A stretch of 64,000 nt of DNA from Alphaproteobacteria bacterium (GTDB taxonomy: Bacteria; Pseudomonadota; Alphaproteobacteria; Sphingomonadales; Sphingomonadaceae). The position numbers and the translations under genes were made by a program. Below the pieces are notes generated by a model. The model searched no databases, was not told the DNA's origin, and saw only the letters and a list, made by a program, of their open reading frames with translations. The DNA lies in contig JAUHWC010000001.1 of NCBI GenBank assembly GCA_030424845.1, positions 744,001-808,000 of the forward strand, in the 5' to 3' direction. Position 1 is the first letter of the stretch. Each line of letters starts with the position of its first letter. Below, one piece after another: positions 1 through 64,000 of the stretch.

Positions 1-27
1 CCGATCTGGAAGCTGCGCCATGGCTGA
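1..27 (+). CDS. Possible 3' end of the gene upstream of cysH
   Basis: The frame starting at base 1 is open from the window edge and ends in TGA at 25-27. Its stop would overlap the cysH start by 8 bases (ATGGCTGA). In sphingomonads cysH usually follows a small DUF934 protein in a sulfate-reduction operon, and an overlapping upstream gene fits this. Only eight codons are visible, so neither the family nor even the reality of this frame can be settled from the window. Confidence 0.25.
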   Translation, partial: PIWKLRHG

Positions 28-814
28 AGCCGATCCCGCCCGCACGCGTGACATGATCGACACCGCGCCCGCGTTCACGCAGGCCGATGCCGATGCGCTG
101 AATGCGCGCTTTGCAGGCGTGGATGCCGGCACCATGCTGGCCGAGCTGTTCGCCTCCGGCGAGTTGGGCAATATCGGCGTTGTCTCCAGCTTCGGCACCG
201 AGAGCGCCGTCTTGCTGCACCTCGTCGCGCAGGCCGATCCCGGCGTGCCGGTGATCTTTGTCGATACGTTGAAGATGTTCGACGAGACGCTGGAATATCG
301 CGAAACGCTGATTACCAGGCTCGGGCTCGTGAACACCTCGGTTGTCCAGCCCGATCCGGACGTCATTGCCGCCAAGGACGAGAATGGCCTGAGGTGGAGC
401 TGGGACCCCGACGGCTGCTGCGAGATCCGCAAGGTCGAGCCGTTGGCACGGGCAAAGCAGGGCCTCGATGGCTGGATTTCCGGTCGCAAGGCTTTCCAGT
501 CCGTGACCCGCCAGAACCTGCCGCGTTTCGAGATCGAGGATGGCCGGATCAAGATCAATCCGCTGGGAGACTGGACCAAGCAGGACCTCGAAGACTGGTT
601 CGAACAGCACGATCTGCCGCGGCACCCGCTGGAAGCGAAAGGCTATCTCTCGGTTGGCTGCGCGCCCTGCACCAGCACGGTGAAACCGGGCGAGGACCCG
701 CGCGCCGGTCGCTGGCGCGGTTGGGACAAGACCGAATGCGGCATCCATTCGCCCAACAATCCCGGCAATGGTGACGATGGCGATCTACCACCCGGTTACG
801 AGCCCGTTTTCTAG
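20..814 (+). CDS. cysH: Assimilatory (phospho)adenylyl-sulfate reductase CysH
   Basis: Reduces activated sulfate (APS or PAPS) to sulfite in the cytoplasm, using thioredoxin or glutathione as donor, for cysteine synthesis. The 264-residue protein has the PP-loop-like nucleotide motif SSFGTES at residues 56-62 and the catalytic ECGIH motif at 239-243. It also has the cysteine set CC (133-134) and CxxC (214, 217). That set binds a [4Fe-4S] cluster in APS-type reductases and is absent from E. coli-type PAPS reductases, so APS use is favoured. The start is the ATG at 20, which overlaps the stop of a possible upstream gene; ATG 53 is an alternative. A strong terminator follows at 951-985. Confidence 0.93.
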   Translation: MAEADPARTRDMIDTAPAFTQADADALNARFAGVDAGTMLAELFASGELGNIGVVSSFGTESAVLLHLVAQADPGVPVIFVDTLKMFDETLEYRETLITRLGLVNTSVVQPDPDVIAAKDENGLRWSWDPDGCCEIRKVEPLARAKQGLDGWISGRKAFQSVTRQNLPRFEIEDGRIKINPLGDWTKQDLEDWFEQHDLPRHPLEAKGYLSVGCAPCTSTVKPGEDPRAGRWRGWDKTECGIHSPNNPGNGDDGDLPPGYEPVF

Positions 815-950
815 GCTCAAACCCGCAGGAATCCGCCATTCCCTGCATGTTGCAAAATCCGCAACAGGTGGTGCAGTAATCGCGTTTGAGTGAATCGGGA
901 GCCTTCCGCATAAGGAAAGGGCCTTTCAGGCATCCTCTCCCAAACTTCCC

Positions 951-985
951 AGCCCGGTCGGCCTTGTCCGACCGGGCTTTTTCTT
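951..985 (+). terminator. Rho-independent terminator after cysH
   Basis: A perfect 11-bp stem (951-961 with 968-978, AGCCCGGTCGG pairing with CCGACCGGGCT) encloses a 6-base loop and is followed by TTTTTCTTT. It lies about 137 bases beyond the cysH stop. It therefore ends either a long cysH 3' UTR or a separate small transcript from the 815-950 interval. No coding frame is convincing in that interval. Confidence 0.88.
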
Positions 986-1010
986 TGCGGCGGGAAGCGG
1001 ACCCGATGCG

Positions 1011-2198
1011 TCAGGCGCGTTCGAGCAGCCCGAAGGCCACCAGGGTTTCGACCGTGTCGCGCAGGTCATCCCGGTCCGCCACGGTTAAGTCCGCCATTGC
1101 CAGCGATCCTGTTGCCAGCGCTTCGCGCAATTGCGGGGCAAGGTCGGGCTCCAGCGCGACAGCGGAACCGGCAATCGCCAATTGCGGCCCCTCTTCCCCG
1201 TCCTCCATCGTGTAGAGGATGGCATCGCGCACGCGGAAGCGGTCTTCCTCGCCAACTCCCTCGATCAGCGTGTTCAGCGCACCGCGCACGCGCGGCCCCT
1301 GGTCCATCACGAAGTTGGAGCCAAAGGCAGACAGCGTTGCATCGAAGCTGGCCTTGGCGTGGATCTGGTCCAGCAGGGCGCGGAACAGCGCTGCATTCTC
1401 CTCGCGCTTGCTCTCGTCGAAATAGAGCGAGCGGGGCAGGGACTGCCGCATGGCGGGGATGCGCAGGCTGGCCTCGGCCACTGCTTCGAGCATGAATTCG
1501 GCCCAAGTCTGCACCAGGATGCCCACGGTGATATGCAGGCTCGCCTCGTCGCCTTCGGTCAGCGCCCGGTGGGCAAGGCCGCGCGGGACGTAGAGGCACT
1601 GGCCGGGTTCGAGCACGAAGGTCTCGCTGAGGTCGCCCGGATCATCGCGATCCTTGCGGAAGTTCTCGCCGCGGAAGGGCAACCCGTCGCGCTGGCCGTA
1701 GATTTCCCATTTCTTGCGGCCGGACACCTGCAGCACGAACACGTCATGGTCATCGTAATGGATGCCGAAACCGTGCGCATTGCTGGGGGTGAGGTAGATA
1801 TTGGACTGGATCCGCGCGCCGAATTCCCGCTCCAGCCCCAGGCAGAAGCTGTAGAGCTTGCCGTCGGCATAATGCAATTGGGGCAACACGATCGTCGCGC
1901 CGTTGCGGAAATTGTCGAGCACGCTGCCGCGATCGATCACGCCGTTGGGATGGGTATATTCCTCGAACGGCAAGGCCTCGCCCGATTTTGCCATGGTCAG
2001 CGAACTCGGTGGCAGTTCGGAATCCGAGATGATCTCGTCAATCCGGTCGATGCTCAGCAGGTCACCAACCGCAGGTACGGGTTCGGGCGTGCAGTACCAG
2101 TCCTTCTCGTAATAATCGGCGAAGAACTGTTCGGGTGTCAGTGGGGCGATAAGGCTGGCAAGCGGGTGCGCACCTGCCTGCTTGCGGGCATCAGTCAT
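1011..2198 (-). CDS. JmjC/cupin-4 family 2-oxoglutarate oxygenase, ribosomal-oxygenase-like
   Basis: This is a 395-residue protein of the cupin-4/JmjC family that includes E. coli RoxA (YcfD), the hydroxylase of ribosomal protein L16. The iron-binding triad is visible as H147-x-D149 (in HYDDHD) and H210 (in PRGLAHR), on the expected double-stranded beta-helix spacing. A winged-helix-like C-terminal region follows, as in YcfD. Expected chemistry is Fe(II)- and 2-oxoglutarate-dependent hydroxylation of a ribosomal protein; the substrate is inferred from the family. The start is the ATG at 2198; a TTG two codons upstream is possible but poorer. It stands alone, upstream of the Tat repeat protein on the opposite flank. 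Confidence 0.8.
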   Translation of the reverse strand: MTDARKQAGAHPLASLIAPLTPEQFFADYYEKDWYCTPEPVPAVGDLLSIDRIDEIISDSELPPSSLTMAKSGEALPFEEYTHPNGVIDRGSVLDNFRNGATIVLPQLHYADGKLYSFCLGLEREFGARIQSNIYLTPSNAHGFGIHYDDHDVFVLQVSGRKKWEIYGQRDGLPFRGENFRKDRDDPGDLSETFVLEPGQCLYVPRGLAHRALTEGDEASLHITVGILVQTWAEFMLEAVAEASLRIPAMRQSLPRSLYFDESKREENAALFRALLDQIHAKASFDATLSAFGSNFVMDQGPRVRGALNTLIEGVGEEDRFRVRDAILYTMEDGEEGPQLAIAGSAVALEPDLAPQLREALATGSLAMADLTVADRDDLRDTVETLVAFGLLERA

Positions 2199-2273
2199 CG
2201 GCAATCATCCGCGCAGGAAGAACGACGCTCCGGCAGACGTGGCCTGCAAGAGCAGCAAAGTCAGGCCGGCGGC

Positions 2274-2714
2274 TTAGCGGCCGGTGCCGCGACCGCGGCC
2301 GTATCGCGCGCGATCGGAATCATCGCCATCGGTAAGGCCCGAGCGCCCGAAGCCGGAACGGTCGTTGGGATCGCTGTCGGTATAGCCGGTGCCCGAACCG
2401 CGGCCGCGACCCGGCGCATCCGAATTGCCACCGGAATCGCCATCGGTAAGGCCCGAACGGCCACCGCCGCGGCCATAGTTGGCGCGGTCGTTGGAATCGC
2501 TGTCCGTCATGCCCGTGCGTCCGTGGCTGGCGCGGTCATTGGGATCGCTGTCGGTATAGCCGGTGCGGCCATAGCCCGAACTGTCGTCCGGATCGGAATC
2601 GGTCCGTCCCGTGCGCTGAGCCTGAGCCGGCGATACGATCATCGTGCTGGCTGCTGCCCCGGTAACCAATGCGACAAAGGAACGGCGCGAAACGCGACTG
2701 GTTTTCTTAGACAT
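2274..2714 (-). CDS. Tat-signal small protein with tandem 16-residue DxDPNDR repeats
   Basis: This 146-residue protein has no family I recognise. Residues 1-33 form a twin-arginine signal (SRRSFVAL, a hydrophobic stretch, then AQAQ cleavage region), so it should be exported folded by the Tat system. The rest is about six tandem 16-residue units of the form RTGxTDSDPNDRAxYG. Each has a D-x-D-x-x-D core resembling Ca-binding loops of thrombospondin type-3 or dockerin proteins. The mature part is Gly/Arg/Asp rich and probably disordered without ligand. The ATG at 2714 has a purine-rich AAGGGGG ribosome site. The corresponding DNA repeats are diverged, so this is an old expansion. Calcium binding is inference. 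Confidence 0.75.
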   Translation of the reverse strand: MSKKTSRVSRRSFVALVTGAAASTMIVSPAQAQRTGRTDSDPDDSSGYGRTGYTDSDPNDRASHGRTGMTDSDSNDRANYGRGGGRSGLTDGDSGGNSDAPGRGRGSGTGYTDSDPNDRSGFGRSGLTDGDDSDRARYGRGRGTGR

Positions 2715-2890
2715 GGCGAAGCCCCCTTCTTCTTTTCTTTTCCTGCCGGCCCATCACCCGGCAGCTCTTCGATCCCCACAGAACGCGTAGCACATTAGGC
2801 CCAAATCGCGAAGTTTGTATGAAAACTGCTGACAGGTTTGACCTGAACCGGCGGTTCCCGGTGGAGCAGCGAGCGCGAGCGAGTGCTGGC

Positions 2891-3808
2891 TCAGCGGTTG
2901 AACCAACCCTGCGCAGCGTACCAAGCAGCGGTCTCGACAAGGCCTTCGCGCGTGTCGATTTCCGGTTGCCACAGCTGCGGCGGGACGGAGAATTCCGGCC
3001 TGCTGGTCCAATCCGGATGAACCATGTAGCTGACCCGGTCATGGGTCAGTTTGGCATGCTTGCCGCGAAACAGGCCATCCAGCGTGGCGGCAGCCCGCAA
3101 CAGGGCCACCGGCATGGCAGGTGCGCGGACCTTGCGTCCCACCGCATCGCCAATTGCATGGGCCAGTTCCTTGTGCGGCCAGCCGCCAGGGCGGCCATCA
3201 TCGGGTTCAAGCACCTTGCCGGACCACATCCCGCCTTCGCCGGGAGAGCAGGCGACCAACAGCCGCGAGAGATCGCCGGCGTGGATCACCGAAGCGCGCC
3301 CCGCTGGCGGCATGGGAACGATGCCCATCCGCGCTGCCCGGAACAGCTCGAACATCTCGGTATCGCGCGGCCCATAGATCGCTGGGGGCCGGATGATCGT
3401 GAAATCCAGACCGCTGTCCTCGACCAGCTTCTCCGCCTCGCGCTTGGATTGTCCATAATCGGACAGCTGCGGCTCGCGCGCCGAAAGGGAGGAAACGCAA
3501 GTAAAGCGGGCAACGCCTTCGGCCCGGGCAGCAGAAAGGACGTTGGCGGTGCCTTCCACGTTGCCGGCCACAAAACCGGCCTTGTCGGGCGCATTCACCA
3601 CTCCGGCCACATGCAGCACTGCGGCACATTCGGAAGTCAGTTCGCGCAGCGCATCAGGCGAATGCAGATCGCCGCGCACCCATTCGACACCTTCGCGCGG
3701 GGCCTGCTCGCGCCGGGTCAGCGCCTTGACCGGGATATTCTGCCGGGCCGCCTCATCCAGCACGGCCTGGCCGACAAAGCCCGGCGCGCCGGTGACGGCA
3801 ATCGTCAC
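2891..3808 (-). CDS. NAD(P)-dependent epimerase/dehydratase, extended SDR
   Basis: This is a 305-residue atypical extended SDR with a Rossmann motif (TGAPGFVG near residues 6-13) and a catalytic Y118-x-x-x-K122 preceded by serines at 106-107. It is like the NDUFA9-type NAD(P)-binding family of nucleoside-sugar epimerases, but the substrate cannot be told. It overlaps the proB stop by four bases (ATGA at 3805-3808), so the two are very probably co-transcribed and translationally coupled after obgE and proB. The C-terminal 100 residues are less conserved, as expected for the substrate-binding lobe. Confidence 0.82.
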   Translation of the reverse strand: MTIAVTGAPGFVGQAVLDEAARQNIPVKALTRREQAPREGVEWVRGDLHSPDALRELTSECAAVLHVAGVVNAPDKAGFVAGNVEGTANVLSAARAEGVARFTCVSSLSAREPQLSDYGQSKREAEKLVEDSGLDFTIIRPPAIYGPRDTEMFELFRAARMGIVPMPPAGRASVIHAGDLSRLLVACSPGEGGMWSGKVLEPDDGRPGGWPHKELAHAIGDAVGRKVRAPAMPVALLRAAATLDGLFRGKHAKLTHDRVSYMVHPDWTSRPEFSVPPQLWQPEIDTREGLVETAAWYAAQGWFNR

Positions 3809-4938
3809 AACAACACCATCTGGTCCCGATGGACCACGGCAGAGCGCGGGGAATAGCCCAGCAGGGGCTGCAACTCCTCGGTGCGATGGCCCTTGATCCG
3901 CTGCACTTCCTCGGAGTCATATTCGACCAGACCCTGCGCGATAGGGGTTCCCACGACATCGCAGATGCTTACCGGATCCCCGCGCGAGAAAGTTCCCTCG
4001 ACCTGGGTGATGCCGGTGGCCAGCAAACTGCCGCCTTCAGCCAGTGCCTTGGCGCAGCCCGGGTCAACCATGATCGAGCCGAACAGACGCTGGCGCCCGC
4101 CAAGCCATGCCTTGATCGACGTATCGTTGCGACGCGGCAGGAACAGCGTGCCCGTGTCGTTGTCGAGCGCGTAGTTGAAGGGCCGCAGCAAGGTGCCGTT
4201 GAGGATCGCCAGCGCAATCCCGGCGCGTTCCGCGATTTCGGCTGCCTGGAGCTTAGACGTCATCCCGCCCGACCCCATGCCGGACGAGGAATCACCGCTG
4301 GCCATGGCGTGGATTTCCTCCGTCACGCCTTCGACGATCGGCAAGAGCTTCGCCTCGGGGTCGGTCGGATTGCGATCATACAATCCGTCAACATCCGAAA
4401 GCAGGACAACTGCATTGGCATTGGCAGCCTGTGCCACACGGGCAGCCAGGCGATCATTGTCGCCAAAACGGATTTCGTGCGTGGCAACGGAATCATTCTC
4501 GTTGATCACGGGGACGGCGCCGGCCTTGAGCAGCTTGCCGATCGTTGCCGAGGCGTTGAGATATCGCCGGCGTTCGTCGAGGTCCTGCAGGGTCACCAGC
4601 AATTGCGCAGCCGTCAGGTCCTGGTGGCCGAGCAATTCGGACCAGAGCCCGCTCAATTCGATCTGGCCAACGGCCGCGGCAGCCTGCGCGTCGGCAAGGC
4701 TGCCCCGACCGCCCTTCTCCAGGCCGAGGCGCGCAGCACCCAGGGCGACCGCGCCGGAACTGACAACGATCACTTCCTGGCCGCGAAGGCGCGCCTCCCT
4801 GATCTCGCCACACAACATGGTCAGCCAGTCACGCCGCGGCAGGCCGTTGCGGCCGACCAGCAGGGACGAGCCCACCTTGAATACGATACGGGGAGTCTTG
4901 GCAGGATCGGCCAGGTCTGAAAGGCGTTTGATGTTCAT
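3805..4938 (-). CDS. proB: Glutamate 5-kinase ProB
   Basis: Catalyses ATP-dependent phosphorylation of glutamate, the first and feedback-controlled step of proline synthesis. The 377-residue protein has an N-terminal amino-acid kinase fold with FKVGSSL (catalytic Lys about residue 21) and a C-terminal PUA domain over about the last 90 residues, the usual full-length architecture. The start chosen is ATG 4938, because the kinase core begins directly after it. ATG 4974 would add 12 residues; neither has a strong ribosome site. It lies 49 bases after obgE, the common obgE-proB order of alphaproteobacteria. The second pathway gene proC is in this window at 11532-12329. Confidence 0.93.
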   Translation of the reverse strand: MNIKRLSDLADPAKTPRIVFKVGSSLLVGRNGLPRRDWLTMLCGEIREARLRGQEVIVVSSGAVALGAARLGLEKGGRGSLADAQAAAAVGQIELSGLWSELLGHQDLTAAQLLVTLQDLDERRRYLNASATIGKLLKAGAVPVINENDSVATHEIRFGDNDRLAARVAQAANANAVVLLSDVDGLYDRNPTDPEAKLLPIVEGVTEEIHAMASGDSSSGMGSGGMTSKLQAAEIAERAGIALAILNGTLLRPFNYALDNDTGTLFLPRRNDTSIKAWLGGRQRLFGSIMVDPGCAKALAEGGSLLATGITQVEGTFSRGDPVSICDVVGTPIAQGLVEYDSEEVQRIKGHRTEELQPLLGYSPRSAVVHRDQMVLL

Positions 4939-4987
4939 CGATGTGTCGCTTAGCGAATGCTTGGTCCCGGGCATATGGTCAGCGCGC

Positions 4988-6058
4988 TCAATCCAGCGGA
5001 TCCCAGCCGGCTGTGCCCGCATCCCCGGCATCGCCTTCGGTCGGCATGTGCCCGGGGGTTTCGGTTGAAGTCTGTGCCGGAAGGTAACGCAGGACCGCGT
5101 CCATCAGTTCCTCGATTCCCGCACCGGTGATGCCGGAAACCGCAAAGACATCGTCCACCCCTTCCGCTTTCAGCTCTGCGGCGAAACCTTCCACCAGTTC
5201 GGCATCGGCCAGGTCCACCTTGTTCAAGGCCACCAGCCTCGGCTTGTCCTCCAGCCCTGCGCCATAGGCTTCCAGCTCGCCTTCGACCACCCGCAAGGCC
5301 TCCACCGGGTCTGCCCCCGAAATATCGATCAGGTGGATCAACACCCGGCAGCGTTCGATATGGCCGAGGAAGCGATCGCCGATGCCGGCCCCTTCCGCAG
5401 CACCTTCGATCAGGCCGGGAATATCCGCCAGCACGAATTCGCGGCCCTTGTGGTGCACCACGCCCAGCTTGGGGATCAGCGTCGTGAAGGCATAATCCCC
5501 CACCTTTGCCCCTGCATTGGACACGGCATTGATGAAGGTGGACTTGCCCGCATTGGGCAGGCCGACAAGACCCACGTCCGCGAGCAGCTTCAGCCGCAGC
5601 CAGACCGACATTTCCTGCGCCGGTTCACCGGGCTGGTGCTGGCGCGGGGCGCGGTTGGTGCTGGTCTTGTAGCTGGCGTTGCCACGCCCGCCCATGCCGC
5701 CTTCCAGCAGCACGAAGCGCTGGCCTTCCTCGGTAAAGTCGAACAGCACCTCTTCCTTGTCCTCGGACAGGACCTGGGTGCCCACGGGAACCTTGATCAC
5801 GAGGTCTTCCGCACTGGCCCCGGTGCGGTTCTTGCCCATGCCGTGACCGCCACGCTTAGCCTTGAAATGCTGCGAATAGCGGAAGTCGATCAGCGTGTTG
5901 AGGCCGGGCACGGCCTCGAAGACCACGTTCCCGCCCTTGCCGCCGTTCCCGCCATCGGGACCGCCGAACTCGATATACTTCTCGCGCCGGAAGCTGACAG
6001 CGCCGGGCCCGCCCGCGCCGGACTTCACGTGGATCTTGGCCTGATCGAGAAAATGCAT
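4988..6058 (-). CDS. obgE: Obg family GTPase ObgE/CgtA
   Basis: Essential ribosome-assembly and stress GTPase acting on the 50S subunit. The 356-residue protein has a Gly-rich Obg fold (residues 1-160, with FGGPDGGNGGKGG), followed by a G domain with P-loop GLPNAGKS (166-173), DIPG (212-215) and NKVD (279-282). The C-terminal 30 residues are acidic and Thr/Pro/Gly rich. It is the first gene of an apparent obgE-proB-epimerase unit. rplU-rpmA, often upstream in other bacteria, are not here; a CHAT-domain gene is upstream instead. Confidence 0.96.
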   Translation of the reverse strand: MHFLDQAKIHVKSGAGGPGAVSFRREKYIEFGGPDGGNGGKGGNVVFEAVPGLNTLIDFRYSQHFKAKRGGHGMGKNRTGASAEDLVIKVPVGTQVLSEDKEEVLFDFTEEGQRFVLLEGGMGGRGNASYKTSTNRAPRQHQPGEPAQEMSVWLRLKLLADVGLVGLPNAGKSTFINAVSNAGAKVGDYAFTTLIPKLGVVHHKGREFVLADIPGLIEGAAEGAGIGDRFLGHIERCRVLIHLIDISGADPVEALRVVEGELEAYGAGLEDKPRLVALNKVDLADAELVEGFAAELKAEGVDDVFAVSGITGAGIEELMDAVLRYLPAQTSTETPGHMPTEGDAGDAGTAGWDPLD

Positions 6059-6115
6059 GCGCGCGCCCTTATTCGCTTTTCGCCCGAAGTGCCAGCAGAG
6101 AGCAGCGTCGCAACC

Positions 6116-8470
6116 TCACAAGTCGCCGATCAGGGTGAAGGGTGCCCAGGCATTGGGATGGGCGAGCGTGTCCGACGCGCTGTCCTGCGAAGCGTCGTTG
6201 CGGATCTCCTGCATGGCACGTTGCAGCGCCTGCGCCCGCGAAAGAGCCCGGTCTTGCCGCATCATTTCCACCGTGCGCACCGTGATGCGCGCAGCCACGT
6301 CATCGCGCACCGGCCAGTGGCTCGCCAGCAGGTTGCGCGCACCGGCGTAGAAGAAACTGCGGGCAAGGCCTGAAAGCCCCGGAGCGCCCGCGCTGCCGTC
6401 GCCCGCCGCGGTGTTGCAGGCCGACAGGATAACCCATTCGGCGTTCAACCGGAGCTGCGCGACCTCGGAGGCGCTGAGGTAGCCGTCATCCCGGGCACTG
6501 GCCATTTCGGGAGGGGTGAGGACAAGGCCGGGTTCGCTGATCCCGTCAAGCTCGCCGGCAACCAGGGCATGGGTGGCAAGCGCGATGATCCGCGCATCGG
6601 AAAGGTCCTGCGACTTGAGCGCCGTTTCGGTCGCCTGCGCCCCCAGGAACAGGCTCACCTCGTCCTCGTCGAAGAAAGAACCAAGCGCAGCAATTTCCCG
6701 TGACGTTCCGGGGAGCCGCGCCATCGAACGCAAGGCATCGGCATCCACCAGGGCCACCCCCGCAAGGCTGCGGGTAATGGCATAGGCATCGGAAGACGAG
6801 GCCCCGCCACCGCGAATGGTGGCTGAGCCGCGCAGGCCGGCCCCGCCACCGCGCGTCACCGCCTGGCCTTCCAGAGCCGGATCACCGAAACCCACCAGCT
6901 CGCGCCCGCTCGCCGCCATTCCGCGGCTTTGCGCCAAGGCCCGCTGCAATTGCAGCGACTGGATCGAAGGTATCTGGATCAGGGCATGATCATCACCAAA
7001 CCAGCGCGTGGCGCGCAAGGCAGCCGGATCGCCGTCCGCGCCTTGCGGTTCTTTCGCCACCAGCATCGCGAAGGGCAGGCTGGACAGCGAACCACCCGCG
7101 GCCACGAAGAGATGGCGCTTGCCCTCCAGCAGGTGGGCAAGAGGCGCAATGATCTGGCTGTAGAGCCGGTGCGCAGTGCCGCGGTCGAAGGGATAGGCCC
7201 CCTCCCCTTCGCGCGACCAGGCGATGGACTGGTCGACATCCACCTCCACAGTCGCCCCCACATCCCATAGAAGGCGCTGCACGGCGGCATCGACTTCGGC
7301 CTCCGTCATGTCGGCCCTGTTCCAGAAAATCCCCTCATTCGTAACCAGCATGGCGTGGGTGCCATTTCCTGTGGGTACGGCCAACAGCATCGCTTCGTCC
7401 GGGCCCATCAGGCGCTGTGCATCGTGTTCCGACAAGGCGGAGGCGCGAACGAATGCGAAATACTCGGGCGCTTCCTGTTGCAAGCGGCTGTCCAGCGCTG
7501 CGATCTCGTCTGCAAGCGCAGCCTGCCGGGTCCGCAGCTGGTCGCGCATGGCAGGATCGGCACTTGCGCCCAGCATGTCAGTCAGACGGCCATCGATCAT
7601 GCCCCACTCGTCCGAAAGCTGCTGGCGCCGCGCAACCAGCGCACCAAGCTCCGCATCGGCAGCGGATACTGTGCGGCGGGCAGCCGCTTCGGCAATCGCC
7701 CTGTCGGTGCTGCCGCTCATGGCATCCTGCAAGGCAGCAAAGGCCTCGGGCCGAAATTCCTCCAGGCTTTCCAGATCGCCGAATGCCTGGCGCTGCTGGC
7801 CGCGCTGCATGCGCAACTGCTGGCGCGCATCGTATTCGGCGTGTTGCCACAGCGCATCGGCCAGGTTCGCATAGAGTTCGCGCTGGTTGCGGATGTCGCG
7901 CAGGCGTTGTGCCTCTCCCGCAGGGCCGGTGAGCATGGTGTCCCGCCTCCGGGCGAAGATCCGCACCGCTTCACGCGCAGGCTCCAGCGCCTGCCGGCCA
8001 AGATAGGCAGGCTGCGCCAGCCGGATCGAGGCGAGAGTGCTGGCCGCCCGCAAGGTGTCCGGATGGTCTTCCCCCATGACCGCACGCGATTGCAAAAGCC
8101 CGAGAAAGCCAAGCTTGTCCGCGGAACGGAACAGCTCCATCTCATCGCTCCACCGGTCCACCTCGGACTGGATCGCGGCGAGCGTGACCATGCTGCGGAT
8201 CGCCTGCGGATGGTTCAGGCCCATGATCTCGGCATTGCGCTCGAAGGCACTTTCGCCCTCGCCCAGCGCATCGTAAAGGTCCAGCATCCCGTCATGGTCC
8301 GGGTCTGCCGAAAGCGCAGCCGTTGCCGCTGCAAGCCGCTCCATTGCCAAGAGGGTGGCGGGATCATCCTCACCCAATTGCTGCATCCGCAGCCAGTAGA
8401 CGCGGTTCATCAAGGGACGCGCTTGCTCGGCATCACCAAGATCCATCAGCACATCGGCCAAGGCCTGCAC
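6116..8470 (-). CDS. C-terminal part of the interrupted gene: kinesin-light-chain-type TPRs and CHAT domain
   Basis: This part holds TPR units of the kinesin-light-chain kind, seen as the spaced motifs GEDDPATLLA, GLNHPQAIRS and GEDHPDTLRA. A helical linker follows, then a C-terminal CHAT (caspase HetF associated with TPRs) domain. The cysteine-protease dyad is intact: His 933 in LATHA and Cys 984 in SACNTAAGDG, counting from ATG 9367 with the TAG as one residue. The terminal HPNAWAPFTLIGDL block is typical of CHAT. In the family this domain cleaves proteins; here the substrate is unknown. GTG 8470 is only a formal start, since the frame continues upstream to the TAG. Confidence 0.7.
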   Translation of the reverse strand: MQALADVLMDLGDAEQARPLMNRVYWLRMQQLGEDDPATLLAMERLAAATAALSADPDHDGMLDLYDALGEGESAFERNAEIMGLNHPQAIRSMVTLAAIQSEVDRWSDEMELFRSADKLGFLGLLQSRAVMGEDHPDTLRAASTLASIRLAQPAYLGRQALEPAREAVRIFARRRDTMLTGPAGEAQRLRDIRNQRELYANLADALWQHAEYDARQQLRMQRGQQRQAFGDLESLEEFRPEAFAALQDAMSGSTDRAIAEAAARRTVSAADAELGALVARRQQLSDEWGMIDGRLTDMLGASADPAMRDQLRTRQAALADEIAALDSRLQQEAPEYFAFVRASALSEHDAQRLMGPDEAMLLAVPTGNGTHAMLVTNEGIFWNRADMTEAEVDAAVQRLLWDVGATVEVDVDQSIAWSREGEGAYPFDRGTAHRLYSQIIAPLAHLLEGKRHLFVAAGGSLSSLPFAMLVAKEPQGADGDPAALRATRWFGDDHALIQIPSIQSLQLQRALAQSRGMAASGRELVGFGDPALEGQAVTRGGGAGLRGSATIRGGGASSSDAYAITRSLAGVALVDADALRSMARLPGTSREIAALGSFFDEDEVSLFLGAQATETALKSQDLSDARIIALATHALVAGELDGISEPGLVLTPPEMASARDDGYLSASEVAQLRLNAEWVILSACNTAAGDGSAGAPGLSGLARSFFYAGARNLLASHWPVRDDVAARITVRTVEMMRQDRALSRAQALQRAMQEIRNDASQDSASDTLAHPNAWAPFTLIGDL

Positions 8471-8539
8471 GACGTCGGTCGTGAAAGGATGTTCGGACGT
8501 GAGTTCAGCGTCGGCAAGCTCCAGCGCGCGGGCGAGCAG

Positions 8540-9367
8540 CTAGCGCGCCTCGCGATCCCGCCCTGAGGCGACAAGGTTCGCCGCATGATCATGCAGCGCT
8601 ACGGCGTGCTCCACCCGGGCAGTGGCGGCGCGCCCGTCGATCAGCTCCAGCAATTGCCGCGAAGCTTCCAGCGCCGCCTCGCGCTTGCCTGCCGTGCGCG
8701 CTTCGCCGGACCTGGCAAAGAGGGCCTGTGCCGAACCATCCCATACGCGCGGGTCAAGCTCCGGCATGGCCATGTCGCTGACGGAAACGCCCGCCTCGTT
8801 CGCCTTGCGCAGGAAACGGTCGATACCGCAGATCAGCCGTGTCTTGCCCAGCGGATCGTAGACGACATCGATCTCGTAGGTCTCAGGGTTGTACTCACCT
8901 TCCCCGGTGGTGTTCAGCCGGGCATCGATATGAATCGACATGATTTCGGGAAGGACACCGAATTCATTGGGTTCATAGGGGTCCTCGAAGACCACGCCCC
9001 GCTCGACCATGGCGCGCATGGCGGGTTCGAAATCCTCGGCAAAGAACACCATGCGTTCATCGAAACTGATGGCGATATGGGTGACGGTGAGCGGCCCCAG
9101 GCCAGCATCCACCGCGCGCGAAACGCGCAGCTGCGTCTCCTCCATGTTGTCATAGGTACGCAGGTCCTGGCCGGACTCTTCCTCCGCCCTGTCGAATTCC
9201 TGCTGCAATTCGGCAAACATGGCATCGAGGGTGGGACCGAAATCGCAACGACTGGGATCGAACGCGAAGTCGCCAATCGCACGCTGCTGCGCCAGCGCGG
9301 GAGATTGCGGCAATGCCAGAGCCGCCAGCACGGCAAGCCATGAGCCCCTTGCCCGATTGGATGCCAT
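8540..9367 (-). CDS. N-terminal part of the interrupted gene: signal peptide, unknown domain, first TPR helices
   Basis: The part read before TAG 8540 is 275 residues. Residues 1-27 are a Sec signal peptide (Arg-rich start, LAVLAALAL core, PALAQ cleavage region). Residues 30-180 form a domain I do not recognise. Helical TPR-like sequence then begins and is cut off in mid-repeat. ATG 9367 is preceded by AGGGGGCAGG and by a good promoter at 9403-9431. If only this part is made, a periplasmic protein without protease domain results. Confidence 0.65.
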   Translation of the reverse strand: MASNRARGSWLAVLAALALPQSPALAQQRAIGDFAFDPSRCDFGPTLDAMFAELQQEFDRAEEESGQDLRTYDNMEETQLRVSRAVDAGLGPLTVTHIAISFDERMVFFAEDFEPAMRAMVERGVVFEDPYEPNEFGVLPEIMSIHIDARLNTTGEGEYNPETYEIDVVYDPLGKTRLICGIDRFLRKANEAGVSVSDMAMPELDPRVWDGSAQALFARSGEARTAGKREAALEASRQLLELIDGRAATARVEHAVALHDHAANLVASGRDREAR

Positions 9368-9402
9368 TGCTGCCTGCCCCCTGTCGGCCATCGAAGGGCC
9401 GC

Positions 9403-9431
9403 AATGCAGCAATCGCTTTCTAGGCTGTCAA
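9403..9431 (-). promoter_or_regulatory. Sigma70-type promoter candidate for the TPR-CHAT gene
   Basis: On the minus strand TTGACA (9426-9431) is a perfect -35, followed after 17 bases by TGCATT (9403-9408) as a weaker -10. It sits about 36 bases upstream of the ATG and after the tRNA, so the gene probably has its own promoter. It also receives possible read-through from the tRNA, since only a weak 5-bp hairpin separates them. Confidence 0.45.
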
Positions 9432-9473
9432 GCAAGGGGCAAGGAAAACCGGGCTATTGCAAATGTCCCGGGA

Positions 9474-9549
<76 letters not shown>

Positions 9550-9564
9550 TATCTGCCAACCTGC

Positions 9565-10449
9565 CTATTGTTCGGGACCCTCCGCGCTGGAAATGGGCTG
9601 CACGACGGGAGTGGACACGGCCGTTTCGCTTGCCGGGATCACCGGGATGGCGGCGCCCGTTTCCGGATCGATCACTTCGCCCACAGCGCCCACCGGCTCG
9701 CCGGCGATCAGGCTGGAGGAGACCCCCGCAGGCATGCCCTGCGCACCCCAGACAGCCACATAGCCGGGCTGCGAGGCGCCATACTGCGCACCGTATCGAC
9801 GGTCCCATTCCGCAGAAAGCTGCTGGTAGCTTTCGTATTCGTCGAAGAAGCGCAGGAACGCGCTCTCCAGCAACGGCAGGTTGAGTGCGGCATATTCGCG
9901 CACATTCTCGCCCTGGTAATTGGGGAAATCGATCGCGATCTGGCGAGCCGCGGCACAGAAATTGGCGCGTGCGCCAGGCAGGGCGAAGTAGTTGTAGACC
10001 TGCGTGGAGTGCTCTTCTCGCGCGCGAATGGCAGCGCGTGCAGAACCTGTCAGGTCACGGAAGCGTTGCTCCATCGTGCGGTTGGCCGAGGCCAGTCCGT
10101 TCGGGAAGCTGCGCAGGAACTGACCGTAGGACGTGTTGATGATCTCGTCATCGGGTCCAAGACAGTTGAGCGCGGCGACATTCCAGCCCGAGCGGAAGTG
10201 CCAGACGGCCTCGTGCTCGTCTATCCCGTGGTTGACCGTCAGGCGTTCGCCAGTAGCGTTCCTTGCCGGAATCTGCATCACATAGGGCGAACCGGCAGGC
10301 GGGATCGGGCGATAGGGTATGGGCTCTGCCTGGACAACCGGCGGCGGCGGCGGGGGCGGCGGAGGCGGCGGAGGCGCGGGAGTGGTGCACCCTGCAACCA
10401 GGGCCAGAGCCACTGCTCCAGCAGCCGTTTTCCAACGCGTCTTCAGCAT
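9565..10449 (-). CDS. Polyproline-linker lipoprotein of unknown function
   Basis: This is a 294-residue predicted lipoprotein. A lipobox (LVAGC) lies about 20 residues from the ATG at 10449, followed by CTTPAP and a run of about 12 prolines that probably spans the periplasm. The remaining 240 residues form a soluble helical domain with no family I recognise, ending in a Pro/Val/Thr-rich tail. ATG 10449 was chosen because it places the lipobox correctly and has GGGAAAGAGG upstream; the ATGs further up (10503, 10491) would bury the signal. The proline run is encoded by a GGC/GGA-type triplet repeat (about 10340-10380) and could vary in length without frameshift. It is followed by tRNA-Ala, 15 bases downstream. 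Confidence 0.7.
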   Translation of the reverse strand: MLKTRWKTAAGAVALALVAGCTTPAPPPPPPPPPPPPVVQAEPIPYRPIPPAGSPYVMQIPARNATGERLTVNHGIDEHEAVWHFRSGWNVAALNCLGPDDEIINTSYGQFLRSFPNGLASANRTMEQRFRDLTGSARAAIRAREEHSTQVYNYFALPGARANFCAAARQIAIDFPNYQGENVREYAALNLPLLESAFLRFFDEYESYQQLSAEWDRRYGAQYGASQPGYVAVWGAQGMPAGVSSSLIAGEPVGAVGEVIDPETGAAIPVIPASETAVSTPVVQPISSAEGPEQ

Positions 10450-10548
10450 CCTCTTTCCCGATCCGATCTTCGATTGCCGCAATCCGGCCATGCTATCCGG
10501 CATAGCGCCTTAACCGCAACTTGCCGGCTTACCTAGCGCGCTCTTTAT

Positions 10549-10588
10549 GCAAAAGAAATGCCCGGGATGCGGCAAGGCACCCCGGGCA
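10549..10588 (-). terminator. Rho-independent terminator after the Bax-inhibitor-1 gene
   Basis: Read on the minus strand, TGCCCGGG (10581-10588) pairs with CCCGGGCA (10559-10566), with further pairing inside the loop, and is followed by TTTCTTTTG. It begins about 40 bases beyond the stop at 10629 and separates this gene from the lipoprotein gene downstream. Confidence 0.8.
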
Positions 10589-10628
10589 CGATGAAATGAA
10601 TCGCCTGTGCGGCGAATTGCGCGAAGGC

Positions 10629-11411
10629 TTATTCGCGGCTGCCGAACATCTGCAGCAGGAAGATGAACATGTTGATGAAATCGAGGTAGAGGTTCAGCGC
10701 ACCGAAGATAACGGCGCGGCCCGCAAACTCGGTTCCACGTACATACTGGTACTGGTCCTTCAGGCGCTGCGTGTCATAGGCTGTCAGGCCGGCGAAGATC
10801 AGCACGCCGATGGCCGAGATCGCCAGCTGGAACAGGCCCGACTGGAAGACAAAGGCGTTGAGCAGCATCGCCACCAGCAGGCCGACCACGCCCATGATCA
10901 GGAAGCTGCCCCAACCGGACAGGTCCTTCTTCGTGGTGTAGCCATAGAGGCTGAGGCCGGCAAAGGCCGCCGCCGTTGCGAAGAACGAGGTGGCGATCGA
11001 CTGCCCGGTGTAGATCACGAAGATCGTGGACAGCGACAGGCCGAAAGTCGTCGCAAAGCCCCAGAACATCGCCTGCAGCACTGTCTTGCCGGCGTTCTTG
11101 GCGCCAAACCACCAGAACAGCATGAAGGCCAGCGGCGAAAGCTGGATGATCCAGCCAAGCATGGTCGGCTGGATGCTCATGCCACGCTCTGTCATCACCA
11201 ACTGGTATGCAGATTCGAACATCGGCGAGTTGACGAACAGCATCGCCACGATGCCGGTTAGCAGCACACCCGATGCCATGTAGTTGTAAATCGACAGCAT
11301 GTGCTTGCGCAGGCCAGCATCAAAGGTCGTGCGGTCAGCAACGCCACCAGTCTGGCTTGGCGACATGCCGAAGCCCTGTCGGGTCGCCCGGTCGTCGTTC
11401 CAGTTTGCCAT
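10629..11411 (-). CDS. Bax inhibitor-1 / YccA family membrane protein
   Basis: This is a 260-residue inner-membrane protein with about seven transmembrane helices after a 35-residue cytoplasmic N-terminus. Length, helix pattern and the C-terminal TAYDTQRLK and NLYLDFINMF segments fit the BI-1/TMBIM family (YccA, YbhL, YetJ). Some members conduct calcium, and YccA modulates FtsH proteolysis; the role here is unknown. ATG 11411 has AAGGAG 11 bases upstream and is preferred over TTG 11420. Its terminator is at 10549-10588. A TTAACCAT sequence (CtrA half-site-like) lies about 100 bases upstream. Confidence 0.9.
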   Translation of the reverse strand: MANWNDDRATRQGFGMSPSQTGGVADRTTFDAGLRKHMLSIYNYMASGVLLTGIVAMLFVNSPMFESAYQLVMTERGMSIQPTMLGWIIQLSPLAFMLFWWFGAKNAGKTVLQAMFWGFATTFGLSLSTIFVIYTGQSIATSFFATAAAFAGLSLYGYTTKKDLSGWGSFLIMGVVGLLVAMLLNAFVFQSGLFQLAISAIGVLIFAGLTAYDTQRLKDQYQYVRGTEFAGRAVIFGALNLYLDFINMFIFLLQMFGSRE

Positions 11412-11531
11412 TTGATCCAAAACTCCTTGTTGTCGGGCGCGGAAATACGCTCCCGGCTGCCCGCAATATCGGCATCTTGCGAGCCGTTTTCAAGCAAAAC
11501 CGGACCAGCGATGGTTAACGGCCCAAAGCCC

Positions 11532-12329
11532 CTATTCGCGGGCTTCCCGGGCCATCTCCGCGCCCCTGTCGCGAGCCGCGCGCAGGCAGGCTGTCATCAG
11601 TTTCTGCATGACCTCGCCATCATCGAGTACATCCAGCCCGGCGCGGGTCGTCCCGCCCTTGCTGGCGACCATGTCGGCCAATGCGGCGGGCTCATGCCGG
11701 GAGCCGGAGGCCAGCGCGGATGCCCCTTCCACCATGCTCAGCGCCAGCCGCCGCGCCTGCTCTTCTTCCAGGCCAAGACGCGTCGCCGCTGATCCGAGGG
11801 CATCGATGAAACGATAGACGAAGGCTGGACCGCTGCCGACAAGCGCGGTGACAAGGTCGAAACTGGATTCGGCCACCCATTCCGGTGTCCCAAGCGGCAC
11901 GAAGAAGTCCAGCACCGATGCACGCTCTTCCTCCGACAGGTCATCGGCTGCCAGGCCGAGCGGCGACTTGCCCAGGGCAACCGCAAGGTTCGGCATGACG
12001 CGCACAATACCGCGCGCAGCCGGGAATTGGCCAGCAAGCGTATCCAGCTGTACGCCAGCGAGCAGTGACAGGATCATCGTGCGGTCGCCAACCAGCGGAG
12101 CGACTTGCGGCGCAACTTCGCGCAGGCTCTGGGGCTTCACCCCCAGCATTATTGCATCGAATTCGCCGGTTTCGGGCAGTTCGCGCAGGACAGTGATGTC
12201 ACCCGGCGCATTTTCGCGAACCGGATCGACGATGGTGAAACGGGATGCGGGGATACCGTGGGCAAGCCAGCCTTCGAGCATGGCGCCCGCCATATTGCCG
12301 CATCCGACAAGCAGGATAGAATCGAACAT
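11532..12329 (-). CDS. proC: Pyrroline-5-carboxylate reductase ProC
   Basis: Performs the last step of proline synthesis, NAD(P)H-dependent reduction of P5C. The 265-residue protein has a Rossmann motif VGCGNMAG (residues 8-15), a substrate region VGSGPAF, and the C-terminal dimerisation signature VASKGGTTRAGL near residues 215-230. ATG 12329 starts exactly at the fold (MFDSILLVGCG); the frame further upstream overlaps the YbjN gene and is not coding. It follows the ybjN-like gene by 13 bases, so the pair is probably one operon. Confidence 0.94.
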   Translation of the reverse strand: MFDSILLVGCGNMAGAMLEGWLAHGIPASRFTIVDPVRENAPGDITVLRELPETGEFDAIMLGVKPQSLREVAPQVAPLVGDRTMILSLLAGVQLDTLAGQFPAARGIVRVMPNLAVALGKSPLGLAADDLSEEERASVLDFFVPLGTPEWVAESSFDLVTALVGSGPAFVYRFIDALGSAATRLGLEEEQARRLALSMVEGASALASGSRHEPAALADMVASKGGTTRAGLDVLDDGEVMQKLMTACLRAARDRGAEMAREARE

Positions 12330-12342
12330 GGCGGGCCAGATA

Positions 12343-12849
12343 TCAGGCTTCGCCCATTGCATCCACCAAAGCGGCATCCAACGCCTCGCGCGGGGTCTTG
12401 TCACCCCACAGCACGAACTGGAACGCAGGGTAGAAGCGATCGCATTCGGCAACCGCACTTTCCACCGCCATCTGCGCTACCGGCAAGCTGAGCAGGCCAT
12501 CGCGACCGACCACCAGGCCGTGGCGATAGAGCAGGACCCCGCCCTGCGACCAGATATCGAAATGGCCCAGCCAGAGCTGCTCGTTGACAAGCGCCAGCAA
12601 CTCGAAGGCAGCCGGTTTCTTCTGGTCGGGAACGCGCACTTCGGGCAGGCAGAGCAGTTGCAGCACCTGGTCTTCGCGCCGCCAGATCGCACGCAACTGG
12701 TAGGTCGTCCAGCTACCCGGAATATCGGCGCAGACTTCATCCTCGTTCACGAACTCGCACGGCCAGCCATTGGCATCGAAGAACGCTGCCAGCAGCTCAA
12801 CCGGCGCGGCATCCTCGTTTATGTCCATCGTCTCTCTGGCGATCGGCAT
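12343..12849 (-). CDS. YbjN domain-containing protein
   Basis: This is a 168-residue soluble protein of the YbjN family (type III secretion chaperone-like fold), with the conserved GSWTTYQLRAIWR, LVNEQLWLGHFD and FYPAFQFVLW blocks. Family members in alphaproteobacteria lie next to proC, as here, and their molecular role is not established; E. coli YbjN affects motility and stress responses. The start chosen is ATG 12849 with AAGGGA 9 bases upstream. ATG 12828 (MDINEDAAP), preceded by AGAGAG, is nearly as good. It is 13 bases from proC. Confidence 0.8.
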   Translation of the reverse strand: MPIARETMDINEDAAPVELLAAFFDANGWPCEFVNEDEVCADIPGSWTTYQLRAIWRREDQVLQLLCLPEVRVPDQKKPAAFELLALVNEQLWLGHFDIWSQGGVLLYRHGLVVGRDGLLSLPVAQMAVESAVAECDRFYPAFQFVLWGDKTPREALDAALVDAMGEA

Positions 12850-13060
12850 GTGGAACGGTCCCTTGCCGCTTTCCGCGGCCTTGTTTCGATGCCGCATGAA
12901 TGCGCCGGGAGGCAGCCGCAGCGCAATGTGCAGCCGTGGCGTCATCGGGGAGAACTGCCACAAGCCTGTTGGCAAGATGTGCAAAAATAGTTGGGGAACG
13001 CGGTGGCAAACCTGTGGGAAAACCGTGGATTTCCCTGCTTCTCGGGCAATTCCAGACAGA

Positions 13061-14620
13061 TCAGTCCAGCGCCAGCACCTCTTCACCCTCGGCGCTGGTG
13101 AAGCGGAACGAGTCAATCCCCTCCTCTGCCAGGCGGGTGACAAAACGCTGCGCCTCACCCGCGCTGTCGAACGGGCCGGTCAGCAGCCTGTTGGTGGCGT
13201 TCCAGCGTGCCCGATAGGGGCTGAAGCCATCCAGCGCCCCATTGGCGGTTCGCGCAATGCGTCTCCAGTCAAAGCGGAAAGCGGAGATATCCTGCCCGGT
13301 TGCCACCTGCACCCAATGCCGGCTGGGGTGCGGCGGCGGGGGCGGCGGTTCCGGCACGCGCTCCTCGCGGACAGGCTCGATCGTGGTGATGTCCACCGCG
13401 CCGGCCGCGGCCTGCACAGGGGCATCAGCATCCGGCAGGGAGAAATCGGCAAAGGCATCCGCCAGGCTGACCTGTGGCTCGGGCTCGGGCGCAGAGTGTT
13501 CAGGTGTTGAGGCAGCAAGCGAGAAGGACGGCCCGGGCAGCAGGTCTTGCGGCTCGGCCGCGGCAACGGATGCAGGCCTGCGGCTATCCGCCTCCTGTTC
13601 AACCGACGCGACCACTGCGGCAACCTCACTCTGTCGCTGCTGCTGCGCCTGCGAGGGAGCAAGGGCGGGAAGCTCCTGATCGACTTGCGTCCGTGCGCGA
13701 GCGCTTCTGCCCAGCGGCTCGCCTTCGGGAATGAGCCGCGCATCCGATCGCCCGGACGGCCGCGGATTGGCCGGCGTGATCACCCGGCGCGCCAGTTGCG
13801 GGTCCTCGCGCCCGATATCGGCAACCTCGGGGAACCGCCCGAGATTGGCTGCGGCGGCCTGCTGGGCGCGGGTCAGGCGGGGCATGTAGCGCAGGTAAGG
13901 TGCAAGGCGGGACGAAAGCCGCGCCGGCAGCATGGTTTCGGCAATGGTGATCGCCTCTTCCTCCTGCCCGAGGATCGCCAGCCCGAAAGCGCGGGCGCGA
14001 TAGGCCGCCAGGTCGCGGCGTTGCAACGATGGCAGCAGGACGGCCTCGAAAGCTGCCTGGTCACCGGAAATCGCATGGCTGAGCGCAAGGCGGCGGATGG
14101 TTTCCGGGTTTTCGGAGCGGGCCAGCGCCGAGGAGTAGAGCGATTGAGCCTGGGCATTCTCCCCGATCAGGTCGAAAGCCAGTCCGCGGTCGGTCGCGTA
14201 GGGATCAAGGTTCTCACCAGCAGCTTCGGCCCGGTCGAACAGTTCAAGGGCAGTGACCGGGTCCTGTCGCCTCAGCGCCACCAGGGCCTGGCCGGCGAGC
14301 GCCCGCCCGTCATCGGCATCCACAGCCCGCGCCCGGTTGAAGAAGCCTTCGGCCGCGTCGATATCGCCCAGTTCGATCGAAGCGCGCCCGGCATCGATCA
14401 GCGCGGGCAGCGACTCCGGGTTGCGCGACAGGCGGCGCAAGGCTTCGTTCAATTGCTCCGAAGCCGGGTCCGGCAAGGCCTGCACCACAGCCTGCGCCCT
14501 TGCCGCGCCGGCAGGAGCAAGCATCGCCACGCCAAGCGCAGCCATGATCGATGCAAGAGGCAGTAATGCAGCCGGCATGGATTTGTGGTGCCGGAAGCCG
14601 GCCAGGTGCAGGAACATCAT
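13061..14620 (-). CDS. TPR and SPOR domain exported protein downstream of ftsZ
   Basis: This 519-residue envelope protein has an N-terminal hydrophobic signal ending in AARAQA, then TPR-like helical repeats (about residues 50-240), a Pro/Ala/Glu-rich linker (270-430), and a C-terminal SPOR domain (435-519: HWVQVATGQD, GPFDSAGEAQRF). SPOR domains bind denuded glycan strands at the septum, so septal localisation is expected. Its position directly after ftsZ on the same strand supports a role in division or septal wall remodelling. ATG 14620 (or 14617) has TAGGTAG upstream; ATG 14578 would also leave a complete signal peptide. Confidence 0.8.
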   Translation of the reverse strand: MMFLHLAGFRHHKSMPAALLPLASIMAALGVAMLAPAGAARAQAVVQALPDPASEQLNEALRRLSRNPESLPALIDAGRASIELGDIDAAEGFFNRARAVDADDGRALAGQALVALRRQDPVTALELFDRAEAAGENLDPYATDRGLAFDLIGENAQAQSLYSSALARSENPETIRRLALSHAISGDQAAFEAVLLPSLQRRDLAAYRARAFGLAILGQEEEAITIAETMLPARLSSRLAPYLRYMPRLTRAQQAAAANLGRFPEVADIGREDPQLARRVITPANPRPSGRSDARLIPEGEPLGRSARARTQVDQELPALAPSQAQQQRQSEVAAVVASVEQEADSRRPASVAAAEPQDLLPGPSFSLAASTPEHSAPEPEPQVSLADAFADFSLPDADAPVQAAAGAVDITTIEPVREERVPEPPPPPPHPSRHWVQVATGQDISAFRFDWRRIARTANGALDGFSPYRARWNATNRLLTGPFDSAGEAQRFVTRLAEEGIDSFRFTSAEGEEVLALD

Positions 14621-14666
14621 GCCTGGCTACCTATGCCGACTGCCGACAACCGCAAGTGAATAGCGA

Positions 14667-16256
14667 TTACTGGTTGTTCTGGCGCCCCAGGAAGCGGGGA
14701 ATGCGCATGGCAGGCGCGCTGTCCTCCTCGCTTTCATCGTCCCCATCGGCATCACTGTCCTTGCCGGTCAGGTTGGCCATGCGTTCGAACAGGGTGCTGC
14801 CCGGCGATGAAGGAGCGGCAACCTGTTCTGCGGGGGCGGAATCCTGCCCCGCCAGCCTGCTCGCATCCAGCAGCAGCTCATCCTCTTCGGGATCGGCCTC
14901 GTCGCTGTCGGCAGCAAGATCATCGGTCAGTTCGAACATGCCGTCATCTTCGTCTTCGGGCTGCGGGGGCGCGGAAGTTGCACCGGTCAGCGAAGCGAAA
15001 TCACCCGGCACATCCTCGCTGTCCTCGTCTTCGTCGGCATCTGCCGGACGCGAGAAGTCGAGCGGCTGCTCCACTGCGGCAGCGGACGATTCCTCCGGCT
15101 CGGCCGGCTTGGATGCTGCGAAGGGACTGGACAGGGCTTCGGACAGGTTGGTGTCTTCGGACGGTTCTTCATCCTTGGCTTCTTCGACTTCCGGCAAGGC
15201 ATCCTCGGCCGGAAGCGGCAAGACCGGCTTCTTCGGTCCGCGCGCTGAGCCAAGGCCGAGCGACTGGGTCGCCGCCCGTGACTGTTCGCCCGACTGTTCG
15301 ATGCCGGTGGCCACCACGGACACGCGGATCTTGCCCTCGAGGTCGGGATTGAAGGCCGAACCCCAGATGATGTTCGCTTCCGGGTCCACCAGTTCGCGAA
15401 TGTGGTTGGCAGCCTCGTCCACTTCCAGCAGGCGCATGTCCTCGCCGCCGATGATGGAGATGATCACGCCCTTCGCGCCTTGCATGGAAACACCGTCCAG
15501 CAGCGGATTGGCAATGGCGCGTTCAGCAGCTTCGAGCGCGCGATTGTCGCCCTCGCCCTCGCCGGTGCCCATCATGGCCTTGCCCATCTCGTTCATCACC
15601 GAACGGATATCGGCAAAGTCGAGGTTGATCAGGCCCGGCATCACCATCAGGTCGGTGATGGAGCGCACGCCCTGCTGCAGCACTTCGTCTGCCAGCTGGA
15701 ACGCTTCCTTGAAGGTGGTGTCGCTCTTGGCGACGAGGAACAGGTTCTGGTTGGGGATGACGATCAGCGTATCGACATGCTTCTGCAGCTCTTCGATGCC
15801 CGCTTCGGCAGAGCGCATCCGGCGCGTGCCTTCGAACAGGAAGGGCTTGGTCACCACACCCACGGTCAGGATGCCCTTGCCGCGCGCGATCTCGGCAATC
15901 ACGGGCGCTGCGCCAGTGCCGGTGCCGCCGCCCATGCCGGCCGCGATGAAGACCATGTTCACGCCTTCCAGCGCGCGCTCGATCTCCTCGACGGTTTCCT
16001 CCGCAGCCGCGCGACCCACTTCGGGGCGCGAACCGGCACCGAGCCCCTGGGTAATGTCAGGCCCCAGCTGGATACGGTGTTCGGCCACGGCGTTGTTGAG
16101 CGCCTGAGCATCGGTGTTGGCGACGATGAAATCGACCCCCTCGATCTCGGACTGGATCATGTTGGCAATGGCGTTGCCGCCGGCGCCGCCAACGCCGATC
16201 ACGGTGATCCGGGGGCGCAGTTCCTCCACAGAGGGCGGTCCGATATTGATGCTCAT
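14667..16256 (-). CDS. ftsZ: Cell division GTPase FtsZ
   Basis: Tubulin homologue forming the cytoplasmic Z-ring. The 529-residue protein has GGAGGNA (23-29), the tubulin signature GMGGGTGTG (107-115) and the T7 synergy loop NLDFAD (211-216). After the GTPase core (to about 320) comes an unusually long acidic linker of about 195 residues rich in Glu, Asp, Ala and Ser. The C-terminal peptide [11 protein letters not shown] binds FtsA and other partners. ATG 16256 has GGGAGA 8 bases upstream; the frame extension to 16313 is not needed. It is separated from ftsA by 123 bases that hold a candidate promoter. Confidence 0.97.
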
Positions 16257-16330
16257 GTCTGCGATCTCCCGCGCGGGAGCCTCCTTAAGAATATTCTGTC
16301 CCACTTGTGCCACAAAGCGAATCGCGGCGT

Positions 16331-16360
16331 GAATAGGTAAATCGATGTATCCACAGTCAA
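16331..16360 (-). promoter_or_regulatory. Candidate ftsZ promoter overlapping a DnaA-box-like 9-mer
   Basis: Between ftsA and ftsZ, minus-strand TTGACT (16355-16360) can serve as a -35, with a weak TATTCA/CTATTC near 16330-16336 as -10. The plus-strand 9-mer GTATCCACA (16347-16355) differs by one base from the DnaA box TTATCCACA and touches the -35. Caulobacter DnaA regulates ftsZ, so the overlap is suggestive, but one imperfect box is weak evidence. Confidence 0.35.
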
Positions 16361-16379
16361 ACGCGCCGGGTGCCGCACG

Positions 16380-17669
16380 TCAGAAATACTCCCGCATCGC
16401 CCGCCAGACATGGCGGATGATCGAAAGGCTGCTGGTGGTGGTCGTTTCGGTGAAGCGGGAACCGACGGAACGGATGTCCACCGGGTCTTCCGCGGCATAG
16501 AGGACAAGCCCTGCCAGCGTTGCGAAACCGGGCGTGCGGTGCGCTTCGGGCAGGCCGCGCAGAGCCTTGGGCTTGCCGATACGCACCGGGGTTCCCAGCA
16601 CGCTTTGCGCATAGTCGGCAAGGCCCGCCAGCTCGGCGCCGCCGCCTGTCAGCACCACCTGCCGCGCTCTGGCATTTCTGCCGGAAAAGCCCATGTTTTC
16701 AAGTGCCCGGCCGACATCGCGCATGAGCACGTCCAGCTCTGCGGTAATCACGGAAATGAGTTCCGAACGAGGCACATGGCCGCGATCGTCCGCCCCGCGC
16801 GCAACACTGGCGGATGCCTTGTCATCAGGCCCGGCGAGCGACACCATTTCGCGGTGGTCATGCGGGCTGGCATTAGCCGATCCGTTCACGCACTTCAGCC
16901 ATTCGGCGCGGAAGCGCTTGATACCGAAAGCCGAGGCAATCGAGTCCGTAATGTCGGACGAGCCGCGCGGGATCGTGGTGAGGCCCACCAGCATCCCGCC
17001 GGCATAGACAGCCACGTTGGTCACCTGCCCGCCCATCTCGACCATGGCCACGCCAAGGTCGCGTTCCTCGGCGGTCAGGCAGGCATAGCCGCAAGCGAGC
17101 GGCGAGGCGATGATGCCTTCAACCTCGAGGTGGGCATTCTGCACCGCCTCGGTGACGTTGCGCATGGGCGCGCTGTCCGCCAGCATCACGTGCACGTCCA
17201 CGCCAAGCCTGTCTGCATGCAACCCCTTGGGATTGGCCACGCCGTCTGCGCCATCAAGGAAATAGCAGGCCGGCTGCGCATGCAGCACGGTGCGCCCGTC
17301 CGGCTCGATGCCCTGCTGGGCGGACACCAGCAGGTGTTCGATGTCCTCTTCCTCGATCCGGCGACCGCCGATATCGATCTCGACGGGAGTAATCGTGCTG
17401 GCAAGCCCCGCGCCGGAGCTGCCGATCCAGACACTGGTGACGGTGGTGCCGGCCATCTTCTCCGCCGCTTCCACCACCTCGCGCACGGCATAGGTCGCAC
17501 CCGCCATATCGGTGACATAGCCCCGCTTGATGCCGCGCGCTGCACGGTTGGCGCTGCCAAGCACCTGCAACTCGCCGCTTTCGGTCACCCCCGCGATCAT
17601 TGCCGACACACGGAAAGAGCCGATGCTGACAGCGGCAATGACATTGGTCAGTCGTGTCTGGCTGGCCAT
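16380..17669 (-). CDS. ftsA: Cell division protein FtsA
   Basis: Actin-like ATPase that tethers FtsZ to the membrane. The 429-residue protein has the actin-fold N-terminus (AAVSIGSFRV), the 1C subdomain and the second phosphate motif VLTGGGAELAG. The amphipathic C-terminal membrane-targeting helix SIIRHVWRAMREYF is intact. The ATG at 17669 overlaps the end of ftsQ by 22 bases. The length fits the alphaproteobacterial family. Confidence 0.96.
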   Translation of the reverse strand: MASQTRLTNVIAAVSIGSFRVSAMIAGVTESGELQVLGSANRAARGIKRGYVTDMAGATYAVREVVEAAEKMAGTTVTSVWIGSSGAGLASTITPVEIDIGGRRIEEEDIEHLLVSAQQGIEPDGRTVLHAQPACYFLDGADGVANPKGLHADRLGVDVHVMLADSAPMRNVTEAVQNAHLEVEGIIASPLACGYACLTAEERDLGVAMVEMGGQVTNVAVYAGGMLVGLTTIPRGSSDITDSIASAFGIKRFRAEWLKCVNGSANASPHDHREMVSLAGPDDKASASVARGADDRGHVPRSELISVITAELDVLMRDVGRALENMGFSGRNARARQVVLTGGGAELAGLADYAQSVLGTPVRIGKPKALRGLPEAHRTPGFATLAGLVLYAAEDPVDIRSVGSRFTETTTTSSLSIIRHVWRAMREYF

Positions 17670-18580
17670 GGCTCCTTTTCCTCCTCCATCTCGAGTTCGC
17701 TGTCCGCCCTGCCGGGAACCTGCATGTACATGCGCGGCGGATTGCGCATGTCGAAGCGGGTCACTTCACCGCCGATCAGCCGGTGCACGCCGTCTGCCTT
17801 GGCAAAGCTGATGAGGGCGGCAGCGGCCCGTTCCGGACCTTCGGGCAGGAACAGGCGCTGGCCGGTTGCGAAGGTCAGGTCCCAGCGGCGGTTGCCGATC
17901 CATTCCGCAGCAGTCACCTGCGGTTGCAAGGCGGGTGCCGCATCCAGCAGGTCCGTCAGCGCCTCCACCTGTCCCTGCGCGCCTTCGCCGGAAATCATCA
18001 GGTATTCGGTCGCCGCAGCAGCAGAAATATCCTCCAGCTCCACGCCGCTCGGATCGATCAGCAGCAATCGCTCCCCGCGCCGCAGAACGGCATGGGGTTC
18101 GCGCTCGACGATATCGATCACCAGCCGGTTGGGCAGCTGGCGCGAAACGCGGGCATCGGCCACCCATTGCAGCGCCACCAGTTCCTGGCGCAGCGCTTCG
18201 AGGTCAACCAGCGGCATGGACAGGTCATCCAGCGCCATCGCCTTTTCATACACGCGCGCCTCGTTGAGCCGCTCCGTGCCGTGCACATCCACATGGCGCA
18301 CGACATATCCGGCATTGGTGGCAGCGCGGGCAAACTGGCTTTCGGCAAGCGCCGTCAGGCCCGAAACGCGGGCGATCACCACCACGATGGCCAGCAAGAC
18401 GGCAAGGATCAGGACGGTGAAGAACTTGTGCCACTGCTCCTCGGTGAAGGGCAGCGCATTCATCATCCGGTCGAAGAACGAGTTCGTGTGCGCCCTGGCC
18501 TTGCGCACCTGTCCCTTGCGCCCTTCGGACTTCGCCTGGCGGCGAACGCTGGTTCCCTTGCGGCGGATCGTCTGTGCCAT
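17648..18580 (-). CDS. ftsQ: Cell division protein FtsQ
   Basis: Bitopic divisome protein that links FtsB/FtsL with early ring components. The 310-residue protein has a basic cytoplasmic N-terminus (1-55), one transmembrane segment (about 58-80), a POTRA domain starting with VVRHVDVHGTERL, and the beta domain. ATG 18580 shares one base with the ddl stop (TGATG), giving translational coupling; the frame upstream of it is not coding. The acidic C-terminus (EMEEEKEPW) is ordinary for the group. Confidence 0.92.
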   Translation of the reverse strand: MAQTIRRKGTSVRRQAKSEGRKGQVRKARAHTNSFFDRMMNALPFTEEQWHKFFTVLILAVLLAIVVVIARVSGLTALAESQFARAATNAGYVVRHVDVHGTERLNEARVYEKAMALDDLSMPLVDLEALRQELVALQWVADARVSRQLPNRLVIDIVEREPHAVLRRGERLLLIDPSGVELEDISAAAATEYLMISGEGAQGQVEALTDLLDAAPALQPQVTAAEWIGNRRWDLTFATGQRLFLPEGPERAAAALISFAKADGVHRLIGGEVTRFDMRNPPRMYMQVPGRADSELEMEEEKEPWPARHD

Positions 18581-19545
18581 CAGCCAGCCCCGCTTTCGCC
18601 GGACAGCCTGCCGAAATGGCGCAGCGCGTCTTCCACCACGATCTCGCACAGTTCGGGATAGGAAATGCCGCAGTGCTTGGCCTGTTCGGGCACCAGGCTG
18701 AGCGGTGTCATGCCCGGCTGAGTGTTGGTTTCCAGCACGAACAACCCGTCCACGCCCTTCTCGTCATCCCAGCGGTAATCGGTGCGACTGACCCCGCGGC
18801 ACCCCAGCAGGCGATGGGCCTGAAGCGCCAGTTCCAGGCATCGCGCCTCGATCTCTGCAGGGATTTGCGCCGGGCAGACATGCTCGGTCAGGCCATCGGT
18901 ATACTTCGCATCGAAATCATAGAAGCCGCTCTTGGGAACAAGCTCCGTCACCATCAGCGCGCGGTCACCCAGCACGGCCGTGGTCAGTTCGCGGCCGCGG
19001 ATATAGGGCTCTGCCAAGAGCGTCCTGAATTCCTGCCACGGCCCCTTGGCATCGCGGCGGATGGGATTGCCGCAATTGCTTTCGTCCGTGACGATGGCCA
19101 CGCCAACGCTCGAGCCTTCGTTCAAGGGCTTCAACACGTAGGGCCGCGGCATCGGATCGCCTTCATAAAGGCTTTCGCTTTCCACCACCTTGCCGGCAGG
19201 CATCGGAATGCCGTGCGGCACCAGCGCCTGCTTGGTCAGTTCCTTGTCGATCGCGACGACGGAAGTGGCGAGGCCCGAATGGGTATAGGCGATGCCCATC
19301 AGGTCCATCATGCCCTGCACCGTGCCATCCTCGCCCGGAACGCCGTGCAGCGCGTTGAAGACCACATCCGGCTGCACTTCGGCAAGGCGCGCGGCGATGT
19401 TGCGATCAAGGTCGATCCGGGTGACCTTGTGTCCCACGCTTTCCAGCGCATCAGCCACGCCGTTGCCCGACATGAGCGAGACCTCGCGCTCATTGGCCCA
19501 GCCGCCCATCAGCACGGCAATATGCATCTTCGGCAGTCGGCTCAC
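18580..19545 (-). CDS. ddl: D-alanine--D-alanine ligase
   Basis: Makes D-Ala-D-Ala for the peptidoglycan pentapeptide by an ATP-grasp mechanism. The 321-residue protein shows HIAVLMGG, NALHGVPGEDG, YVLKPLNEGSSVGV and the C-terminal LETNTQPGMTP metal-binding motif. The start chosen is GTG 19545, which overlaps the murB stop as GTGA and has GGGAAG 5-6 bases upstream. This matches the coupling used elsewhere in the cluster. ATG 19572 would give a 31-base overlap with no ribosome site, and ATG 19527 would remove six residues. Confidence 0.93.
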   Translation of the reverse strand: MSRLPKMHIAVLMGGWANEREVSLMSGNGVADALESVGHKVTRIDLDRNIAARLAEVQPDVVFNALHGVPGEDGTVQGMMDLMGIAYTHSGLATSVVAIDKELTKQALVPHGIPMPAGKVVESESLYEGDPMPRPYVLKPLNEGSSVGVAIVTDESNCGNPIRRDAKGPWQEFRTLLAEPYIRGRELTTAVLGDRALMVTELVPKSGFYDFDAKYTDGLTEHVCPAQIPAEIEARCLELALQAHRLLGCRGVSRTDYRWDDEKGVDGLFVLETNTQPGMTPLSLVPEQAKHCGISYPELCEIVVEDALRHFGRLSGESGAG

Positions 19546-20507
19546 GGTCTTCCCACTCGCTTGATTTCCCATTCCAGCGCCACGCCGGATTTCCTGGCGA
19601 CACGGCGGCGCACCTCTTCCCCCAGCCCTTCGATATCCGAACTGGTGGCATCGCCGGTGTTGATCAGGAAGTTGGCGTGCTTCTCGCTAACCTGGGCACC
19701 GCCCATCTTCAGGCCGCGGCACCCTGCCTCGTCCACCAGTTGCCACGCCTTGTGGCCTTCGGGGTTCTTGAAGGTCGATCCGCCGGTCTTGGAACGCAGC
19801 GGCTGCGATGCCTTGCGCTCGGCGGCGATGCGGTCCATCTCGGCACCGATGGCCTCGGGATCGCCGGGATCACCCTGGAACCGGGCCGATACGACAATCG
19901 CGCCTTCGGGCAGCTTGGAATGGCGATAGGAATAACCAAGGTCTGCCGCCGGGATGCACACGCATTCACCATTGGGGAACACCACGTCGCAATCGACCAG
20001 GATATCCGCCACCTCGCGGCCATAGGCTCCACCGTTCATGCGCACGAAGCCACCCACCGTGCCGGGGATGCCGCGCAGGAATTCAAGGCCCGCTATCCCT
20101 GCATCACGCGCTGTCGATGCCACCAGGATGCCCGGCGCGCCGCCACCGCATTCCAGGATATTGTCGCGCCGCACTTCCACGCTGGCAAAGGGCTTGCCCA
20201 ACCGCACGACCACGCCCGGCACGCCGCCATCGCGGATGATCAGGTTGGAACCGAGGCCGATCGCCATCACCGGCGTTCCTTCCTCCAGACCGGAAAGGAA
20301 CTGCGTCAGGTCATCGAGATCAGCCGGTTCGAACAACCAGTCTGCCGGGCCGCCGCTCTTGAACCAGACCAGCTTGTCCAGCGGGGCATTGCGCGTCAGC
20401 TTGCCGCGCACGGGCGAGACGGCAACCTCGCCGTGGCCCGGCTCCTCGTCCGAACCCGGCGCGTTGCAGCCCACCGGTTCCTCGCCATATTGCATCCAGC
20501 GGCTCAT
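19542..20507 (-). CDS. murB: UDP-N-acetylmuramate dehydrogenase MurB
   Basis: FAD enzyme that reduces enolpyruvyl-UDP-GlcNAc to UDP-MurNAc. The 321-residue protein has the FAD-binding block [32 protein letters not shown], the catalytic-serine region GSTFKNPEG and LINTGDAT. It is a type II-like length without the extra E. coli loop. ATG 20507 overlaps the murC stop by four bases (ATGA). The first 50 residues before the fold are a non-conserved tail. Confidence 0.95.
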
Positions 20508-21919
20508 GCAGCGGCCTCCCGCGCGGAGGCGATGCCGCCGGCAAGTCCGGCAGCCCATTTGGTAATGTCGCCTGCGCCAAGGCACACCACAAGGTCACCG
20601 GGCTCGACCACGCCGGCAAGCTCGTGCGCCAGCGCCGTGCTGTCAGCGATTTCGCTCGCATGACGGTGCCCGCGCGCCTTGATTCCTGCCACCAGCGCGG
20701 CGCTGTCCACGCCCGCGATCGGTTCTTCACCCGCAGCATAGACCGGCGCGGCATAGACGATGTCGGCAAGGTCAAAGCAGGACTGGAATTCGGCCAGCAA
20801 GTCGCGCAGGCGAGTGTAGCGGTGCGGCTGCACCACGGCGATCACGCGGCCCTTCGCCGCATCGCGCGCAGCGGAGAGAACGGCGCGGATCTCCACGGGG
20901 TGATGGGCGTAATCGTCAATCACGCGCACACCGTCCACTTCGCCTGCGAGGGTGAAACGGCGGCGCACGCCGCCGAAGCGAGCGAAGCCGGAACGGATGG
21001 TGTCAGCGGAGCATCCCATCTCAAGCGCCACGGCAATCGCGGCCAGCGCGTTCTGCACATTGTGCCTGCCCGGCATCGGCAGCACGATGTCGGCGATGCG
21101 GGTTTCCTTCCCGTCGCGATCGCGGCTGACGGCATCGAAGCGGGTCGATCCGCCTTCGCTGCGGATATTCTCCGCCCGCAAGTCCGCATGCGGGCTGAAA
21201 CCATAAGTGATCACGCGCCTGTCCCGCACGCGGGCGATCACGTTCTGCACTTCGGGATGATCGATGCACAGCACCGCCGCGCCATAGAACGGCACATTCT
21301 CGATGAACTGCAGGAAGGCATCCTTCACCGCATCGAAGCTGCCGTAATGGTCGAGATGTTCCGGATCGATATTGGTGACGACCGCGATCGTGCCGTCCAG
21401 CCGCAGGAAGCTGCCATCGCTTTCGTCAGCTTCCACAACCATCCACTCGCTGTCACCCAGCCGGGCGTTGGAGCCATAGCTTTCGATGATCCCGCCGTTG
21501 ATCACGGTGGGATCGACGCCGCCCGCATCCAGCAAGGTGGCGACCATGCTGGTCGTCGTGGTCTTGCCATGGGTGCCAGCCACCGCGACGGTGGATTTCA
21601 GGCGCATCAGTTCGGCCAGCATTTCCGCGCGGCGGACCACGGGAATGCGGTTGTCGATGGCGGCTGCCACTTCGGGATTGTCGCGTTTGACCGCGGTGGA
21701 CGTCACGACCACGGCGGCATCGCCAAGGTTGGCCGCATCATGGCCGATGGCAACGGGAATGCCGCGCGCGCGCAGGCGCTCGACGCTCGCCCCTTCGGCG
21801 ATGTCGCTGCCCTGCACGCTGTAGCCCAGGTTCTTCATCACCTCGGCGATACCGGACATGCCGATGCCGCCGATGCCGACGAAATGGATCGTGCCGATAT
21901 CGGTGGGGACACCCTTCAT
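20504..21919 (-). CDS. murC: UDP-N-acetylmuramate--L-alanine ligase MurC
   Basis: First amino-acid ligase of the peptidoglycan stem. The 471-residue protein has an N-terminal Rossmann region ([12 protein letters not shown]), ATP loop [10 protein letters not shown] (114-123), a central region with EADESDGSF and [10 protein letters not shown], and a C-terminal domain with YAHHP. ATG 21919 overlaps the murG stop (ATGA 21916-21919). Confidence 0.97.
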
Positions 21920-23100
21920 GCGCGGTCCCTCGTCGCCGCGACCGGAGCCCCTTCCGTGCTCTTGCGTTCCCCCGCGCCGACGCGGATCACGTCCTGGATC
22001 GGCGCGCCACCGAAGCTTTCGACCAGGTCGGCAAGGTCAGACGCGGCCTTGGGCCGGCCGCAGTTCCAGCTGGCATGTGCGGCATTGGCCAGCGTTTCGG
22101 GGTGCTGGGCCATCGCCTGGATCTGCTTGGCCAGTTCATTGGCGGTGAACTTGTGCTGGCGGATCGAGCGCGCACCGCCGGCTTTCACCACTTCGCGGAC
22201 ATTGGCGGCCTGGTGATCGTCCGTTGCAATCGGCAGCGGCACCAGGATCGCCGGGCGCCCCACGGCAGTCAGTTCGGCAATGGTCGACGCACCGGCGCGA
22301 CCGATGAACAGATGCGCATCGGCAAGCCGGGCCTGCATATCCTCGAAATAGGTGCCCAGCTCTGCCGGGATACCGTGGCTGGCATACCTCTCGCGCACCG
22401 CTTCGAGGTCTTCCGGGCGGCACTGCTGGGTGACCTGCAAGCGGCTGCGCAGCGCAGGGGGCAGCATGGCGAGGCCATCGGGCACAATCTCGGACAGGAC
22501 GCGCGCACCCTGGCTGCCGCCGGTCACCAGCACGCGGAACAGGCCGTCAGCGGTAAAGGCCGGAAATTCCTCGTCGCGCAGCACCAGCACCTGCGGACGC
22601 ACCGGGTTGCCGACAAGATGCGTCTTGTCGAAGTGCTTGGGCTTGAGCCGCTCGACATCAGGATAGGCTGTGGCAATCGCATCCACGCGCCCGGCCAGCA
22701 GGCGGTTCACCCGGCCCAGCACCGCGTTCTGTTCATGGATGACGGTGGGAATGTCGTCCGCATTCGCGGCCAGCAGGGCAGGCAACGCCGGATAGCCGCC
22801 AAAGCCCACGACAGCGCTGGGCTGGAATGTCTCGTAGAGGCGGCGGGCCATGCCGCGCCCGGCCATCACCGCCCTGATGCCCGATGGCCAGCGCAGCGGG
22901 TTCTTGCCGAAGCGGCCGGCGGACAGGACATGGGCGGGCAGGAAGTCGGGCTTGCCGGGAATGGCAGCACCGCGCTCGTCCGTGATCAACGCCACGTGGT
23001 GGCCACGCTGGTGAAGCTCCGCGGCAAGCGCGAAGGCGGGCGTCAGGTGCCCGCCCGTTCCGCCTGCTGCCAGCACAAAATGGCGCGAAACCGCCGTCAT
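21916..23100 (-). CDS. murG: Lipid II synthase MurG (GlcNAc transferase)
   Basis: Membrane-associated GT28 glycosyltransferase converting lipid I to lipid II on the cytoplasmic face. The 394-residue protein has [10 protein letters not shown] (13-22), [27 protein letters not shown] and [16 protein letters not shown] 23100 overlaps the ftsW stop (ATGA); the longer frame to 23202 is inside ftsW and was rejected. The C-terminal 25 residues are a lineage-specific tail. Confidence 0.96.
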
Positions 23101-24344
23101 TTCCTTGTCCCCTTGGCCACAGGCCCACCCAGGTCGAATGGCTCGCGGCTGAGATAGGGGTTGCGGCGGGTCAACGCCAGCAACAGCCCGATGGTGAAAC
23201 ACTGTGCGATGGTAGACGAACCACCATAGCTGACCAAAGGCAGCGTCATGCCTTTGGAGGGGAAAAGTTGCAGGTTCATCAGGATATTGATGAAGGCCTG
23301 CCCCCCGAACAGGGCAATAAGCCCGCTGGCTGCAAGGATGATGAACAGCCGGTCCTCGTCCACCAGCCGCACCAGTACGCGCAGGATGATGGCGAGGTAG
23401 AGAACCACCACCACCCCGCAGGCAATCAGGCCGAACTCCTCGCCGATCACGGAGAAGATATAGTCCGTGTGCGCTTCGGGCAGGCGCATCTTGTTGGTGC
23501 CGAGACCAAGGCCGGTGCCCGTCCAGCCACCGCCAAGCAGGGTTCGGCTGGCCAGATCCACCTGGTCAAAGGCGGTGCCGCCGCCGAAGAATGCATCGAT
23601 GCGGTTCCGGGCGTTGTCATAGAAGATATAGGCGAGCACAAGCAGGCCCAGCCCGCCGCCGGTCAGCGTGAAGATGCGCTTCATCGGCAAGCCGGCCAGC
23701 ATCGCCATTACGAACCAGCAGCCGACAAACAGGATCGCCCCGCCAAGATTGGGCTGCGCCATCAGCAACACCACGATCAGCCCCAGCAATCCGCCGGTGA
23801 CCTCGATCACCGGCAGCCCGGGATCGCGCACCTTCCACGAAAGGATCCACGCGAGCAGCACGGCATAGGCGGGTTTCAGGAATTCGGAAGGCTGGAACGC
23901 CAGACCCAGGTCCAGCCAGCGCGTTGCGCCATTGCGTTCGACGCCGATCAGCGGGACGAGCACCAGCGCGAAGAGCATGGCCGCACCCAGCAGGATGGCA
24001 CCGCGCCGTGCCAACTCATGCGGAACAAGCGATGTGGCGATCAGGACGCAGATACCCAGCACCTGCCAGCGGATATGGAGCATGAAGAAATAGAGTTCAT
24101 CCAACGTCACATCGCTGGTGGACAGGCGGGCGGCGCTGGCCGGAGATGCGGCCATCACGGCACCCGTGCCAAGCAACATCAGCAGCAGCACAAGGCCAAG
24201 CAGGACGCGGTCGATCTCGCGCCACCAGACAAGCAACTGCCGCTTGCGATCGCGCGAGAAGGGCGAGGCAGGCCGGTTGCCACCTCCGCCTGTGCCGCGT
24301 TTCCCGCCGCCGCGGTTGGGAATATAGGGTCGCGACGCGCTCAT
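23097..24344 (-). CDS. ftsW: SEDS-family glycan polymerase FtsW
   Basis: Divisome peptidoglycan glycosyltransferase that partners FtsI. The 415-residue protein has a basic Gly-rich cytoplasmic N-terminus (1-40), ten predicted membrane helices, and the SEDS signatures GATRWLDLG, HTDYIFSVIGEE and the C-terminal SYGGSS motif. It overlaps murD upstream (ATGA 24341-24344) and murG downstream. Confidence 0.96.
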   Translation of the reverse strand: MSASRPYIPNRGGGKRGTGGGGNRPASPFSRDRKRQLLVWWREIDRVLLGLVLLLMLLGTGAVMAASPASAARLSTSDVTLDELYFFMLHIRWQVLGICVLIATSLVPHELARRGAILLGAAMLFALVLVPLIGVERNGATRWLDLGLAFQPSEFLKPAYAVLLAWILSWKVRDPGLPVIEVTGGLLGLIVVLLMAQPNLGGAILFVGCWFVMAMLAGLPMKRIFTLTGGGLGLLVLAYIFYDNARNRIDAFFGGGTAFDQVDLASRTLLGGGWTGTGLGLGTNKMRLPEAHTDYIFSVIGEEFGLIACGVVVVLYLAIILRVLVRLVDEDRLFIILAASGLIALFGGQAFINILMNLQLFPSKGMTLPLVSYGGSSTIAQCFTIGLLLALTRRNPYLSREPFDLGGPVAKGTRK

Positions 24345-25699
24345 ACCGCAGACCTCGCGGCGCTGTCGCCACCGGAATGCGGCGTGCCGGTGAGGTTGGC
24401 CACGATCTCGCGGAAACTATCACCGCGCACCTCGTAATCGCGAAACTGGTCGAAGCTGGCGCAGGCGGGCGAAAGCATAACCACATCGCCGGGTTGCGCC
24501 GCCTTCAGCGCGCGCGCAGTGGCTTCGCACAGCATTTCGCAAGGCTCCACCGTCATATGCGGCGCAAGCAGTTCGCCAAACAACGGCCCGGCCTCGCCTA
24601 TGGTGTAGGCGGCGGCGACATTGCCGAAATGCGCGGCGCATTCATCAAGGTTGTCCGTCTTGGCGAGGCCGCCGCAAATCCAGTGGATGCGCTTGTGACC
24701 TTCGACCGCGGGCCATGCAGCGAGCGCGGGCGCGGTGGATGCGGGATTGGTCGCCTTGGAATCGTTGATCACCAGCACGCCATCGAAAGTGCCCAGCACC
24801 TCCATCCGGTGCGGCAAGCCGCGGTAACCGGCAAGTCCGGCGAGCACCTGCTCACGCGCAAGGCCAAGCTCCTGCACCAGTGCTGCCGCAATCGCGGCAT
24901 TCTGCAAATTGTGCGGCCCTTGCAGGCTGGGCCAGTCAGGCTGGTTGGCTGCAATGTCATCGGCCACGGCACAGATGGCCCGCCCCGGTGCGCGGCGCGC
25001 CGCCTCATGGCCCTGCACAGCGCAGGTTTCCGCATCCTCGCAACCGAAGACGGCAAACTGGCCAGCGTCCTGCATCGCCGGCAAGCGCGCCTTGGAAGCC
25101 GCATAGGCGGCAAAGCCGTCATACCGGTCCAGATGGTCCGGCGTGATATTGATCAGTGCGGCAGCCTCGCAGGCGAGCGAATTCGTGATGTCGATCTGGT
25201 AGCTGGAAAGCTCGAGCACATAGACACCGCCTTCCGGCAGCGGTTCCTGCCCCAGGATCGGCAGGCCGATGTTGCCGCCCATGCGTGTCGGGATGCCCGC
25301 AGTCTTGAGCAGGTGATGCACCAGCGCGGTGGTCGTGCTCTTCCCGTTTGTACCGGTAATGCCGACCACCTTGTGCGCGGGGAGTTCAGGCCGGGCCTGC
25401 GCGAACAGCTCGATATCGCCGATGATCGGCACGCCTGCGGCCTTGGCCTTGGCGGTAAGCGGATGGGTGTTGAGCGGCACGCCGGGAGACACCACGATCG
25501 CGTCGAAACCGGCAAGGTCGATCTCCATCGGATCGGCAATGGTGCAGCGGCCTGCCAGCGCATCGCGGGCATTGTCCTGCCTGTCCCAGGCGGTCACGTG
25601 AGCACCGCTCGCCAGCAGGCTTTCCACCACTGCCATGCCCGAACGGGCGAGGCCGAGGACGGCGTATTTCTTTCCTGAGAAGACGCGTGCCGTGATCAC
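24341..25699 (-). CDS. murD: UDP-N-acetylmuramoylalanine--D-glutamate ligase MurD
   Basis: Adds D-Glu to UDP-MurNAc-Ala. The 452-residue protein has AVLGLARSG near the start, the ATP loop [11 protein letters not shown] (114-124), [10 protein letters not shown] and a C-terminal [11 protein letters not shown] block. The start is GTG 25699, which overlaps the mraY stop as GTGA; no ATG fits, and the long upstream frame lies inside mraY. Confidence 0.95.
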
Positions 25700-26766
25700 C
25701 TGAGCTTCAACGTTGCGAGACCGATGACGGCAAGGACGATGGCGATGATCCAGAAGCGGATCACCACGGTCGATTCCTTCCAGCCGAGCTGTTCGAAATG
25801 GTGGTGGATGGGGGCCATGCGGAACACGCGCCGCCCCGTTCGCTTGAACCAGAAGACCTGGATGATCACCGATGCGGTCTCCATCACGAAGAGCCCGCCG
25901 ATGATCAGCAATACGATCTCGTGATGGCTCGCCACGGCGACAGCGCCCAGCGCTCCGCCCAGGGCAAGGCTGCCGGTGTCGCCCATGAACACGGCGGCGG
26001 GCGGCGCATTGAACCACAGGAAGGCAAGCCCTGCCCCCATGATCGCCGCGCAGAACAACGCCAGTTCGCCGGCATAGGGGACGTGCGGGATGCCGAGGTA
26101 TTCGGAATAGTCGACGCGGCCGACAAGGTAGCAGATGATCATGAAGGCGCCCGCCGCGATCACCACCGGCATGGTGGCAAGGCCATCCAGCCCGTCCGTC
26201 AGGTTCACGGCATTGCCGAAGCCCACGATCACCGTCGCCGCGAACAGGTAATAGAAGGGCCCCAGCGGGACCACGCGATCACTGAAGAAGGGAACGTAGA
26301 GGTCGGTATTGATCTCGCCGACAATGAGGTAGGCGGCGATACCGGCGACGATGAATTCCGCCAGCAGGCGCACCTTGCCGGACAGGCCCTTGTGGCTGCT
26401 CTTGGTGACCTTGTCGAGATCATCGACAAAGCCGATCACGCCGAAGCCCACGCACACCGCGATACAAGCCCAGACGAGGGGATTGCCAAGGTCCATCCAC
26501 AGGAACATCGCTGCCACCAGCGAGGTGAGGATCATCAATCCGCCCATCGTGGGCGTGCCGACCTTCGACTGGTGCGATGCCGGACCGTCAGCACGGATCG
26601 GCTGGCCCTTGCCCTGCCGCACGCGCAGCATGGCGATGAACCTGGGGCCGATCACGAGGCCGATTAGGAGCGCGGTCATCATCGCGGCGCCAGCACGGAA
26701 GGTCTGGTACCTGACGAGGTTCAGCAACCCCTCGAATTCGAACAGTTCCGCAAGAAAATACAGCAT
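25696..26766 (-). CDS. mraY: Phospho-N-acetylmuramoyl-pentapeptide transferase MraY
   Basis: Integral membrane enzyme that forms lipid I from UDP-MurNAc-pentapeptide and undecaprenyl phosphate. The 356-residue protein has ten predicted helices and the hallmark cytoplasmic motifs [25 protein letters not shown] and MAPIHHHFE. It starts 12 bases after murF and overlaps murD by four bases. Confidence 0.97.
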
Positions 26767-26778
26767 CGTTCCGTGCTA

Positions 26779-28236
26779 TCAGCCTTCCCTGGCGCCGAAA
26801 TGCGCCACCAGGCGCGACAGCCCGACGGAATTCGATCCCTTGACCAGCACGGCATCCCCACCGGCAAGCCCGAATTCCTCCAGCGCAGCTATCGCTTCAC
26901 CCGCATTTTCGCATTGGGCAAAGTGCAAGGGCTTGCCAAGCGTATTGGCAAGGCCTTTCCCCAGTTCCCGTGCAAGGGCGGTCATCTCCTCGCCCACCAA
27001 CACGGCATAATCGACATTGGCATCCAGCAGCGGGCCGGAAAGCTGGGCATGGAAGGACGGGGCGAAATCGCCCAGTTCCTTCATCGCTCCAAGCACGGCA
27101 ATCCGTCGGGTAGCGGGTGTCTGGCCCAATTGCGCCAGCGTGGCGCGCATGGATGCCGGATTGGCGTTGTAGCTTTCATCCACCATCAGCGCATGGCCGC
27201 CGGGCACCGCCACCCGCAGGCGTGCACCGCGTCCCTTGAGGCCGCCCATGCCAGCCAGAGCAAGGCCAGCCGCGCCAAGGTCTCCGCCTGCCGCATGAAC
27301 AGCCGCCATCACGCACAGCGAATTGGCGACCCAGTGCTCGCCGGGTTCTGCCACGGTATAGCACAGGCGCTGGTCGCCCATCGCCGCGGTCACGAGCGAC
27401 CCGCCATTGGCATCGGGAATGGCATCGAGCAGGCGCATGTCCGCCTTGTCGGACCGCCCGAAACTGATCACCTTCGCACCGGCCTTGATCGCAGCGGCAC
27501 GCAGCTGTGCGAAGTGCGGGCTGTCTGCCGGGATCACGGCTGTGCCGCCCTTCTCCAAACCTTCGAAAATCTCCGCCTTGGCATCGGCAATCGCCTCCAT
27601 GCTGCCGAGGTTCTCGATATGGGCGGGCGCGATGGTGGTGATCACCGCGACATGGGGGCGCACCTGCGCGGTGAGGCCGGAGATCTCGCCCGCGTGGTTC
27701 ATGCCCATCTCGAACACGCCGAACTGGCTGCGCGATGCCATGCGCGACAGGCTGAGCGGCACGCCCACGTGGTTGTTGTAGGATCGGATGGAGCGATGTG
27801 CCGCACCGCGGCTGCACCTCTCAAGTGCTGCGAAGATCGCCTCCTTCACCCCTGTCTTGCCGACAGAACCGGTGACGCCGATGATCCTTGCCCTGGCACG
27901 TTCGCGCGCGGCGCGGGCCAGCGCCGCCAGCGCGGCGGTGGTATCTTCCACCAGCACGTGCGGACCTTCGATGGGACGATCCACCAGCGCGGCGATGGCA
28001 CCGTTGACAAAGGCCTTGTCGATGAACCTGTGGCCGTCCATCGCTTCACCCTTCAGGGCAATGAACAGGTCCCCGCTGCGCACATCGCGCGAATCCATCT
28101 CCACGCCGCTAACCTGGAATTCACCATGAGCGGTCCCGCCGGTTGCCGCGGCGATCTCGGCAGACGTCCACAAGGCGTGCCGCAAGCGGTCTGCCGGTTC
28201 GACAGGCCAGCGCAACACATGGGCAACAGCATTCAT
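26779..28236 (-). CDS. murF: UDP-MurNAc-tripeptide--D-Ala-D-Ala ligase MurF
   Basis: Completes the UDP-MurNAc-pentapeptide. The 485-residue protein has an N-terminal MurE/MurF domain (MDSRDVRSGDLFIAL), the ATP loop GVTGSVGKTGVKE (about 120-132), NNHVGVPLSL, and a C-terminal DESYNANPASM motif. ATG 28236 overlaps the murE stop (ATGA). It uses the dipeptide supplied by Ddl, encoded in the same cluster. Confidence 0.96.
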   Translation of the reverse strand: MNAVAHVLRWPVEPADRLRHALWTSAEIAAATGGTAHGEFQVSGVEMDSRDVRSGDLFIALKGEAMDGHRFIDKAFVNGAIAALVDRPIEGPHVLVEDTTAALAALARAARERARARIIGVTGSVGKTGVKEAIFAALERCSRGAAHRSIRSYNNHVGVPLSLSRMASRSQFGVFEMGMNHAGEISGLTAQVRPHVAVITTIAPAHIENLGSMEAIADAKAEIFEGLEKGGTAVIPADSPHFAQLRAAAIKAGAKVISFGRSDKADMRLLDAIPDANGGSLVTAAMGDQRLCYTVAEPGEHWVANSLCVMAAVHAAGGDLGAAGLALAGMGGLKGRGARLRVAVPGGHALMVDESYNANPASMRATLAQLGQTPATRRIAVLGAMKELGDFAPSFHAQLSGPLLDANVDYAVLVGEEMTALARELGKGLANTLGKPLHFAQCENAGEAIAALEEFGLAGGDAVLVKGSNSVGLSRLVAHFGAREG

Positions 28237-29705
28237 GCGCGGTTTGCTCCCGAAAGTTCGGCGACACATTCCCTTGCCACCGTCACGTCATCGAAGGGCA
28301 GGACCCGGCGGCTTTCGCCCGCACCGATGATCTGCCCCTGTTCATGTCCCTTGCCCGCGATCAGCACGATGTCGTCCTTGCCCGCCTCTGCAATGGCAGC
28401 GGCAATCGCCTCGCGCCGGTCGCCGATCTCGCGCGCGCCTGTCGCTCCCTGCATCACGTCCGCGCGGATGCTGGCGGCATCCTCGCCGCGCGGATTGTCA
28501 TCGGTCACGAACACCATTTCGGAGCCCCGGACAGCCACCGCACCCATCGGCGCGCGCTTGCCCTTGTCCCTGTCGCCGCCGGCACCGAATACGGTGATCA
28601 GGCGACCCGAGACATGCGGGCGCAGTGCGGCAATGGCCGCTTCCAGCGCATCGGGCGTGTGGGCATAATCGACATAGACCGGCGCGCCGGACTTGCCGAT
28701 CACGGCGCGCTCCAGCCGGCCGCGCACGGGTTGCAGCCGGCTGACAGCATCGAACACCTGGGGTGCCGGGCATCCGCTGGCGAGCGCAAGCCCGGCGGAA
28801 ACCAGCGCATTGGCCACCTGGTATGCGCCGATCAGCGGCAGGCGGATGGCATAGGCCTGGCCTTCACACACGATCTTGACTTCCTGTCCCAAGGCTCCGG
28901 GCTTGCGGGAGATAAGGCGAATGGCCTTGCCGCCCTCTCCCACGGTAAACAGCTTCAGGCCGCGCGCTTGCGCCACCTCCGCCGCGCGCTGCGACCATTC
29001 GTCATCAGCCCAGATCACCGCCGTTCCGCCATCATCCACCACTTCGGTGAACAGCCGCATCTTGGCTGCGAAATAGTCCTCCATGTCGGGATGGTAATCG
29101 AGGTGGTCGCGGCTCAGGTTGGTGAAGGCTCCCGCCAACACCGGCAGGCCTTCGTTGCGATATTGCGAGAGGCCGTGGCTCGACGCCTCGTAGGCCACAT
29201 GGGTCACGCCCTCGCGCGCCAGCCCGGTCATGTTGGACAGGAAGGTGACGATATCGGGCGTGGTCAGGACGGTGGAGACGCTTTCATCGGGCGTGGTCAC
29301 GCCCAGCGTTCCGATGGAGGCAGCGGAATGGCCGCACATGCGCCAGATCTGGCGTGTCATCTCAACCGTGGATGTCTTGCCGTTCGTGCCGGTTACCGCC
29401 ACCACATGAGACGGAACCGGAGTAAAGAACCGCGCGGCCAGCCGGGCGAAGGCGCGGCGCGGCAACGGGTCAGCCAGGTGCAGCGCCCCTTCCACCTTCG
29501 CTTCCGGGCGCGCGACGACTGCGATGGCCCCGGCAGCGATGGCTTGGGGAATGAAGTCCTCGCCATTCACTTCCGCGCCCTGGAACGCCCCGAAGACATT
29601 TCCCGCGGCGACCTTGCGGTTGTCGATGGCGAAGCCCGTCACCAAGGCATCGCCGTAGGTTCCGGCATCCATGCCCAAGGCATTGGCGAGTTCGGCAAGC
29701 AGCAT
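28233..29705 (-). CDS. murE: UDP-MurNAc-dipeptide--meso-diaminopimelate ligase MurE
   Basis: Adds the third stem residue. The 490-residue protein has ATP loop GTNGKTS (106-112), the central AYEASSHGL block, and the DNPR motif at 403-406 that binds meso-diaminopimelate. The peptidoglycan is therefore of the DAP type normal for Gram-negatives. ATG 29705 shares one base with the ftsI stop (TGATG). Confidence 0.97.
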   Translation of the reverse strand: MLLAELANALGMDAGTYGDALVTGFAIDNRKVAAGNVFGAFQGAEVNGEDFIPQAIAAGAIAVVARPEAKVEGALHLADPLPRRAFARLAARFFTPVPSHVVAVTGTNGKTSTVEMTRQIWRMCGHSAASIGTLGVTTPDESVSTVLTTPDIVTFLSNMTGLAREGVTHVAYEASSHGLSQYRNEGLPVLAGAFTNLSRDHLDYHPDMEDYFAAKMRLFTEVVDDGGTAVIWADDEWSQRAAEVAQARGLKLFTVGEGGKAIRLISRKPGALGQEVKIVCEGQAYAIRLPLIGAYQVANALVSAGLALASGCPAPQVFDAVSRLQPVRGRLERAVIGKSGAPVYVDYAHTPDALEAAIAALRPHVSGRLITVFGAGGDRDKGKRAPMGAVAVRGSEMVFVTDDNPRGEDAASIRADVMQGATGAREIGDRREAIAAAIAEAGKDDIVLIAGKGHEQGQIIGAGESRRVLPFDDVTVARECVAELSGANRA

Positions 29706-31462
29706 CAGTGCGCCCCGCTCCCCACCAGGTATTGCAGTTCGGTCAGGTCGATGTCGCGGCTTTCATCCGGCATCACGCCCAGTTGCGGTCCGATGCGCGG
29801 GATCAGGCGGCCGACGATCGGCGCGGCATTCCAAGCCGCCGTGCGCTGGTAGGAGCTGGCAACGGTGCCTTGCGGCTCGTCCAGCATGGCGATCACGACG
29901 TAGCGCGGCTGGTCCATCGGGAAGGCGGCGGCAAAGGTGGAGACCAGCGTTGTCCGCGAATAGGAACCGTTCTTCGGCTTCTCGGCCGAGCCGGTCTTGC
30001 CGCCAACGCGGAAACCGGGTGCATCGGCGTTGCGGCCCGTGCCGTAGACGGCAATCATGCGCAGCAGCTGGTTCATGCGGGCGCTGGTGCTGGCCTTGAA
30101 CACGCGGCGGCCGCGCGGTTCGTGTCCCGGCTCCACCCGCAACAAGGTGGCCGGGCGCCAGATGCCGCCATTGACCATCGCCGCATAGGCCGAACCCAGG
30201 TGCAACGGCGTCACCGAGATGCCGTGCCCGAAGCCCACGGTCATGTTCTTCACGCGCGACCAGTTGCCGCCGAAGCTGAGCGGCGCACCGCGGCCCGGCA
30301 GTTCGATATAGGGCGGCTCGCTCATGCCAAGGTCGGTCATGTAGCGCTTGAGCACGTCGGCACCCAGCTCGTCGGCAATCTGCCCGGTCACGATGTTGGA
30401 CGAATGGATCAGCGACTGCGGCGCATTGAGCGAGGCGCCGATCACGTGGCTGTCATTGATCGTCTGCTTGCCGATGCGCAGCGGGCGATTGGCCTGGTAG
30501 CGGCGCGACAGATCGGTGATCGACCCGGCATCGATGGCGGCCGCAACCGTCAGCGGCTTGAAGATCGAACCCAGCTCGTAGACCTGGTTGGTCACGCGGT
30601 TGAAGCTGGGCGGCATGATCCCGGCATCGACCATCTCCTGCGTGCGGACCAGGTCATCGCGAGTGACGTTGTTGGGATCGAACTCGGGGAAGGAGGCCAT
30701 CGCCAGCACCTCTCCGGTATCGACATCCAGCACGAGGCCGGCAGCACCCACGGCATTCACCGCCAGCATGCCGCGGCGAAGCTCGTCCTCCAGCGCGCCC
30801 TGCACGCGCACATCGATCGACAGCGCAGCCGGTTCGCCCCGGAAGGCAGGATCGGTCAGCCGCCCGTCGAGCACCTGTTCCATGCCCAGGCGGCCCGTTC
30901 CATCCTGGACATAGCCCAGCACATGGGAAGCCAGCGATCCTTGCGGATAATGGCGATCACTCTCGCGCGGGAGTTCGAGCGCCAGTTCGCCGATTTCCAT
31001 CACCCGGTTGGCATCTTCGGGCAGCACGCGCCGGCGCAGGTAGGTTGGGCGGCCACTGCGCAACTTCTCCGCCGTGTCCACCGGATCGAGATCGGGGAAG
31101 ATCGCGCGCAATTCCTGCGCCACCTGTTCCGGAGACTTCACCAGCGGCGGGCCTCCGTCATCCATGGCATCGGGATTGAACCACAGTGCATAGGCGGGAA
31201 ACGCCCGGGCCAGCGGCACGCCGTTGCGATCGGTGATTTCCCCGCGCGGCGGCAGCAGTGCCTCGGCCATGCTGGTCTGCGCCTGTGCGGGTTGCACGGC
31301 GCCCAGCCAGGTAATGCGCATCAGCGCCGCAATCGCGATCAGCAGGAAGGCAAGCCCGATAAGGAGGACGCGAAAGCGCGCCATCAGCAGCGAGCGACGG
31401 CGAAAGTCTACGAGGCGGATACGCCCGGGGCCGGTCGGCGCGGGGGCGGCATATGCCGTCAC
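29705..31462 (-). CDS. ftsI: Septal transpeptidase FtsI (PBP3)
   Basis: Class B penicillin-binding protein that cross-links septal peptidoglycan with FtsW. The 585-residue protein has a transmembrane anchor (about 30-50), a pedestal domain, and the transpeptidase domain with SIFK (299-302, catalytic Ser299), SSN (354-356) and KTGS (489-492). The start is GTG 31462, overlapping the ftsL stop as GTGA. The first 28 residues are cytoplasmic and basic. Confidence 0.96.
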   Translation of the reverse strand: MTAYAAPAPTGPGRIRLVDFRRRSLLMARFRVLLIGLAFLLIAIAALMRITWLGAVQPAQAQTSMAEALLPPRGEITDRNGVPLARAFPAYALWFNPDAMDDGGPPLVKSPEQVAQELRAIFPDLDPVDTAEKLRSGRPTYLRRRVLPEDANRVMEIGELALELPRESDRHYPQGSLASHVLGYVQDGTGRLGMEQVLDGRLTDPAFRGEPAALSIDVRVQGALEDELRRGMLAVNAVGAAGLVLDVDTGEVLAMASFPEFDPNNVTRDDLVRTQEMVDAGIMPPSFNRVTNQVYELGSIFKPLTVAAAIDAGSITDLSRRYQANRPLRIGKQTINDSHVIGASLNAPQSLIHSSNIVTGQIADELGADVLKRYMTDLGMSEPPYIELPGRGAPLSFGGNWSRVKNMTVGFGHGISVTPLHLGSAYAAMVNGGIWRPATLLRVEPGHEPRGRRVFKASTSARMNQLLRMIAVYGTGRNADAPGFRVGGKTGSAEKPKNGSYSRTTLVSTFAAAFPMDQPRYVVIAMLDEPQGTVASSYQRTAAWNAAPIVGRLIPRIGPQLGVMPDESRDIDLTELQYLVGSGAH

Positions 31463-32037
31463 TGTCCGGCGCCTCCCAGCGACACCCTGACGGTGGTCGC
31501 GACGGCCGAGCCGCGCGATGAAGAACCGCTGTCGCTGACGGCGGACAGGGGCACGCGCGCGGTGCGTTGCGCCAGCGAAGTGACAATAGTCTGCGCGGAA
31601 CCGTCGTCCGTGCGCTGCGGCTCGATCAAGGCGGTATCGAGCGGCTTGCCGGTGATGGGCGAAACCAGCGCAGGGAACGGCGTGCGATCCTCATCGCTCG
31701 CCACGCCCGCCACGCGGATCGGCTCCGGCGTGTCGATCCCGCGTACGCTGCCGAACCGGGCCAGCTGGCGCTCGTTTTCGATGAACTGGTCGGCTTCGGG
31801 AGCGGAGTAACCGAAATCAACCCGGTTCCACGCCGCCAGTTGCGCCTGACTGGAACGGGTCAGGAATTCGGTTTCAAGCAGGGTATTGCGTTCCTGCAGG
31901 CGCACGATCTGGCGTTCCTTCTTGGTCACTTCGCTCGACAGAGACCAGACCTGGAAATGCAGCACGCCATACAAGGCCGTGCAGATGGCCAGGAGGGCGA
32001 ACCAGCCCATGCGATGGATGCGAGCTTGCGGTGTCAT
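31459..32037 (-). CDS. ftsL: FtsL-like bitopic division protein
   Basis: This is a 192-residue single-pass protein with a short cytoplasmic N-terminus, a transmembrane helix (about 11-30) and a coiled-coil of about 35 residues ([16 protein letters not shown]). A 100-residue low-conservation periplasmic tail rich in Ser, Thr and Ala follows. Position between rsmH and ftsI and the topology identify it as FtsL; sequence similarity alone would be weak. The tail is longer than in E. coli FtsL (121 residues). ATG 32037 overlaps the rsmH stop (ATGA). Confidence 0.85.
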
Positions 32038-32999
32038 GCGGCTTGCTCCTGCTGCTGGAGTGGAGGTGCACCGGTGCGCGTCGCCGCGCGCAGGGTGGAC
32101 GAGCGCGCACGCGGGTTGCGGGCAATTTCCGCCGCAGACGGGCGGATTGCCTTGGACAGGTCCCCGAAGCGCGGTGGAGAGAGAGGTTGCGCTTCGGGGA
32201 GATGACGCGAGCCGCGGGGGGTGGCATTTGCGGCGTCGCGCAGGAAATTCTTCACGATCCGGTCTTCAAGGCTGTGGAAACTGACCACGGCCAGCCGGCC
32301 GCCTTCCTTCAGCAATGCTTCCGCAGCCAGCAGGCCATCGGAAAGCTCGTCCAGCTCGCCGTTCACGTGGATACGGATCGCCTGGAAGCTGCGGGTGGCG
32401 GGATCCTTGGGTGCGCCGGCGCGATAGCCCAGCGCCTTGCGCACCACGGCGGTCAGCTCCCCGGTAGTATGCAGCGGACGCGCAGCAACGATGGCGCGGG
32501 CCACGCGGCGCGACTGGCGCTCTTCCCCGTACTGGTAGAGCACATCGGCGATCTCGGCTTCATCCGCCTCGTTCACGAAATCGGCGGCATTGGGGCGCTG
32601 ACGGTCCATCCGCATGTCCAGCGGGCCGTCAGCGGAAAAGGCAAAGCCGCGCTCGGCCTGGTCCAGCTGCATGGAGGACACGCCGATATCCATCGCCACA
32701 CCATCGACCTTGGCGATGCCGGCCTCGCTCATGGCCTCCAGCATCTCGGAGAAGCGGCGGGGATGCAGCACAAGGCGCGGCGGGTCCTCGCGGGTTTCGG
32801 GCCATCGGGAACCGGCAGCGATCGCATCGGGATCGCGATCGAAGGCATGGACAGTGGCGCCTGCATCAAGGAAGGCGCGGGTGTAGCCGCCGGCACCGAA
32901 AGTAGCATCGACCACCACGTCGCCCGGCTGGATGGCCAGTGCATCCAGCACCTCGTCCAGCAGCACGGGGATATGCGGAGCGGGGCTGGCGGAACTCAC
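32034..32999 (-). CDS. rsmH: 16S rRNA (cytosine-1402-N4)-methyltransferase RsmH
   Basis: SAM-dependent methyltransferase of the 30S decoding centre, also called MraW. The 321-residue protein has HIPVLLDEV, the SAM motif [23 protein letters not shown] and the C-terminal [13 protein letters not shown]. The start is GTG 32999, overlapping the mraZ stop as GTGA. The longer frame to 33233 is inside mraZ and was rejected. Confidence 0.96.
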
Positions 33000-33511
33000 T
33001 TGCCCTTCCCCTTTGCCTTGGCCGCGGCCTTGGCCATTTCGGCGCGGCAGCGGGCCTGCGGCCCCTTGAACATGGGGTTGGCCTGTTCCAGCAGGACCTC
33101 GGGGTTCCAGATGGTGATGAATTCGCCGATGCCATGGAAATAGAGCGCATCGCCGATCCCGCCGAGTTCGGAAGACACGGGCGGCAGGACAAAGCGACCG
33201 CTGGCATCGAAGGGGGCTTCCTCGAAATCCCACAGGTTCATCGATCGGCCGTCACGGTCGAAGTCCTGCTTCAGGTCGGTGGCGCGCTGTTCTTCACGAT
33301 CGAGGATGCGGGTGAATTCGGCTTCGCGGTCCTTGCCGAAGCCGGTGAGGCAAGGCCATTTGTCATGCACGCCGATGCACAGCAGGCGCTGCCCGGATCG
33401 TTCGGCGATGATGTTGCGCAGCTTTGCAGGCAGCACGAAACGGTCCTTTTCGCCGCGTGGCGAAAAGCCCTGTCCGCTATAACCTGATGGCGACTGCGAC
33501 ACTTCCCCCAT
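32996..33511 (-). CDS. mraZ: Transcriptional regulator MraZ
   Basis: AbrB-like DNA-binding protein that, in E. coli, represses its own dcw promoter. The 171-residue protein contains two swapped-hairpin repeats (GRFVLP and DRFVLP motifs about 80 residues apart) and a basic Ala/Lys-rich tail ([12 protein letters not shown]). It is the first gene of the dcw cluster. The intergenic region upstream carries four GGGGA repeats, its probable operator. ATG 33511 is preceded by TGTGGGGAA. Confidence 0.93.
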
Positions 33512-33649
33512 TTCCCCACATCCGGACCCGAACCGATCGGCAAAGCGCCAGCGTTCGCGCCGCGCAGGTGCGCGGCCCGTCCATCCGTCAAAGAATCAGG
33601 ATGCAACGCGGGCGGCCTTCCGATTTCCCATTCTTAACGCGGGACTATC

Positions 33650-33689
33650 GGGGAGAAAAGGGGAAATTAGGGGATTAGTGGGGATTAAG
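33650..33689. promoter_or_regulatory. Probable MraZ operator: four GGGGA repeats at exact 10-bp spacing
   Basis: On the plus strand GGGGA occurs at 33650, 33660, 33670 and 33680, each followed by five AT-rich bases. E. coli MraZ binds TGGGN units separated by 5-bp spacers, the same 10-bp period. The array lies 139-178 bases upstream of the mraZ ATG, in the only sizeable gap before the cluster. Orientation is opposite to mraZ. The same strand also matches a four-run G-quadruplex pattern with 6-base loops. No convincing -35/-10 pair was found in the 33512-33715 interval. Confidence 0.65.
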
Positions 33690-33715
33690 CACTAAAACTC
33701 TGATTTTCATAGCTT

Positions 33716-34579
33716 TTATGGCGGGCTCGCACTCTCTCCATGATCGCCATGTCCATGGTTTTCATGGGGATTTTGCGCCTGATCCCCGGTTTTCCCGTGT
33801 TCATGGCGGGCATTTCCCCACTCATCCCCGAATGGCCCGAAAAGGTGGCTGGTGAGCATGTGCAGCGCTTCGGGTGCGCCCTGGTGCGGCCCGGCGAGGT
33901 CGAGCAGGGCAGCGTCAGCCAATGCCAGCACTTCGCCCGCATCCAGCGCGCAATGGGCCAGGATCCCCTCGCCCGACACCACGCACTCGAAACGGTCTTC
34001 GACCGGAACGAACTCACCCGGCAGGTTTACCGGAACCTCCACCGCGAAATGATCGAGCATGGCAAGCCCTGCTTCCTGCTGGTCGTCGAATTGCAGCTCC
34101 AGCCCCCAATGGGCGAGGATGGGGGAAAGCAGCGCCACATCCATCGGCCGCCGGCGATCGCCGAGCGAGAAGCGCGAATGGCCCGTCATCATCGGATCCA
34201 CGAACAGCAGCAACTTGCCGCCATCGCGCACCCAGGCATCCAGCGCGACATTTTCCTCCGGCGCGAGCGCGCGGGGCTGCGCCATCATCAGGAAGGATTT
34301 TCCGGCCAGCGCCTCCGCGCTCAGGAAATCGAGCGGGACAAGCTCGAACTCCTGCTCCAGCGCCGCGCGCGCCCAGTGCCGATGCGCATCGCCGTTCACC
34401 AGTTCGTCAAACCCGGCAGCCTCACCCCAATAGATCGGGATCGTGCCCATCAACGCCAGTTGCGGTGCGCCCGGGTGCGCTTCGGCCTCCTGTCCCCAAG
34501 CAGGCCCCGCAGCGACGGCGGCAGCCATGGCGCAGGCACCCAGCAGCAGCCCGACGCTATTGCCGAGGCGGGGGAACAT
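33716..34579 (-). CDS. GldG/ABC-auxiliary-like exported protein with His-rich tail
   Basis: This is a 287-residue protein with a Sec signal (AMAAAVAAGPAWGQ, about residues 15-30). Its mid-domain resembles the auxiliary component of gliding-type ABC systems (GldG/DUF4350-like: LVPLDFLSAEAL, LDAWVRDGGKLLLFVDPM). That fold is a Rossmann-like substrate-handling domain, normally beside ABC ATPase and permease genes, which are absent here. The last 30 residues are His/Asn/Gly rich (HENHGHGDHGE) and could bind metal. It overlaps the 34557-34928 gene by 23 bases and ends before the mraZ control region. Confidence 0.65.
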   Translation of the reverse strand: MFPRLGNSVGLLLGACAMAAAVAAGPAWGQEAEAHPGAPQLALMGTIPIYWGEAAGFDELVNGDAHRHWARAALEQEFELVPLDFLSAEALAGKSFLMMAQPRALAPEENVALDAWVRDGGKLLLFVDPMMTGHSRFSLGDRRRPMDVALLSPILAHWGLELQFDDQQEAGLAMLDHFAVEVPVNLPGEFVPVEDRFECVVSGEGILAHCALDAGEVLALADAALLDLAGPHQGAPEALHMLTSHLFGPFGDEWGNARHEHGKTGDQAQNPHENHGHGDHGESASPP

Positions 34580-34928
34580 CGGCAGCCTCCACCGGCGACA
34601 TTGCCGTAGTCGTGCTGGTTGGGGTCACTTCCGGTTCCGCCGGGAGTTCCGGCACGACGCCGGCTTCGGCCAGCGGGTCGCGCGCGGGCGGAGGGGGCAC
34701 ATCCTCGTCGGTGACAGGGGCAAGCTCGTCCGTACCGGCAAGCTGGTTGTTCTCCGCAGTGGACATGATGATGTCCGCCAGGCCCAGCACCATGACCATC
34801 GCGGCAAAGCCGAACAGCCCCACCTGCAAGCGCTGGACGCGCTGCTGGCGCGTTCCCGACAAGGGAGAGGTGGCGGGACCATCCTCGGCCTGCCTGACGG
34901 TTGCGGGATCGTGCGGATCGAATGCCAT
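34557..34928 (-). CDS. Small single-pass membrane protein of unknown function
   Basis: This is a 123-residue protein not recognised as any family. It has a basic cytoplasmic N-terminus (about 1-35), one transmembrane segment (VGLFGFAAMVMVLGLADIIM, about 36-55) and a Pro/Glu/Thr-rich periplasmic tail. It overlaps the GldG-like gene downstream by 23 bases, which suggests the two proteins act together in the envelope. On the minus strand its ATG is directly preceded by an inverted repeat (34929-34934 with 34944-34949) whose loop contains the TAGGATAG ribosome site. Confidence 0.6.
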   Translation of the reverse strand: MAFDPHDPATVRQAEDGPATSPLSGTRQQRVQRLQVGLFGFAAMVMVLGLADIIMSTAENNQLAGTDELAPVTDEDVPPPPARDPLAEAGVVPELPAEPEVTPTSTTTAMSPVEAADVPPPRQ

Positions 34929-34952
34929 GCGCCCTATCCTAACGGGCGCAGA

Positions 34953-35960
34953 TTAACGCAGCCAGTCGAAAACGGGCAGGTTCTTCGATTCCAGCCATTC
35001 GGCGTTGTAGAGGCTGGAGAGATAGCGGAAACCGGTATCGCACAGGATCGTGGCAACGCGCTTGCGCCCACCACCGCTCTGGCCCAGCTGCTTGCCCAGT
35101 TGCACCGCGCCGGCCACGTTGATGCCGCTTGACAGGCCTAGGCACAGCCCTTCCTCGCGCAGCAGGCGGGCGACCCATTCCATGCCTTCCTCGTCGGAAA
35201 TGCGGAACTGCGTATCCACCGGCGCACCTTCGAGGTTGGCGGTGATGCGGCCCTGCCCGATGCCTTCGGCGACCGAGGAACCTTCCGCCTTCAGTTCGCC
35301 ATTGGCGTAATAGTTGTAGAGCGCCGCGCCGAAGGGATCGGTCAGCGCGATACGGATGTTCTCGTCAAACGCCTTCAACCCCATGCCGACACCCGCCAGC
35401 GTGCCGCCGGTACCCACCGCGCAGGTAAAGCCATCGACGCGGCCTTCCATCTGTTCCCAGATTTCAGGAGCAGTGCCTTCGATATGCGCGCGGCGGTTGG
35501 CCACGTTGTCGAACTGGTTGGCCCAGACCGCGCCCTCGGTTTCCTCGGCAATGCGGCGCGAGGTGTGCACGAAGTGGTTGGGATCGGCAAACTTGGTGGG
35601 CGGGACGAGGACAAGCTCCGCGCCCAGTGCGCGCAGAGTGTCCATCTTTTCCTTGGACTGGTTGTCCGGAATGACGATGATCGTCTTGTAGCCGCGGGCA
35701 TTGGCCACCAGCGCGATGCCGATGCCGGTGTTGCCCGCCGTGCCTTCAACAACAGTGCCGCCTGGGCCCAGTTCGCCGCGCGCCTCGGCATCGCGGATGA
35801 TCCACAGTGCAGCCCGGTCCTTTACCGATGCACCGGGGTTGGCAAACTCGCACTTGCCCCAGATCTCGCAACCCGCAGCCTCGCTCGGCCCCTTCAGGAG
35901 CACGAGCGGCGTGTTGCCGATGAGGTCAAGCGTGTTCTGGCGTACAGGCAGGCTGGTCAT
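34953..35960 (-). CDS. cysK: Cysteine synthase A (O-acetylserine sulfhydrylase)
   Basis: PLP enzyme condensing O-acetylserine with sulfide. The 335-residue protein has the Schiff-base lysine K47 in GASVKDRAA, the substrate loop EGTAGNTG (72-79) and the phosphate-binding region VGTGGTLAG. Residue pattern and length fit CysK rather than a cystathionine beta-synthase with regulatory domains. It is 24 bases upstream of the small membrane protein gene. It complements the CysH sulfate reductase at the window start. Confidence 0.92.
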   Translation of the reverse strand: MTSLPVRQNTLDLIGNTPLVLLKGPSEAAGCEIWGKCEFANPGASVKDRAALWIIRDAEARGELGPGGTVVEGTAGNTGIGIALVANARGYKTIIVIPDNQSKEKMDTLRALGAELVLVPPTKFADPNHFVHTSRRIAEETEGAVWANQFDNVANRRAHIEGTAPEIWEQMEGRVDGFTCAVGTGGTLAGVGMGLKAFDENIRIALTDPFGAALYNYYANGELKAEGSSVAEGIGQGRITANLEGAPVDTQFRISDEEGMEWVARLLREEGLCLGLSSGINVAGAVQLGKQLGQSGGGRKRVATILCDTGFRYLSSLYNAEWLESKNLPVFDWLR

Positions 35961-36039
35961 GACGCTTCAGGTAAGCCGTGCTGCAGCGTGACGCAACTCG
36001 ACTTCGTCTCGGCCCTGGTGAATCGGGGCCGGGAGACGC

Positions 36040-36357
36040 TCAGTCTTCCTTGGCAATGGTGACCTTCAACCCGTCGAGGTTGTCCGTGAAGGGAATCTGG
36101 CAGGACAGGCGCGAAGTCGTGTCACGGTCATCGCTGGAATCGAGCAGGTCGTCCTCGTCCTCGCTCATGGCGGGCAGCTTGTCGACAAAGGCGGGGTCCA
36201 CGTGCACGTGGCAGGTGGCACACGAACAGCAACCGCCGCACAGGGCGAGCAGTTCATCGAAGCCGTTGTCGCGAATGGCTTCCATCACGGTCAGGCCGCT
36301 CTCGGCCTCGACAGTGGTTTCCTCACCCGAACGGTTGACTACAATCAGCTTAGGCAT
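36040..36357 (-). CDS. Adrenodoxin-type [2Fe-2S] ferredoxin
   Basis: This is a 105-residue electron carrier with the vertebrate-type cluster ligand pattern C40-x5-C46-x2-C49-x36-C86 and a conserved acidic helix ([11 protein letters not shown]) for partner docking. Two additional cysteines (43 and 44) lie inside the binding loop ([10 protein letters not shown]), where Ser is more usual at one position. The partner is unknown; candidates are cytochrome P450 systems or Fe-S biogenesis. It is transcribed away from the glycosylase gene across a 77-base divergent gap. Confidence 0.92.
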
Positions 36358-36434
36358 GGCAAGAATATTCCCTATCCGGTTTGACCGGGGCTGCTAGGCA
36401 ATCCCGGCAAGGAAGGCAAGAAGGCAGGTGCACG

Positions 36435-37052
36435 ATGGGTTTGAGCGAGGGGCAGATCAGGACGGCGATGGACGAGCTTGCAACCCGCGAGCATGCCTTC
36501 GCCCGCGCGCTTGAACGCGCCGGATATCCTGAGCCCCGCATCCGCCCGCGCGGCTACAAGACCATGCTGCGCACCATCGTGGGCCAACAGGTGAGCGTGG
36601 CCGCGGCTTCGAGCATGTGGAACAAGCTGGAGGCGGAACTTGGCGCCGATTTCCAGCCGACCTGCCTTCTTGAACGCGATTTCGACACGCTGCACGCCTG
36701 CGGCCTCTCACGCCAGAAGCAGGGCTATGCCCGTTCCCTGTGCGAACTGGTGGCAGCGGGTGAAGTCGATTTCGAGAACCTTCCCGCCGATGACGAGGAA
36801 GCCATCGCCGAACTCACGAAGATAAAGGGCATCGGCCGGTGGTCTGCCGAAATCTACCTGCTGTTCGCCGAGGGCCGCGAGGATATCTGGCCGGCGGGAG
36901 ACCTCGCCGTGATGGCGGGCATCGGCAAGATCCTGGAGCTGGACGAGCGCCCCGACGAGAAGGCAACCCGCGCCATGTCCGATCCCTGGCGCCCCCACCG
37001 CGGCGCGCTCGCGATCTTCACCTGGCATTGCTACGACAATCCGGCGCTTTGA
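36435..37052 (+). CDS. DNA-3-methyladenine glycosylase 2 family protein
   Basis: This is a 205-residue HhH-GPD base-excision glycosylase. The helix-hairpin-helix LTKIKGIGRWSAEIYLL lies at about 130-146, and the catalytic Asp is in WPAGDLAVM about 20 residues later. It lacks the N-terminal beta domain of E. coli AlkA and resembles the shorter bacterial MAG-type enzymes that remove alkylated purines. ATG 36435 with AGGTG upstream was chosen over the ATG at 36381. It is 71 bases upstream of the S9 peptidase gene, on the same strand. Confidence 0.9.
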   Translation: MGLSEGQIRTAMDELATREHAFARALERAGYPEPRIRPRGYKTMLRTIVGQQVSVAAASSMWNKLEAELGADFQPTCLLERDFDTLHACGLSRQKQGYARSLCELVAAGEVDFENLPADDEEAIAELTKIKGIGRWSAEIYLLFAEGREDIWPAGDLAVMAGIGKILELDERPDEKATRAMSDPWRPHRGALAIFTWHCYDNPAL

Positions 37053-37123
37053 GAGGCTCACCCCTTCCAAAGCCGCGCCCCCGCCCCTAACTGGGCACAC
37101 GGGACGAGCTACCTGGAGTTACC

Positions 37124-39085
37124 ATGACATCTGCCACCACTGCCGCCGACCGCCTTTCGGGGGTCGAGCTGATCAGCCGCGACGCCTTGTTCGGGAACCC
37201 TGTCCGTTCCGGCGGAAAGCTGAGCCCGGACGGCAAGTGGCTGGGCTGGATGGCCCCGCACGAAGGGGTGATGAACGTCTGGCTCGCGCCTTATGACGAT
37301 CCCGAGAACGCCCGCCTGATGACCAAGGCGAAGGACCGTCCGATCCCGCAGTATTTCTTCGCGCCCGACAGCAGCGCACTGTTCTATGTGCAGGACAAGG
37401 CGGGAGATGAGAACTACCTGCTCTACAAGGTCGATATCGCGAGCGGCGAGGAGACCTGCGTTACCCCGTTCGAGAACACCCGCGTGCAGATCGTGGGCGG
37501 ATCGGAAACGATCAAGGACAAGTTCCTGATCGGCCTCAACAACCGCGACCCGCGTTTCCACGACGTGCACCTGCTGAACCTCACGACCGGCGAGCTGGAG
37601 CTGGTCTTCGAGAACAACGAATGGGCCGGGTTCACCGCGGATGACAGCCTGACCCTGCGTTGGGCGGAGCGGCAGAACGAAGCCGGCGGGGTGGACCTGC
37701 ACCGCATTACCGACGGGGTGATTTCCGACGAGCCGGATGAGGTCATCCCGATGGATGACACGCTGACCAGCGGCCTTGGTGGCTACACCACCGATGGCAA
37801 GACGCTCTACTGGCTCGACAGCCGCGGCCGCAACACCGGCGCGCTCTATGCCGAGGATACCGAAACGGGCGAGCGCACCCTGGTGGCCGAGGATGACCGG
37901 GCGGATATCGGCGGCACGTTGAGCCATCCGATCACCGGCGTGGTGCAGGCCTATTCCGTCACCTACCTGCGCACCGAATGGCATTGCTTCGACGAAGGCA
38001 TCAAGGCCTCGCTCGATTGGCTGCGCGAACAGCTCGATGGCGATTTCGGCGTGCAGTCGCGCACCGATGACGACACCAGGTGGCTGGTGTGGAACGACCC
38101 GCTGACCGCGCCGATCCGCAGCTTTATCTATGACCGCGAAGCCGATACGCTGAGTCTGTTCTACGTCACCAAGCCGGAACTGGAAGGCAAGCCCCTGCAA
38201 CCCATGCACCCGCGCGAAATCCCGGCGCGGGACGGCCTCACCCTGCCCTCCTATCTCACCCTGCCGGCCAATTGCGACGATGATGGCGACGGTATTCCCG
38301 ATACGCCGGTGCCGATGGTGCTGGTGGTCCACGGCGGACCGTGGGCACGCGATGGCTATGGATACAACCGCACGCACCAATGGCTCGCCAATCGCGGCTA
38401 TGCGGTGCTTTCGGTGAACTTCCGCGGCTCGACCGGCTTCGGCAAGGACTTCGTGAACGCGGCAAACCTGCAATGGTCCGGAACCATGCATGACGACCTG
38501 ATCGATGCGGTGAACTGGGCCGCGGATGCAGGCATTGCCGACAAGGACAAGGTTGCCATCATGGGCGGTTCCTATGGCGGCTATGCCACGCTGGTGGGCC
38601 TCACCTACACGCCGGAAACCTTCGCTTGCGGGGTGGACATCGTCGGCCCCTCCAACCTCGAGACCCTGCTGGAGACCATCCCGCCCTATTGGGAACCGAT
38701 GGTGAAGCAGTTCCACGAACGCATGGGCAACCCGACAACGCCCGAAGGCAAGCAGTTGCTGATCGATTGCAGCCCGCTGCACAAGGCGGACAAGATCGTG
38801 CGCCCGCTGCTGATCGGCCAGGGCGCCAATGATCCCCGCGTGAAGCAGTCCGAAAGCGACCAGATCGTCTCCGCCATGGAAAGCCACGGCATCCCTGTCA
38901 CCTATGTGCTGTTCCCCGATGAAGGGCACGGATTCCATCGCCCGGAAAACAACATCGCCTTCAACGCGATTACCGAAGGATTCCTGGCCAGATGTCTTGG
39001 CGGGCGTGCAGAACCCGTCGGCGATGTGCTAGACAAGTCGACGGCGCAAATCCCCACGGGGCAGGAGTTCGTAAAGGGCCTCTGA
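37124..39085 (+). CDS. Prolyl oligopeptidase family (S9) serine peptidase
   Basis: This is a 653-residue cytoplasmic protein; there is no signal peptide. An N-terminal beta-propeller (about 30-390) precedes an alpha/beta-hydrolase domain with Ser483 in GGSYGGY, Asp570 in QGANDPRV and His602 in DEGHGF. The order is that of acylaminoacyl-peptidase-type S9C enzymes that cleave short peptides. A DDDGDGIPDT stretch near residue 390 is unusual for the linker and resembles a calcium loop. ATG 37124 lies just downstream of a GGAGTT site. Confidence 0.92.
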   Translation: MTSATTAADRLSGVELISRDALFGNPVRSGGKLSPDGKWLGWMAPHEGVMNVWLAPYDDPENARLMTKAKDRPIPQYFFAPDSSALFYVQDKAGDENYLLYKVDIASGEETCVTPFENTRVQIVGGSETIKDKFLIGLNNRDPRFHDVHLLNLTTGELELVFENNEWAGFTADDSLTLRWAERQNEAGGVDLHRITDGVISDEPDEVIPMDDTLTSGLGGYTTDGKTLYWLDSRGRNTGALYAEDTETGERTLVAEDDRADIGGTLSHPITGVVQAYSVTYLRTEWHCFDEGIKASLDWLREQLDGDFGVQSRTDDDTRWLVWNDPLTAPIRSFIYDREADTLSLFYVTKPELEGKPLQPMHPREIPARDGLTLPSYLTLPANCDDDGDGIPDTPVPMVLVVHGGPWARDGYGYNRTHQWLANRGYAVLSVNFRGSTGFGKDFVNAANLQWSGTMHDDLIDAVNWAADAGIADKDKVAIMGGSYGGYATLVGLTYTPETFACGVDIVGPSNLETLLETIPPYWEPMVKQFHERMGNPTTPEGKQLLIDCSPLHKADKIVRPLLIGQGANDPRVKQSESDQIVSAMESHGIPVTYVLFPDEGHGFHRPENNIAFNAITEGFLARCLGGRAEPVGDVLDKSTAQIPTGQEFVKGL

Positions 39086-39119
39086 CAAGCACGACAGTCA
39101 TGCGCCAGCGGGAGAGCGG

Positions 39120-39953
39120 ATGGCGCAGGATAGAGTGCAGGCCGCAAAGGCCATTTTCATCACCGGCGGCGCATCGGGCATCGGGCGCGCCATTGCCATC
39201 CGCTATGCGAGCGAAGGCTGGCTGGTGGGGCTTGGCGATGTGAACACCGCCGGCATGGCAGAGACGCAGGCGCTGCTGCCTGAAGGGCGCAGCCACGCTT
39301 TTCGCCTTGACGTGACAGATGCCGCGCAATGGCAGGACGTGCTGGCTGCCTTCACCGGCCATACCGGCGGCAGGCTGGACGTTCTGGCCAACAATGCGGG
39401 CCTTCCATCAGGCGGGCCGCTGGCCGAACTGACGCTGGAGGAGCTCGACGCGCTGATCGATGTGAACCTGCGCGGCGTGTTCTATGGCGCGAAGGCGGCC
39501 TACCCCTTCCTCAAGGCGGCTGCGCCGGGCAGCTGCCTGCTCAACACGGCCAGCGCGGCGGCCTTTTACGGCATGGCCAACCAGAGCATATACGGCGCGA
39601 CCAAGGCCGGCGTCCGCTCGATGACGGAATCGCTGGAAGCCGAATGGGCCGATGAGGGCATCAAGGTGCGATCGCTGATGCCCAGCTTCATCGACACGCC
39701 GCTGCTGCAGAACCCGCCGAACCGCAGCCGCAACAGCCCCATCCGCGATGCGGTGGTGGCAGCAGGCCTGGAATTCACGCCGGTCGAAGTGGTGGCCGAT
39801 GAAGCATGGCGCGCAGTGCACGAAAGCCCGATCCACCGCGTGATCGGCAAATCGGCCCGCAGGATCAAGCGGGTGGCCAAATGGGCCCCGCAATACCTGC
39901 GCCGCCGGGCAAGGATGCTGGCCGATGCCCACAATGCGGCAGAACCGGATTAG
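39120..39953 (+). CDS. Short-chain dehydrogenase/reductase
   Basis: This is a 277-residue classical SDR with TGGASGIG (15-22), NNAG (92-95), Ser146 and Y159-x-x-x-K163. Asp41 in GLGDV after the second strand suggests NAD(H) preference. The substrate is unknown. The C-terminal extension ([15 protein letters not shown]) is basic and amphipathic and may contact membrane. The ribosome site is GGGAGAG. It ends tail-to-tail with the carbinolamine dehydratase gene; the stops overlap as TTAG. Confidence 0.88.
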
Positions 39954-40240
39954 GCCAGCGCGTCGATCGCCTTTGCCATTCGCGCGTCGCGGGCCGACAG
40001 GCCGCCCGCATCATGCGTCGTCAGCGTGATCGACACGCGGTTGTAGACATTCGCCCATTCGGGATGATGGTCCTGGCTTTCCGCCAGCAGCGCGACCCGG
40101 CTCATGAAGGCCCAAGCCTCGCTGAAATTGGCAAACCTGAAATCCCGGCAGATGGCCAGGCCGTCCTCGCGCAGGCTCCAGCCGGGATGTTCGGCCAGCA
40201 ATTGCCCGGTTTCGCTGCCCGTGAGTTTTTCCACCGCCAT
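39950..40240 (-). CDS. phhB: Pterin-4-alpha-carbinolamine dehydratase
   Basis: Recycles tetrahydrobiopterin-type cofactors by dehydrating 4a-hydroxytetrahydropterin. The 96-residue protein has the active-site block [14 protein letters not shown] and [10 protein letters not shown], with usual family length. ATG 40240 with GAGGATC upstream was chosen over the longer frame to 40318. No phenylalanine hydroxylase gene is in the window. Its stop overlaps the SDR stop by four bases. Confidence 0.92.
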
Positions 40241-40293
40241 GATGATCCTCGCTTTCTTGTCGTAGGCGCGAGTCTGCCCTAACGCTTCGGCGC

Positions 40294-40869
40294 ATGGAAG
40301 CCTGCCGCCTTGCCGCAAGTGATATTGCCTGCCGACGCGGGGACCGGTTGTTGTTTGCCCGCCTGTCCCTTTCGCTGGAAGGTGGCGAGGCGCTGCAGGT
40401 GGCCGGCGCCAACGGTATCGGCAAGTCCAGCCTCATCCGCATCCTTGCCGGCCTGCTGCGCCCCTTTGAAGGCAAGGTGGAGCGCGAGGGTATGATCGGC
40501 CTGCTCGATGAACGCCCCGCGCTCGACAATGACCAGCCGCTGGGCAAGGCGCTGTCCTTCTGGACGAAGCTGGACGGCCATGAAGCGCCGATGGGACGGC
40601 TTGGCCTTGCCGCGCTTCAGGATGTGCCCGTGCGATACCTCTCCACCGGCCAGCGCAAGCGCGCCGCCCTGGCGCGGCTGATCAGCCAGCAGGCCCCCAT
40701 CTGGCTGCTCGACGAACCGCTCAACGGGCTGGACGTGGACGCCGTGAAGCTGTGCGAGGAACTGGTGGGCGAGCATTGCGCGGCCGGCGGGATCGCGGTG
40801 ATCGCCAGCCACCAGCCCTTCACCCTCAAGGCCATGCAAACGCTCAGTCTGGCGGAGCACGCCTTGTGA
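40294..40869 (+). CDS. ccmA: Heme exporter ATP-binding protein CcmA
   Basis: ATPase of the CcmABCD complex used in system I cytochrome c maturation. The 191-residue protein has Walker [10 protein letters not shown] (38-46), signature LSTGQRKR, Walker B IWLLDEP and switch His in ASHQP. It is followed by ccmB through a GTGA overlap. No ccmC, D or E is in the window, so those genes lie elsewhere, as is common in sphingomonads. Confidence 0.92.
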
Positions 40870-41528
40870 GCATGATCGCCACCTTGCTGAAGCGTGACCT
40901 TGGCCGCTTCCTGCCCGGCACCACCAGCGGCGGCACGCTGCTGCCGCTGCTGTTCTTCCTCGCCGTGGCGATGCTCTATCCCTTTGCCGTCGGCCCCAAT
41001 GCCACGCTTCTTGCCGCGACCGGCGGCGGGGTGATCTGGGTGGCCGCTTTGCTCGCCGCGATCCTGCCGCTGGACCGCTTGCTGGCGAGCGACGTGCATG
41101 AAGGCTTCTTCGACCAATGGGCCCTGCGCGGCATTTCCGAAGAAGTGGTGGTGGCCGTGCGCCTGCTGGCCCACTGGCTCAGCTTCGGGCCGTTCATCAT
41201 GCTTGCCGCCATCCCCGCCTCGGCCCTCGTCGGCATCGACGGCGAGACCTTGCGCATTGTCGAACTGGGGCTGCTGGCCGGCACGCCGGGCCTTGCCGCG
41301 ATCGGCATCATCATTGCAGCGATCACCGTGGGCCTGCGCAGCGGGGGTGCGGCCCTTTCCGGCCTGCTGGTGATCCCGCTTGCCGTGCCGCTGCTGATCT
41401 TCGGCGCGGGCGCCCTGTCCACCGGCGGCGATGGCGGGCTTGCCCTGACAGCGGCGATCAGCCTGTTGCTGGTGGCGCTTGCTCCCTTTGCCGGGGGAGC
41501 CGCGATCCGCGCCGCGCGTGAGGGATGA
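40866..41528 (+). CDS. ccmB: Heme exporter permease CcmB
   Basis: This is a 220-residue membrane protein with six predicted helices and the CcmB pattern (FFLAVAMLYPFAVGP, LASDVHEGFFDQW). GTG 40866 overlaps the ccmA stop as GTGA and has GGAG 8 bases upstream; ATG 40872 would remove two residues. Its own stop overlaps the next gene (ATGA). It acts with CcmA to release holo-CcmE at the inner membrane. Confidence 0.92.
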   Translation: MSMIATLLKRDLGRFLPGTTSGGTLLPLLFFLAVAMLYPFAVGPNATLLAATGGGVIWVAALLAAILPLDRLLASDVHEGFFDQWALRGISEEVVVAVRLLAHWLSFGPFIMLAAIPASALVGIDGETLRIVELGLLAGTPGLAAIGIIIAAITVGLRSGGAALSGLLVIPLAVPLLIFGAGALSTGGDGGLALTAAISLLLVALAPFAGGAAIRAAREG

Positions 41529-41938
41529 TTGCCGCGCTCGGCCAGGGCCGGGTGTATACGCCAGACGATTGCGCCGGGCTTCCATCCGAGCCGGGTGCCT
41601 ATGTCCTGCTGATCACCTTGTCGGAACAACACAGGGGCCGATTTGCCGGAAAGGACTTCACCCTTGAACCGGGACGCTATGCCTATTGCGGCAGCGCCAA
41701 GGGTCCGGGCGGGATCGCTGCCCGCGTGGGCCGCCATTTCCGCCGCGACAAGAAGGCACACTGGCACATCGACCAGCTGACCATCGCGGCAGCGTCGATC
41801 AGCGCCCTCGCCTATCCGGGACAAGGCGAATGTGCACTGATGGCGCGGCTGGTTGAAGCGGGAGCCAGCGTCCCCTTTCCCGGCTTCGGCAGTTCGGATT
41901 GCCGCCTATGCGCGGCGCACCTTGCCTGCCTTACATAG
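41525..41938 (+). CDS. DUF123 (Uri/GIY-YIG-like) nuclease family protein
   Basis: This is a 137-residue protein of the DUF123 family, considered a GIY-YIG-related endonuclease. Visible blocks are GAYVLLITL, the GRYAYCGSAKGPGG active-site-like loop, RVGRHFRRDKKAHWHIDQL and a C-terminal CECxxxAxxL-like GQGECALMARL and SSDCRLCAAHL. It is tightly coupled to ccmB (ATGA) although no link with heme export is known. Its stop overlaps the convergent cytochrome gene by 8 bases. Cys residues near the C-terminus (CRLCAAHLAC) may bind metal. Confidence 0.82.
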   Translation: MIAALGQGRVYTPDDCAGLPSEPGAYVLLITLSEQHRGRFAGKDFTLEPGRYAYCGSAKGPGGIAARVGRHFRRDKKAHWHIDQLTIAAASISALAYPGQGECALMARLVEAGASVPFPGFGSSDCRLCAAHLACLT

Positions 41939-42293
41939 GTGGTTCGTATCCGGAGACCTTGAGGCTCATCATGTAGGTGACGAGTTCCTCGATCTGCGGG
42001 CGGTTCAGCTCGAAATCCATCTCTTCGGGATAGTTGTGCGCATCGATCAGCCAGGTGCGCAAGGTATCCTTGGTGAGGTCCGGATCGTTGACGATGCTGG
42101 GCCATTCCGGTGCCCGAACATCGGGGGACAGGGCATTGTGATCGACTGCATGGCATCCGCCGCAGGCTGCCTGCGCGAAGGCATGGACATCGCCGTAGAC
42201 CGGGCGTTCAACCCGCTCCGGCGTGTCGGCGGATGTCGTCTGGCAGGCGGCAAGCGCGAGGAGGCCAGCAATTGCGGTGAGCGATCTTACCAT
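41931..42293 (-). CDS. Small monoheme c-type cytochrome lipoprotein
   Basis: This is a 120-residue predicted lipoprotein (lipobox LAAC near residue 17) with one heme c site CGGCH and C-terminal MMSL as possible Met ligand. It is probably anchored in the envelope and carries single electrons in the periplasm; the redox partner is unknown. ATG 42293 was chosen since it gives a proper lipoprotein signal and overlaps the preceding gene by only 7 bases. ATG 42308 is the alternative. Its maturation would use CcmAB encoded 400 bases away. Confidence 0.88.
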   Translation of the reverse strand: MVRSLTAIAGLLALAACQTTSADTPERVERPVYGDVHAFAQAACGGCHAVDHNALSPDVRAPEWPSIVNDPDLTKDTLRTWLIDAHNYPEEMDFELNRPQIEELVTYMMSLKVSGYEPPM

Positions 42294-42736
42294 TGCAGGT
42301 CCACCCATACATCACGATCGAGCACCCAGCCATCCTCTTCCATCACCCAGATGTGGGCAAATCGCCCGCCACCCAGCGGCACGCCGGTGTTGCGATCAAG
42401 CACCTGGTAGTTGCCGTGGACCAGCATCATCTCGTTATCGACCACGCTGTCGGTCACGTTGAGAACGGTGATCGGGTTGGCGCGGTCCATGTCCGCCGCC
42501 CAGTAATCGCCGATGGCGGCCTGGCCGATAAAGCGGCCTTCGCGATGGATGTAGAGTTCCGCATCGTCGGCATAGAGTTCTGCCAGCGCGGGAACATCCA
42601 CGCTGTTGTAGGCTGCCGTCCAGCGGTTGGCGAGTTCCTGCACGCGTGCCTGACCTTCGGCATCCTGCGCGAGTGCCGGGGTGGCAAGTGCCGCGGCGCC
42701 AAGGGCCAGGGCAGCGATGATAGAGCGAGCGACCAT
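42287..42736 (-). CDS. Secreted SnoaL-like (DUF4440) protein
   Basis: This 149-residue protein has a Sec signal (AALALGAAALATPALAQ, about 5-23) and a cone-shaped SnoaL/NTF2-like domain (NRWTAAYNSVDVPALAELYADDAELY, RFAHIWVMEEDGWVL). Such domains are small ligand-binding or isomerase-like folds; the substrate here is unknown. ATG 42736 has AAGGAG 7 bases upstream, better than ATG 42742 or 42757. It overlaps the cytochrome gene by 7 bases and is probably co-transcribed. Confidence 0.85.
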   Translation of the reverse strand: MVARSIIAALALGAAALATPALAQDAEGQARVQELANRWTAAYNSVDVPALAELYADDAELYIHREGRFIGQAAIGDYWAADMDRANPITVLNVTDSVVDNEMMLVHGNYQVLDRNTGVPLGGGRFAHIWVMEEDGWVLDRDVWVDLQW

Positions 42737-42798
42737 AACCATTCTCCTTGTTGTCAAACCGAGAATGGCAGCGACTAGGCCTTACGCATTGACCCTCG

Positions 42799-43623
42799 TC
42801 AATAGGGTGGCTTGTGCCGTCCCGTCGGGCTTTCGGTAAAGATCTCGCAGCCGTCCTCGGTAATGCCGATCGAGTGTTCGAACTGGGCCGAAAGGCTCTT
42901 GTCCCGCGTCACGGCGGTCCACCCGTCATTCAGCAGCTTAACGGGCGCGCGGCCGAGGTTGATCATCGGTTCGATGGTCATGAACATGCCGGCCTTCAGT
43001 TCCGGCCCGGTCCCGGCGCGGGCGGCATGCACCACTTCGGGCGCATCGTGGAACAGGCGGCCAAGGCCATGCCCGCAGAATTCACGAACCACGCCGTAGC
43101 GATGGCTTTCCGCATGCGCCTGGATCGCCGCGCCGATATCGCCCAGCCGCGCACCTGGGCGCACCTGCTGGATGCCGATCATCAGGCATTCGTAGGTCAC
43201 CTCCACCAGCTTTCGCGCCTTCAGCGGCACATCGCCGACCAGGAACATGCGGCTGGTATCGCCGTGCCAGCCGTCCAGCAGCGGGGTGACGTCGATATTC
43301 ACGATGTCGCCGGACTTCAGCTTCTTGGGTCCGGGGATGCCGTGGCACACGACATGGTTGATCGAGGTGCAGCAACTGTGCGTGAAACCGCGATAGCCCA
43401 GCGTTGCCGGGACCGCGCCGGCATCCAGCATCATTTCGCGCACGAAGGTGTCCAGTTCCTCCGTCGTCACGCCGGGCTCGACCTTGTCCGCCAGCGCATC
43501 GAGGATTTCGGCAGCGAGCCGTCCGGCCTTGCGCATGCCTGCAAAGCCTTCCGGCCCGTGGAGCTTGATTGTCCCGTCACGATAGACGGACATGTCATCG
43601 GTTACGTGCTGATATTCGACCAT
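42799..43623 (-). CDS. map: Methionine aminopeptidase, type I
   Basis: Removes N-terminal Met from nascent proteins. The 274-residue protein has the pita-bread fold with metal ligands in DVTPLLDGWHGDTSRMF, CGHGLGRLFHDAP, MTIEPMIN and EHSIGITE. It is of usual length with a 25-residue N-terminal extension. The strand and the 43-base gap suggest co-transcription after the 43667-44341 gene. Confidence 0.95.
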   Translation of the reverse strand: MVEYQHVTDDMSVYRDGTIKLHGPEGFAGMRKAGRLAAEILDALADKVEPGVTTEELDTFVREMMLDAGAVPATLGYRGFTHSCCTSINHVVCHGIPGPKKLKSGDIVNIDVTPLLDGWHGDTSRMFLVGDVPLKARKLVEVTYECLMIGIQQVRPGARLGDIGAAIQAHAESHRYGVVREFCGHGLGRLFHDAPEVVHAARAGTGPELKAGMFMTIEPMINLGRAPVKLLNDGWTAVTRDKSLSAQFEHSIGITEDGCEIFTESPTGRHKPPY

Positions 43624-43666
43624 GGGAGGGCATGTAGCGCCTCAACGCCGCAATTGCGACTCCCCT

Positions 43667-44341
43667 TCAATTCACGAGGATCTCATCGTCGCGATACTCG
43701 TGGCGGGTGCAGCGGTTCTGGAAATCGTCCGCCTTTGCATCCAGCTGGGCCAGCACTGCATCGAACTGCCCGCGCATCCGGTGGATGATCGCCATCGGGA
43801 ACACTGCCGTTCCGCGATAATCGCCGCCTGCATCGTCATAGATATTGAAGCGCAGTTCCTCACGTTCTCCAGCCCAGCGCAGCAGCGGCGCAAGCCTGAT
43901 CGAAGCCGCTGCCGCGCGGGCCCGAAAACGGTTCATGCCAATCGCGAAGGCACCATCATGGAGGGAGCCATCGACAGTCAGCACGACCGGGCGCTTGAGG
44001 CGCTGCGGCGAATCCCAGGACAAGTGCAAACGGCCCGCCTCGAAGGCTTGCGGCCCACTTGGCCCTGACCAATAGGCATGAAGGTTTGCGGGCGAAGCCT
44101 GCACGTAGTCGTCGAACATGAGCGGCTCTGTGCTGAGCCAGACGACGGATTCGGTCCGCGATCCGCCGTGGTCGACAACCAGCGTGCCGCTGGCGCTCAG
44201 TGCGCCTTGCTCCACTTCCGCCTCGCAGCGGTAGAAGAACTGTCGCTCATCACCGAAGGGGCCGGCGGCCTCGTCCTGCTGGCCCCATGCCGCGCCTGTT
44301 GGCGTGGCAGCAGCAAGCAAAAGGGCAAGCCAGCGCAGCAT
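43667..44341 (-). CDS. Exported protein of unknown function
   Basis: This is a 224-residue protein with a clear Sec signal (WLALLLAAATPTGAAWGQ, residues 3-21). I do not recognise a family. The mature part is mostly beta-like, with two cysteines (one early, RCEAEVEQG, one near the C-terminus, NRCTRHEY) that could form a disulfide. ATG 44341 follows the preceding gene's TGA by one base (TGACATG), so it is coupled to the DUF4163 lipoprotein; a TTG at 44356 is not needed. It is probably periplasmic. Confidence 0.65.
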   Translation of the reverse strand: MLRWLALLLAAATPTGAAWGQQDEAAGPFGDERQFFYRCEAEVEQGALSASGTLVVDHGGSRTESVVWLSTEPLMFDDYVQASPANLHAYWSGPSGPQAFEAGRLHLSWDSPQRLKRPVVLTVDGSLHDGAFAIGMNRFRARAAAASIRLAPLLRWAGEREELRFNIYDDAGGDYRGTAVFPMAIIHRMRGQFDAVLAQLDAKADDFQNRCTRHEYRDDEILVN

Positions 44342-44342
44342 G

Positions 44343-45155
44343 TCACCGCGCCGCAAATGCGCTGCGATAGTCTTCTTTCACCACTTCCAGCACAGCGGGG
44401 GTGACGGGGAAGGTGAACTCGAACGAACCCTCGGCATAGGGTCCGGCGACATAGGGGCCGATCTGCACGCCGATGCGGTTGAAGGCCCGGCCGTTGGAAG
44501 AACCGAGCAGGACCGTCGTCTCCCGCAAGGGCACGCACTGGTCGAACATGTCATCGCTGCCATCTGCCACTTGTTCGCCGCGCCGCCTGGCGCGCTCGCC
44601 ATTCAACTGCTCGCAGAACCTTCCGGCCAACACCTCATCCAGCGCGTCCAGGCTGGTGAAGAAATCGTCAGGCTGCATCGCGCGCCCTGCCTCCCTGTCC
44701 CAGACAAGCGAACCGAAGCCGTAGATGCCGTGGGCGCCGCCGGTATAGGATTCATGGGCGGACGACAGGCTGAGGAAACGCGGCGTATCGGCAACCACCG
44801 ACCATTTCGTGCTGCTCGAATACTTGTTGAAGGGAAAGCCGTCGTCATGGGCCGCCTCGCGCGCTTCGGCGCTCTGGGCAGCCAGTTCGGCCCGCCCCGT
44901 GGCAAGCCGGGCGCTCAGCAACTCGGCCAGTTCGGGAATGTTGCCGGCCTCGGCCGGATAGGCATATTCGAACAGGAAGTCGTCCGTCTCCTCGGCTACC
45001 GAACGCGCGCCGAGGACGAGCATGGGTGACGCTTCGCCACCCGGCACCGGTGTCGAATCGGGAGTTGGAGAATCGCTTGGCTCGATCGTCGGGCTCTCCG
45101 CGCGACATGATGCGAGCAGCAACGCTGCCGAAAAAATCAGACAAACTCGACCCAT
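44343..45155 (-). CDS. RsiV/DUF4163 family lipoprotein
   Basis: This is a 270-residue lipoprotein (lipobox LLASC about residue 17) followed by a Pro/Ser/Thr-rich linker (25-45). The remainder matches the DUF4163-DUF3298 (RsiV-like) layout: SLSSAHESYTGGAHGIYG and GPYVAGPYAEG near the C-terminus. In Firmicutes RsiV binds lysozyme; many proteobacterial members are stand-alone envelope proteins of unknown function. No sigma factor is adjacent. ATG 45155 gives a correct lipoprotein signal. It is divergent from the aminopeptidase gene. Confidence 0.75.
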   Translation of the reverse strand: MGRVCLIFSAALLLASCRAESPTIEPSDSPTPDSTPVPGGEASPMLVLGARSVAEETDDFLFEYAYPAEAGNIPELAELLSARLATGRAELAAQSAEAREAAHDDGFPFNKYSSSTKWSVVADTPRFLSLSSAHESYTGGAHGIYGFGSLVWDREAGRAMQPDDFFTSLDALDEVLAGRFCEQLNGERARRRGEQVADGSDDMFDQCVPLRETTVLLGSSNGRAFNRIGVQIGPYVAGPYAEGSFEFTFPVTPAVLEVVKEDYRSAFAAR

Positions 45156-45208
45156 GACCCTAACTGACTGCCTTCCCAAAACTGTCCCATGCGGGCAGAG
45201 AGGCGCTT

Positions 45209-46591
45209 ATGAGCGTAAAATGTGATCTTATCCAGCCGGATCGTGGACAGGATGCTGTCGCGATCCATCTTGTCAACAAGGACGGTTTTGCCGATTTTGC
45301 CAAGAATCTCAGTGGCCCACAGCGCGCGGCGCTGTCAGCACAGAAGTTCAACGGCGGCGGATACCAGGTGGGCATCGTGCCTGACGGAGACGGCTGGTTC
45401 GCCGTTGGCGGAGTGGCCAATCCGCAGGACCTTTCCAGCTGGTGCCTGGCCAAGCTGGCGGAAAGCCTGCCGGGCGGCACCTATCGCCTCGCCAATGGCG
45501 ATCCCGGCGCGGCGAGCTTCGGCTGGCAGAGCGCGCAATATGTGTTCGACCGCTACAAGAAGGACGATGATCCGCAGACCGATCGCATCCTGTTGACCGG
45601 CGAAGTCGGGCGGATCCCCTCGATGCAGGCCGAAGTGCAGGCCTGCGCGCTGGTGGCGGACATGGTCAATACGCCGGCAGAGGACATGGGCCCCGAGGCG
45701 ATCGAGGCGGAGGCGGCCAAGCTGGCAGGCGCGCATGGCGCAAGGCTGGACGTGGTGCGCGGCGATGCGCTGGTGACCGGCTTCCCGATGGTGCACGCAG
45801 TGGGCCGTGCAGCCGCGCGCGAGCATGCCCCGCGGCTGATCGAACTGAACTGGGGTGACGAGAGCCATCCGCGCATTGCAATTGTCGGCAAGGGCGTGGC
45901 CTTCGATTCGGGCGGGCTCGATATCAAGCCTGCGTCCGGCATGCTGCTGATGAAGAAGGACATGGGCGGCGCGGCGCACGCCCTGGCGCTGGCCAAGCTG
46001 GTTATGGAGGCCGGCCTCAAGGTGCGCCTGCAGTGCCTCGTCCCGGCCGTCGAGAATGCCATTTCGGGCAATGCCTTCCGCCCCGGCGATGTGCTCTCCA
46101 GCCGCAAGGGGCTGACCGTGGAAATCGGCAATACCGATGCCGAAGGCCGCCTGATCCTGGGCGATGCGCTGACCTACGCCAGTGAACAGGGGCCGGAATT
46201 CATCATCGACTTCGCCACCTTGACGGGCGCTGCGCGCGTGGCCGTGGGGCCGGACCTGCCCGCCCTGTTCACCCGCCGCGACGAAACGGCGGACGAACTG
46301 CTGGCTGCCGGGCGTGCGCATGACGATGCGCCCTGGCGCCTGCCCCTGCACGCTCCCTATGCCGAGTGGCTGAAGTCGGACATCGCCGATACCAACAACA
46401 CCCACACGAACGCCTTTGCCGGAGCCAGCGTCGCGGCGAGCTTCCTCGACAAGTTCGTGGGCGAAGGCATCGACTGGGCCCATTTCGACACCTTCGCATG
46501 GCGTCCGGTGGCCAAGCCCGGCAGGCCCAAGGGCGGCGCGGCGCTGGGCCTGCGTGCAGCCTTCCACACTCTCAAGCAACGCTACGGTTAG
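45209..46591 (+). CDS. Leucyl aminopeptidase family (M17) protein
   Basis: This is a 460-residue cytosolic zinc peptidase with an N-terminal macro-like domain and a C-terminal catalytic domain containing VGKGVAFDSGGLDIKP, MKKDMGGAA and the family hallmark NTDAEGRL. It removes N-terminal residues from peptides; specificity is not deducible. The start at 45209 follows an AGAGAGGCGC stretch. It is followed 74 bases later by the SH3 gene and argC. Confidence 0.93.
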   Translation: MSVKCDLIQPDRGQDAVAIHLVNKDGFADFAKNLSGPQRAALSAQKFNGGGYQVGIVPDGDGWFAVGGVANPQDLSSWCLAKLAESLPGGTYRLANGDPGAASFGWQSAQYVFDRYKKDDDPQTDRILLTGEVGRIPSMQAEVQACALVADMVNTPAEDMGPEAIEAEAAKLAGAHGARLDVVRGDALVTGFPMVHAVGRAAAREHAPRLIELNWGDESHPRIAIVGKGVAFDSGGLDIKPASGMLLMKKDMGGAAHALALAKLVMEAGLKVRLQCLVPAVENAISGNAFRPGDVLSSRKGLTVEIGNTDAEGRLILGDALTYASEQGPEFIIDFATLTGAARVAVGPDLPALFTRRDETADELLAAGRAHDDAPWRLPLHAPYAEWLKSDIADTNNTHTNAFAGASVAASFLDKFVGEGIDWAHFDTFAWRPVAKPGRPKGGAALGLRAAFHTLKQRYG

Positions 46592-46665
46592 GGCCCGGAC
46601 GTGCAGCAAACTTGCTCCACGGCGCGCCCGCGTCTAATCGCGGCCTCCATTGATCTCTTGTGGAT

Positions 46666-47037
46666 ATGGATGTGACAGGTTCTGCAACGCCCGCCGACGC
46701 GCTGGAAACCCACGCGCAGGGCCCCTTCATACTCTCCGGCCCGGTCGTCCGGCCTGACGAGACTCGCGTGCCCTTGCGCGGCGACCTGGCGCATATCGGG
46801 CTCGCCGGGAAATACTTCGTGCCGCACTATGCCGTGCCGCAACCGCGCACTGTCATGCCCGGTGGTGCCGCGCTGCGCAGCGCACCATCGGAAGGTGCGC
46901 CGGAACTGTGCACCCTGATGGAAGGCGATTCCTTCGAGCTGCTGGACATCACCGGCAGCTGGGCCTGGGGCTGCCTGTCGCTGGAAGGCCCGGTGGGCTA
47001 TGTCCATGTCGACAGGCTGGAACCGGTCACGAAATGA
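46666..47037 (+). CDS. Stand-alone bacterial SH3-like domain protein
   Basis: This is a 123-residue soluble protein. The segment LAHIGLAGKYFVPHYAVP and the SH3b-like DSFELLDITGSWAWGCL...GYVHVDRLEPV resemble the N-terminal half of sphingomonad NlpC/P60 (C40) peptidases, which is found next to the same aminopeptidase. The catalytic Cys/His domain is absent here, and argC begins at the stop (ATGA). ATG 46666 is preferred; GTG 46660 is possible. The function is unknown, perhaps binding of wall peptides without cleavage. It has no signal peptide. Confidence 0.7.
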   Translation: MDVTGSATPADALETHAQGPFILSGPVVRPDETRVPLRGDLAHIGLAGKYFVPHYAVPQPRTVMPGGAALRSAPSEGAPELCTLMEGDSFELLDITGSWAWGCLSLEGPVGYVHVDRLEPVTK

Positions 47038-47960
47038 CGCAGACGATCTTCATCGATGGCGGCGCAGGCACGACCGGGCTGGAAATTGCCGACCGGCTGG
47101 CAGGGCGCAGCGAGTTCACGCTCGTCGTTCTGGATGACCAGCAGCGCAAGGACCCTGATGCCCGGCGCGAGGCGCTGAACGACAGCGACTTCGCGATATT
47201 GTGCCTGCCCGATGATGCCGCGCGCGATGCGGTGGCGATGATCGACGAAGGCAGCAGGACGCGGGTAATCGATGCCAGCACCGCCCATCGCACGGCTTCG
47301 GGCTGGATCTACGGCTTTCCCGAACTGGTGGGCAAGCAGGTGGTGGCCGGTGCCGAGCGCGTATCAAACCCCGGCTGCTATCCCACCGGCTTCCTGGCGC
47401 TGATCGCCCCGCTGATCCGCAACAAGCTGCTCAGCCGCGATTGGGCCTACAGCGTCAACGCCGTCTCCGGATATTCGGGCGGCGGCAAGGCGCTGATCGG
47501 GCGCATGGAGGAAGATCCCGACATCGCCTACATGGCCTATGCGCTGAAGCTGGGCCACAAGCACATCCCGGAAATGCAGCAGAAATCGGGCCTGACCCAT
47601 CCGCCCGTGTTCTGCCCCGCCGTGATCCCGGCCTTCCGCGGCATGGTGGTGGAGGTTCCCCTGCCGCTGGAAGCCATGCGTGCCGCTGCCCGGCCGGACG
47701 AGATGCGCGATGCGCTGCGCGAATATTACGCCGACAGCCCTGTGGTGCATGTCGCCGAGGAAGCCCCGGCCGAATTGCTGATCCGCAAGTCCGACAAGCC
47801 GAGCGACAGGCTGACCGTGCATGTCTTTTCCGACGAGGCAGGCCAGCAGGCGCGACTGGTGGCGGTGCTGGATAACCTCGGCAAGGGAGCAAGCGGCGCG
47901 GCCGTGCAATCGCTCAACCTGATGGCCGGCTGCGAGGAAACCGCGGGGCTGCAGCTCTAG
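47034..47960 (+). CDS. argC: N-acetyl-gamma-glutamyl-phosphate reductase ArgC (type 2)
   Basis: Reduces N-acetylglutamyl phosphate to the semialdehyde in arginine synthesis. The 308-residue protein is of the shorter type-2 class. It has a Rossmann start (TIFIDGGAGTTGLEIA), catalytic Cys115 in SNPGCYPTG and the His block GHKHIPEM. The ATG overlaps the SH3 gene stop by four bases. The frame extending to 46908 inside the SH3 gene was rejected. Confidence 0.93.
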   Translation: MTQTIFIDGGAGTTGLEIADRLAGRSEFTLVVLDDQQRKDPDARREALNDSDFAILCLPDDAARDAVAMIDEGSRTRVIDASTAHRTASGWIYGFPELVGKQVVAGAERVSNPGCYPTGFLALIAPLIRNKLLSRDWAYSVNAVSGYSGGGKALIGRMEEDPDIAYMAYALKLGHKHIPEMQQKSGLTHPPVFCPAVIPAFRGMVVEVPLPLEAMRAAARPDEMRDALREYYADSPVVHVAEEAPAELLIRKSDKPSDRLTVHVFSDEAGQQARLVAVLDNLGKGASGAAVQSLNLMAGCEETAGLQL

Positions 47961-47969
47961 GAACGCATG

Positions 47970-48143
47970 CCTGCCTAAATATTGGGCAGGTCACTGCCAA
48001 AATATTGTGCAACATTTGTGCAGTCTGAAGGCATTTTTATTGCCCGCGATTTGCAAAAATGATTCCAATCTTGCGAATACGCCCTTTAAGAACGGCGCGC
48101 GATTGTCTAGGCCCGCATGTCGAGGCTTGGCATGATTCTTGTA
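47970..48143 (+). promoter_or_regulatory. glnBA control region: palindromes and a sigma54-like element
   Basis: The 256 bases between argC and glnB contain no credible gene. An imperfect palindrome AATATT-GGGCAG/CTGCC-AAAATATT spans 47978-48006, with a competing CCTGCC/GGCAGG hairpin at 47970-47990. At 48008-48022 is TGCA-N7-TGCA, close to the spacing of NtrC half-sites. At 48128-48143 TGGCAT-N5-TTGTA matches the sigma54 consensus except for the -12 GC (here GT). The element lies 74 bases before the glnB ATG. Nitrogen control of glnBA is known in alphaproteobacteria; this assignment is inference. Confidence 0.4.
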
Positions 48144-48144
48144 A

Positions 48145-48555
<411 letters not shown>

Positions 48556-48643
48556 TCAAGCACAGTAATTCCATTTGAGCCGGGACCGTCCGGCCACAAC
48601 ACAAGACCTCAAAAAAGATCACACGATCAAGGAAGGAAATGAC

Positions 48644-50053
48644 ATGTCGAGTGCATCCGATATCGTAAAACGGATCAAGGACGAGGAGATCGAGTGGGTC
48701 GATGTCCGCTTCACCGATCCCAAGGGCAAGTGGCAGCACCTTTCCATGTGCGCCAGCGTCGTCGATGAAGACATGCTTGAAGAAGGCATGATGTTCGACG
48801 GCTCGTCCATCGAAGGCTGGAAGGCCATCAACGAATCCGACATGATCCTGAAGCCGGACCTGGACTCGGTCTACATCGATCCGTTCAGCGCCACGCCGAT
48901 GATGATCATCAACTGCGACATCGTGGAACCTTCGGACGGTTCGTTCTACGGTCGTGACCCGCGTTCCACCGCCAAGCGCGCCGAAGCCTACCTGAAGACC
49001 ACCGGCATCGGTGACACCGTCTATGTCGGCCCGGAACCGGAATTCTTCATGTTCGACGATGTCCGCTTCGAGGACGGCTATGCCGGTTCGGGCTTCGCCA
49101 TCGACGATATCGAACTGCCGACCAACACCGGCAAGGAATACGAAGCCGGCAACCTGGGCCACCGCCCGCGTGCCAAGGGCGGCTACTTCCCGGTCGCTCC
49201 GGTCGATTCCTGCATGGATATCCGCGCCGAAATGGTCACCACCATGATGGAAATGGGCCTGCCCATGGACAAGCACCATCACGAAGTGGCCTCGGCACAG
49301 CACGAACTGGGCATCACCTTCGGCCAGCTGGTGGAAACCGCTGACCGCGTGCAGATCTACAAGTATGTCGTGCAGCAGGTCGCCCAGGCCTATGGCAAGA
49401 CCGCCACTTTCATGCCCAAGCCGATCCGCATGGACAACGGCTCCGGCATGCACACCCACATGTCGATCTGGAAGGACGGCAAGCCGACCTTCGCTGGTGA
49501 CGGTTATGCCGGCCTGTCGGAAACCTGCCTCCACTACATCGGCGGTGTGATCAAGCACGCCAAGGCCGTGAACGCCTTCACCAACCCGACCACCAACTCC
49601 TACAAGCGTCTGGTGCCGGGCTTCGAAGCTCCCGTGCTGCTGGCCTACTCGGCCCGCAACCGTTCGGCTTCCTGCCGTATTCCCTACGGCTCGGGCGAAA
49701 AGGCGAAGCGCGTCGAATTCCGCTTCCCCGATCCGCTGGCGAACCCGTACCTCGCCTTCTCCGCGCTGCTCATGGCTGGTCTCGACGGTATCGAGAACAA
49801 GATCCACCCGGGCGATGCCATGGACAAGAACCTGTACGACCTTCCGCCGGAAGAGCTGGCAGAAGTGCCCACGGTTTGCGGCAGCTTGCGTGAAGCACTG
49901 GAAGCCCTGGAAGCCGACAATGACTTCCTGACCAAGGGCGGCGTGTTCACCAAGGACCAGATCGATGCCTACATCGAACTGAAGTGGGAAGACGTCTATC
50001 GCACCGAGCAGACCCCTGCACCGGTCGAATTCGACATGTATTACAGCAGCTAA
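48644..50053 (+). CDS. glnA: Glutamine synthetase type I
   Basis: Dodecameric enzyme fixing ammonia onto glutamate. The 469-residue protein has [21 protein letters not shown], the ATP loop [25 protein letters not shown], and the adenylylation tyrosine Tyr398 in NLYDLPPEE. It is the GSI-beta class controlled by PII-dependent adenylylation. ATG 48644 is preceded by GGAAGGAA. Codon use is strongly biased compared with its neighbours, typical of a highly expressed gene. A strong terminator follows at 50075. Confidence 0.97.
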
Positions 50054-50074
50054 GCCCAGCGCTTGTTGCACAAG

Positions 50075-50110
50075 AAAAAGGGCCGTCCGGGAAACCGGGC
50101 GGCCCTTTTT
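50075..50110. terminator. Bidirectional terminator after glnA
   Basis: A 16-bp stem, AAAAAGGGCCGTCCGG with CCGGGCGGCCCTTTTT including one G-T pair, is closed by a GAAA tetraloop. A-tracts and T-tracts flank it on both strands. It can stop glnBA transcripts from the left and the 50136-50789 gene from the right. Confidence 0.92.
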
Positions 50111-50135
50111 CGTTTCGGCGAAAAGGCGGCGCTCC

Positions 50136-50789
50136 TCACCGCATCATCAGCATCCCGCGTCGGCCGACCACGATGAAACAGGCCAGCAGCATCAACGACC
50201 AGAGCATGGTCAGCCAGTCGAGCGGCTGCGGCGCAGGGACAAAGCCCAGATGCGCCAGCAGCGCCCAGGTGCCGCCCACGCCCAGCACGAGGTAATAGGA
50301 AAGCGAAGCGCAATCGCGCCCCATGGCACGCATGAACTCGTCCTGCAGTTTCCAAGCCTTGATCGAGATCCACGTGGCGATGATCGCAAGGGCGACATAG
50401 ATTCCGAGCGCCACACCGGGAGCGATTATCGCCGCCGCGCCGGCCAGCGCCACCACGATAAGCGCAATTCCCGCGCCGGCCATGCCGACGGCCGAATAGG
50501 CTAGCATCGGGCGCTGTTCCTCCAGTTCTTCAGCATCTTCGACGTTGAGAAATGTCGCGCCCGCCTTCGGACTGAGGACACCCACGGCCACGGCGATGAG
50601 CACATATATCACGCCAACGAGCACGGCGATCTCCACCGATTCCCCGAAATCGGCAATCGCACCCGAGTCCATCAGGTGCAGGGCACGCAGGGCGCCCAGG
50701 AAACCGGCAACTGCACCCAGCCCCGCGGCAGAAAGGGTCTTTTTCCAACGGCGCGTTTTCTCAGCCGCTTCGAACTCGATATCGGTCAT
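50136..50789 (-). CDS. Polytopic membrane protein coupled to the XRE regulator
   Basis: This is a 217-residue protein with six predicted helices in three pairs, beginning with a 20-residue charged cytoplasmic stretch (DIEFEAAEKTRRWK). I do not recognise a family name, although regulator-plus-membrane-protein pairs of this kind are frequent in sphingomonads. ATG 50789 overlaps the HTH gene stop as ATGA, so the two are translated together. It ends before the bidirectional terminator. A role as the membrane partner controlled by, or sensing for, the regulator is inference. Confidence 0.7.
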   Translation of the reverse strand: MTDIEFEAAEKTRRWKKTLSAAGLGAVAGFLGALRALHLMDSGAIADFGESVEIAVLVGVIYVLIAVAVGVLSPKAGATFLNVEDAEELEEQRPMLAYSAVGMAGAGIALIVVALAGAAAIIAPGVALGIYVALAIIATWISIKAWKLQDEFMRAMGRDCASLSYYLVLGVGGTWALLAHLGFVPAPQPLDWLTMLWSLMLLACFIVVGRRGMLMMR

Positions 50790-50992
50790 GTTTCGGGCTC
50801 CCAATCGTCGACAAACAGGTCGGGCACGCTCACGCCGAACAGTTTCGCCATGCGCAGTGCCAGCGGCAGCGAAGGGTCGTACTTGTCGGTCTCCACCGCA
50901 TTGATGGTCTGCCGCGAAACGCCCAGCCGCCTTGCCAGTTCACCCTGGCTCCAGCCCTTTCTCTCGCGATGTTCCTTCAAGTGGTTTTTCAC
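50786..50992 (-). CDS. Short XRE-family HTH transcriptional regulator
   Basis: This is a 68-residue protein that is essentially one lambda-Cro/XRE domain: WSQGELARRLGVSRQTINAVET is the helix-turn-helix (about 14-34). It is followed by the DPSLPLALRMAKLFGV block typical of small Gram-negative regulators of this group. The start is GTG 50992 with GAGGTGA upstream, preferred over ATG 51010, which has no ribosome site. Two palindromes lie directly upstream and overlap its predicted promoter, implying autorepression. It overlaps the membrane-protein gene by four bases. Confidence 0.88.
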   Translation of the reverse strand: MKNHLKEHRERKGWSQGELARRLGVSRQTINAVETDKYDPSLPLALRMAKLFGVSVPDLFVDDWEPET

Positions 50993-51011
50993 TGAATCAC
51001 CTCGTTGCATT

Positions 51012-51061
51012 GTAAAGAACTCTTTACTGTAAAGACCTCTTGTCAGTCAAGAGCTCTTTAC
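51012..51061. promoter_or_regulatory. Tandem GTAAAGA...TCTTTAC palindromes in the XRE-lysozyme divergent gap
   Basis: Site A (51012-51027) is GTAAAGA-AC-TCTTTAC, with perfect 7-bp arms. Site B has arms 51029-51042 and 51048-51061 (14 bp, one mismatch, 5-base loop) with the same GTAAAGA/TCTTTAC ends plus inner CTCTTG/CAAGAG. A minus-strand -35 TTGACT (51045-51050) is inside site B and the -10 region (51021-51027) inside site A. Binding of the short XRE protein would block its own promoter and may affect the divergent lysozyme gene. Confidence 0.7.
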
Positions 51062-51130
51062 AGGCCTTTCCTACAACCTTCCCCGCTGCCTAGCGCCGTC
51101 AGCGAATCCAACGCAGACGGAGGAGAGACC

Positions 51131-51745
51131 ATGCCCCGCAAACCCCTGTTCGACACCGTCCGCACCATGCTCGGGCGCGGCTTCAGCCGAAGCGAGATCG
51201 AGGCGCTCGACAACTCGGCGGACATTCTGCTTCGGGACAGTGTTCCATGTGTTCCATCGACCAAGACATCACAGGGCGCATCGCCATCCCAAATTGGCCC
51301 GGACGGCATTGCGCTGATCAGGCAGTTCGAGGGCTGCGCAAAGCGGCGGGCGGACGGGATGTTCGAGGCCTATCCCGATCCCGGAACCGGCGGCGATCCC
51401 TGGACCATTGGCTGGGGCGCAACGGGTGACGGCATCGGCCCCGGCACGGTGTGGACCAGAGCGGAGTGCGACCAGCGGCTGGAGGCCGACCTTGCCCGCT
51501 ATGCGCGACAGGTTGCCCGCGCCATCGGTGATGCGCCAACCAGCCAGCAGCAGTTCGATGCGCTGGTTTCCTTCCATTACAACACCGGCGCCATCGGCAA
51601 GGCAACGCTTACCCGCAAGCATGTGGCGGGCGATCATGCGGGGGCCGCGCGCGAGTTTGATCGCTGGGTCTATGCCGGTGGACGGGTAATGAAGGGACTG
51701 GTGCGCCGCCGCGCCGCCGAACAGGCGCTTTATCGCCGCGGGTGA
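51131..51745 (+). CDS. GH24 (T4-type) lysozyme
   Basis: This is a 204-residue muramidase of the phage-endolysin family. The catalytic set is visible as Glu67 (RQFEGC), Asp83 (AYPDP) and Thr92 (WTIGWG). There is a 55-residue N-terminal region (RTMLGRGFSRSEIEALD) before the catalytic domain and no signal peptide, so release would need a holin or lysis. GGAGGAGAG precedes ATG 51131. No holin, tail or packaging genes are near, so it is a domesticated or stray phage gene. It shares its upstream region with the XRE operon. Confidence 0.88.
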   Translation: MPRKPLFDTVRTMLGRGFSRSEIEALDNSADILLRDSVPCVPSTKTSQGASPSQIGPDGIALIRQFEGCAKRRADGMFEAYPDPGTGGDPWTIGWGATGDGIGPGTVWTRAECDQRLEADLARYARQVARAIGDAPTSQQQFDALVSFHYNTGAIGKATLTRKHVAGDHAGAAREFDRWVYAGGRVMKGLVRRRAAEQALYRRG

Positions 51746-51754
51746 ACCCCGGCC

Positions 51755-54700
51755 TCAGTAGTCCTTGCTGATCTCGGCAGCGGCAAAACCGCGCCCCAGC
51801 GTGCTGATCGAACCGAGCAAAGAGAGCCAGCTGGTCACGCGGAACTCAAGCTCGGTGGCGCTGTAACCCTGCCCGTCGGTAATCAGTTCGGCATAGAGCC
51901 TGCGGGTGATGTTCTTGCCCAGTGCCACCGAAGTGCCGCGATCGAGCGCAGGATCGGCCGGGACGATGCGCAAGCGGTCCAGCCCGATGGCCGAACGCAA
52001 CCGGTTGATCGGGTCCATACCGCCGCCGCCACGCAGCGATGCCAGCGCGGCACCGAGTTGCACCGCATCGGTTGCGGAGAGATCCGTCACCGACCCGCCG
52101 AACAGCAGCCGTGCCAGCAGCTCTTCCTGCGGCAGGGCTGGCGAGGAAGAGAAGGTGATTTCCGGCCGGCTGGCGCGACCCTGCACACTCACGTCCACTT
52201 CAAGGCCGTTGACATCGGTCTCCGCCAACAGGTCCAGCCTCGGCTCCGGCGGCTCACTCTCGTCAAAGTCGATCCGGCCGCGCGTCAATTCGAAGCGCGT
52301 TCCGGCAAAGGAATAGAAACCCTGCCGCGGCACGATCCGCACCTCGCCCCCGATGCGCGGATCGGAAGTCGTGCCACGCAGGCGCAGCTCGCCGCTCCAT
52401 TCGCTGTCGAGACCCATGCCGTCGACCTTGATCCCGCGCGAAGCCGTAGCATCGATCAGGTAGCGCCAGGGCCGTGCGGCCCGTTGCACCGGGCGCACGT
52501 CGACAGGCAGGTTGATCTCCTCGATCGCGATGTCGGGCAGTTCCACCGTCTCGTCGGCGCTGGCCAGTCGCCATTCGGCGCTGCGCACCGTCAGCCTTCC
52601 CGCGATGGTCCCGCCGATGCCGTTCGACACGATGCGCAAGGGGCCGGATACGGTGGCGCCCATGCCGGGCAGTTGCAGGATGCGGGCATTGGCCGCCGCA
52701 ATGCGGATATCGAGCTGCGGCCCGCGTTCGCGAGTCATGCCCGAAAGATCGACGAAGCCGCTGCCACTCACGGTCCCGCCATTGGGGGACTGTCCGGCAA
52801 AGCGGGTCAGCTGGAGGCGCGAGCCATTGAAGCGGCCGCTGGCGGAAAGGGCGGAAATATCGGTTCCGGTCAGCGCGCTTTGCAAGTGCAGGTCGTCTCC
52901 CCGCAAGGAACCGCTGACTTGCGGATTGCCGAGCGTGCCGCGCGCATTGGCGGCCACATCCAGCCGCCCGCTGATATCGATCATGTCGAGCGCGGCAAGC
53001 CGCCACAGTGCTTCGGCCGGCCCGCCGTAACGCAGCTGGCCGAACAGCTCGCCCGCATAGAGGCGCTGGATGAGCGAGCCTTCTTGCGGAAGGTTGGCGA
53101 TGCGCGCGTCCAGCCGGCCATCGATACTGCCGCCGTTCTCAAGAACTGCGCGCGCTTGCAGCAATTGCGGCGACAGGTCGATTACTGTGGCAATGTCCAT
53201 CGGGCGCGAGGTGAGGAGCAGGCCGGAGCGCGTCAGCTGCTCGACCAGCAGGCGCCCCTGGCCGGTGGGCAGGCCGTTGCTGTCCTGCGCGAAATCGACC
53301 GTGCCCGAGATCGTCCCGCCAAGACCCGAGCCTTCCACCGCAAGGTCCGCCAGCGAGATCGGCATGTCTTCAAGGCTCAGGCGGCCCGACATCCCCTGTT
53401 CCCCGCCGAAGCGACCACGCAGGACTGCAAAGCCGTTGCCGTAACCAAGCTGCGTGCGTTGCAACTGCCAGCCACCGTCCTCGGTCTTGTCGAGCACAGC
53501 GCGGCGCGGCATCGAAATGGCATCGCCGGCATAGGAACCGCGCGCGGCAAACGAGATGCGATCGGCTTGCGCTTCGCCGTTAAGGAACAGCTCGAAGCGG
53601 CTGCCGCGCCGCCCGGAGAGAGCGGCATTGAAGCTGCCCACCCCACCGCGCAGCTGCGCATCGGCGGCCATGCGGCCAAGGAAGAAATTGCCCCACGAAA
53701 TGCCCTGGGCGCTCATTTCGCCTTCCAGCGTCGTGGCATCGCCTCCGATAAAACCGCGCATGTCCATATCGGCGCTCGCAAGGGTGAGCAGGTTGTCCCC
53801 TCCGCCAAAGGTGGCGTTGCGCGCCCTGAGATCGATATCGAAGGCTTGCCCGCCGGGCCGGGCGGCAAGGCCGATGGCGCCATTCACGCCGCCCCGCGAG
53901 AGGCCGAGCTGGCCGGAAAGCCCGCCATCGACCATCCGCAAATCGCCGACGAGGCGCGTTTCCACCACGTCGAGGCGTTTGACCAGCAAGCGCGTGTCCC
54001 CGCTGTCAGATGGCAGCAGGTCGATCTCGCCATCGAACGGGCCGAGGATCGATGCCCCCGAAGTCCGTATCGCAAACCCCGCCTCCGTTGGTGCAAGCGA
54101 AACGCTGACATCGGCAAGGTCAGCCGCCGGCAGCGGGCTGGCAAGGACCAGATCGGCATAGGGCCCGGCAGGGGTCAGGCGGGCATCGCCGGCGAACGGA
54201 CCATAGGTGCCATGCGTGCCGGTGTAGGAAAGGAGCGTCTCCTCACCCTCCAGCCGCCCTTCGAGCATGGCTTCCACTTCCGCGCCTTCGACACGCATGG
54301 CCGCAAAACTGAGCGGAGCAGTGCCGCTGACGGCAAGATCACCTGCAAAGCGGACATTGCCGCCCGTCAGCGTTTCGATGGTGGAGTTGTCGAGCCGCGC
54401 AACGCGCCCGTCAACCGCAGCATCCAGCGACCATGGCGGGCCACCGCCAATGGCAAAATCGATCCGCGCATCGGCATTGACCAGGCCGACTTCGGTAAAA
54501 TCGAGGCCCTGGGCGCTGGCAGGACCGGTGAAGCGGAAGCGCCCGGTATCGAAATTGCCACGCATGGCCAGAAGCGCGTTCATGCCGGGAAAGCGGATGG
54601 CAAGGTCGTCCGAATCCAGGTTCGAGCCAGCATAGGCCAGCGTGCCGTTGATCGTGCCATTCACCAGGCGCGGATCGAACAGTTCCACGCCAATGCGCAC

Positions 54701-55954
54701 CCGCTCCACCTTCGCCTGCAGCGGGACAACCACTTGCTCGTTCTCAAACCGGGCCGTGCCCTCTTGCGAGATACCCGTAAAGACAACATCGCCGGCAGAG
54801 ATGCGGCCTATGTCCAGCTGGAGCGGGATTTCCGCCGAGCGGAAAGGCCCGTCCAGTGCGGCAGACAGGCGCACGTCCTCAAGCTCGACGTCGGCACCAA
54901 ACAGCGTGGGATCCAGCAGCTGGGCCACCAGGCGCAAATCGCGATAGGCATTGTCGGCAAGGTCCAGCCCGCCGTTGCCATCCACATCCACGCCCTGCCC
55001 GCGCAATGCGAAGCTGCCTTCCAACGTGCTGTCTTCCAGCGTTCCGGAAGCAGTGAAGGCCAGGCTCTCGCCCAGCGCACGCAAGCCGATGCCCGAGACA
55101 TAGGCAGACGGGAAGGCCTGGCCCACCAGCCGGTATTGCCCGGTTTCGTTGTAGACATCGAAATCGAGCAGCGGATCGCCACCCTGCAACGCCAGCAGAT
55201 TGCCTCGCCAGGATGTCCAGCTGCCATCGCCTGCCAGGCGTACGGACAAATCTTCCTGTGCCCCGACCATCGATGCCAGGAAACCACCAGCCGGCGCCTG
55301 CCAGTCGAGGTCCAGGTCAAACACGTCACCATCTGGATTGGCATCGACAAGCAGGGCAAACACATCCTCGCCGCCGAACTCACCCTCGGCATCGACGAAC
55401 ACCCGCCCCTGCCGGATATCCGCCTCGGCCCGGAACTGGATCAGGCGCTGTTCGCCCAGCAGGCCTTCGTCCACGGTCAGGTCCTCGATCACCAGGCGAT
55501 CGATGCGAATGTCGAAATCAGGCAGCAGCGGCGCATCCGGATCGCCCGGAATCAGTTCGGGCACCGATTGGAGGGTGCCGCCGCTGAGCACGAGGTGGCG
55601 CACGTCGAGGCCGGTGAAGAACCATTTCCAGGGCCGCCAGTTGAGATCGACCCGTGGCACTTCAAGGAACAGCGTATCTTCCGCATCGCGCAGTTCCACG
55701 TCGTTGAACGTCGAGCTCCACAGCACCGAACCCTCTATGGAGCCGACCTTGACGGACAAGCCGGATGTAGGTGCCACCTTGGCGATCTGGTCAACGATGA
55801 ACTGTCTGCCGGGCGGCGTGTGCAGGAAGGCGATGAACGCAAGCAGGGCAAGGCCGATGGCCAGCACGCCATAGCCAAGCCAGCGCAGGACAAGGCGCAG
55901 GATCGGCGCGCGGGCAGGTGCTTTAGCGTCGGGAAGGGTATCTGCCGCACTCAT
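51755..55954 (-). CDS. tamB: Translocation and assembly module inner subunit TamB
   Basis: This is a 1399-residue inner-membrane-anchored AsmA-like protein spanning the periplasm. One signal anchor lies at about 27-48, followed by a very long beta-rich groove and the conserved TamB (DUF490) C-terminus (RFELTRGRIDFDE, LPQEELLARLLFGG, then LRIVPAD). It works with TamA, overlapped by one base (TGATG at the tamA stop), in outer-membrane protein insertion and probably lipid transport. The length is typical for alphaproteobacteria. Confidence 0.93.
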   Translation of the reverse strand: MSAADTLPDAKAPARAPILRLVLRWLGYGVLAIGLALLAFIAFLHTPPGRQFIVDQIAKVAPTSGLSVKVGSIEGSVLWSSTFNDVELRDAEDTLFLEVPRVDLNWRPWKWFFTGLDVRHLVLSGGTLQSVPELIPGDPDAPLLPDFDIRIDRLVIEDLTVDEGLLGEQRLIQFRAEADIRQGRVFVDAEGEFGGEDVFALLVDANPDGDVFDLDLDWQAPAGGFLASMVGAQEDLSVRLAGDGSWTSWRGNLLALQGGDPLLDFDVYNETGQYRLVGQAFPSAYVSGIGLRALGESLAFTASGTLEDSTLEGSFALRGQGVDVDGNGGLDLADNAYRDLRLVAQLLDPTLFGADVELEDVRLSAALDGPFRSAEIPLQLDIGRISAGDVVFTGISQEGTARFENEQVVVPLQAKVERVRIGVELFDPRLVNGTINGTLAYAGSNLDSDDLAIRFPGMNALLAMRGNFDTGRFRFTGPASAQGLDFTEVGLVNADARIDFAIGGGPPWSLDAAVDGRVARLDNSTIETLTGGNVRFAGDLAVSGTAPLSFAAMRVEGAEVEAMLEGRLEGEETLLSYTGTHGTYGPFAGDARLTPAGPYADLVLASPLPAADLADVSVSLAPTEAGFAIRTSGASILGPFDGEIDLLPSDSGDTRLLVKRLDVVETRLVGDLRMVDGGLSGQLGLSRGGVNGAIGLAARPGGQAFDIDLRARNATFGGGDNLLTLASADMDMRGFIGGDATTLEGEMSAQGISWGNFFLGRMAADAQLRGGVGSFNAALSGRRGSRFELFLNGEAQADRISFAARGSYAGDAISMPRRAVLDKTEDGGWQLQRTQLGYGNGFAVLRGRFGGEQGMSGRLSLEDMPISLADLAVEGSGLGGTISGTVDFAQDSNGLPTGQGRLLVEQLTRSGLLLTSRPMDIATVIDLSPQLLQARAVLENGGSIDGRLDARIANLPQEGSLIQRLYAGELFGQLRYGGPAEALWRLAALDMIDISGRLDVAANARGTLGNPQVSGSLRGDDLHLQSALTGTDISALSASGRFNGSRLQLTRFAGQSPNGGTVSGSGFVDLSGMTRERGPQLDIRIAAANARILQLPGMGATVSGPLRIVSNGIGGTIAGRLTVRSAEWRLASADETVELPDIAIEEINLPVDVRPVQRAARPWRYLIDATASRGIKVDGMGLDSEWSGELRLRGTTSDPRIGGEVRIVPRQGFYSFAGTRFELTRGRIDFDESEPPEPRLDLLAETDVNGLEVDVSVQGRASRPEITFSSSPALPQEELLARLLFGGSVTDLSATDAVQLGAALASLRGGGGMDPINRLRSAIGLDRLRIVPADPALDRGTSVALGKNITRRLYAELITDGQGYSATELEFRVTSWLSLLGSISTLGRGFAAAEISKDY

Positions 55955-58071
55955 CAGAAGGATTGCCCCAGCGCGACGTAGACGGCGACCGGCGCATCAT
56001 CCGGCCCGGGGTTGAGCGGCGTTGCCACATCGAGGCGGATCGGGCCGAAATTGGTCTGGTAGCGCAGGCCAAGCCCCACACCCACGCGGATATCGCTGAA
56101 GTCGGGCGTGGATCCGCGGGTCACCGACCCCGCATCGACGAAGGGCACGAGCGACAGCGAGTTGTCCAGCATCCCGGTGCGAATGCGCGCTTCGGCGGAA
56201 AGCTCCAGCAGCGAACGCCCGCCATTGGGATCGCCAAGCCCGTTGCGCGGCCCGATCGCCTGGTAGCCATAAGCGCGCACCGATCCGCCACCACCGGCAT
56301 AGAACCGCCGCGACGGAGCGATGTTGAAGATCGGCGTTCCCAGGATCGATCCTGCCCGCGCCCTGGTCGCCAGCACCACGTTGTCGCCCATGCTCTGGTA
56401 GTAGGAGAGGTCGAACTGCAGCTTGAGGTAAGTCGAATTGTTGCCATTGAGGCGCGAGAGTTCCGGCGACAGCGCACCGCGCAAGCGCAGGCCCTGCGTC
56501 GGGTCCAGAAGGTCATCGCTGGTGTCATACTGGGCATAGCTCGGCAGTGCGGCGACGAGGAAGGTCTGGTTCGGGCTCTTCAGTCCCTTGATCTTCAGCT
56601 CCCGTTCGTCCGAGGCAACCAGTTCCAGCCCCATGCCCCAGGACAACGGCTTCTGGAACAACAGCGTGCTAACACGTTCGTAGCTGGTCAGGATGGACAG
56701 CGTCTTCGCGTCATAGGCAGCGGTGTCCAGCGTGCTGCCGAAGGCATCGATGGTCAGGATCCTGTCCCGCCCATGGAAATTGTTGCGGCGGAACGTTGCC
56801 CCGATCAGCTGTTCCTGGGTGCCGGCAATACCGCGGAAACGCAGCATCCCCTCAGGCGGGAAGAGGTTGCGATGTTCCCAGCTTGCAGCAACGCGAATGC
56901 CTTCCTCGCTGCCATAGCCCAGCGATCCGGTGACCGTGCGCAGCGGCGCTTTGGTGAGCGAAACGGCCATGTCCACCGTTCCCGGCTCGCCATCCTGCGG
57001 CGGGCTTGTCTCGACCGGGGTGACGGTAACCGAACCGACAAGCCCGGTAGCAAGAATGGCGCGGCGAAGGTCGGTTACATCGCTGCGACGATAGAGGTCG
57101 CCTTCATCGAAACGCGCAATCTCGGAAAGGTGCCTGCCTGACAGGAAATCCTCCATGTCGCTGGTCACGGTGCCGAAATTGTACTTGCCCGCAGGCATGA
57201 CAGGCAGGGTCACATCGCCCTGCTGCCTTTCGTGATCGACAAGCAGCGAGGGTTCATCGACAACGGCGAAGGCATAGCCGCTTTCGGCCAGCACCGTATC
57301 GAGTTCGAGGCGCTGGTTGCTGATCGCATCGATCGAGATGAAGTCTCCCGGGAACACCCCATAGGCATCGCGCAGGCCGGCAAAATCCTCGCCCGTGTCG
57401 GCAAGGTTCTCGGTATCGACCGTGGCTATCGAGAAACGCTTGCCGGGAATGATCTCGAAACGCGCGACCGGTCCTTCGCCGGCTGCCTCCGCGCCATCGC
57501 CGGGCGCAATGATGGTGCGGATCACCTGGGCATCGAAATAGCCGTAGATGCGCAGCATGCGCTGGAGCAGTTCCTCGTCCGCGCGGGCCTGTGCGGTAAG
57601 CCGGGCGATGTTCCCGTCATCGTCCAGCGTGCCGATCGAGGACAAGGCCTCGAACCGTTTCGTGAATTCACGGCGCTCGGGAAACAGGGCCTCGTCTTGG
57701 GGGAATACCAGCACAAGCTCGTCCGACAGGCGGTAGTCCTGCCCCACCGGCAACGGCGCAATGACATCGGCAAAGTCGGAAAATTCGATCTCTTCAGCCG
57801 GCTGGACGGGCTCGACATCGGCCAGTTCAAGCTCGCTCGCAGGCTCCAGCGTCAGCAGCGGCATGTCCTCCATCGGGGAACCGACTTCGAGGACATCCTG
57901 CGGCGGACCGGCTGCGGGAGCCGCGTCCTGCGCTCCCTGCCCGGCCCACGCTTCGGGATCAGCCACAGCCTCGGGCGGGATCAGTTCGTCGAGCGAGCGG
58001 TTATCCTGCGCGGCCAGCGGCCGGGCCAGCAAGACAAGGCAAAGGCAAAGCGCCGTGGCACAGCGCGACAT
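55954..58071 (-). CDS. tamA: Translocation and assembly module outer subunit TamA (Omp85)
   Basis: This is a 705-residue Omp85-family protein with a Sec signal (ALCLCLVLLARPLAAQ), an acidic Pro/Glu-rich spacer (30-120), POTRA domains (about 130-400) and a C-terminal 16-strand barrel. The barrel bears the YYAGGGGSVRGY-like block (here FYAGGGGSVRAYGY) and a terminal GQSF. The RGY motif being RAY is a small deviation. ATG 58071 was chosen since the signal begins there; the longer frame overlaps bpt. It is co-transcribed with tamB. Confidence 0.92.
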   Translation of the reverse strand: MSRCATALCLCLVLLARPLAAQDNRSLDELIPPEAVADPEAWAGQGAQDAAPAAGPPQDVLEVGSPMEDMPLLTLEPASELELADVEPVQPAEEIEFSDFADVIAPLPVGQDYRLSDELVLVFPQDEALFPERREFTKRFEALSSIGTLDDDGNIARLTAQARADEELLQRMLRIYGYFDAQVIRTIIAPGDGAEAAGEGPVARFEIIPGKRFSIATVDTENLADTGEDFAGLRDAYGVFPGDFISIDAISNQRLELDTVLAESGYAFAVVDEPSLLVDHERQQGDVTLPVMPAGKYNFGTVTSDMEDFLSGRHLSEIARFDEGDLYRRSDVTDLRRAILATGLVGSVTVTPVETSPPQDGEPGTVDMAVSLTKAPLRTVTGSLGYGSEEGIRVAASWEHRNLFPPEGMLRFRGIAGTQEQLIGATFRRNNFHGRDRILTIDAFGSTLDTAAYDAKTLSILTSYERVSTLLFQKPLSWGMGLELVASDERELKIKGLKSPNQTFLVAALPSYAQYDTSDDLLDPTQGLRLRGALSPELSRLNGNNSTYLKLQFDLSYYQSMGDNVVLATRARAGSILGTPIFNIAPSRRFYAGGGGSVRAYGYQAIGPRNGLGDPNGGRSLLELSAEARIRTGMLDNSLSLVPFVDAGSVTRGSTPDFSDIRVGVGLGLRYQTNFGPIRLDVATPLNPGPDDAPVAVYVALGQSF

Positions 58072-58093
58072 GCCGCTTGGCACCGCTCCCGTG

Positions 58094-58945
58094 TCAGGCG
58101 AGCTTGTACTGCTTCTGGTCTGAAGGGGCGCCATCCTTGGAGCCGCCCTCCACTTCTTCGGAAGGCTTTCCGCAGGGCTTGCTGACTGCCTGGATAAGGG
58201 CATCCTGCTGGGCATCGGACATCCGTGACCATCCATCGGGGCCGAGCTGGTCGAGCGGACGGTAGCGCACCTTGTATTGCATGCGCGGCGAGCCTTCGAC
58301 CCAATAGCCAAGGTAGACATAGGGAAGGCCCGCTTCCGCCGCGCGGCGGATGTGGTCAAGGATGACAAAATTTCCAAGCCCGCTGCGTCCCTCGCACTCC
58401 GGATCGTAAAAACTGTAGATCATCGACAGGCCGTCACCCTGACGATCCGTCAGACAGGCAGCGACCAGGCGCCCGGGGCGACCCTCGGCATCCGGCTCCC
58501 TGTATTCTATGACAAAGCTGGAAACCGAAGTGTGTTCCACCATATCTGCATAATCGACCTCGTCCATCGCGGCCATGCCGCCGCCGGGATGCCGGCTGGA
58601 GAGGTATTTGCGCAGCAGTTCGTACTGTTCGGAAGTCGCCCAGGGGCGGCATTCGGTCACGATCAGATCGTCATTGCGGCGCAGGGTGCGGCGCTGGGTG
58701 GAAGACGGCTTGAATTCCTCCGCCACCACGCGGACCGAAACGCAGGCCCGGCAATCCACGCAGGACGGGCGATAGGCCACCGTCTGGCTGCGACGAAAAC
58801 CGATCCGGCTGAGCGCATCATGCAGCTGTTCGGCATGCGGGCCCTTCAGCTCGGTGAAGACCTTGCGCTCCGTCTTTCCCGGCAGGTACGGGCACGGCGA
58901 AGGGCTCGTAACAAAGAAGCGGGGAAAACGAACTGGGGCCGACAC
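58094..58945 (-). CDS. bpt: Aspartate/glutamate leucyltransferase Bpt
   Basis: This is a 283-residue aminoacyl-tRNA-protein transferase of the ATE1-like bacterial class, which adds Leu to N-terminal Asp/Glu of proteins and marks them for ClpS-ClpAP degradation. Visible motifs are the N-terminal [12 protein letters not shown] cysteine block and the C-terminal [17 protein letters not shown] acetyltransferase-like region. It is 22 bases upstream of tamA and may be in the same transcript. The TTAACCAT element upstream is discussed separately. Confidence 0.9.
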
Positions 58946-59152
58946 TGGCTTGGCGGTCCTCTCACCTGGAAAAACTGATCAATGACGCGACAACCACGGG
59001 GTATGACCCACGGAATCGCAGAGTTGAATCATCTTAACCATAATTCGCGGCAAAAGCAGGGTTAATTTGCACAGGCTTGTGCACCGCGCAGGGCATGCGC
59101 CCCGAAACGGGTCACTTCATCCTGAAATTGCTGCGAGAAATGCAGCCGGCCG
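58946..59152. promoter_or_regulatory. Intergenic region upstream of bpt with TTAACCAT
   Basis: This gap separates the ilvA stop from bpt on the same strand. It holds TTAACCAT at 59034-59041, identical to a CtrA half-site consensus in Caulobacter, and a second GTTAATT about 20 bases on. The spacing does not fit the TTAA-N7-TTAA full site. No convincing gene or terminator was seen. This is suggestive only. Confidence 0.25.
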
Positions 59153-60436
59153 TCACGAACTGCGGTTGAAGCGTGATCCGACATTGCCCTGCAGGGTGAT
59201 GACATCGAACTTGTAGCCCGCCTCTTCCAGCGCCTGCAGCAGCCGGTCGCGGGCGCGCTGGTCGCGCACCTCGTATTCGATATCGGTCCGGATGTTCTTG
59301 GCTGACAGGTTGCCGAACACGCGCTGGTGCGTCACCTCGATGATGTTCGCCGAATGATCGGTGAAGATCTGCGAGATCCTCGACAGCGCGCCCGCGCGGT
59401 CATCCAGCAGCACGCTGACACGGCCGATGCGCCCGCTGCGCACAAGGTTGCGCAGGATCACATTGGCCAGGAAGCGCTGTTCGATATTGCCGCCTGTCAG
59501 GATGATGCCGATCTTCTTACCGCGGAACTCGGCGCGCTTGTCGCCATTGCTCTTGGGCAGCAGCGTGGCAAGGCCGGTGGCACCGGCACCTTCCACCACC
59601 GTCTTCTCGATATCGAGCAGCAAGGAGATTGCTTCCTCGATCGCGGCTTCCTTCACCACGCGCATGTCATCCACATGTTCCATGATGACCTCGCGGGTGA
59701 ACCGGCCCGGTTCCTTCACCGCGATGCCTTCCGCCAGCGTGGGCCCGCCTTGCGGCAGGTCCCGACCGGTGAACAGGTTGTAGAAGGCCGGGAACTCCGC
59801 CGTCTGCACGCCCATGATCCGGATCTTCGGGTTGATCGCCTTGGCAGCCGTTGCCACGCCGGAGATCAGGCCGCCACCGCCGACCGGCACGATGATCGTC
59901 TCCAGGTCCGGCACGTCCTCCAGCATTTCCAGCGCCACCGTGCCCTGTCCGGCAGCGACATGCGGATGATCGAATGGGTGGACGAAGGTGAGGTCGCGCT
60001 CGCGCTCCAGCGTGCGGGCATAGGCGCTGGCCTCGTCAAAGGTCTCGCCTTCCAGCACCACGTTGCCGCCCACGCTTTCGGTCATCATCACCTTCACGGT
60101 GGGCGTGGTCTTGGGCATCACGATGGTGACGGGGATACCCAGCCGGGTGCCGTGGTAGGACAGGCCTTGCGAATGGTTGCCGGCAGAAGCCGCGATCACG
60201 CCGCGTGCCCGCTCTTGTTCCGTCAGCTGCAACAGCGCATTGAGCGCACCGCGTTCCTTGTAGGCCGCGGTATATTGCTGGTTCTCGAACTTCAGCCAGA
60301 CTTCGGCACCGGTAATGGCGGACAGGGTCTTGCTGTGCAGAGTTGGCGTGCGCACGACAGAGCCCGCGATCCGCTCTGCAGCGGCGCGGATATCGGCGAT
60401 GTCGAGCATCCCTTGCAAGGTGCCGGTTTCAGTCAT
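59153..60436 (-). CDS. ilvA: Threonine ammonia-lyase (biosynthetic or ACT-type)
   Basis: PLP enzyme deaminating threonine to 2-oxobutyrate for isoleucine synthesis. The 427-residue protein has the Schiff-base Lys60 in AAYKERGAL, SAGNHSQGL, and the glycine phosphate-cup VPVGGGGLISG. A C-terminal ACT-like regulatory domain (GRVSVLLDDRAGALSRISQIF) is present, the single-ACT layout of shorter bacterial enzymes. ATG 60436 is chosen; ATG 60409 is possible. It is divergent from the amidohydrolase gene. Confidence 0.9.
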   Translation of the reverse strand: MTETGTLQGMLDIADIRAAAERIAGSVVRTPTLHSKTLSAITGAEVWLKFENQQYTAAYKERGALNALLQLTEQERARGVIAASAGNHSQGLSYHGTRLGIPVTIVMPKTTPTVKVMMTESVGGNVVLEGETFDEASAYARTLERERDLTFVHPFDHPHVAAGQGTVALEMLEDVPDLETIIVPVGGGGLISGVATAAKAINPKIRIMGVQTAEFPAFYNLFTGRDLPQGGPTLAEGIAVKEPGRFTREVIMEHVDDMRVVKEAAIEEAISLLLDIEKTVVEGAGATGLATLLPKSNGDKRAEFRGKKIGIILTGGNIEQRFLANVILRNLVRSGRIGRVSVLLDDRAGALSRISQIFTDHSANIIEVTHQRVFGNLSAKNIRTDIEYEVRDQRARDRLLQALEEAGYKFDVITLQGNVGSRFNRSS

Positions 60437-60538
60437 GGGCGCAGGCCTATCGCAGATTTTCGCGCAAGGGAAACCCCGCACGTGCCTTTCCACTGGCAAA
60501 GATTGCCTTGGCGCGCATTAGCGGGCAGTCAGGCGCGC

Positions 60539-62209
60539 ATGAACAAGTCCCTGAAAATCGCCACGGCAGCGCTGTTGGCATCGGCCCTCCCGGTGCCGGT
60601 AATTGCCGAAACGCACCTCGACAATGTCGACGGGATATCGATCCGCCGCGATGGCAGCGTGGATCGCTTCACCGGCATGGTGGTGGATGCCGAAGGGCGC
60701 ATCGTCGAACTGCTGGATTTCGGCGACAGGCCAACGGTCGATATCGATTATTACGAGGACATGGGCGGGCGCGTCGTGCTGCCCGGCATGGTGGACAGCC
60801 ACGTCCACGTGATGGACCTGGGCCTGTCGAAGATGACGCTGGACCTGTCGCAGACGCGCAGCCTTGCAGAAGCGCAGGCGCTGGTGGCCGAATATGCCCA
60901 GCGCTTCCCCAATCGCCCGTGGCTGGTGGGGCGCGGCTGGAACCAGGAGACATGGGGCCTGGGCCGTTTCCCGACGGCGGCAGAACTGGACGTGGTGAGC
61001 GACAGGCCGATCGTGCTTGAACGCGTGGACGGGCACGCCGTCTGGGCCAATTCCGCAGCCCTTGCCGCCGCTGGCATCACCGCGCAGACCGCTGATCCGG
61101 CGGGCGGTCGCATCGTGCGGCAAGCAGGATCGCGCGCACCATCGGGCGTGCTGGTGGACAACGCCATGCCGCTGGTCATGGACAAGGTCCCGCCGCCCCG
61201 GCCCGAGGACATGGAACAGGCCCTCAACGCTGCCCAGCGCGAGCTGTTCTCCCGCGGTGTCACCGCCGTGGCCGACATGGGGACCACGGTGGAAGACTGG
61301 ATGGCCTTCCGCCGCGCGGGCGATGACGGCTGGTTGCGGCTGCGGATCATGGCCTATGCGGACAGCGTTCCGGCCATGCTGCTGATCGGCGGCACGGGGC
61401 CCACTCCGTGGCTCTATGATGATCGCCTGCGCCTCAACGGCGTGAAACTGCGGCTGGACGGGGCCCTGGGCTCGCGCGGTGCCGTGCTCAAGGCGGATTA
61501 CCATGACGAGCCCGGCAATCGCGGGCTGGAGGTGCTTGACGGCACGCAGCTGCGCAACTTGAGGAGTCGCGCGTCGATGGACGGCTTCCAGGTCGCCATC
61601 CATGCCATCGGCGATGGCGCCAATGCCGAGGCGCTGGCCGCCATCGACCAGCTATCGGCCGACTTTGCCGGCGACAGGCGCTGGCGCATCGAACATGCGC
61701 AGGTGGTCTCGCCGGAAGATATCGCGATGTTCGGCCGGCACGGCATCATCGCCAGCATGCAGCCTGTCCACCAGACCTCCGACAGGCTGATGGCCGAAGC
61801 GCGGCTGGGGCCGGACAGGCTGGAAGGCAGCTATGCCTGGCGGTCCATCGCGGCAACCGGCGCCCCGCTAGCCTTCGGGTCTGATGCCCCGGTCGAGATT
61901 GCCGACCCGCTTGAAGGTATGGCCGTGGCGATCAGCCGAACCGATGCAGCGGGCGAACCCTTCGGCGGATGGATGCCGCGGGAAGCGGTGAGCCGCGAAA
62001 CCGCGCTGGCAGCCTATACGGCAGGCGGGGCCTATGCCGGTTTTGCCGAAGGGCGCTTCGGCACGCTGGCCGTGGGCGAACGGGCGGATTTCCTGGTTCT
62101 GTACGGCGATCCGCTGATTTCCAGCCCGGAGAATATCCGCAGCATCACCCTGCTCGAAACATGGAGCGGCGGGCAGCGCGTATGGTCGGCCGCCGATGCG
62201 GAAGACTAG
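60539..62209 (+). CDS. Exported amidohydrolase (YtcJ-like)
   Basis: This is a 556-residue amidohydrolase-family protein with a Sec signal (AALLASALPVPVIAE, about 10-24). Metal ligands are H88-x-H90 (DSHVHVMD), AIHAIGDGAN, RIEHAQ and the terminal FGSDAP. It resembles the YtcJ/imidazolonepropionase-like group that hydrolyses small amides; the substrate is unknown. ATG 60539 begins exactly at the signal peptide. It stops three bases before the tatC stop, convergent with the tat operon. Confidence 0.85.
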   Translation: MNKSLKIATAALLASALPVPVIAETHLDNVDGISIRRDGSVDRFTGMVVDAEGRIVELLDFGDRPTVDIDYYEDMGGRVVLPGMVDSHVHVMDLGLSKMTLDLSQTRSLAEAQALVAEYAQRFPNRPWLVGRGWNQETWGLGRFPTAAELDVVSDRPIVLERVDGHAVWANSAALAAAGITAQTADPAGGRIVRQAGSRAPSGVLVDNAMPLVMDKVPPPRPEDMEQALNAAQRELFSRGVTAVADMGTTVEDWMAFRRAGDDGWLRLRIMAYADSVPAMLLIGGTGPTPWLYDDRLRLNGVKLRLDGALGSRGAVLKADYHDEPGNRGLEVLDGTQLRNLRSRASMDGFQVAIHAIGDGANAEALAAIDQLSADFAGDRRWRIEHAQVVSPEDIAMFGRHGIIASMQPVHQTSDRLMAEARLGPDRLEGSYAWRSIAATGAPLAFGSDAPVEIADPLEGMAVAISRTDAAGEPFGGWMPREAVSRETALAAYTAGGAYAGFAEGRFGTLAVGERADFLVLYGDPLISSPENIRSITLLETWSGGQRVWSAADAED

Positions 62210-62212
62210 CGC

Positions 62213-63040
62213 CTAGCCTTCGTTCGGGGCTTTGACGGCCTCGGCGCGATTTTCATCCTCGTCGTCTTCCGCCGCATCTTCCTTCGCGCGCTTGCGTTCA
62301 CTGAGGTACATCAGGATCAAGGATCCTTCGAACAGCAGCAGCAACGGCGTGGCGAGCAGGATCTGCGAGATCACGTCAGGCGGGGTGATTATCGCCGCCA
62401 CGGCGAACACCGCCACGATGATATAGCGGCGTGCAGCAGCCAGCTGCTTGCGGTCCACGATCCCCGCCCGGTTGAGCAGCATCAGCAGCACCGGCAGCAG
62501 GAAGCTGATCCCGAAAGCGAGGATGAACTGCATCACCAGGTCAAGGTAATCGCCCATCGCGGGCAAGGCCTCGCTCTGCAGCCCGCCGGCAGACCCCTCG
62601 AAACCCAGGAACCACTTGAAGGCCGTGGGCATGACGATGAAATAGGCCAGCGACGCGCCCATGATGAACAGCACCGGGGTTGCCAGCAGGAAGGGTAGGA
62701 ACGCCTTCTTCTCCCGCGCATAGAGGCCCGGCGCGATGAACGCCCACAGCTGGTTGGCGATGATCGGGAAACTGAGGAAGAAGGCAGCGAACAATGCCAC
62801 TTTCACCTCGACGAAGAAGGCTTCGTAAAGGCGGGTGAAGATCAGCCGTCCCTCGCCTTCGGGGAAAGCCATCGTCAGCGGGCGCACCAGCAGGCCGAAT
62901 ATGTCTTCCGCGAAATAGAGGCAGACGCCAAAGGCGATTGCCAGTGCGATGACCGAGCGCACCAGCCGCTTGCGCAGTTCGATCAGGTGATCGAGCAGCG
63001 GGGCCTGGGTATCGTCAAGGTCCTTGAGCTTGAAGGCCAT
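62213..63040 (-). CDS. tatC: Twin-arginine translocase subunit TatC
   Basis: Six-helix receptor for twin-arginine signal peptides. The 275-residue protein has PLLDHLIELRKRL near the N-terminus, the signal-binding face with FIAPGLYAREK and the conserved YFIVMPTAFKW region. Its 35-residue acidic C-terminal tail (EDAAEDDEDENRAE) is longer than in E. coli. It is the third gene of tatABC, three bases after tatB. It would export the Tat repeat protein at 2274-2714. Confidence 0.95.
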   Translation of the reverse strand: MAFKLKDLDDTQAPLLDHLIELRKRLVRSVIALAIAFGVCLYFAEDIFGLLVRPLTMAFPEGEGRLIFTRLYEAFFVEVKVALFAAFFLSFPIIANQLWAFIAPGLYAREKKAFLPFLLATPVLFIMGASLAYFIVMPTAFKWFLGFEGSAGGLQSEALPAMGDYLDLVMQFILAFGISFLLPVLLMLLNRAGIVDRKQLAAARRYIIVAVFAVAAIITPPDVISQILLATPLLLLFEGSLILMYLSERKRAKEDAAEDDEDENRAEAVKAPNEG

Positions 63041-63043
63041 GCG

Positions 63044-63469
63044 TCAGTCCGCCTTCTTCGCATCGTCATCGGAAGCGGAAGCGGCGGGCGAGGACGCAGC
63101 ATCGGTTGCCGCGCTCTGCGCGCTTGCTGCCGGGGCCGCTGCGGGCGAAGCGGATTGCCCCTCGCCCTGCGTGTCGGCCAGCTTCCTGGGTGGCGGATAG
63201 GCTCCCGTCTGTTCCATTTCCGCAGGGCCGCCATTGGGATGCTGGCGCATGATCTTTTCGTTCTGCGCCTTCCACTTCTTCTCCATCTCCTCCATCTCGG
63301 CCTCGCGGATCATGGTATCCAGGCCGGTGCGGAAATGGGCGGACATGCGGCGCATCTTGCCGATCCAGCGCCCCGCGGCACGCAGGGCAGCAGGCATGTC
63401 CTTGGGGCCGATGACGACAATCGCCACGACGATAATCAACAGGATTTCGGGCGCACCGATATCGAACAT
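63044..63469 (-). CDS. tatB: Twin-arginine translocase subunit TatB
   Basis: This is a 141-residue protein: N-terminal transmembrane helix (IGAPEILLIIVVAIVVIGPKD), the hinge and amphipathic helix (LRAAGRWIGKMRRM), then a low-complexity Ala/Ser/Asp tail. Its order after tatA and the longer amphipathic region distinguish it from TatA. With TatC it forms the signal receptor. Confidence 0.92.
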   Translation of the reverse strand: MFDIGAPEILLIIVVAIVVIGPKDMPAALRAAGRWIGKMRRMSAHFRTGLDTMIREAEMEEMEKKWKAQNEKIMRQHPNGGPAEMEQTGAYPPPRKLADTQGEGQSASPAAAPAASAQSAATDAASSPAASASDDDAKKAD

Positions 63470-63516
63470 CTGCGGTTTTCAGGGCCGACCGGCCCCGCCT
63501 GTTTGCGAGCAGCAGC

Positions 63517-63756
63517 TCAGCTGGAAGTGGTCGAGCTGTCTGTCTGTTTCGGTTCGGCGTTATCGCCGCTCTTGCCATTCTCGATCTGGCTGGGAGCGGG
63601 GGTGGATGACGAGGTGACATCCTCCTCGTTCAGGCCCTTCTTGAAGCTTTTGATGCCCTTGCCGAAATCGCCCATCATTTCGGAAATGCGGCCACGGCCG
63701 AACAGCACCAGGATCAGCAGGGCAATTACGAGGAGTTGGGGCCAACCAAGGCTCAT
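63517..63756 (-). CDS. tatA: Twin-arginine translocase pore subunit TatA
   Basis: This is a 79-residue protein with the short helix WPQLLVIALLILVLFG, the FGRGRISEMMGDFGKGIKSFKKG amphipathic hinge and a Ser/Thr-rich hydrophilic tail. It is the first gene of tatABC, 47 bases before tatB. ATG 63756 is preceded by an AGAGAG site. Confidence 0.94.
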   Translation of the reverse strand: MSLGWPQLLVIALLILVLFGRGRISEMMGDFGKGIKSFKKGLNEEDVTSSSTPAPSQIENGKSGDNAEPKQTDSSTTSS

Positions 63757-63816
63757 GACATATCTCTCTACAAGCGTTGAGCAGCCGATATAGGCGCTTC
63801 ACCGGCAAAGGGAAAG

Positions 63817-64000
63817 TCAGGCGTGCGTCGAAGGTTCGTTATCGCCGTCCTCGGCAAGCTCGTCATGCCCTGTTTCAGGCTGGACATCATCGGCCCGGAA
63901 GAACTCGTCCTCGTCCTGTAGCCGCTGCTCTTCGTCTGCCGCCTCGGCAGCTTCTTCTGCCGCCTTTGCCTGAGCCTCGGCTTCCTTCTGCTCCATCAGG
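63817..64000 (-). CDS. C-terminal tail of an acidic protein, probably ScpB
   Basis: The minus-strand frame is open to the window edge and stops at TGA 63817-63819, giving 60 residues of an acidic helical tail (KEAEAQAKAAEEAAEAAD, then DEDEFF and EPSTHA). In sphingomonads the gene before tatA is usually scpB (chromosome segregation and condensation), and such a tail fits the extended C-terminus of those proteins. The body lies outside the window, so the identity rests on gene order only. Confidence 0.4.
   Translation of the reverse strand, partial: LMEQKEAEAQAKAAEEAAEAADEEQRLQDEDEFFRADDVQPETGHDELAEDGDNEPSTHA

What the first reader, a model, noticed from the sequence alone, without database searches (positions are those of the whole stretch)
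8540..8542. One in-frame TAG splits an exported TPR-CHAT protein
The minus-strand frame from 9367 to 6116 is open except for TAG at codon 276. Residues on both sides form one continuous TPR helix (DREAR, stop, LLARALELADAEL), and the catalytic His933/Cys984 of the CHAT domain remain intact downstream. There is no frame change and no deletion. A single CAG/GAG/AAG to TAG change explains it; a recent knockout, a sequencing error or stop readthrough are all possible. The intact C-terminal half suggests the event is recent, or that the stop is sometimes decoded.
Basis: partly seen in the sequence, partly recalled or inferred. Interest (0 to 1): 0.72.

Follow-up and report, generated by a model that had tools for sequence, protein, structure and literature searches.

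The report
Recently truncated accessory TPR-CHAT gene
A bacterium carries an extra, probably imported gene for an exported protease-like protein that is cut short by a single stop codon, which looks like an ordinary, very young broken gene.

Summary
On the minus strand, 9367-6116 is open except for one TAG at 8540-8542, codon 276. Both halves belong to one gene: the only unbroken full-length relative found (Sphingomonadales bacterium EhC05, 1060 aa) runs through this point in one frame. The gene lies between tRNA-Ala(CGC) and obgE. In 29 of 29 other genus loci read, that gap is too small to hold it, so this lineage probably gained it.

The part behind the stop looks undamaged. It departs at 2 of 99 strongly conserved columns, its branch is about as long as its sister's (0.431 and 0.412), and it has no second break. 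Nothing found supports decoding of the stop: none of 41 confirmed tRNAs reads UAG, the RNA behind the stop folds no better than shuffles, neither relative that reaches this point has a stop there, and TAG ends other window ORFs.

Best reading: a young nonsense allele of an acquired accessory gene. A sequencing error cannot be excluded without reads, and low-level readthrough cannot be excluded without protein data. Ordinary; low interest.

The parts
8540..8542 (-). in-frame TAG, codon 276
8543..9367 (-). first half, 275 codons: signal-peptide-like start (by eye), a module without a Pfam name, start of the TPR region
6116..8539 (-). second half, 807 codons plus the final TGA: TPR region and CHAT domain
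8318..8464 (-). best TPR_12 stretch (C-half residues 26-74)
   Evidence: Pfam E 2.9e-9
6122..7177 (-). CHAT domain (C-half residues 455-806)
   Evidence: Pfam E 5.6e-54, profile 3-289 of 289
6569..6571 (-). His codon 933, followed by Ala where most relatives have Gly
6416..6418 (-). Cys codon 984
6116..9470 (.). approximate extent of the lineage-specific stretch, absent from this site in the other genus loci read
9474..9549 (-). tRNA-Ala(CGC), upstream border of the site
4988..6058 (-). obgE-like gene, downstream border of the site (name from recall)

Best explanation
A gene for an exported TPR-CHAT protein was gained by this lineage between tRNA-Ala(CGC) and obgE (inferred from the gene-free site in relatives) and has since taken a point nonsense mutation (inferred). 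Translation ends at codon 276 (inferred), so at most a 275-residue exported fragment without the CHAT domain is made and the protease-like activity is lost. The event is so young that nothing else in the frame has visibly decayed.
For: One frame in EhC05 spans both halves. No such gene fits at the site in 29 of 29 other genus loci. The second half keeps 97 of 99 conserved columns, has an ordinary branch length and no second break; under no selection a second break would be expected after about 8-39 changes, so divergence since the stop is bounded at 0.9-4.7% depending on the model. No UAG tRNA among 41, no fold behind the stop. Single inactivating mutations are the rule in Salmonella pseudogenes, 346 of 378 (PMC2916853, section 7), and transferred genes are over-represented among prokaryote pseudogenes (PMC522871, section 8).
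Against: The same good preservation is what a still-used, read-through gene would show. One relative-rate test of nine (outgroup L048, chi2 4.04) has the window copy faster, eight do not. Only one unbroken full-length relative was found. The assembly cannot be checked against reads.
Confidence: 0.8

Rival explanations
1. The TAG is a sequencing or assembly error and the gene is intact.
For: A single base is involved and the rest of the frame is well preserved. The genome is a draft of 9 contigs.
Against: The assembly is otherwise good (99.86% complete). A point substitution with the frame kept is not the homopolymer indel typical of assembly errors (recalled).
Confidence: 0.1
2. The stop is sometimes read through, so that a little full-length exported TPR-CHAT protein is still made.
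For: Constraint behind the stop looks normal. A survey reports many in-frame stops in bacterial genes with dN/dS below 1 (PMC7918605, abstract and passages).
Against: None of 41 confirmed tRNAs reads UAG (no tRNA labelled Ile is listed, so the set is incomplete); no fold better than shuffles behind the stop; neither relative reaching this point has a stop there; TAG ends ordinary window ORFs.
Confidence: 0.05
3. Two products: the first half is a short exported protein and the CHAT part starts anew behind the stop.
For: Eight ATG, GTG or TTG codons lie between codons 300 and 331. The first-half module occurs without CHAT in L036 and L144. CHAT ORFs of about 590-610 residues exist, such as L046, L064 and L065.
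Against: None of the eight has a clear Shine-Dalgarno sequence (by eye). Those short CHAT ORFs begin with a signal-like segment of their own (by eye), which the window's second half lacks. The cut falls within a TPR repeat. EhC05 has one frame.
Confidence: 0.05

Closest known systems
Bacterial pseudogene with a single premature stop (young nonsense allele)
   Same: One frame, one stop, orthologous sequence on both sides, no further decay; compare PMC2916853, section 7
   Different: No second isolate is available to show that the allele is young or polymorphic
Exported CHAT-domain tetratricopeptide-repeat proteins (PF12770 with PF13424)
   Same: Whole CHAT profile and TPR match, signal-like start; relatives at E below 1e-60 in 45 of 397 genomes of the family, the own included
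   Different: Interrupted at codon 276; carries a first-half module seen in few genomes
Sphingomonadales bacterium EhC05, LXYP01000051.1
   Same: Collinear single 1060-residue frame, 36% and 53% identity in the two halves
   Different: Not interrupted; no tRNA and no obgE match on its 7757-base contig
Csx29 / TPR-CHAT of type III-E CRISPR (Craspase)
   Same: Same two domain names (search listing only)
   Different: The window protein looks exported, and no such chain is among the 16 solved-structure sequences matched at E up to 1; no CRISPR test was run

Membership tests
CHAT domain proteins (PF12770) | match over the curated cut-off across the whole profile | tested here: met
   184 bits against a cut-off of 24, profile 3-289 of 289
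CHAT domain proteins (PF12770) | His and Cys of the presumed dyad | tested here: met
   both present; the residue after His is Ala here and in L028, Gly in 36 of 38 distinct CHAT contexts
CHAT domain proteins (PF12770) | peptidase activity | not testable with these tools
   needs an assay
Pseudogene with a nonsense mutation | an orthologue with an open frame across the stop | tested here: met
   EhC05, 1060 residues; G172 also passes this point without a stop
Pseudogene with a nonsense mutation | relaxed constraint behind the stop | tested here: inconclusive
   2 of 99 columns, branch 0.431 against 0.412, 1 of 9 rate tests significant
Pseudogene with a nonsense mutation | no full-length product | not testable with these tools
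   needs proteome or ribosome data
Programmed stop readthrough or recoding | a tRNA reading UAG | tested here: not met
   0 of 41 confirmed tRNAs; the pattern search gave one non-tRNA and one tRNA-Arg(tct); no tRNA labelled Ile is in the list, so the set is incomplete
Programmed stop readthrough or recoding | stop conserved in relatives | tested here: not met
   no stop at this point in the two relatives that reach it
Programmed stop readthrough or recoding | stimulating RNA structure behind the stop | tested here: not met
   z-scores 1.11 (100 nt) and 1.26 (50 nt); only the tRNA in Rfam for 5800-9800

The most novel reading that the evidence does not exclude
The stop is kept by selection: it yields an abundant exported first-half fragment and a rare full-length CHAT form made by low-level readthrough, a dosage control on a potentially self-harming protease.
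Probability: 0.04. Interest if true: 0.55.

Novelty: new member of a known kind. Interest (0 to 1): 0.13.

Why it matters
As it stands it is an example of an accessory, probably transferred protease-like gene caught very soon after inactivation. If other isolates kept the same TAG with constraint behind it, it would be a test case for tolerated in-frame stops in bacteria.

Tried and rejected
Named relatives by the 784-aa part in genome contigs: 18 pattern matches, none a relative. The EhC05 protein in the same collection found its own record alone. No second strain of the window's species was found, and the genus was never named.

Reassignment of TAG in this genome: rejected, because window ORFs end in TAG with short continuations (20-814, 39120-39953, 45209-46591; 24-30 codons to the next stop) and no CUA tRNA was seen. 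The 51 ORFs were picked mechanically and include antisense shadows such as 51005-51745, so its stop counts (TGA 24, TAG 18, TAA 9) are no clean census.

Insertion by a tRNA-targeting element: the best direct match between the two borders is 13 bases with 1 mismatch, taken as chance, and the stretch has no room for a further gene beyond this frame. No source was identified: in plasmids, 48 records have CHAT relatives, 34-36% identical in the 20 rows seen, none covering 80% of the query; DNA matches cover 11% in the 20 rows seen. DNA around the stop in 41 genomes: the own copy, and in 4 of 40 others only 24-57 base pieces.

Family libraries: NCBIfam gives a TPR match below its cut-off; PADLOC a weak BovA match over 49 residues, not taken as evidence of defence. 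Papers with both 'CHAT domain-containing' and 'Erythrobacter': 0; that genus name was a guess.

Rows left out: the conservation test used the C half and 30 relatives, of 34 with a frame extracted; L034, L035, L036 and L047 were left out, L058 did not count before residue 448 in the test of others, and most genus loci were not used. Of the 53 contexts, the 15 without an LSAC motif were ignored as spurious frames.

Full report
Observation. The minus-strand frame 9367-6116 has 1084 codons with one TAG at codon 276 and a final TGA; the TAG lies at 8540-8542. Behind it Pfam finds TPR_12 and nearly the whole CHAT profile; before it, no family at E up to 1. The His and Cys of the presumed dyad (codons 933 and 984) are present. 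The signal-like start was judged by eye.

One gene, not two. The first half was found in 4 of 397 genomes of the family, the own included: G239 and G172, and weakly G400. With a two-row profile it was found in 4 of 396 genomes of the order: the own, G239 again, and weakly G554 (TPR part only) and G303; in the class, in 1 of 385, the own. The three samples overlap. G239 is Sphingomonadales bacterium EhC05, whose gene is one frame of 1060 codons. G172 also passes this point, but its frame shifts further on at a run of G, in a draft genome of 77% completeness; a real break and an assembly error cannot be told apart there. The two relatives have different residues at the point of the TAG, both sense codons, so what preceded the TAG here is not known.

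A gene gained by this lineage. obgE was sought in 40 genus genomes: 40 of 40 have a match at E below 0.001, though G018 has only weak, paralogue-like ones. Thirty loci were fetched, the own and 29 others; the other 10 genomes were not read at this site. In 29 of 29 others the lipoprotein gene that lies beyond the tRNA in the window sits beside obgE, with at most about 750 nt between the two alignments, too little for this gene. In 21 of the 29 ARAGORN also finds tRNA-Ala(CGC) there, 66-546 nt from obgE against 3415 nt in the window; in the other 8 no tRNA was found. L068, the nearest relative by obgE, matches the window on the tRNA side to a few bases behind the tRNA, and on the obgE side, more loosely, from the gene's own stop codon on. 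So about 3.35 kb holding this gene was gained here, or lost in each of the others; gain is simpler. In the genus, 24 of 40 genomes have some CHAT relative, the best other one 42% identical. No repeat marks the ends and base composition is like that of the surroundings (65.2% against 64.4% GC).

State of the second half. A leave-one-out test over 31 sequences gives 99 columns for the window copy where at least 90% of the others agree; it departs at 2, while 6 sequences depart at none and the worst at 14. One of the two is Ala for Gly beside the His; of 38 distinct CHAT contexts, 36 have Gly and 2 Ala, the window and L028. Terminal branches are 0.431 (window) and 0.412 (EhC05); of nine relative-rate tests eight are below 3.84 and one, with outgroup L048, is 4.04 with the window copy faster. 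The first half gives 37 against 27 changes, chi2 1.56. Had the second half been free of selection since the stop arose, a second break would be expected after about 8 to 39 changes, and the 95% bound on divergence is 0.9 to 4.7% depending on the mutation model. So the stop is young, or the half is still used; the sequence alone cannot separate the two.

Is the stop decoded? 42 tRNA-like places were found. ARAGORN confirms 41 of 42, none reading UAG; the last, L141, seems to have a UUU anticodon (by eye). No tRNA labelled Ile is in the list, so the set is incomplete. A pattern search for CUA tRNAs gave 2 hits against 5 and 8 for the reversed pattern; one is no tRNA and one is tRNA-Arg(tct). The 50 and 100 bases behind the stop fold slightly worse than shuffles, and Rfam finds only the tRNA in 5800-9800. 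None of eight possible starts between codons 300 and 331 has a clear ribosome site, whereas the first start has AGGGGG before it (by eye).

Literature. In Salmonella 346 of 378 pseudogenes have a single inactivating mutation, 131 of them a premature stop (PMC2916853, abstract and section 7). Pseudogenes are put at 2.3 times likelier to come from transferred than from host genes (PMC522871, abstract and section 8). Many in-frame stops in bacterial genes are reported with dN/dS below 1 and readthrough is proposed (PMC7918605, abstract and passages), which keeps that rival alive.

Verdict. Most likely a recent nonsense allele of an accessory, probably acquired, exported TPR-CHAT gene. Shown: the stop, the unbroken relative, the gene-free site in relatives, the preserved second half. 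Inferred: gain by transfer, termination at codon 276, loss of the CHAT activity, youth of the stop. A sequencing error is the main alternative.

Noticed in passing
window 8267-8305, minus strand (C-half residues 79-91): An EF-hand-like loop with Pro at its second position; phmmer matches lanmodulin 6mi5 (E 8.8e-4) and an EF-hand protein 8fns (7.3e-4). The loop pattern occurs in 1 of 36 sequences tested, the window's own; likely chance or a lineage quirk.
   Followed up: partly
L036 (G400) and L144 (G303): The first-half module, without a Pfam name in the window copy, recurs weakly (E 3.7e-4 and 2.5e-4) at the end of a protein that by eye has a zinc-ribbon and an SH3-like part.
   Followed up: partly
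L035 and L058 (G172, contig 242): A second copy of the full-length type is split by a frameshift at a run of G, in a 77% complete draft genome: so 2 of the 3 copies known with both halves are interrupted, in different ways.
   Followed up: partly
L002 / L030 (own genome, contig 9): A second, distant CHAT gene of the same genome has an open frame of 1063 codons with no stop inside.
   Followed up: no
L099 127-3659: In EhC05 the intact gene follows ORFs that by eye are pentapeptide-repeat proteins and an OmpA-like lipoprotein, possible partners of this family.
   Followed up: no
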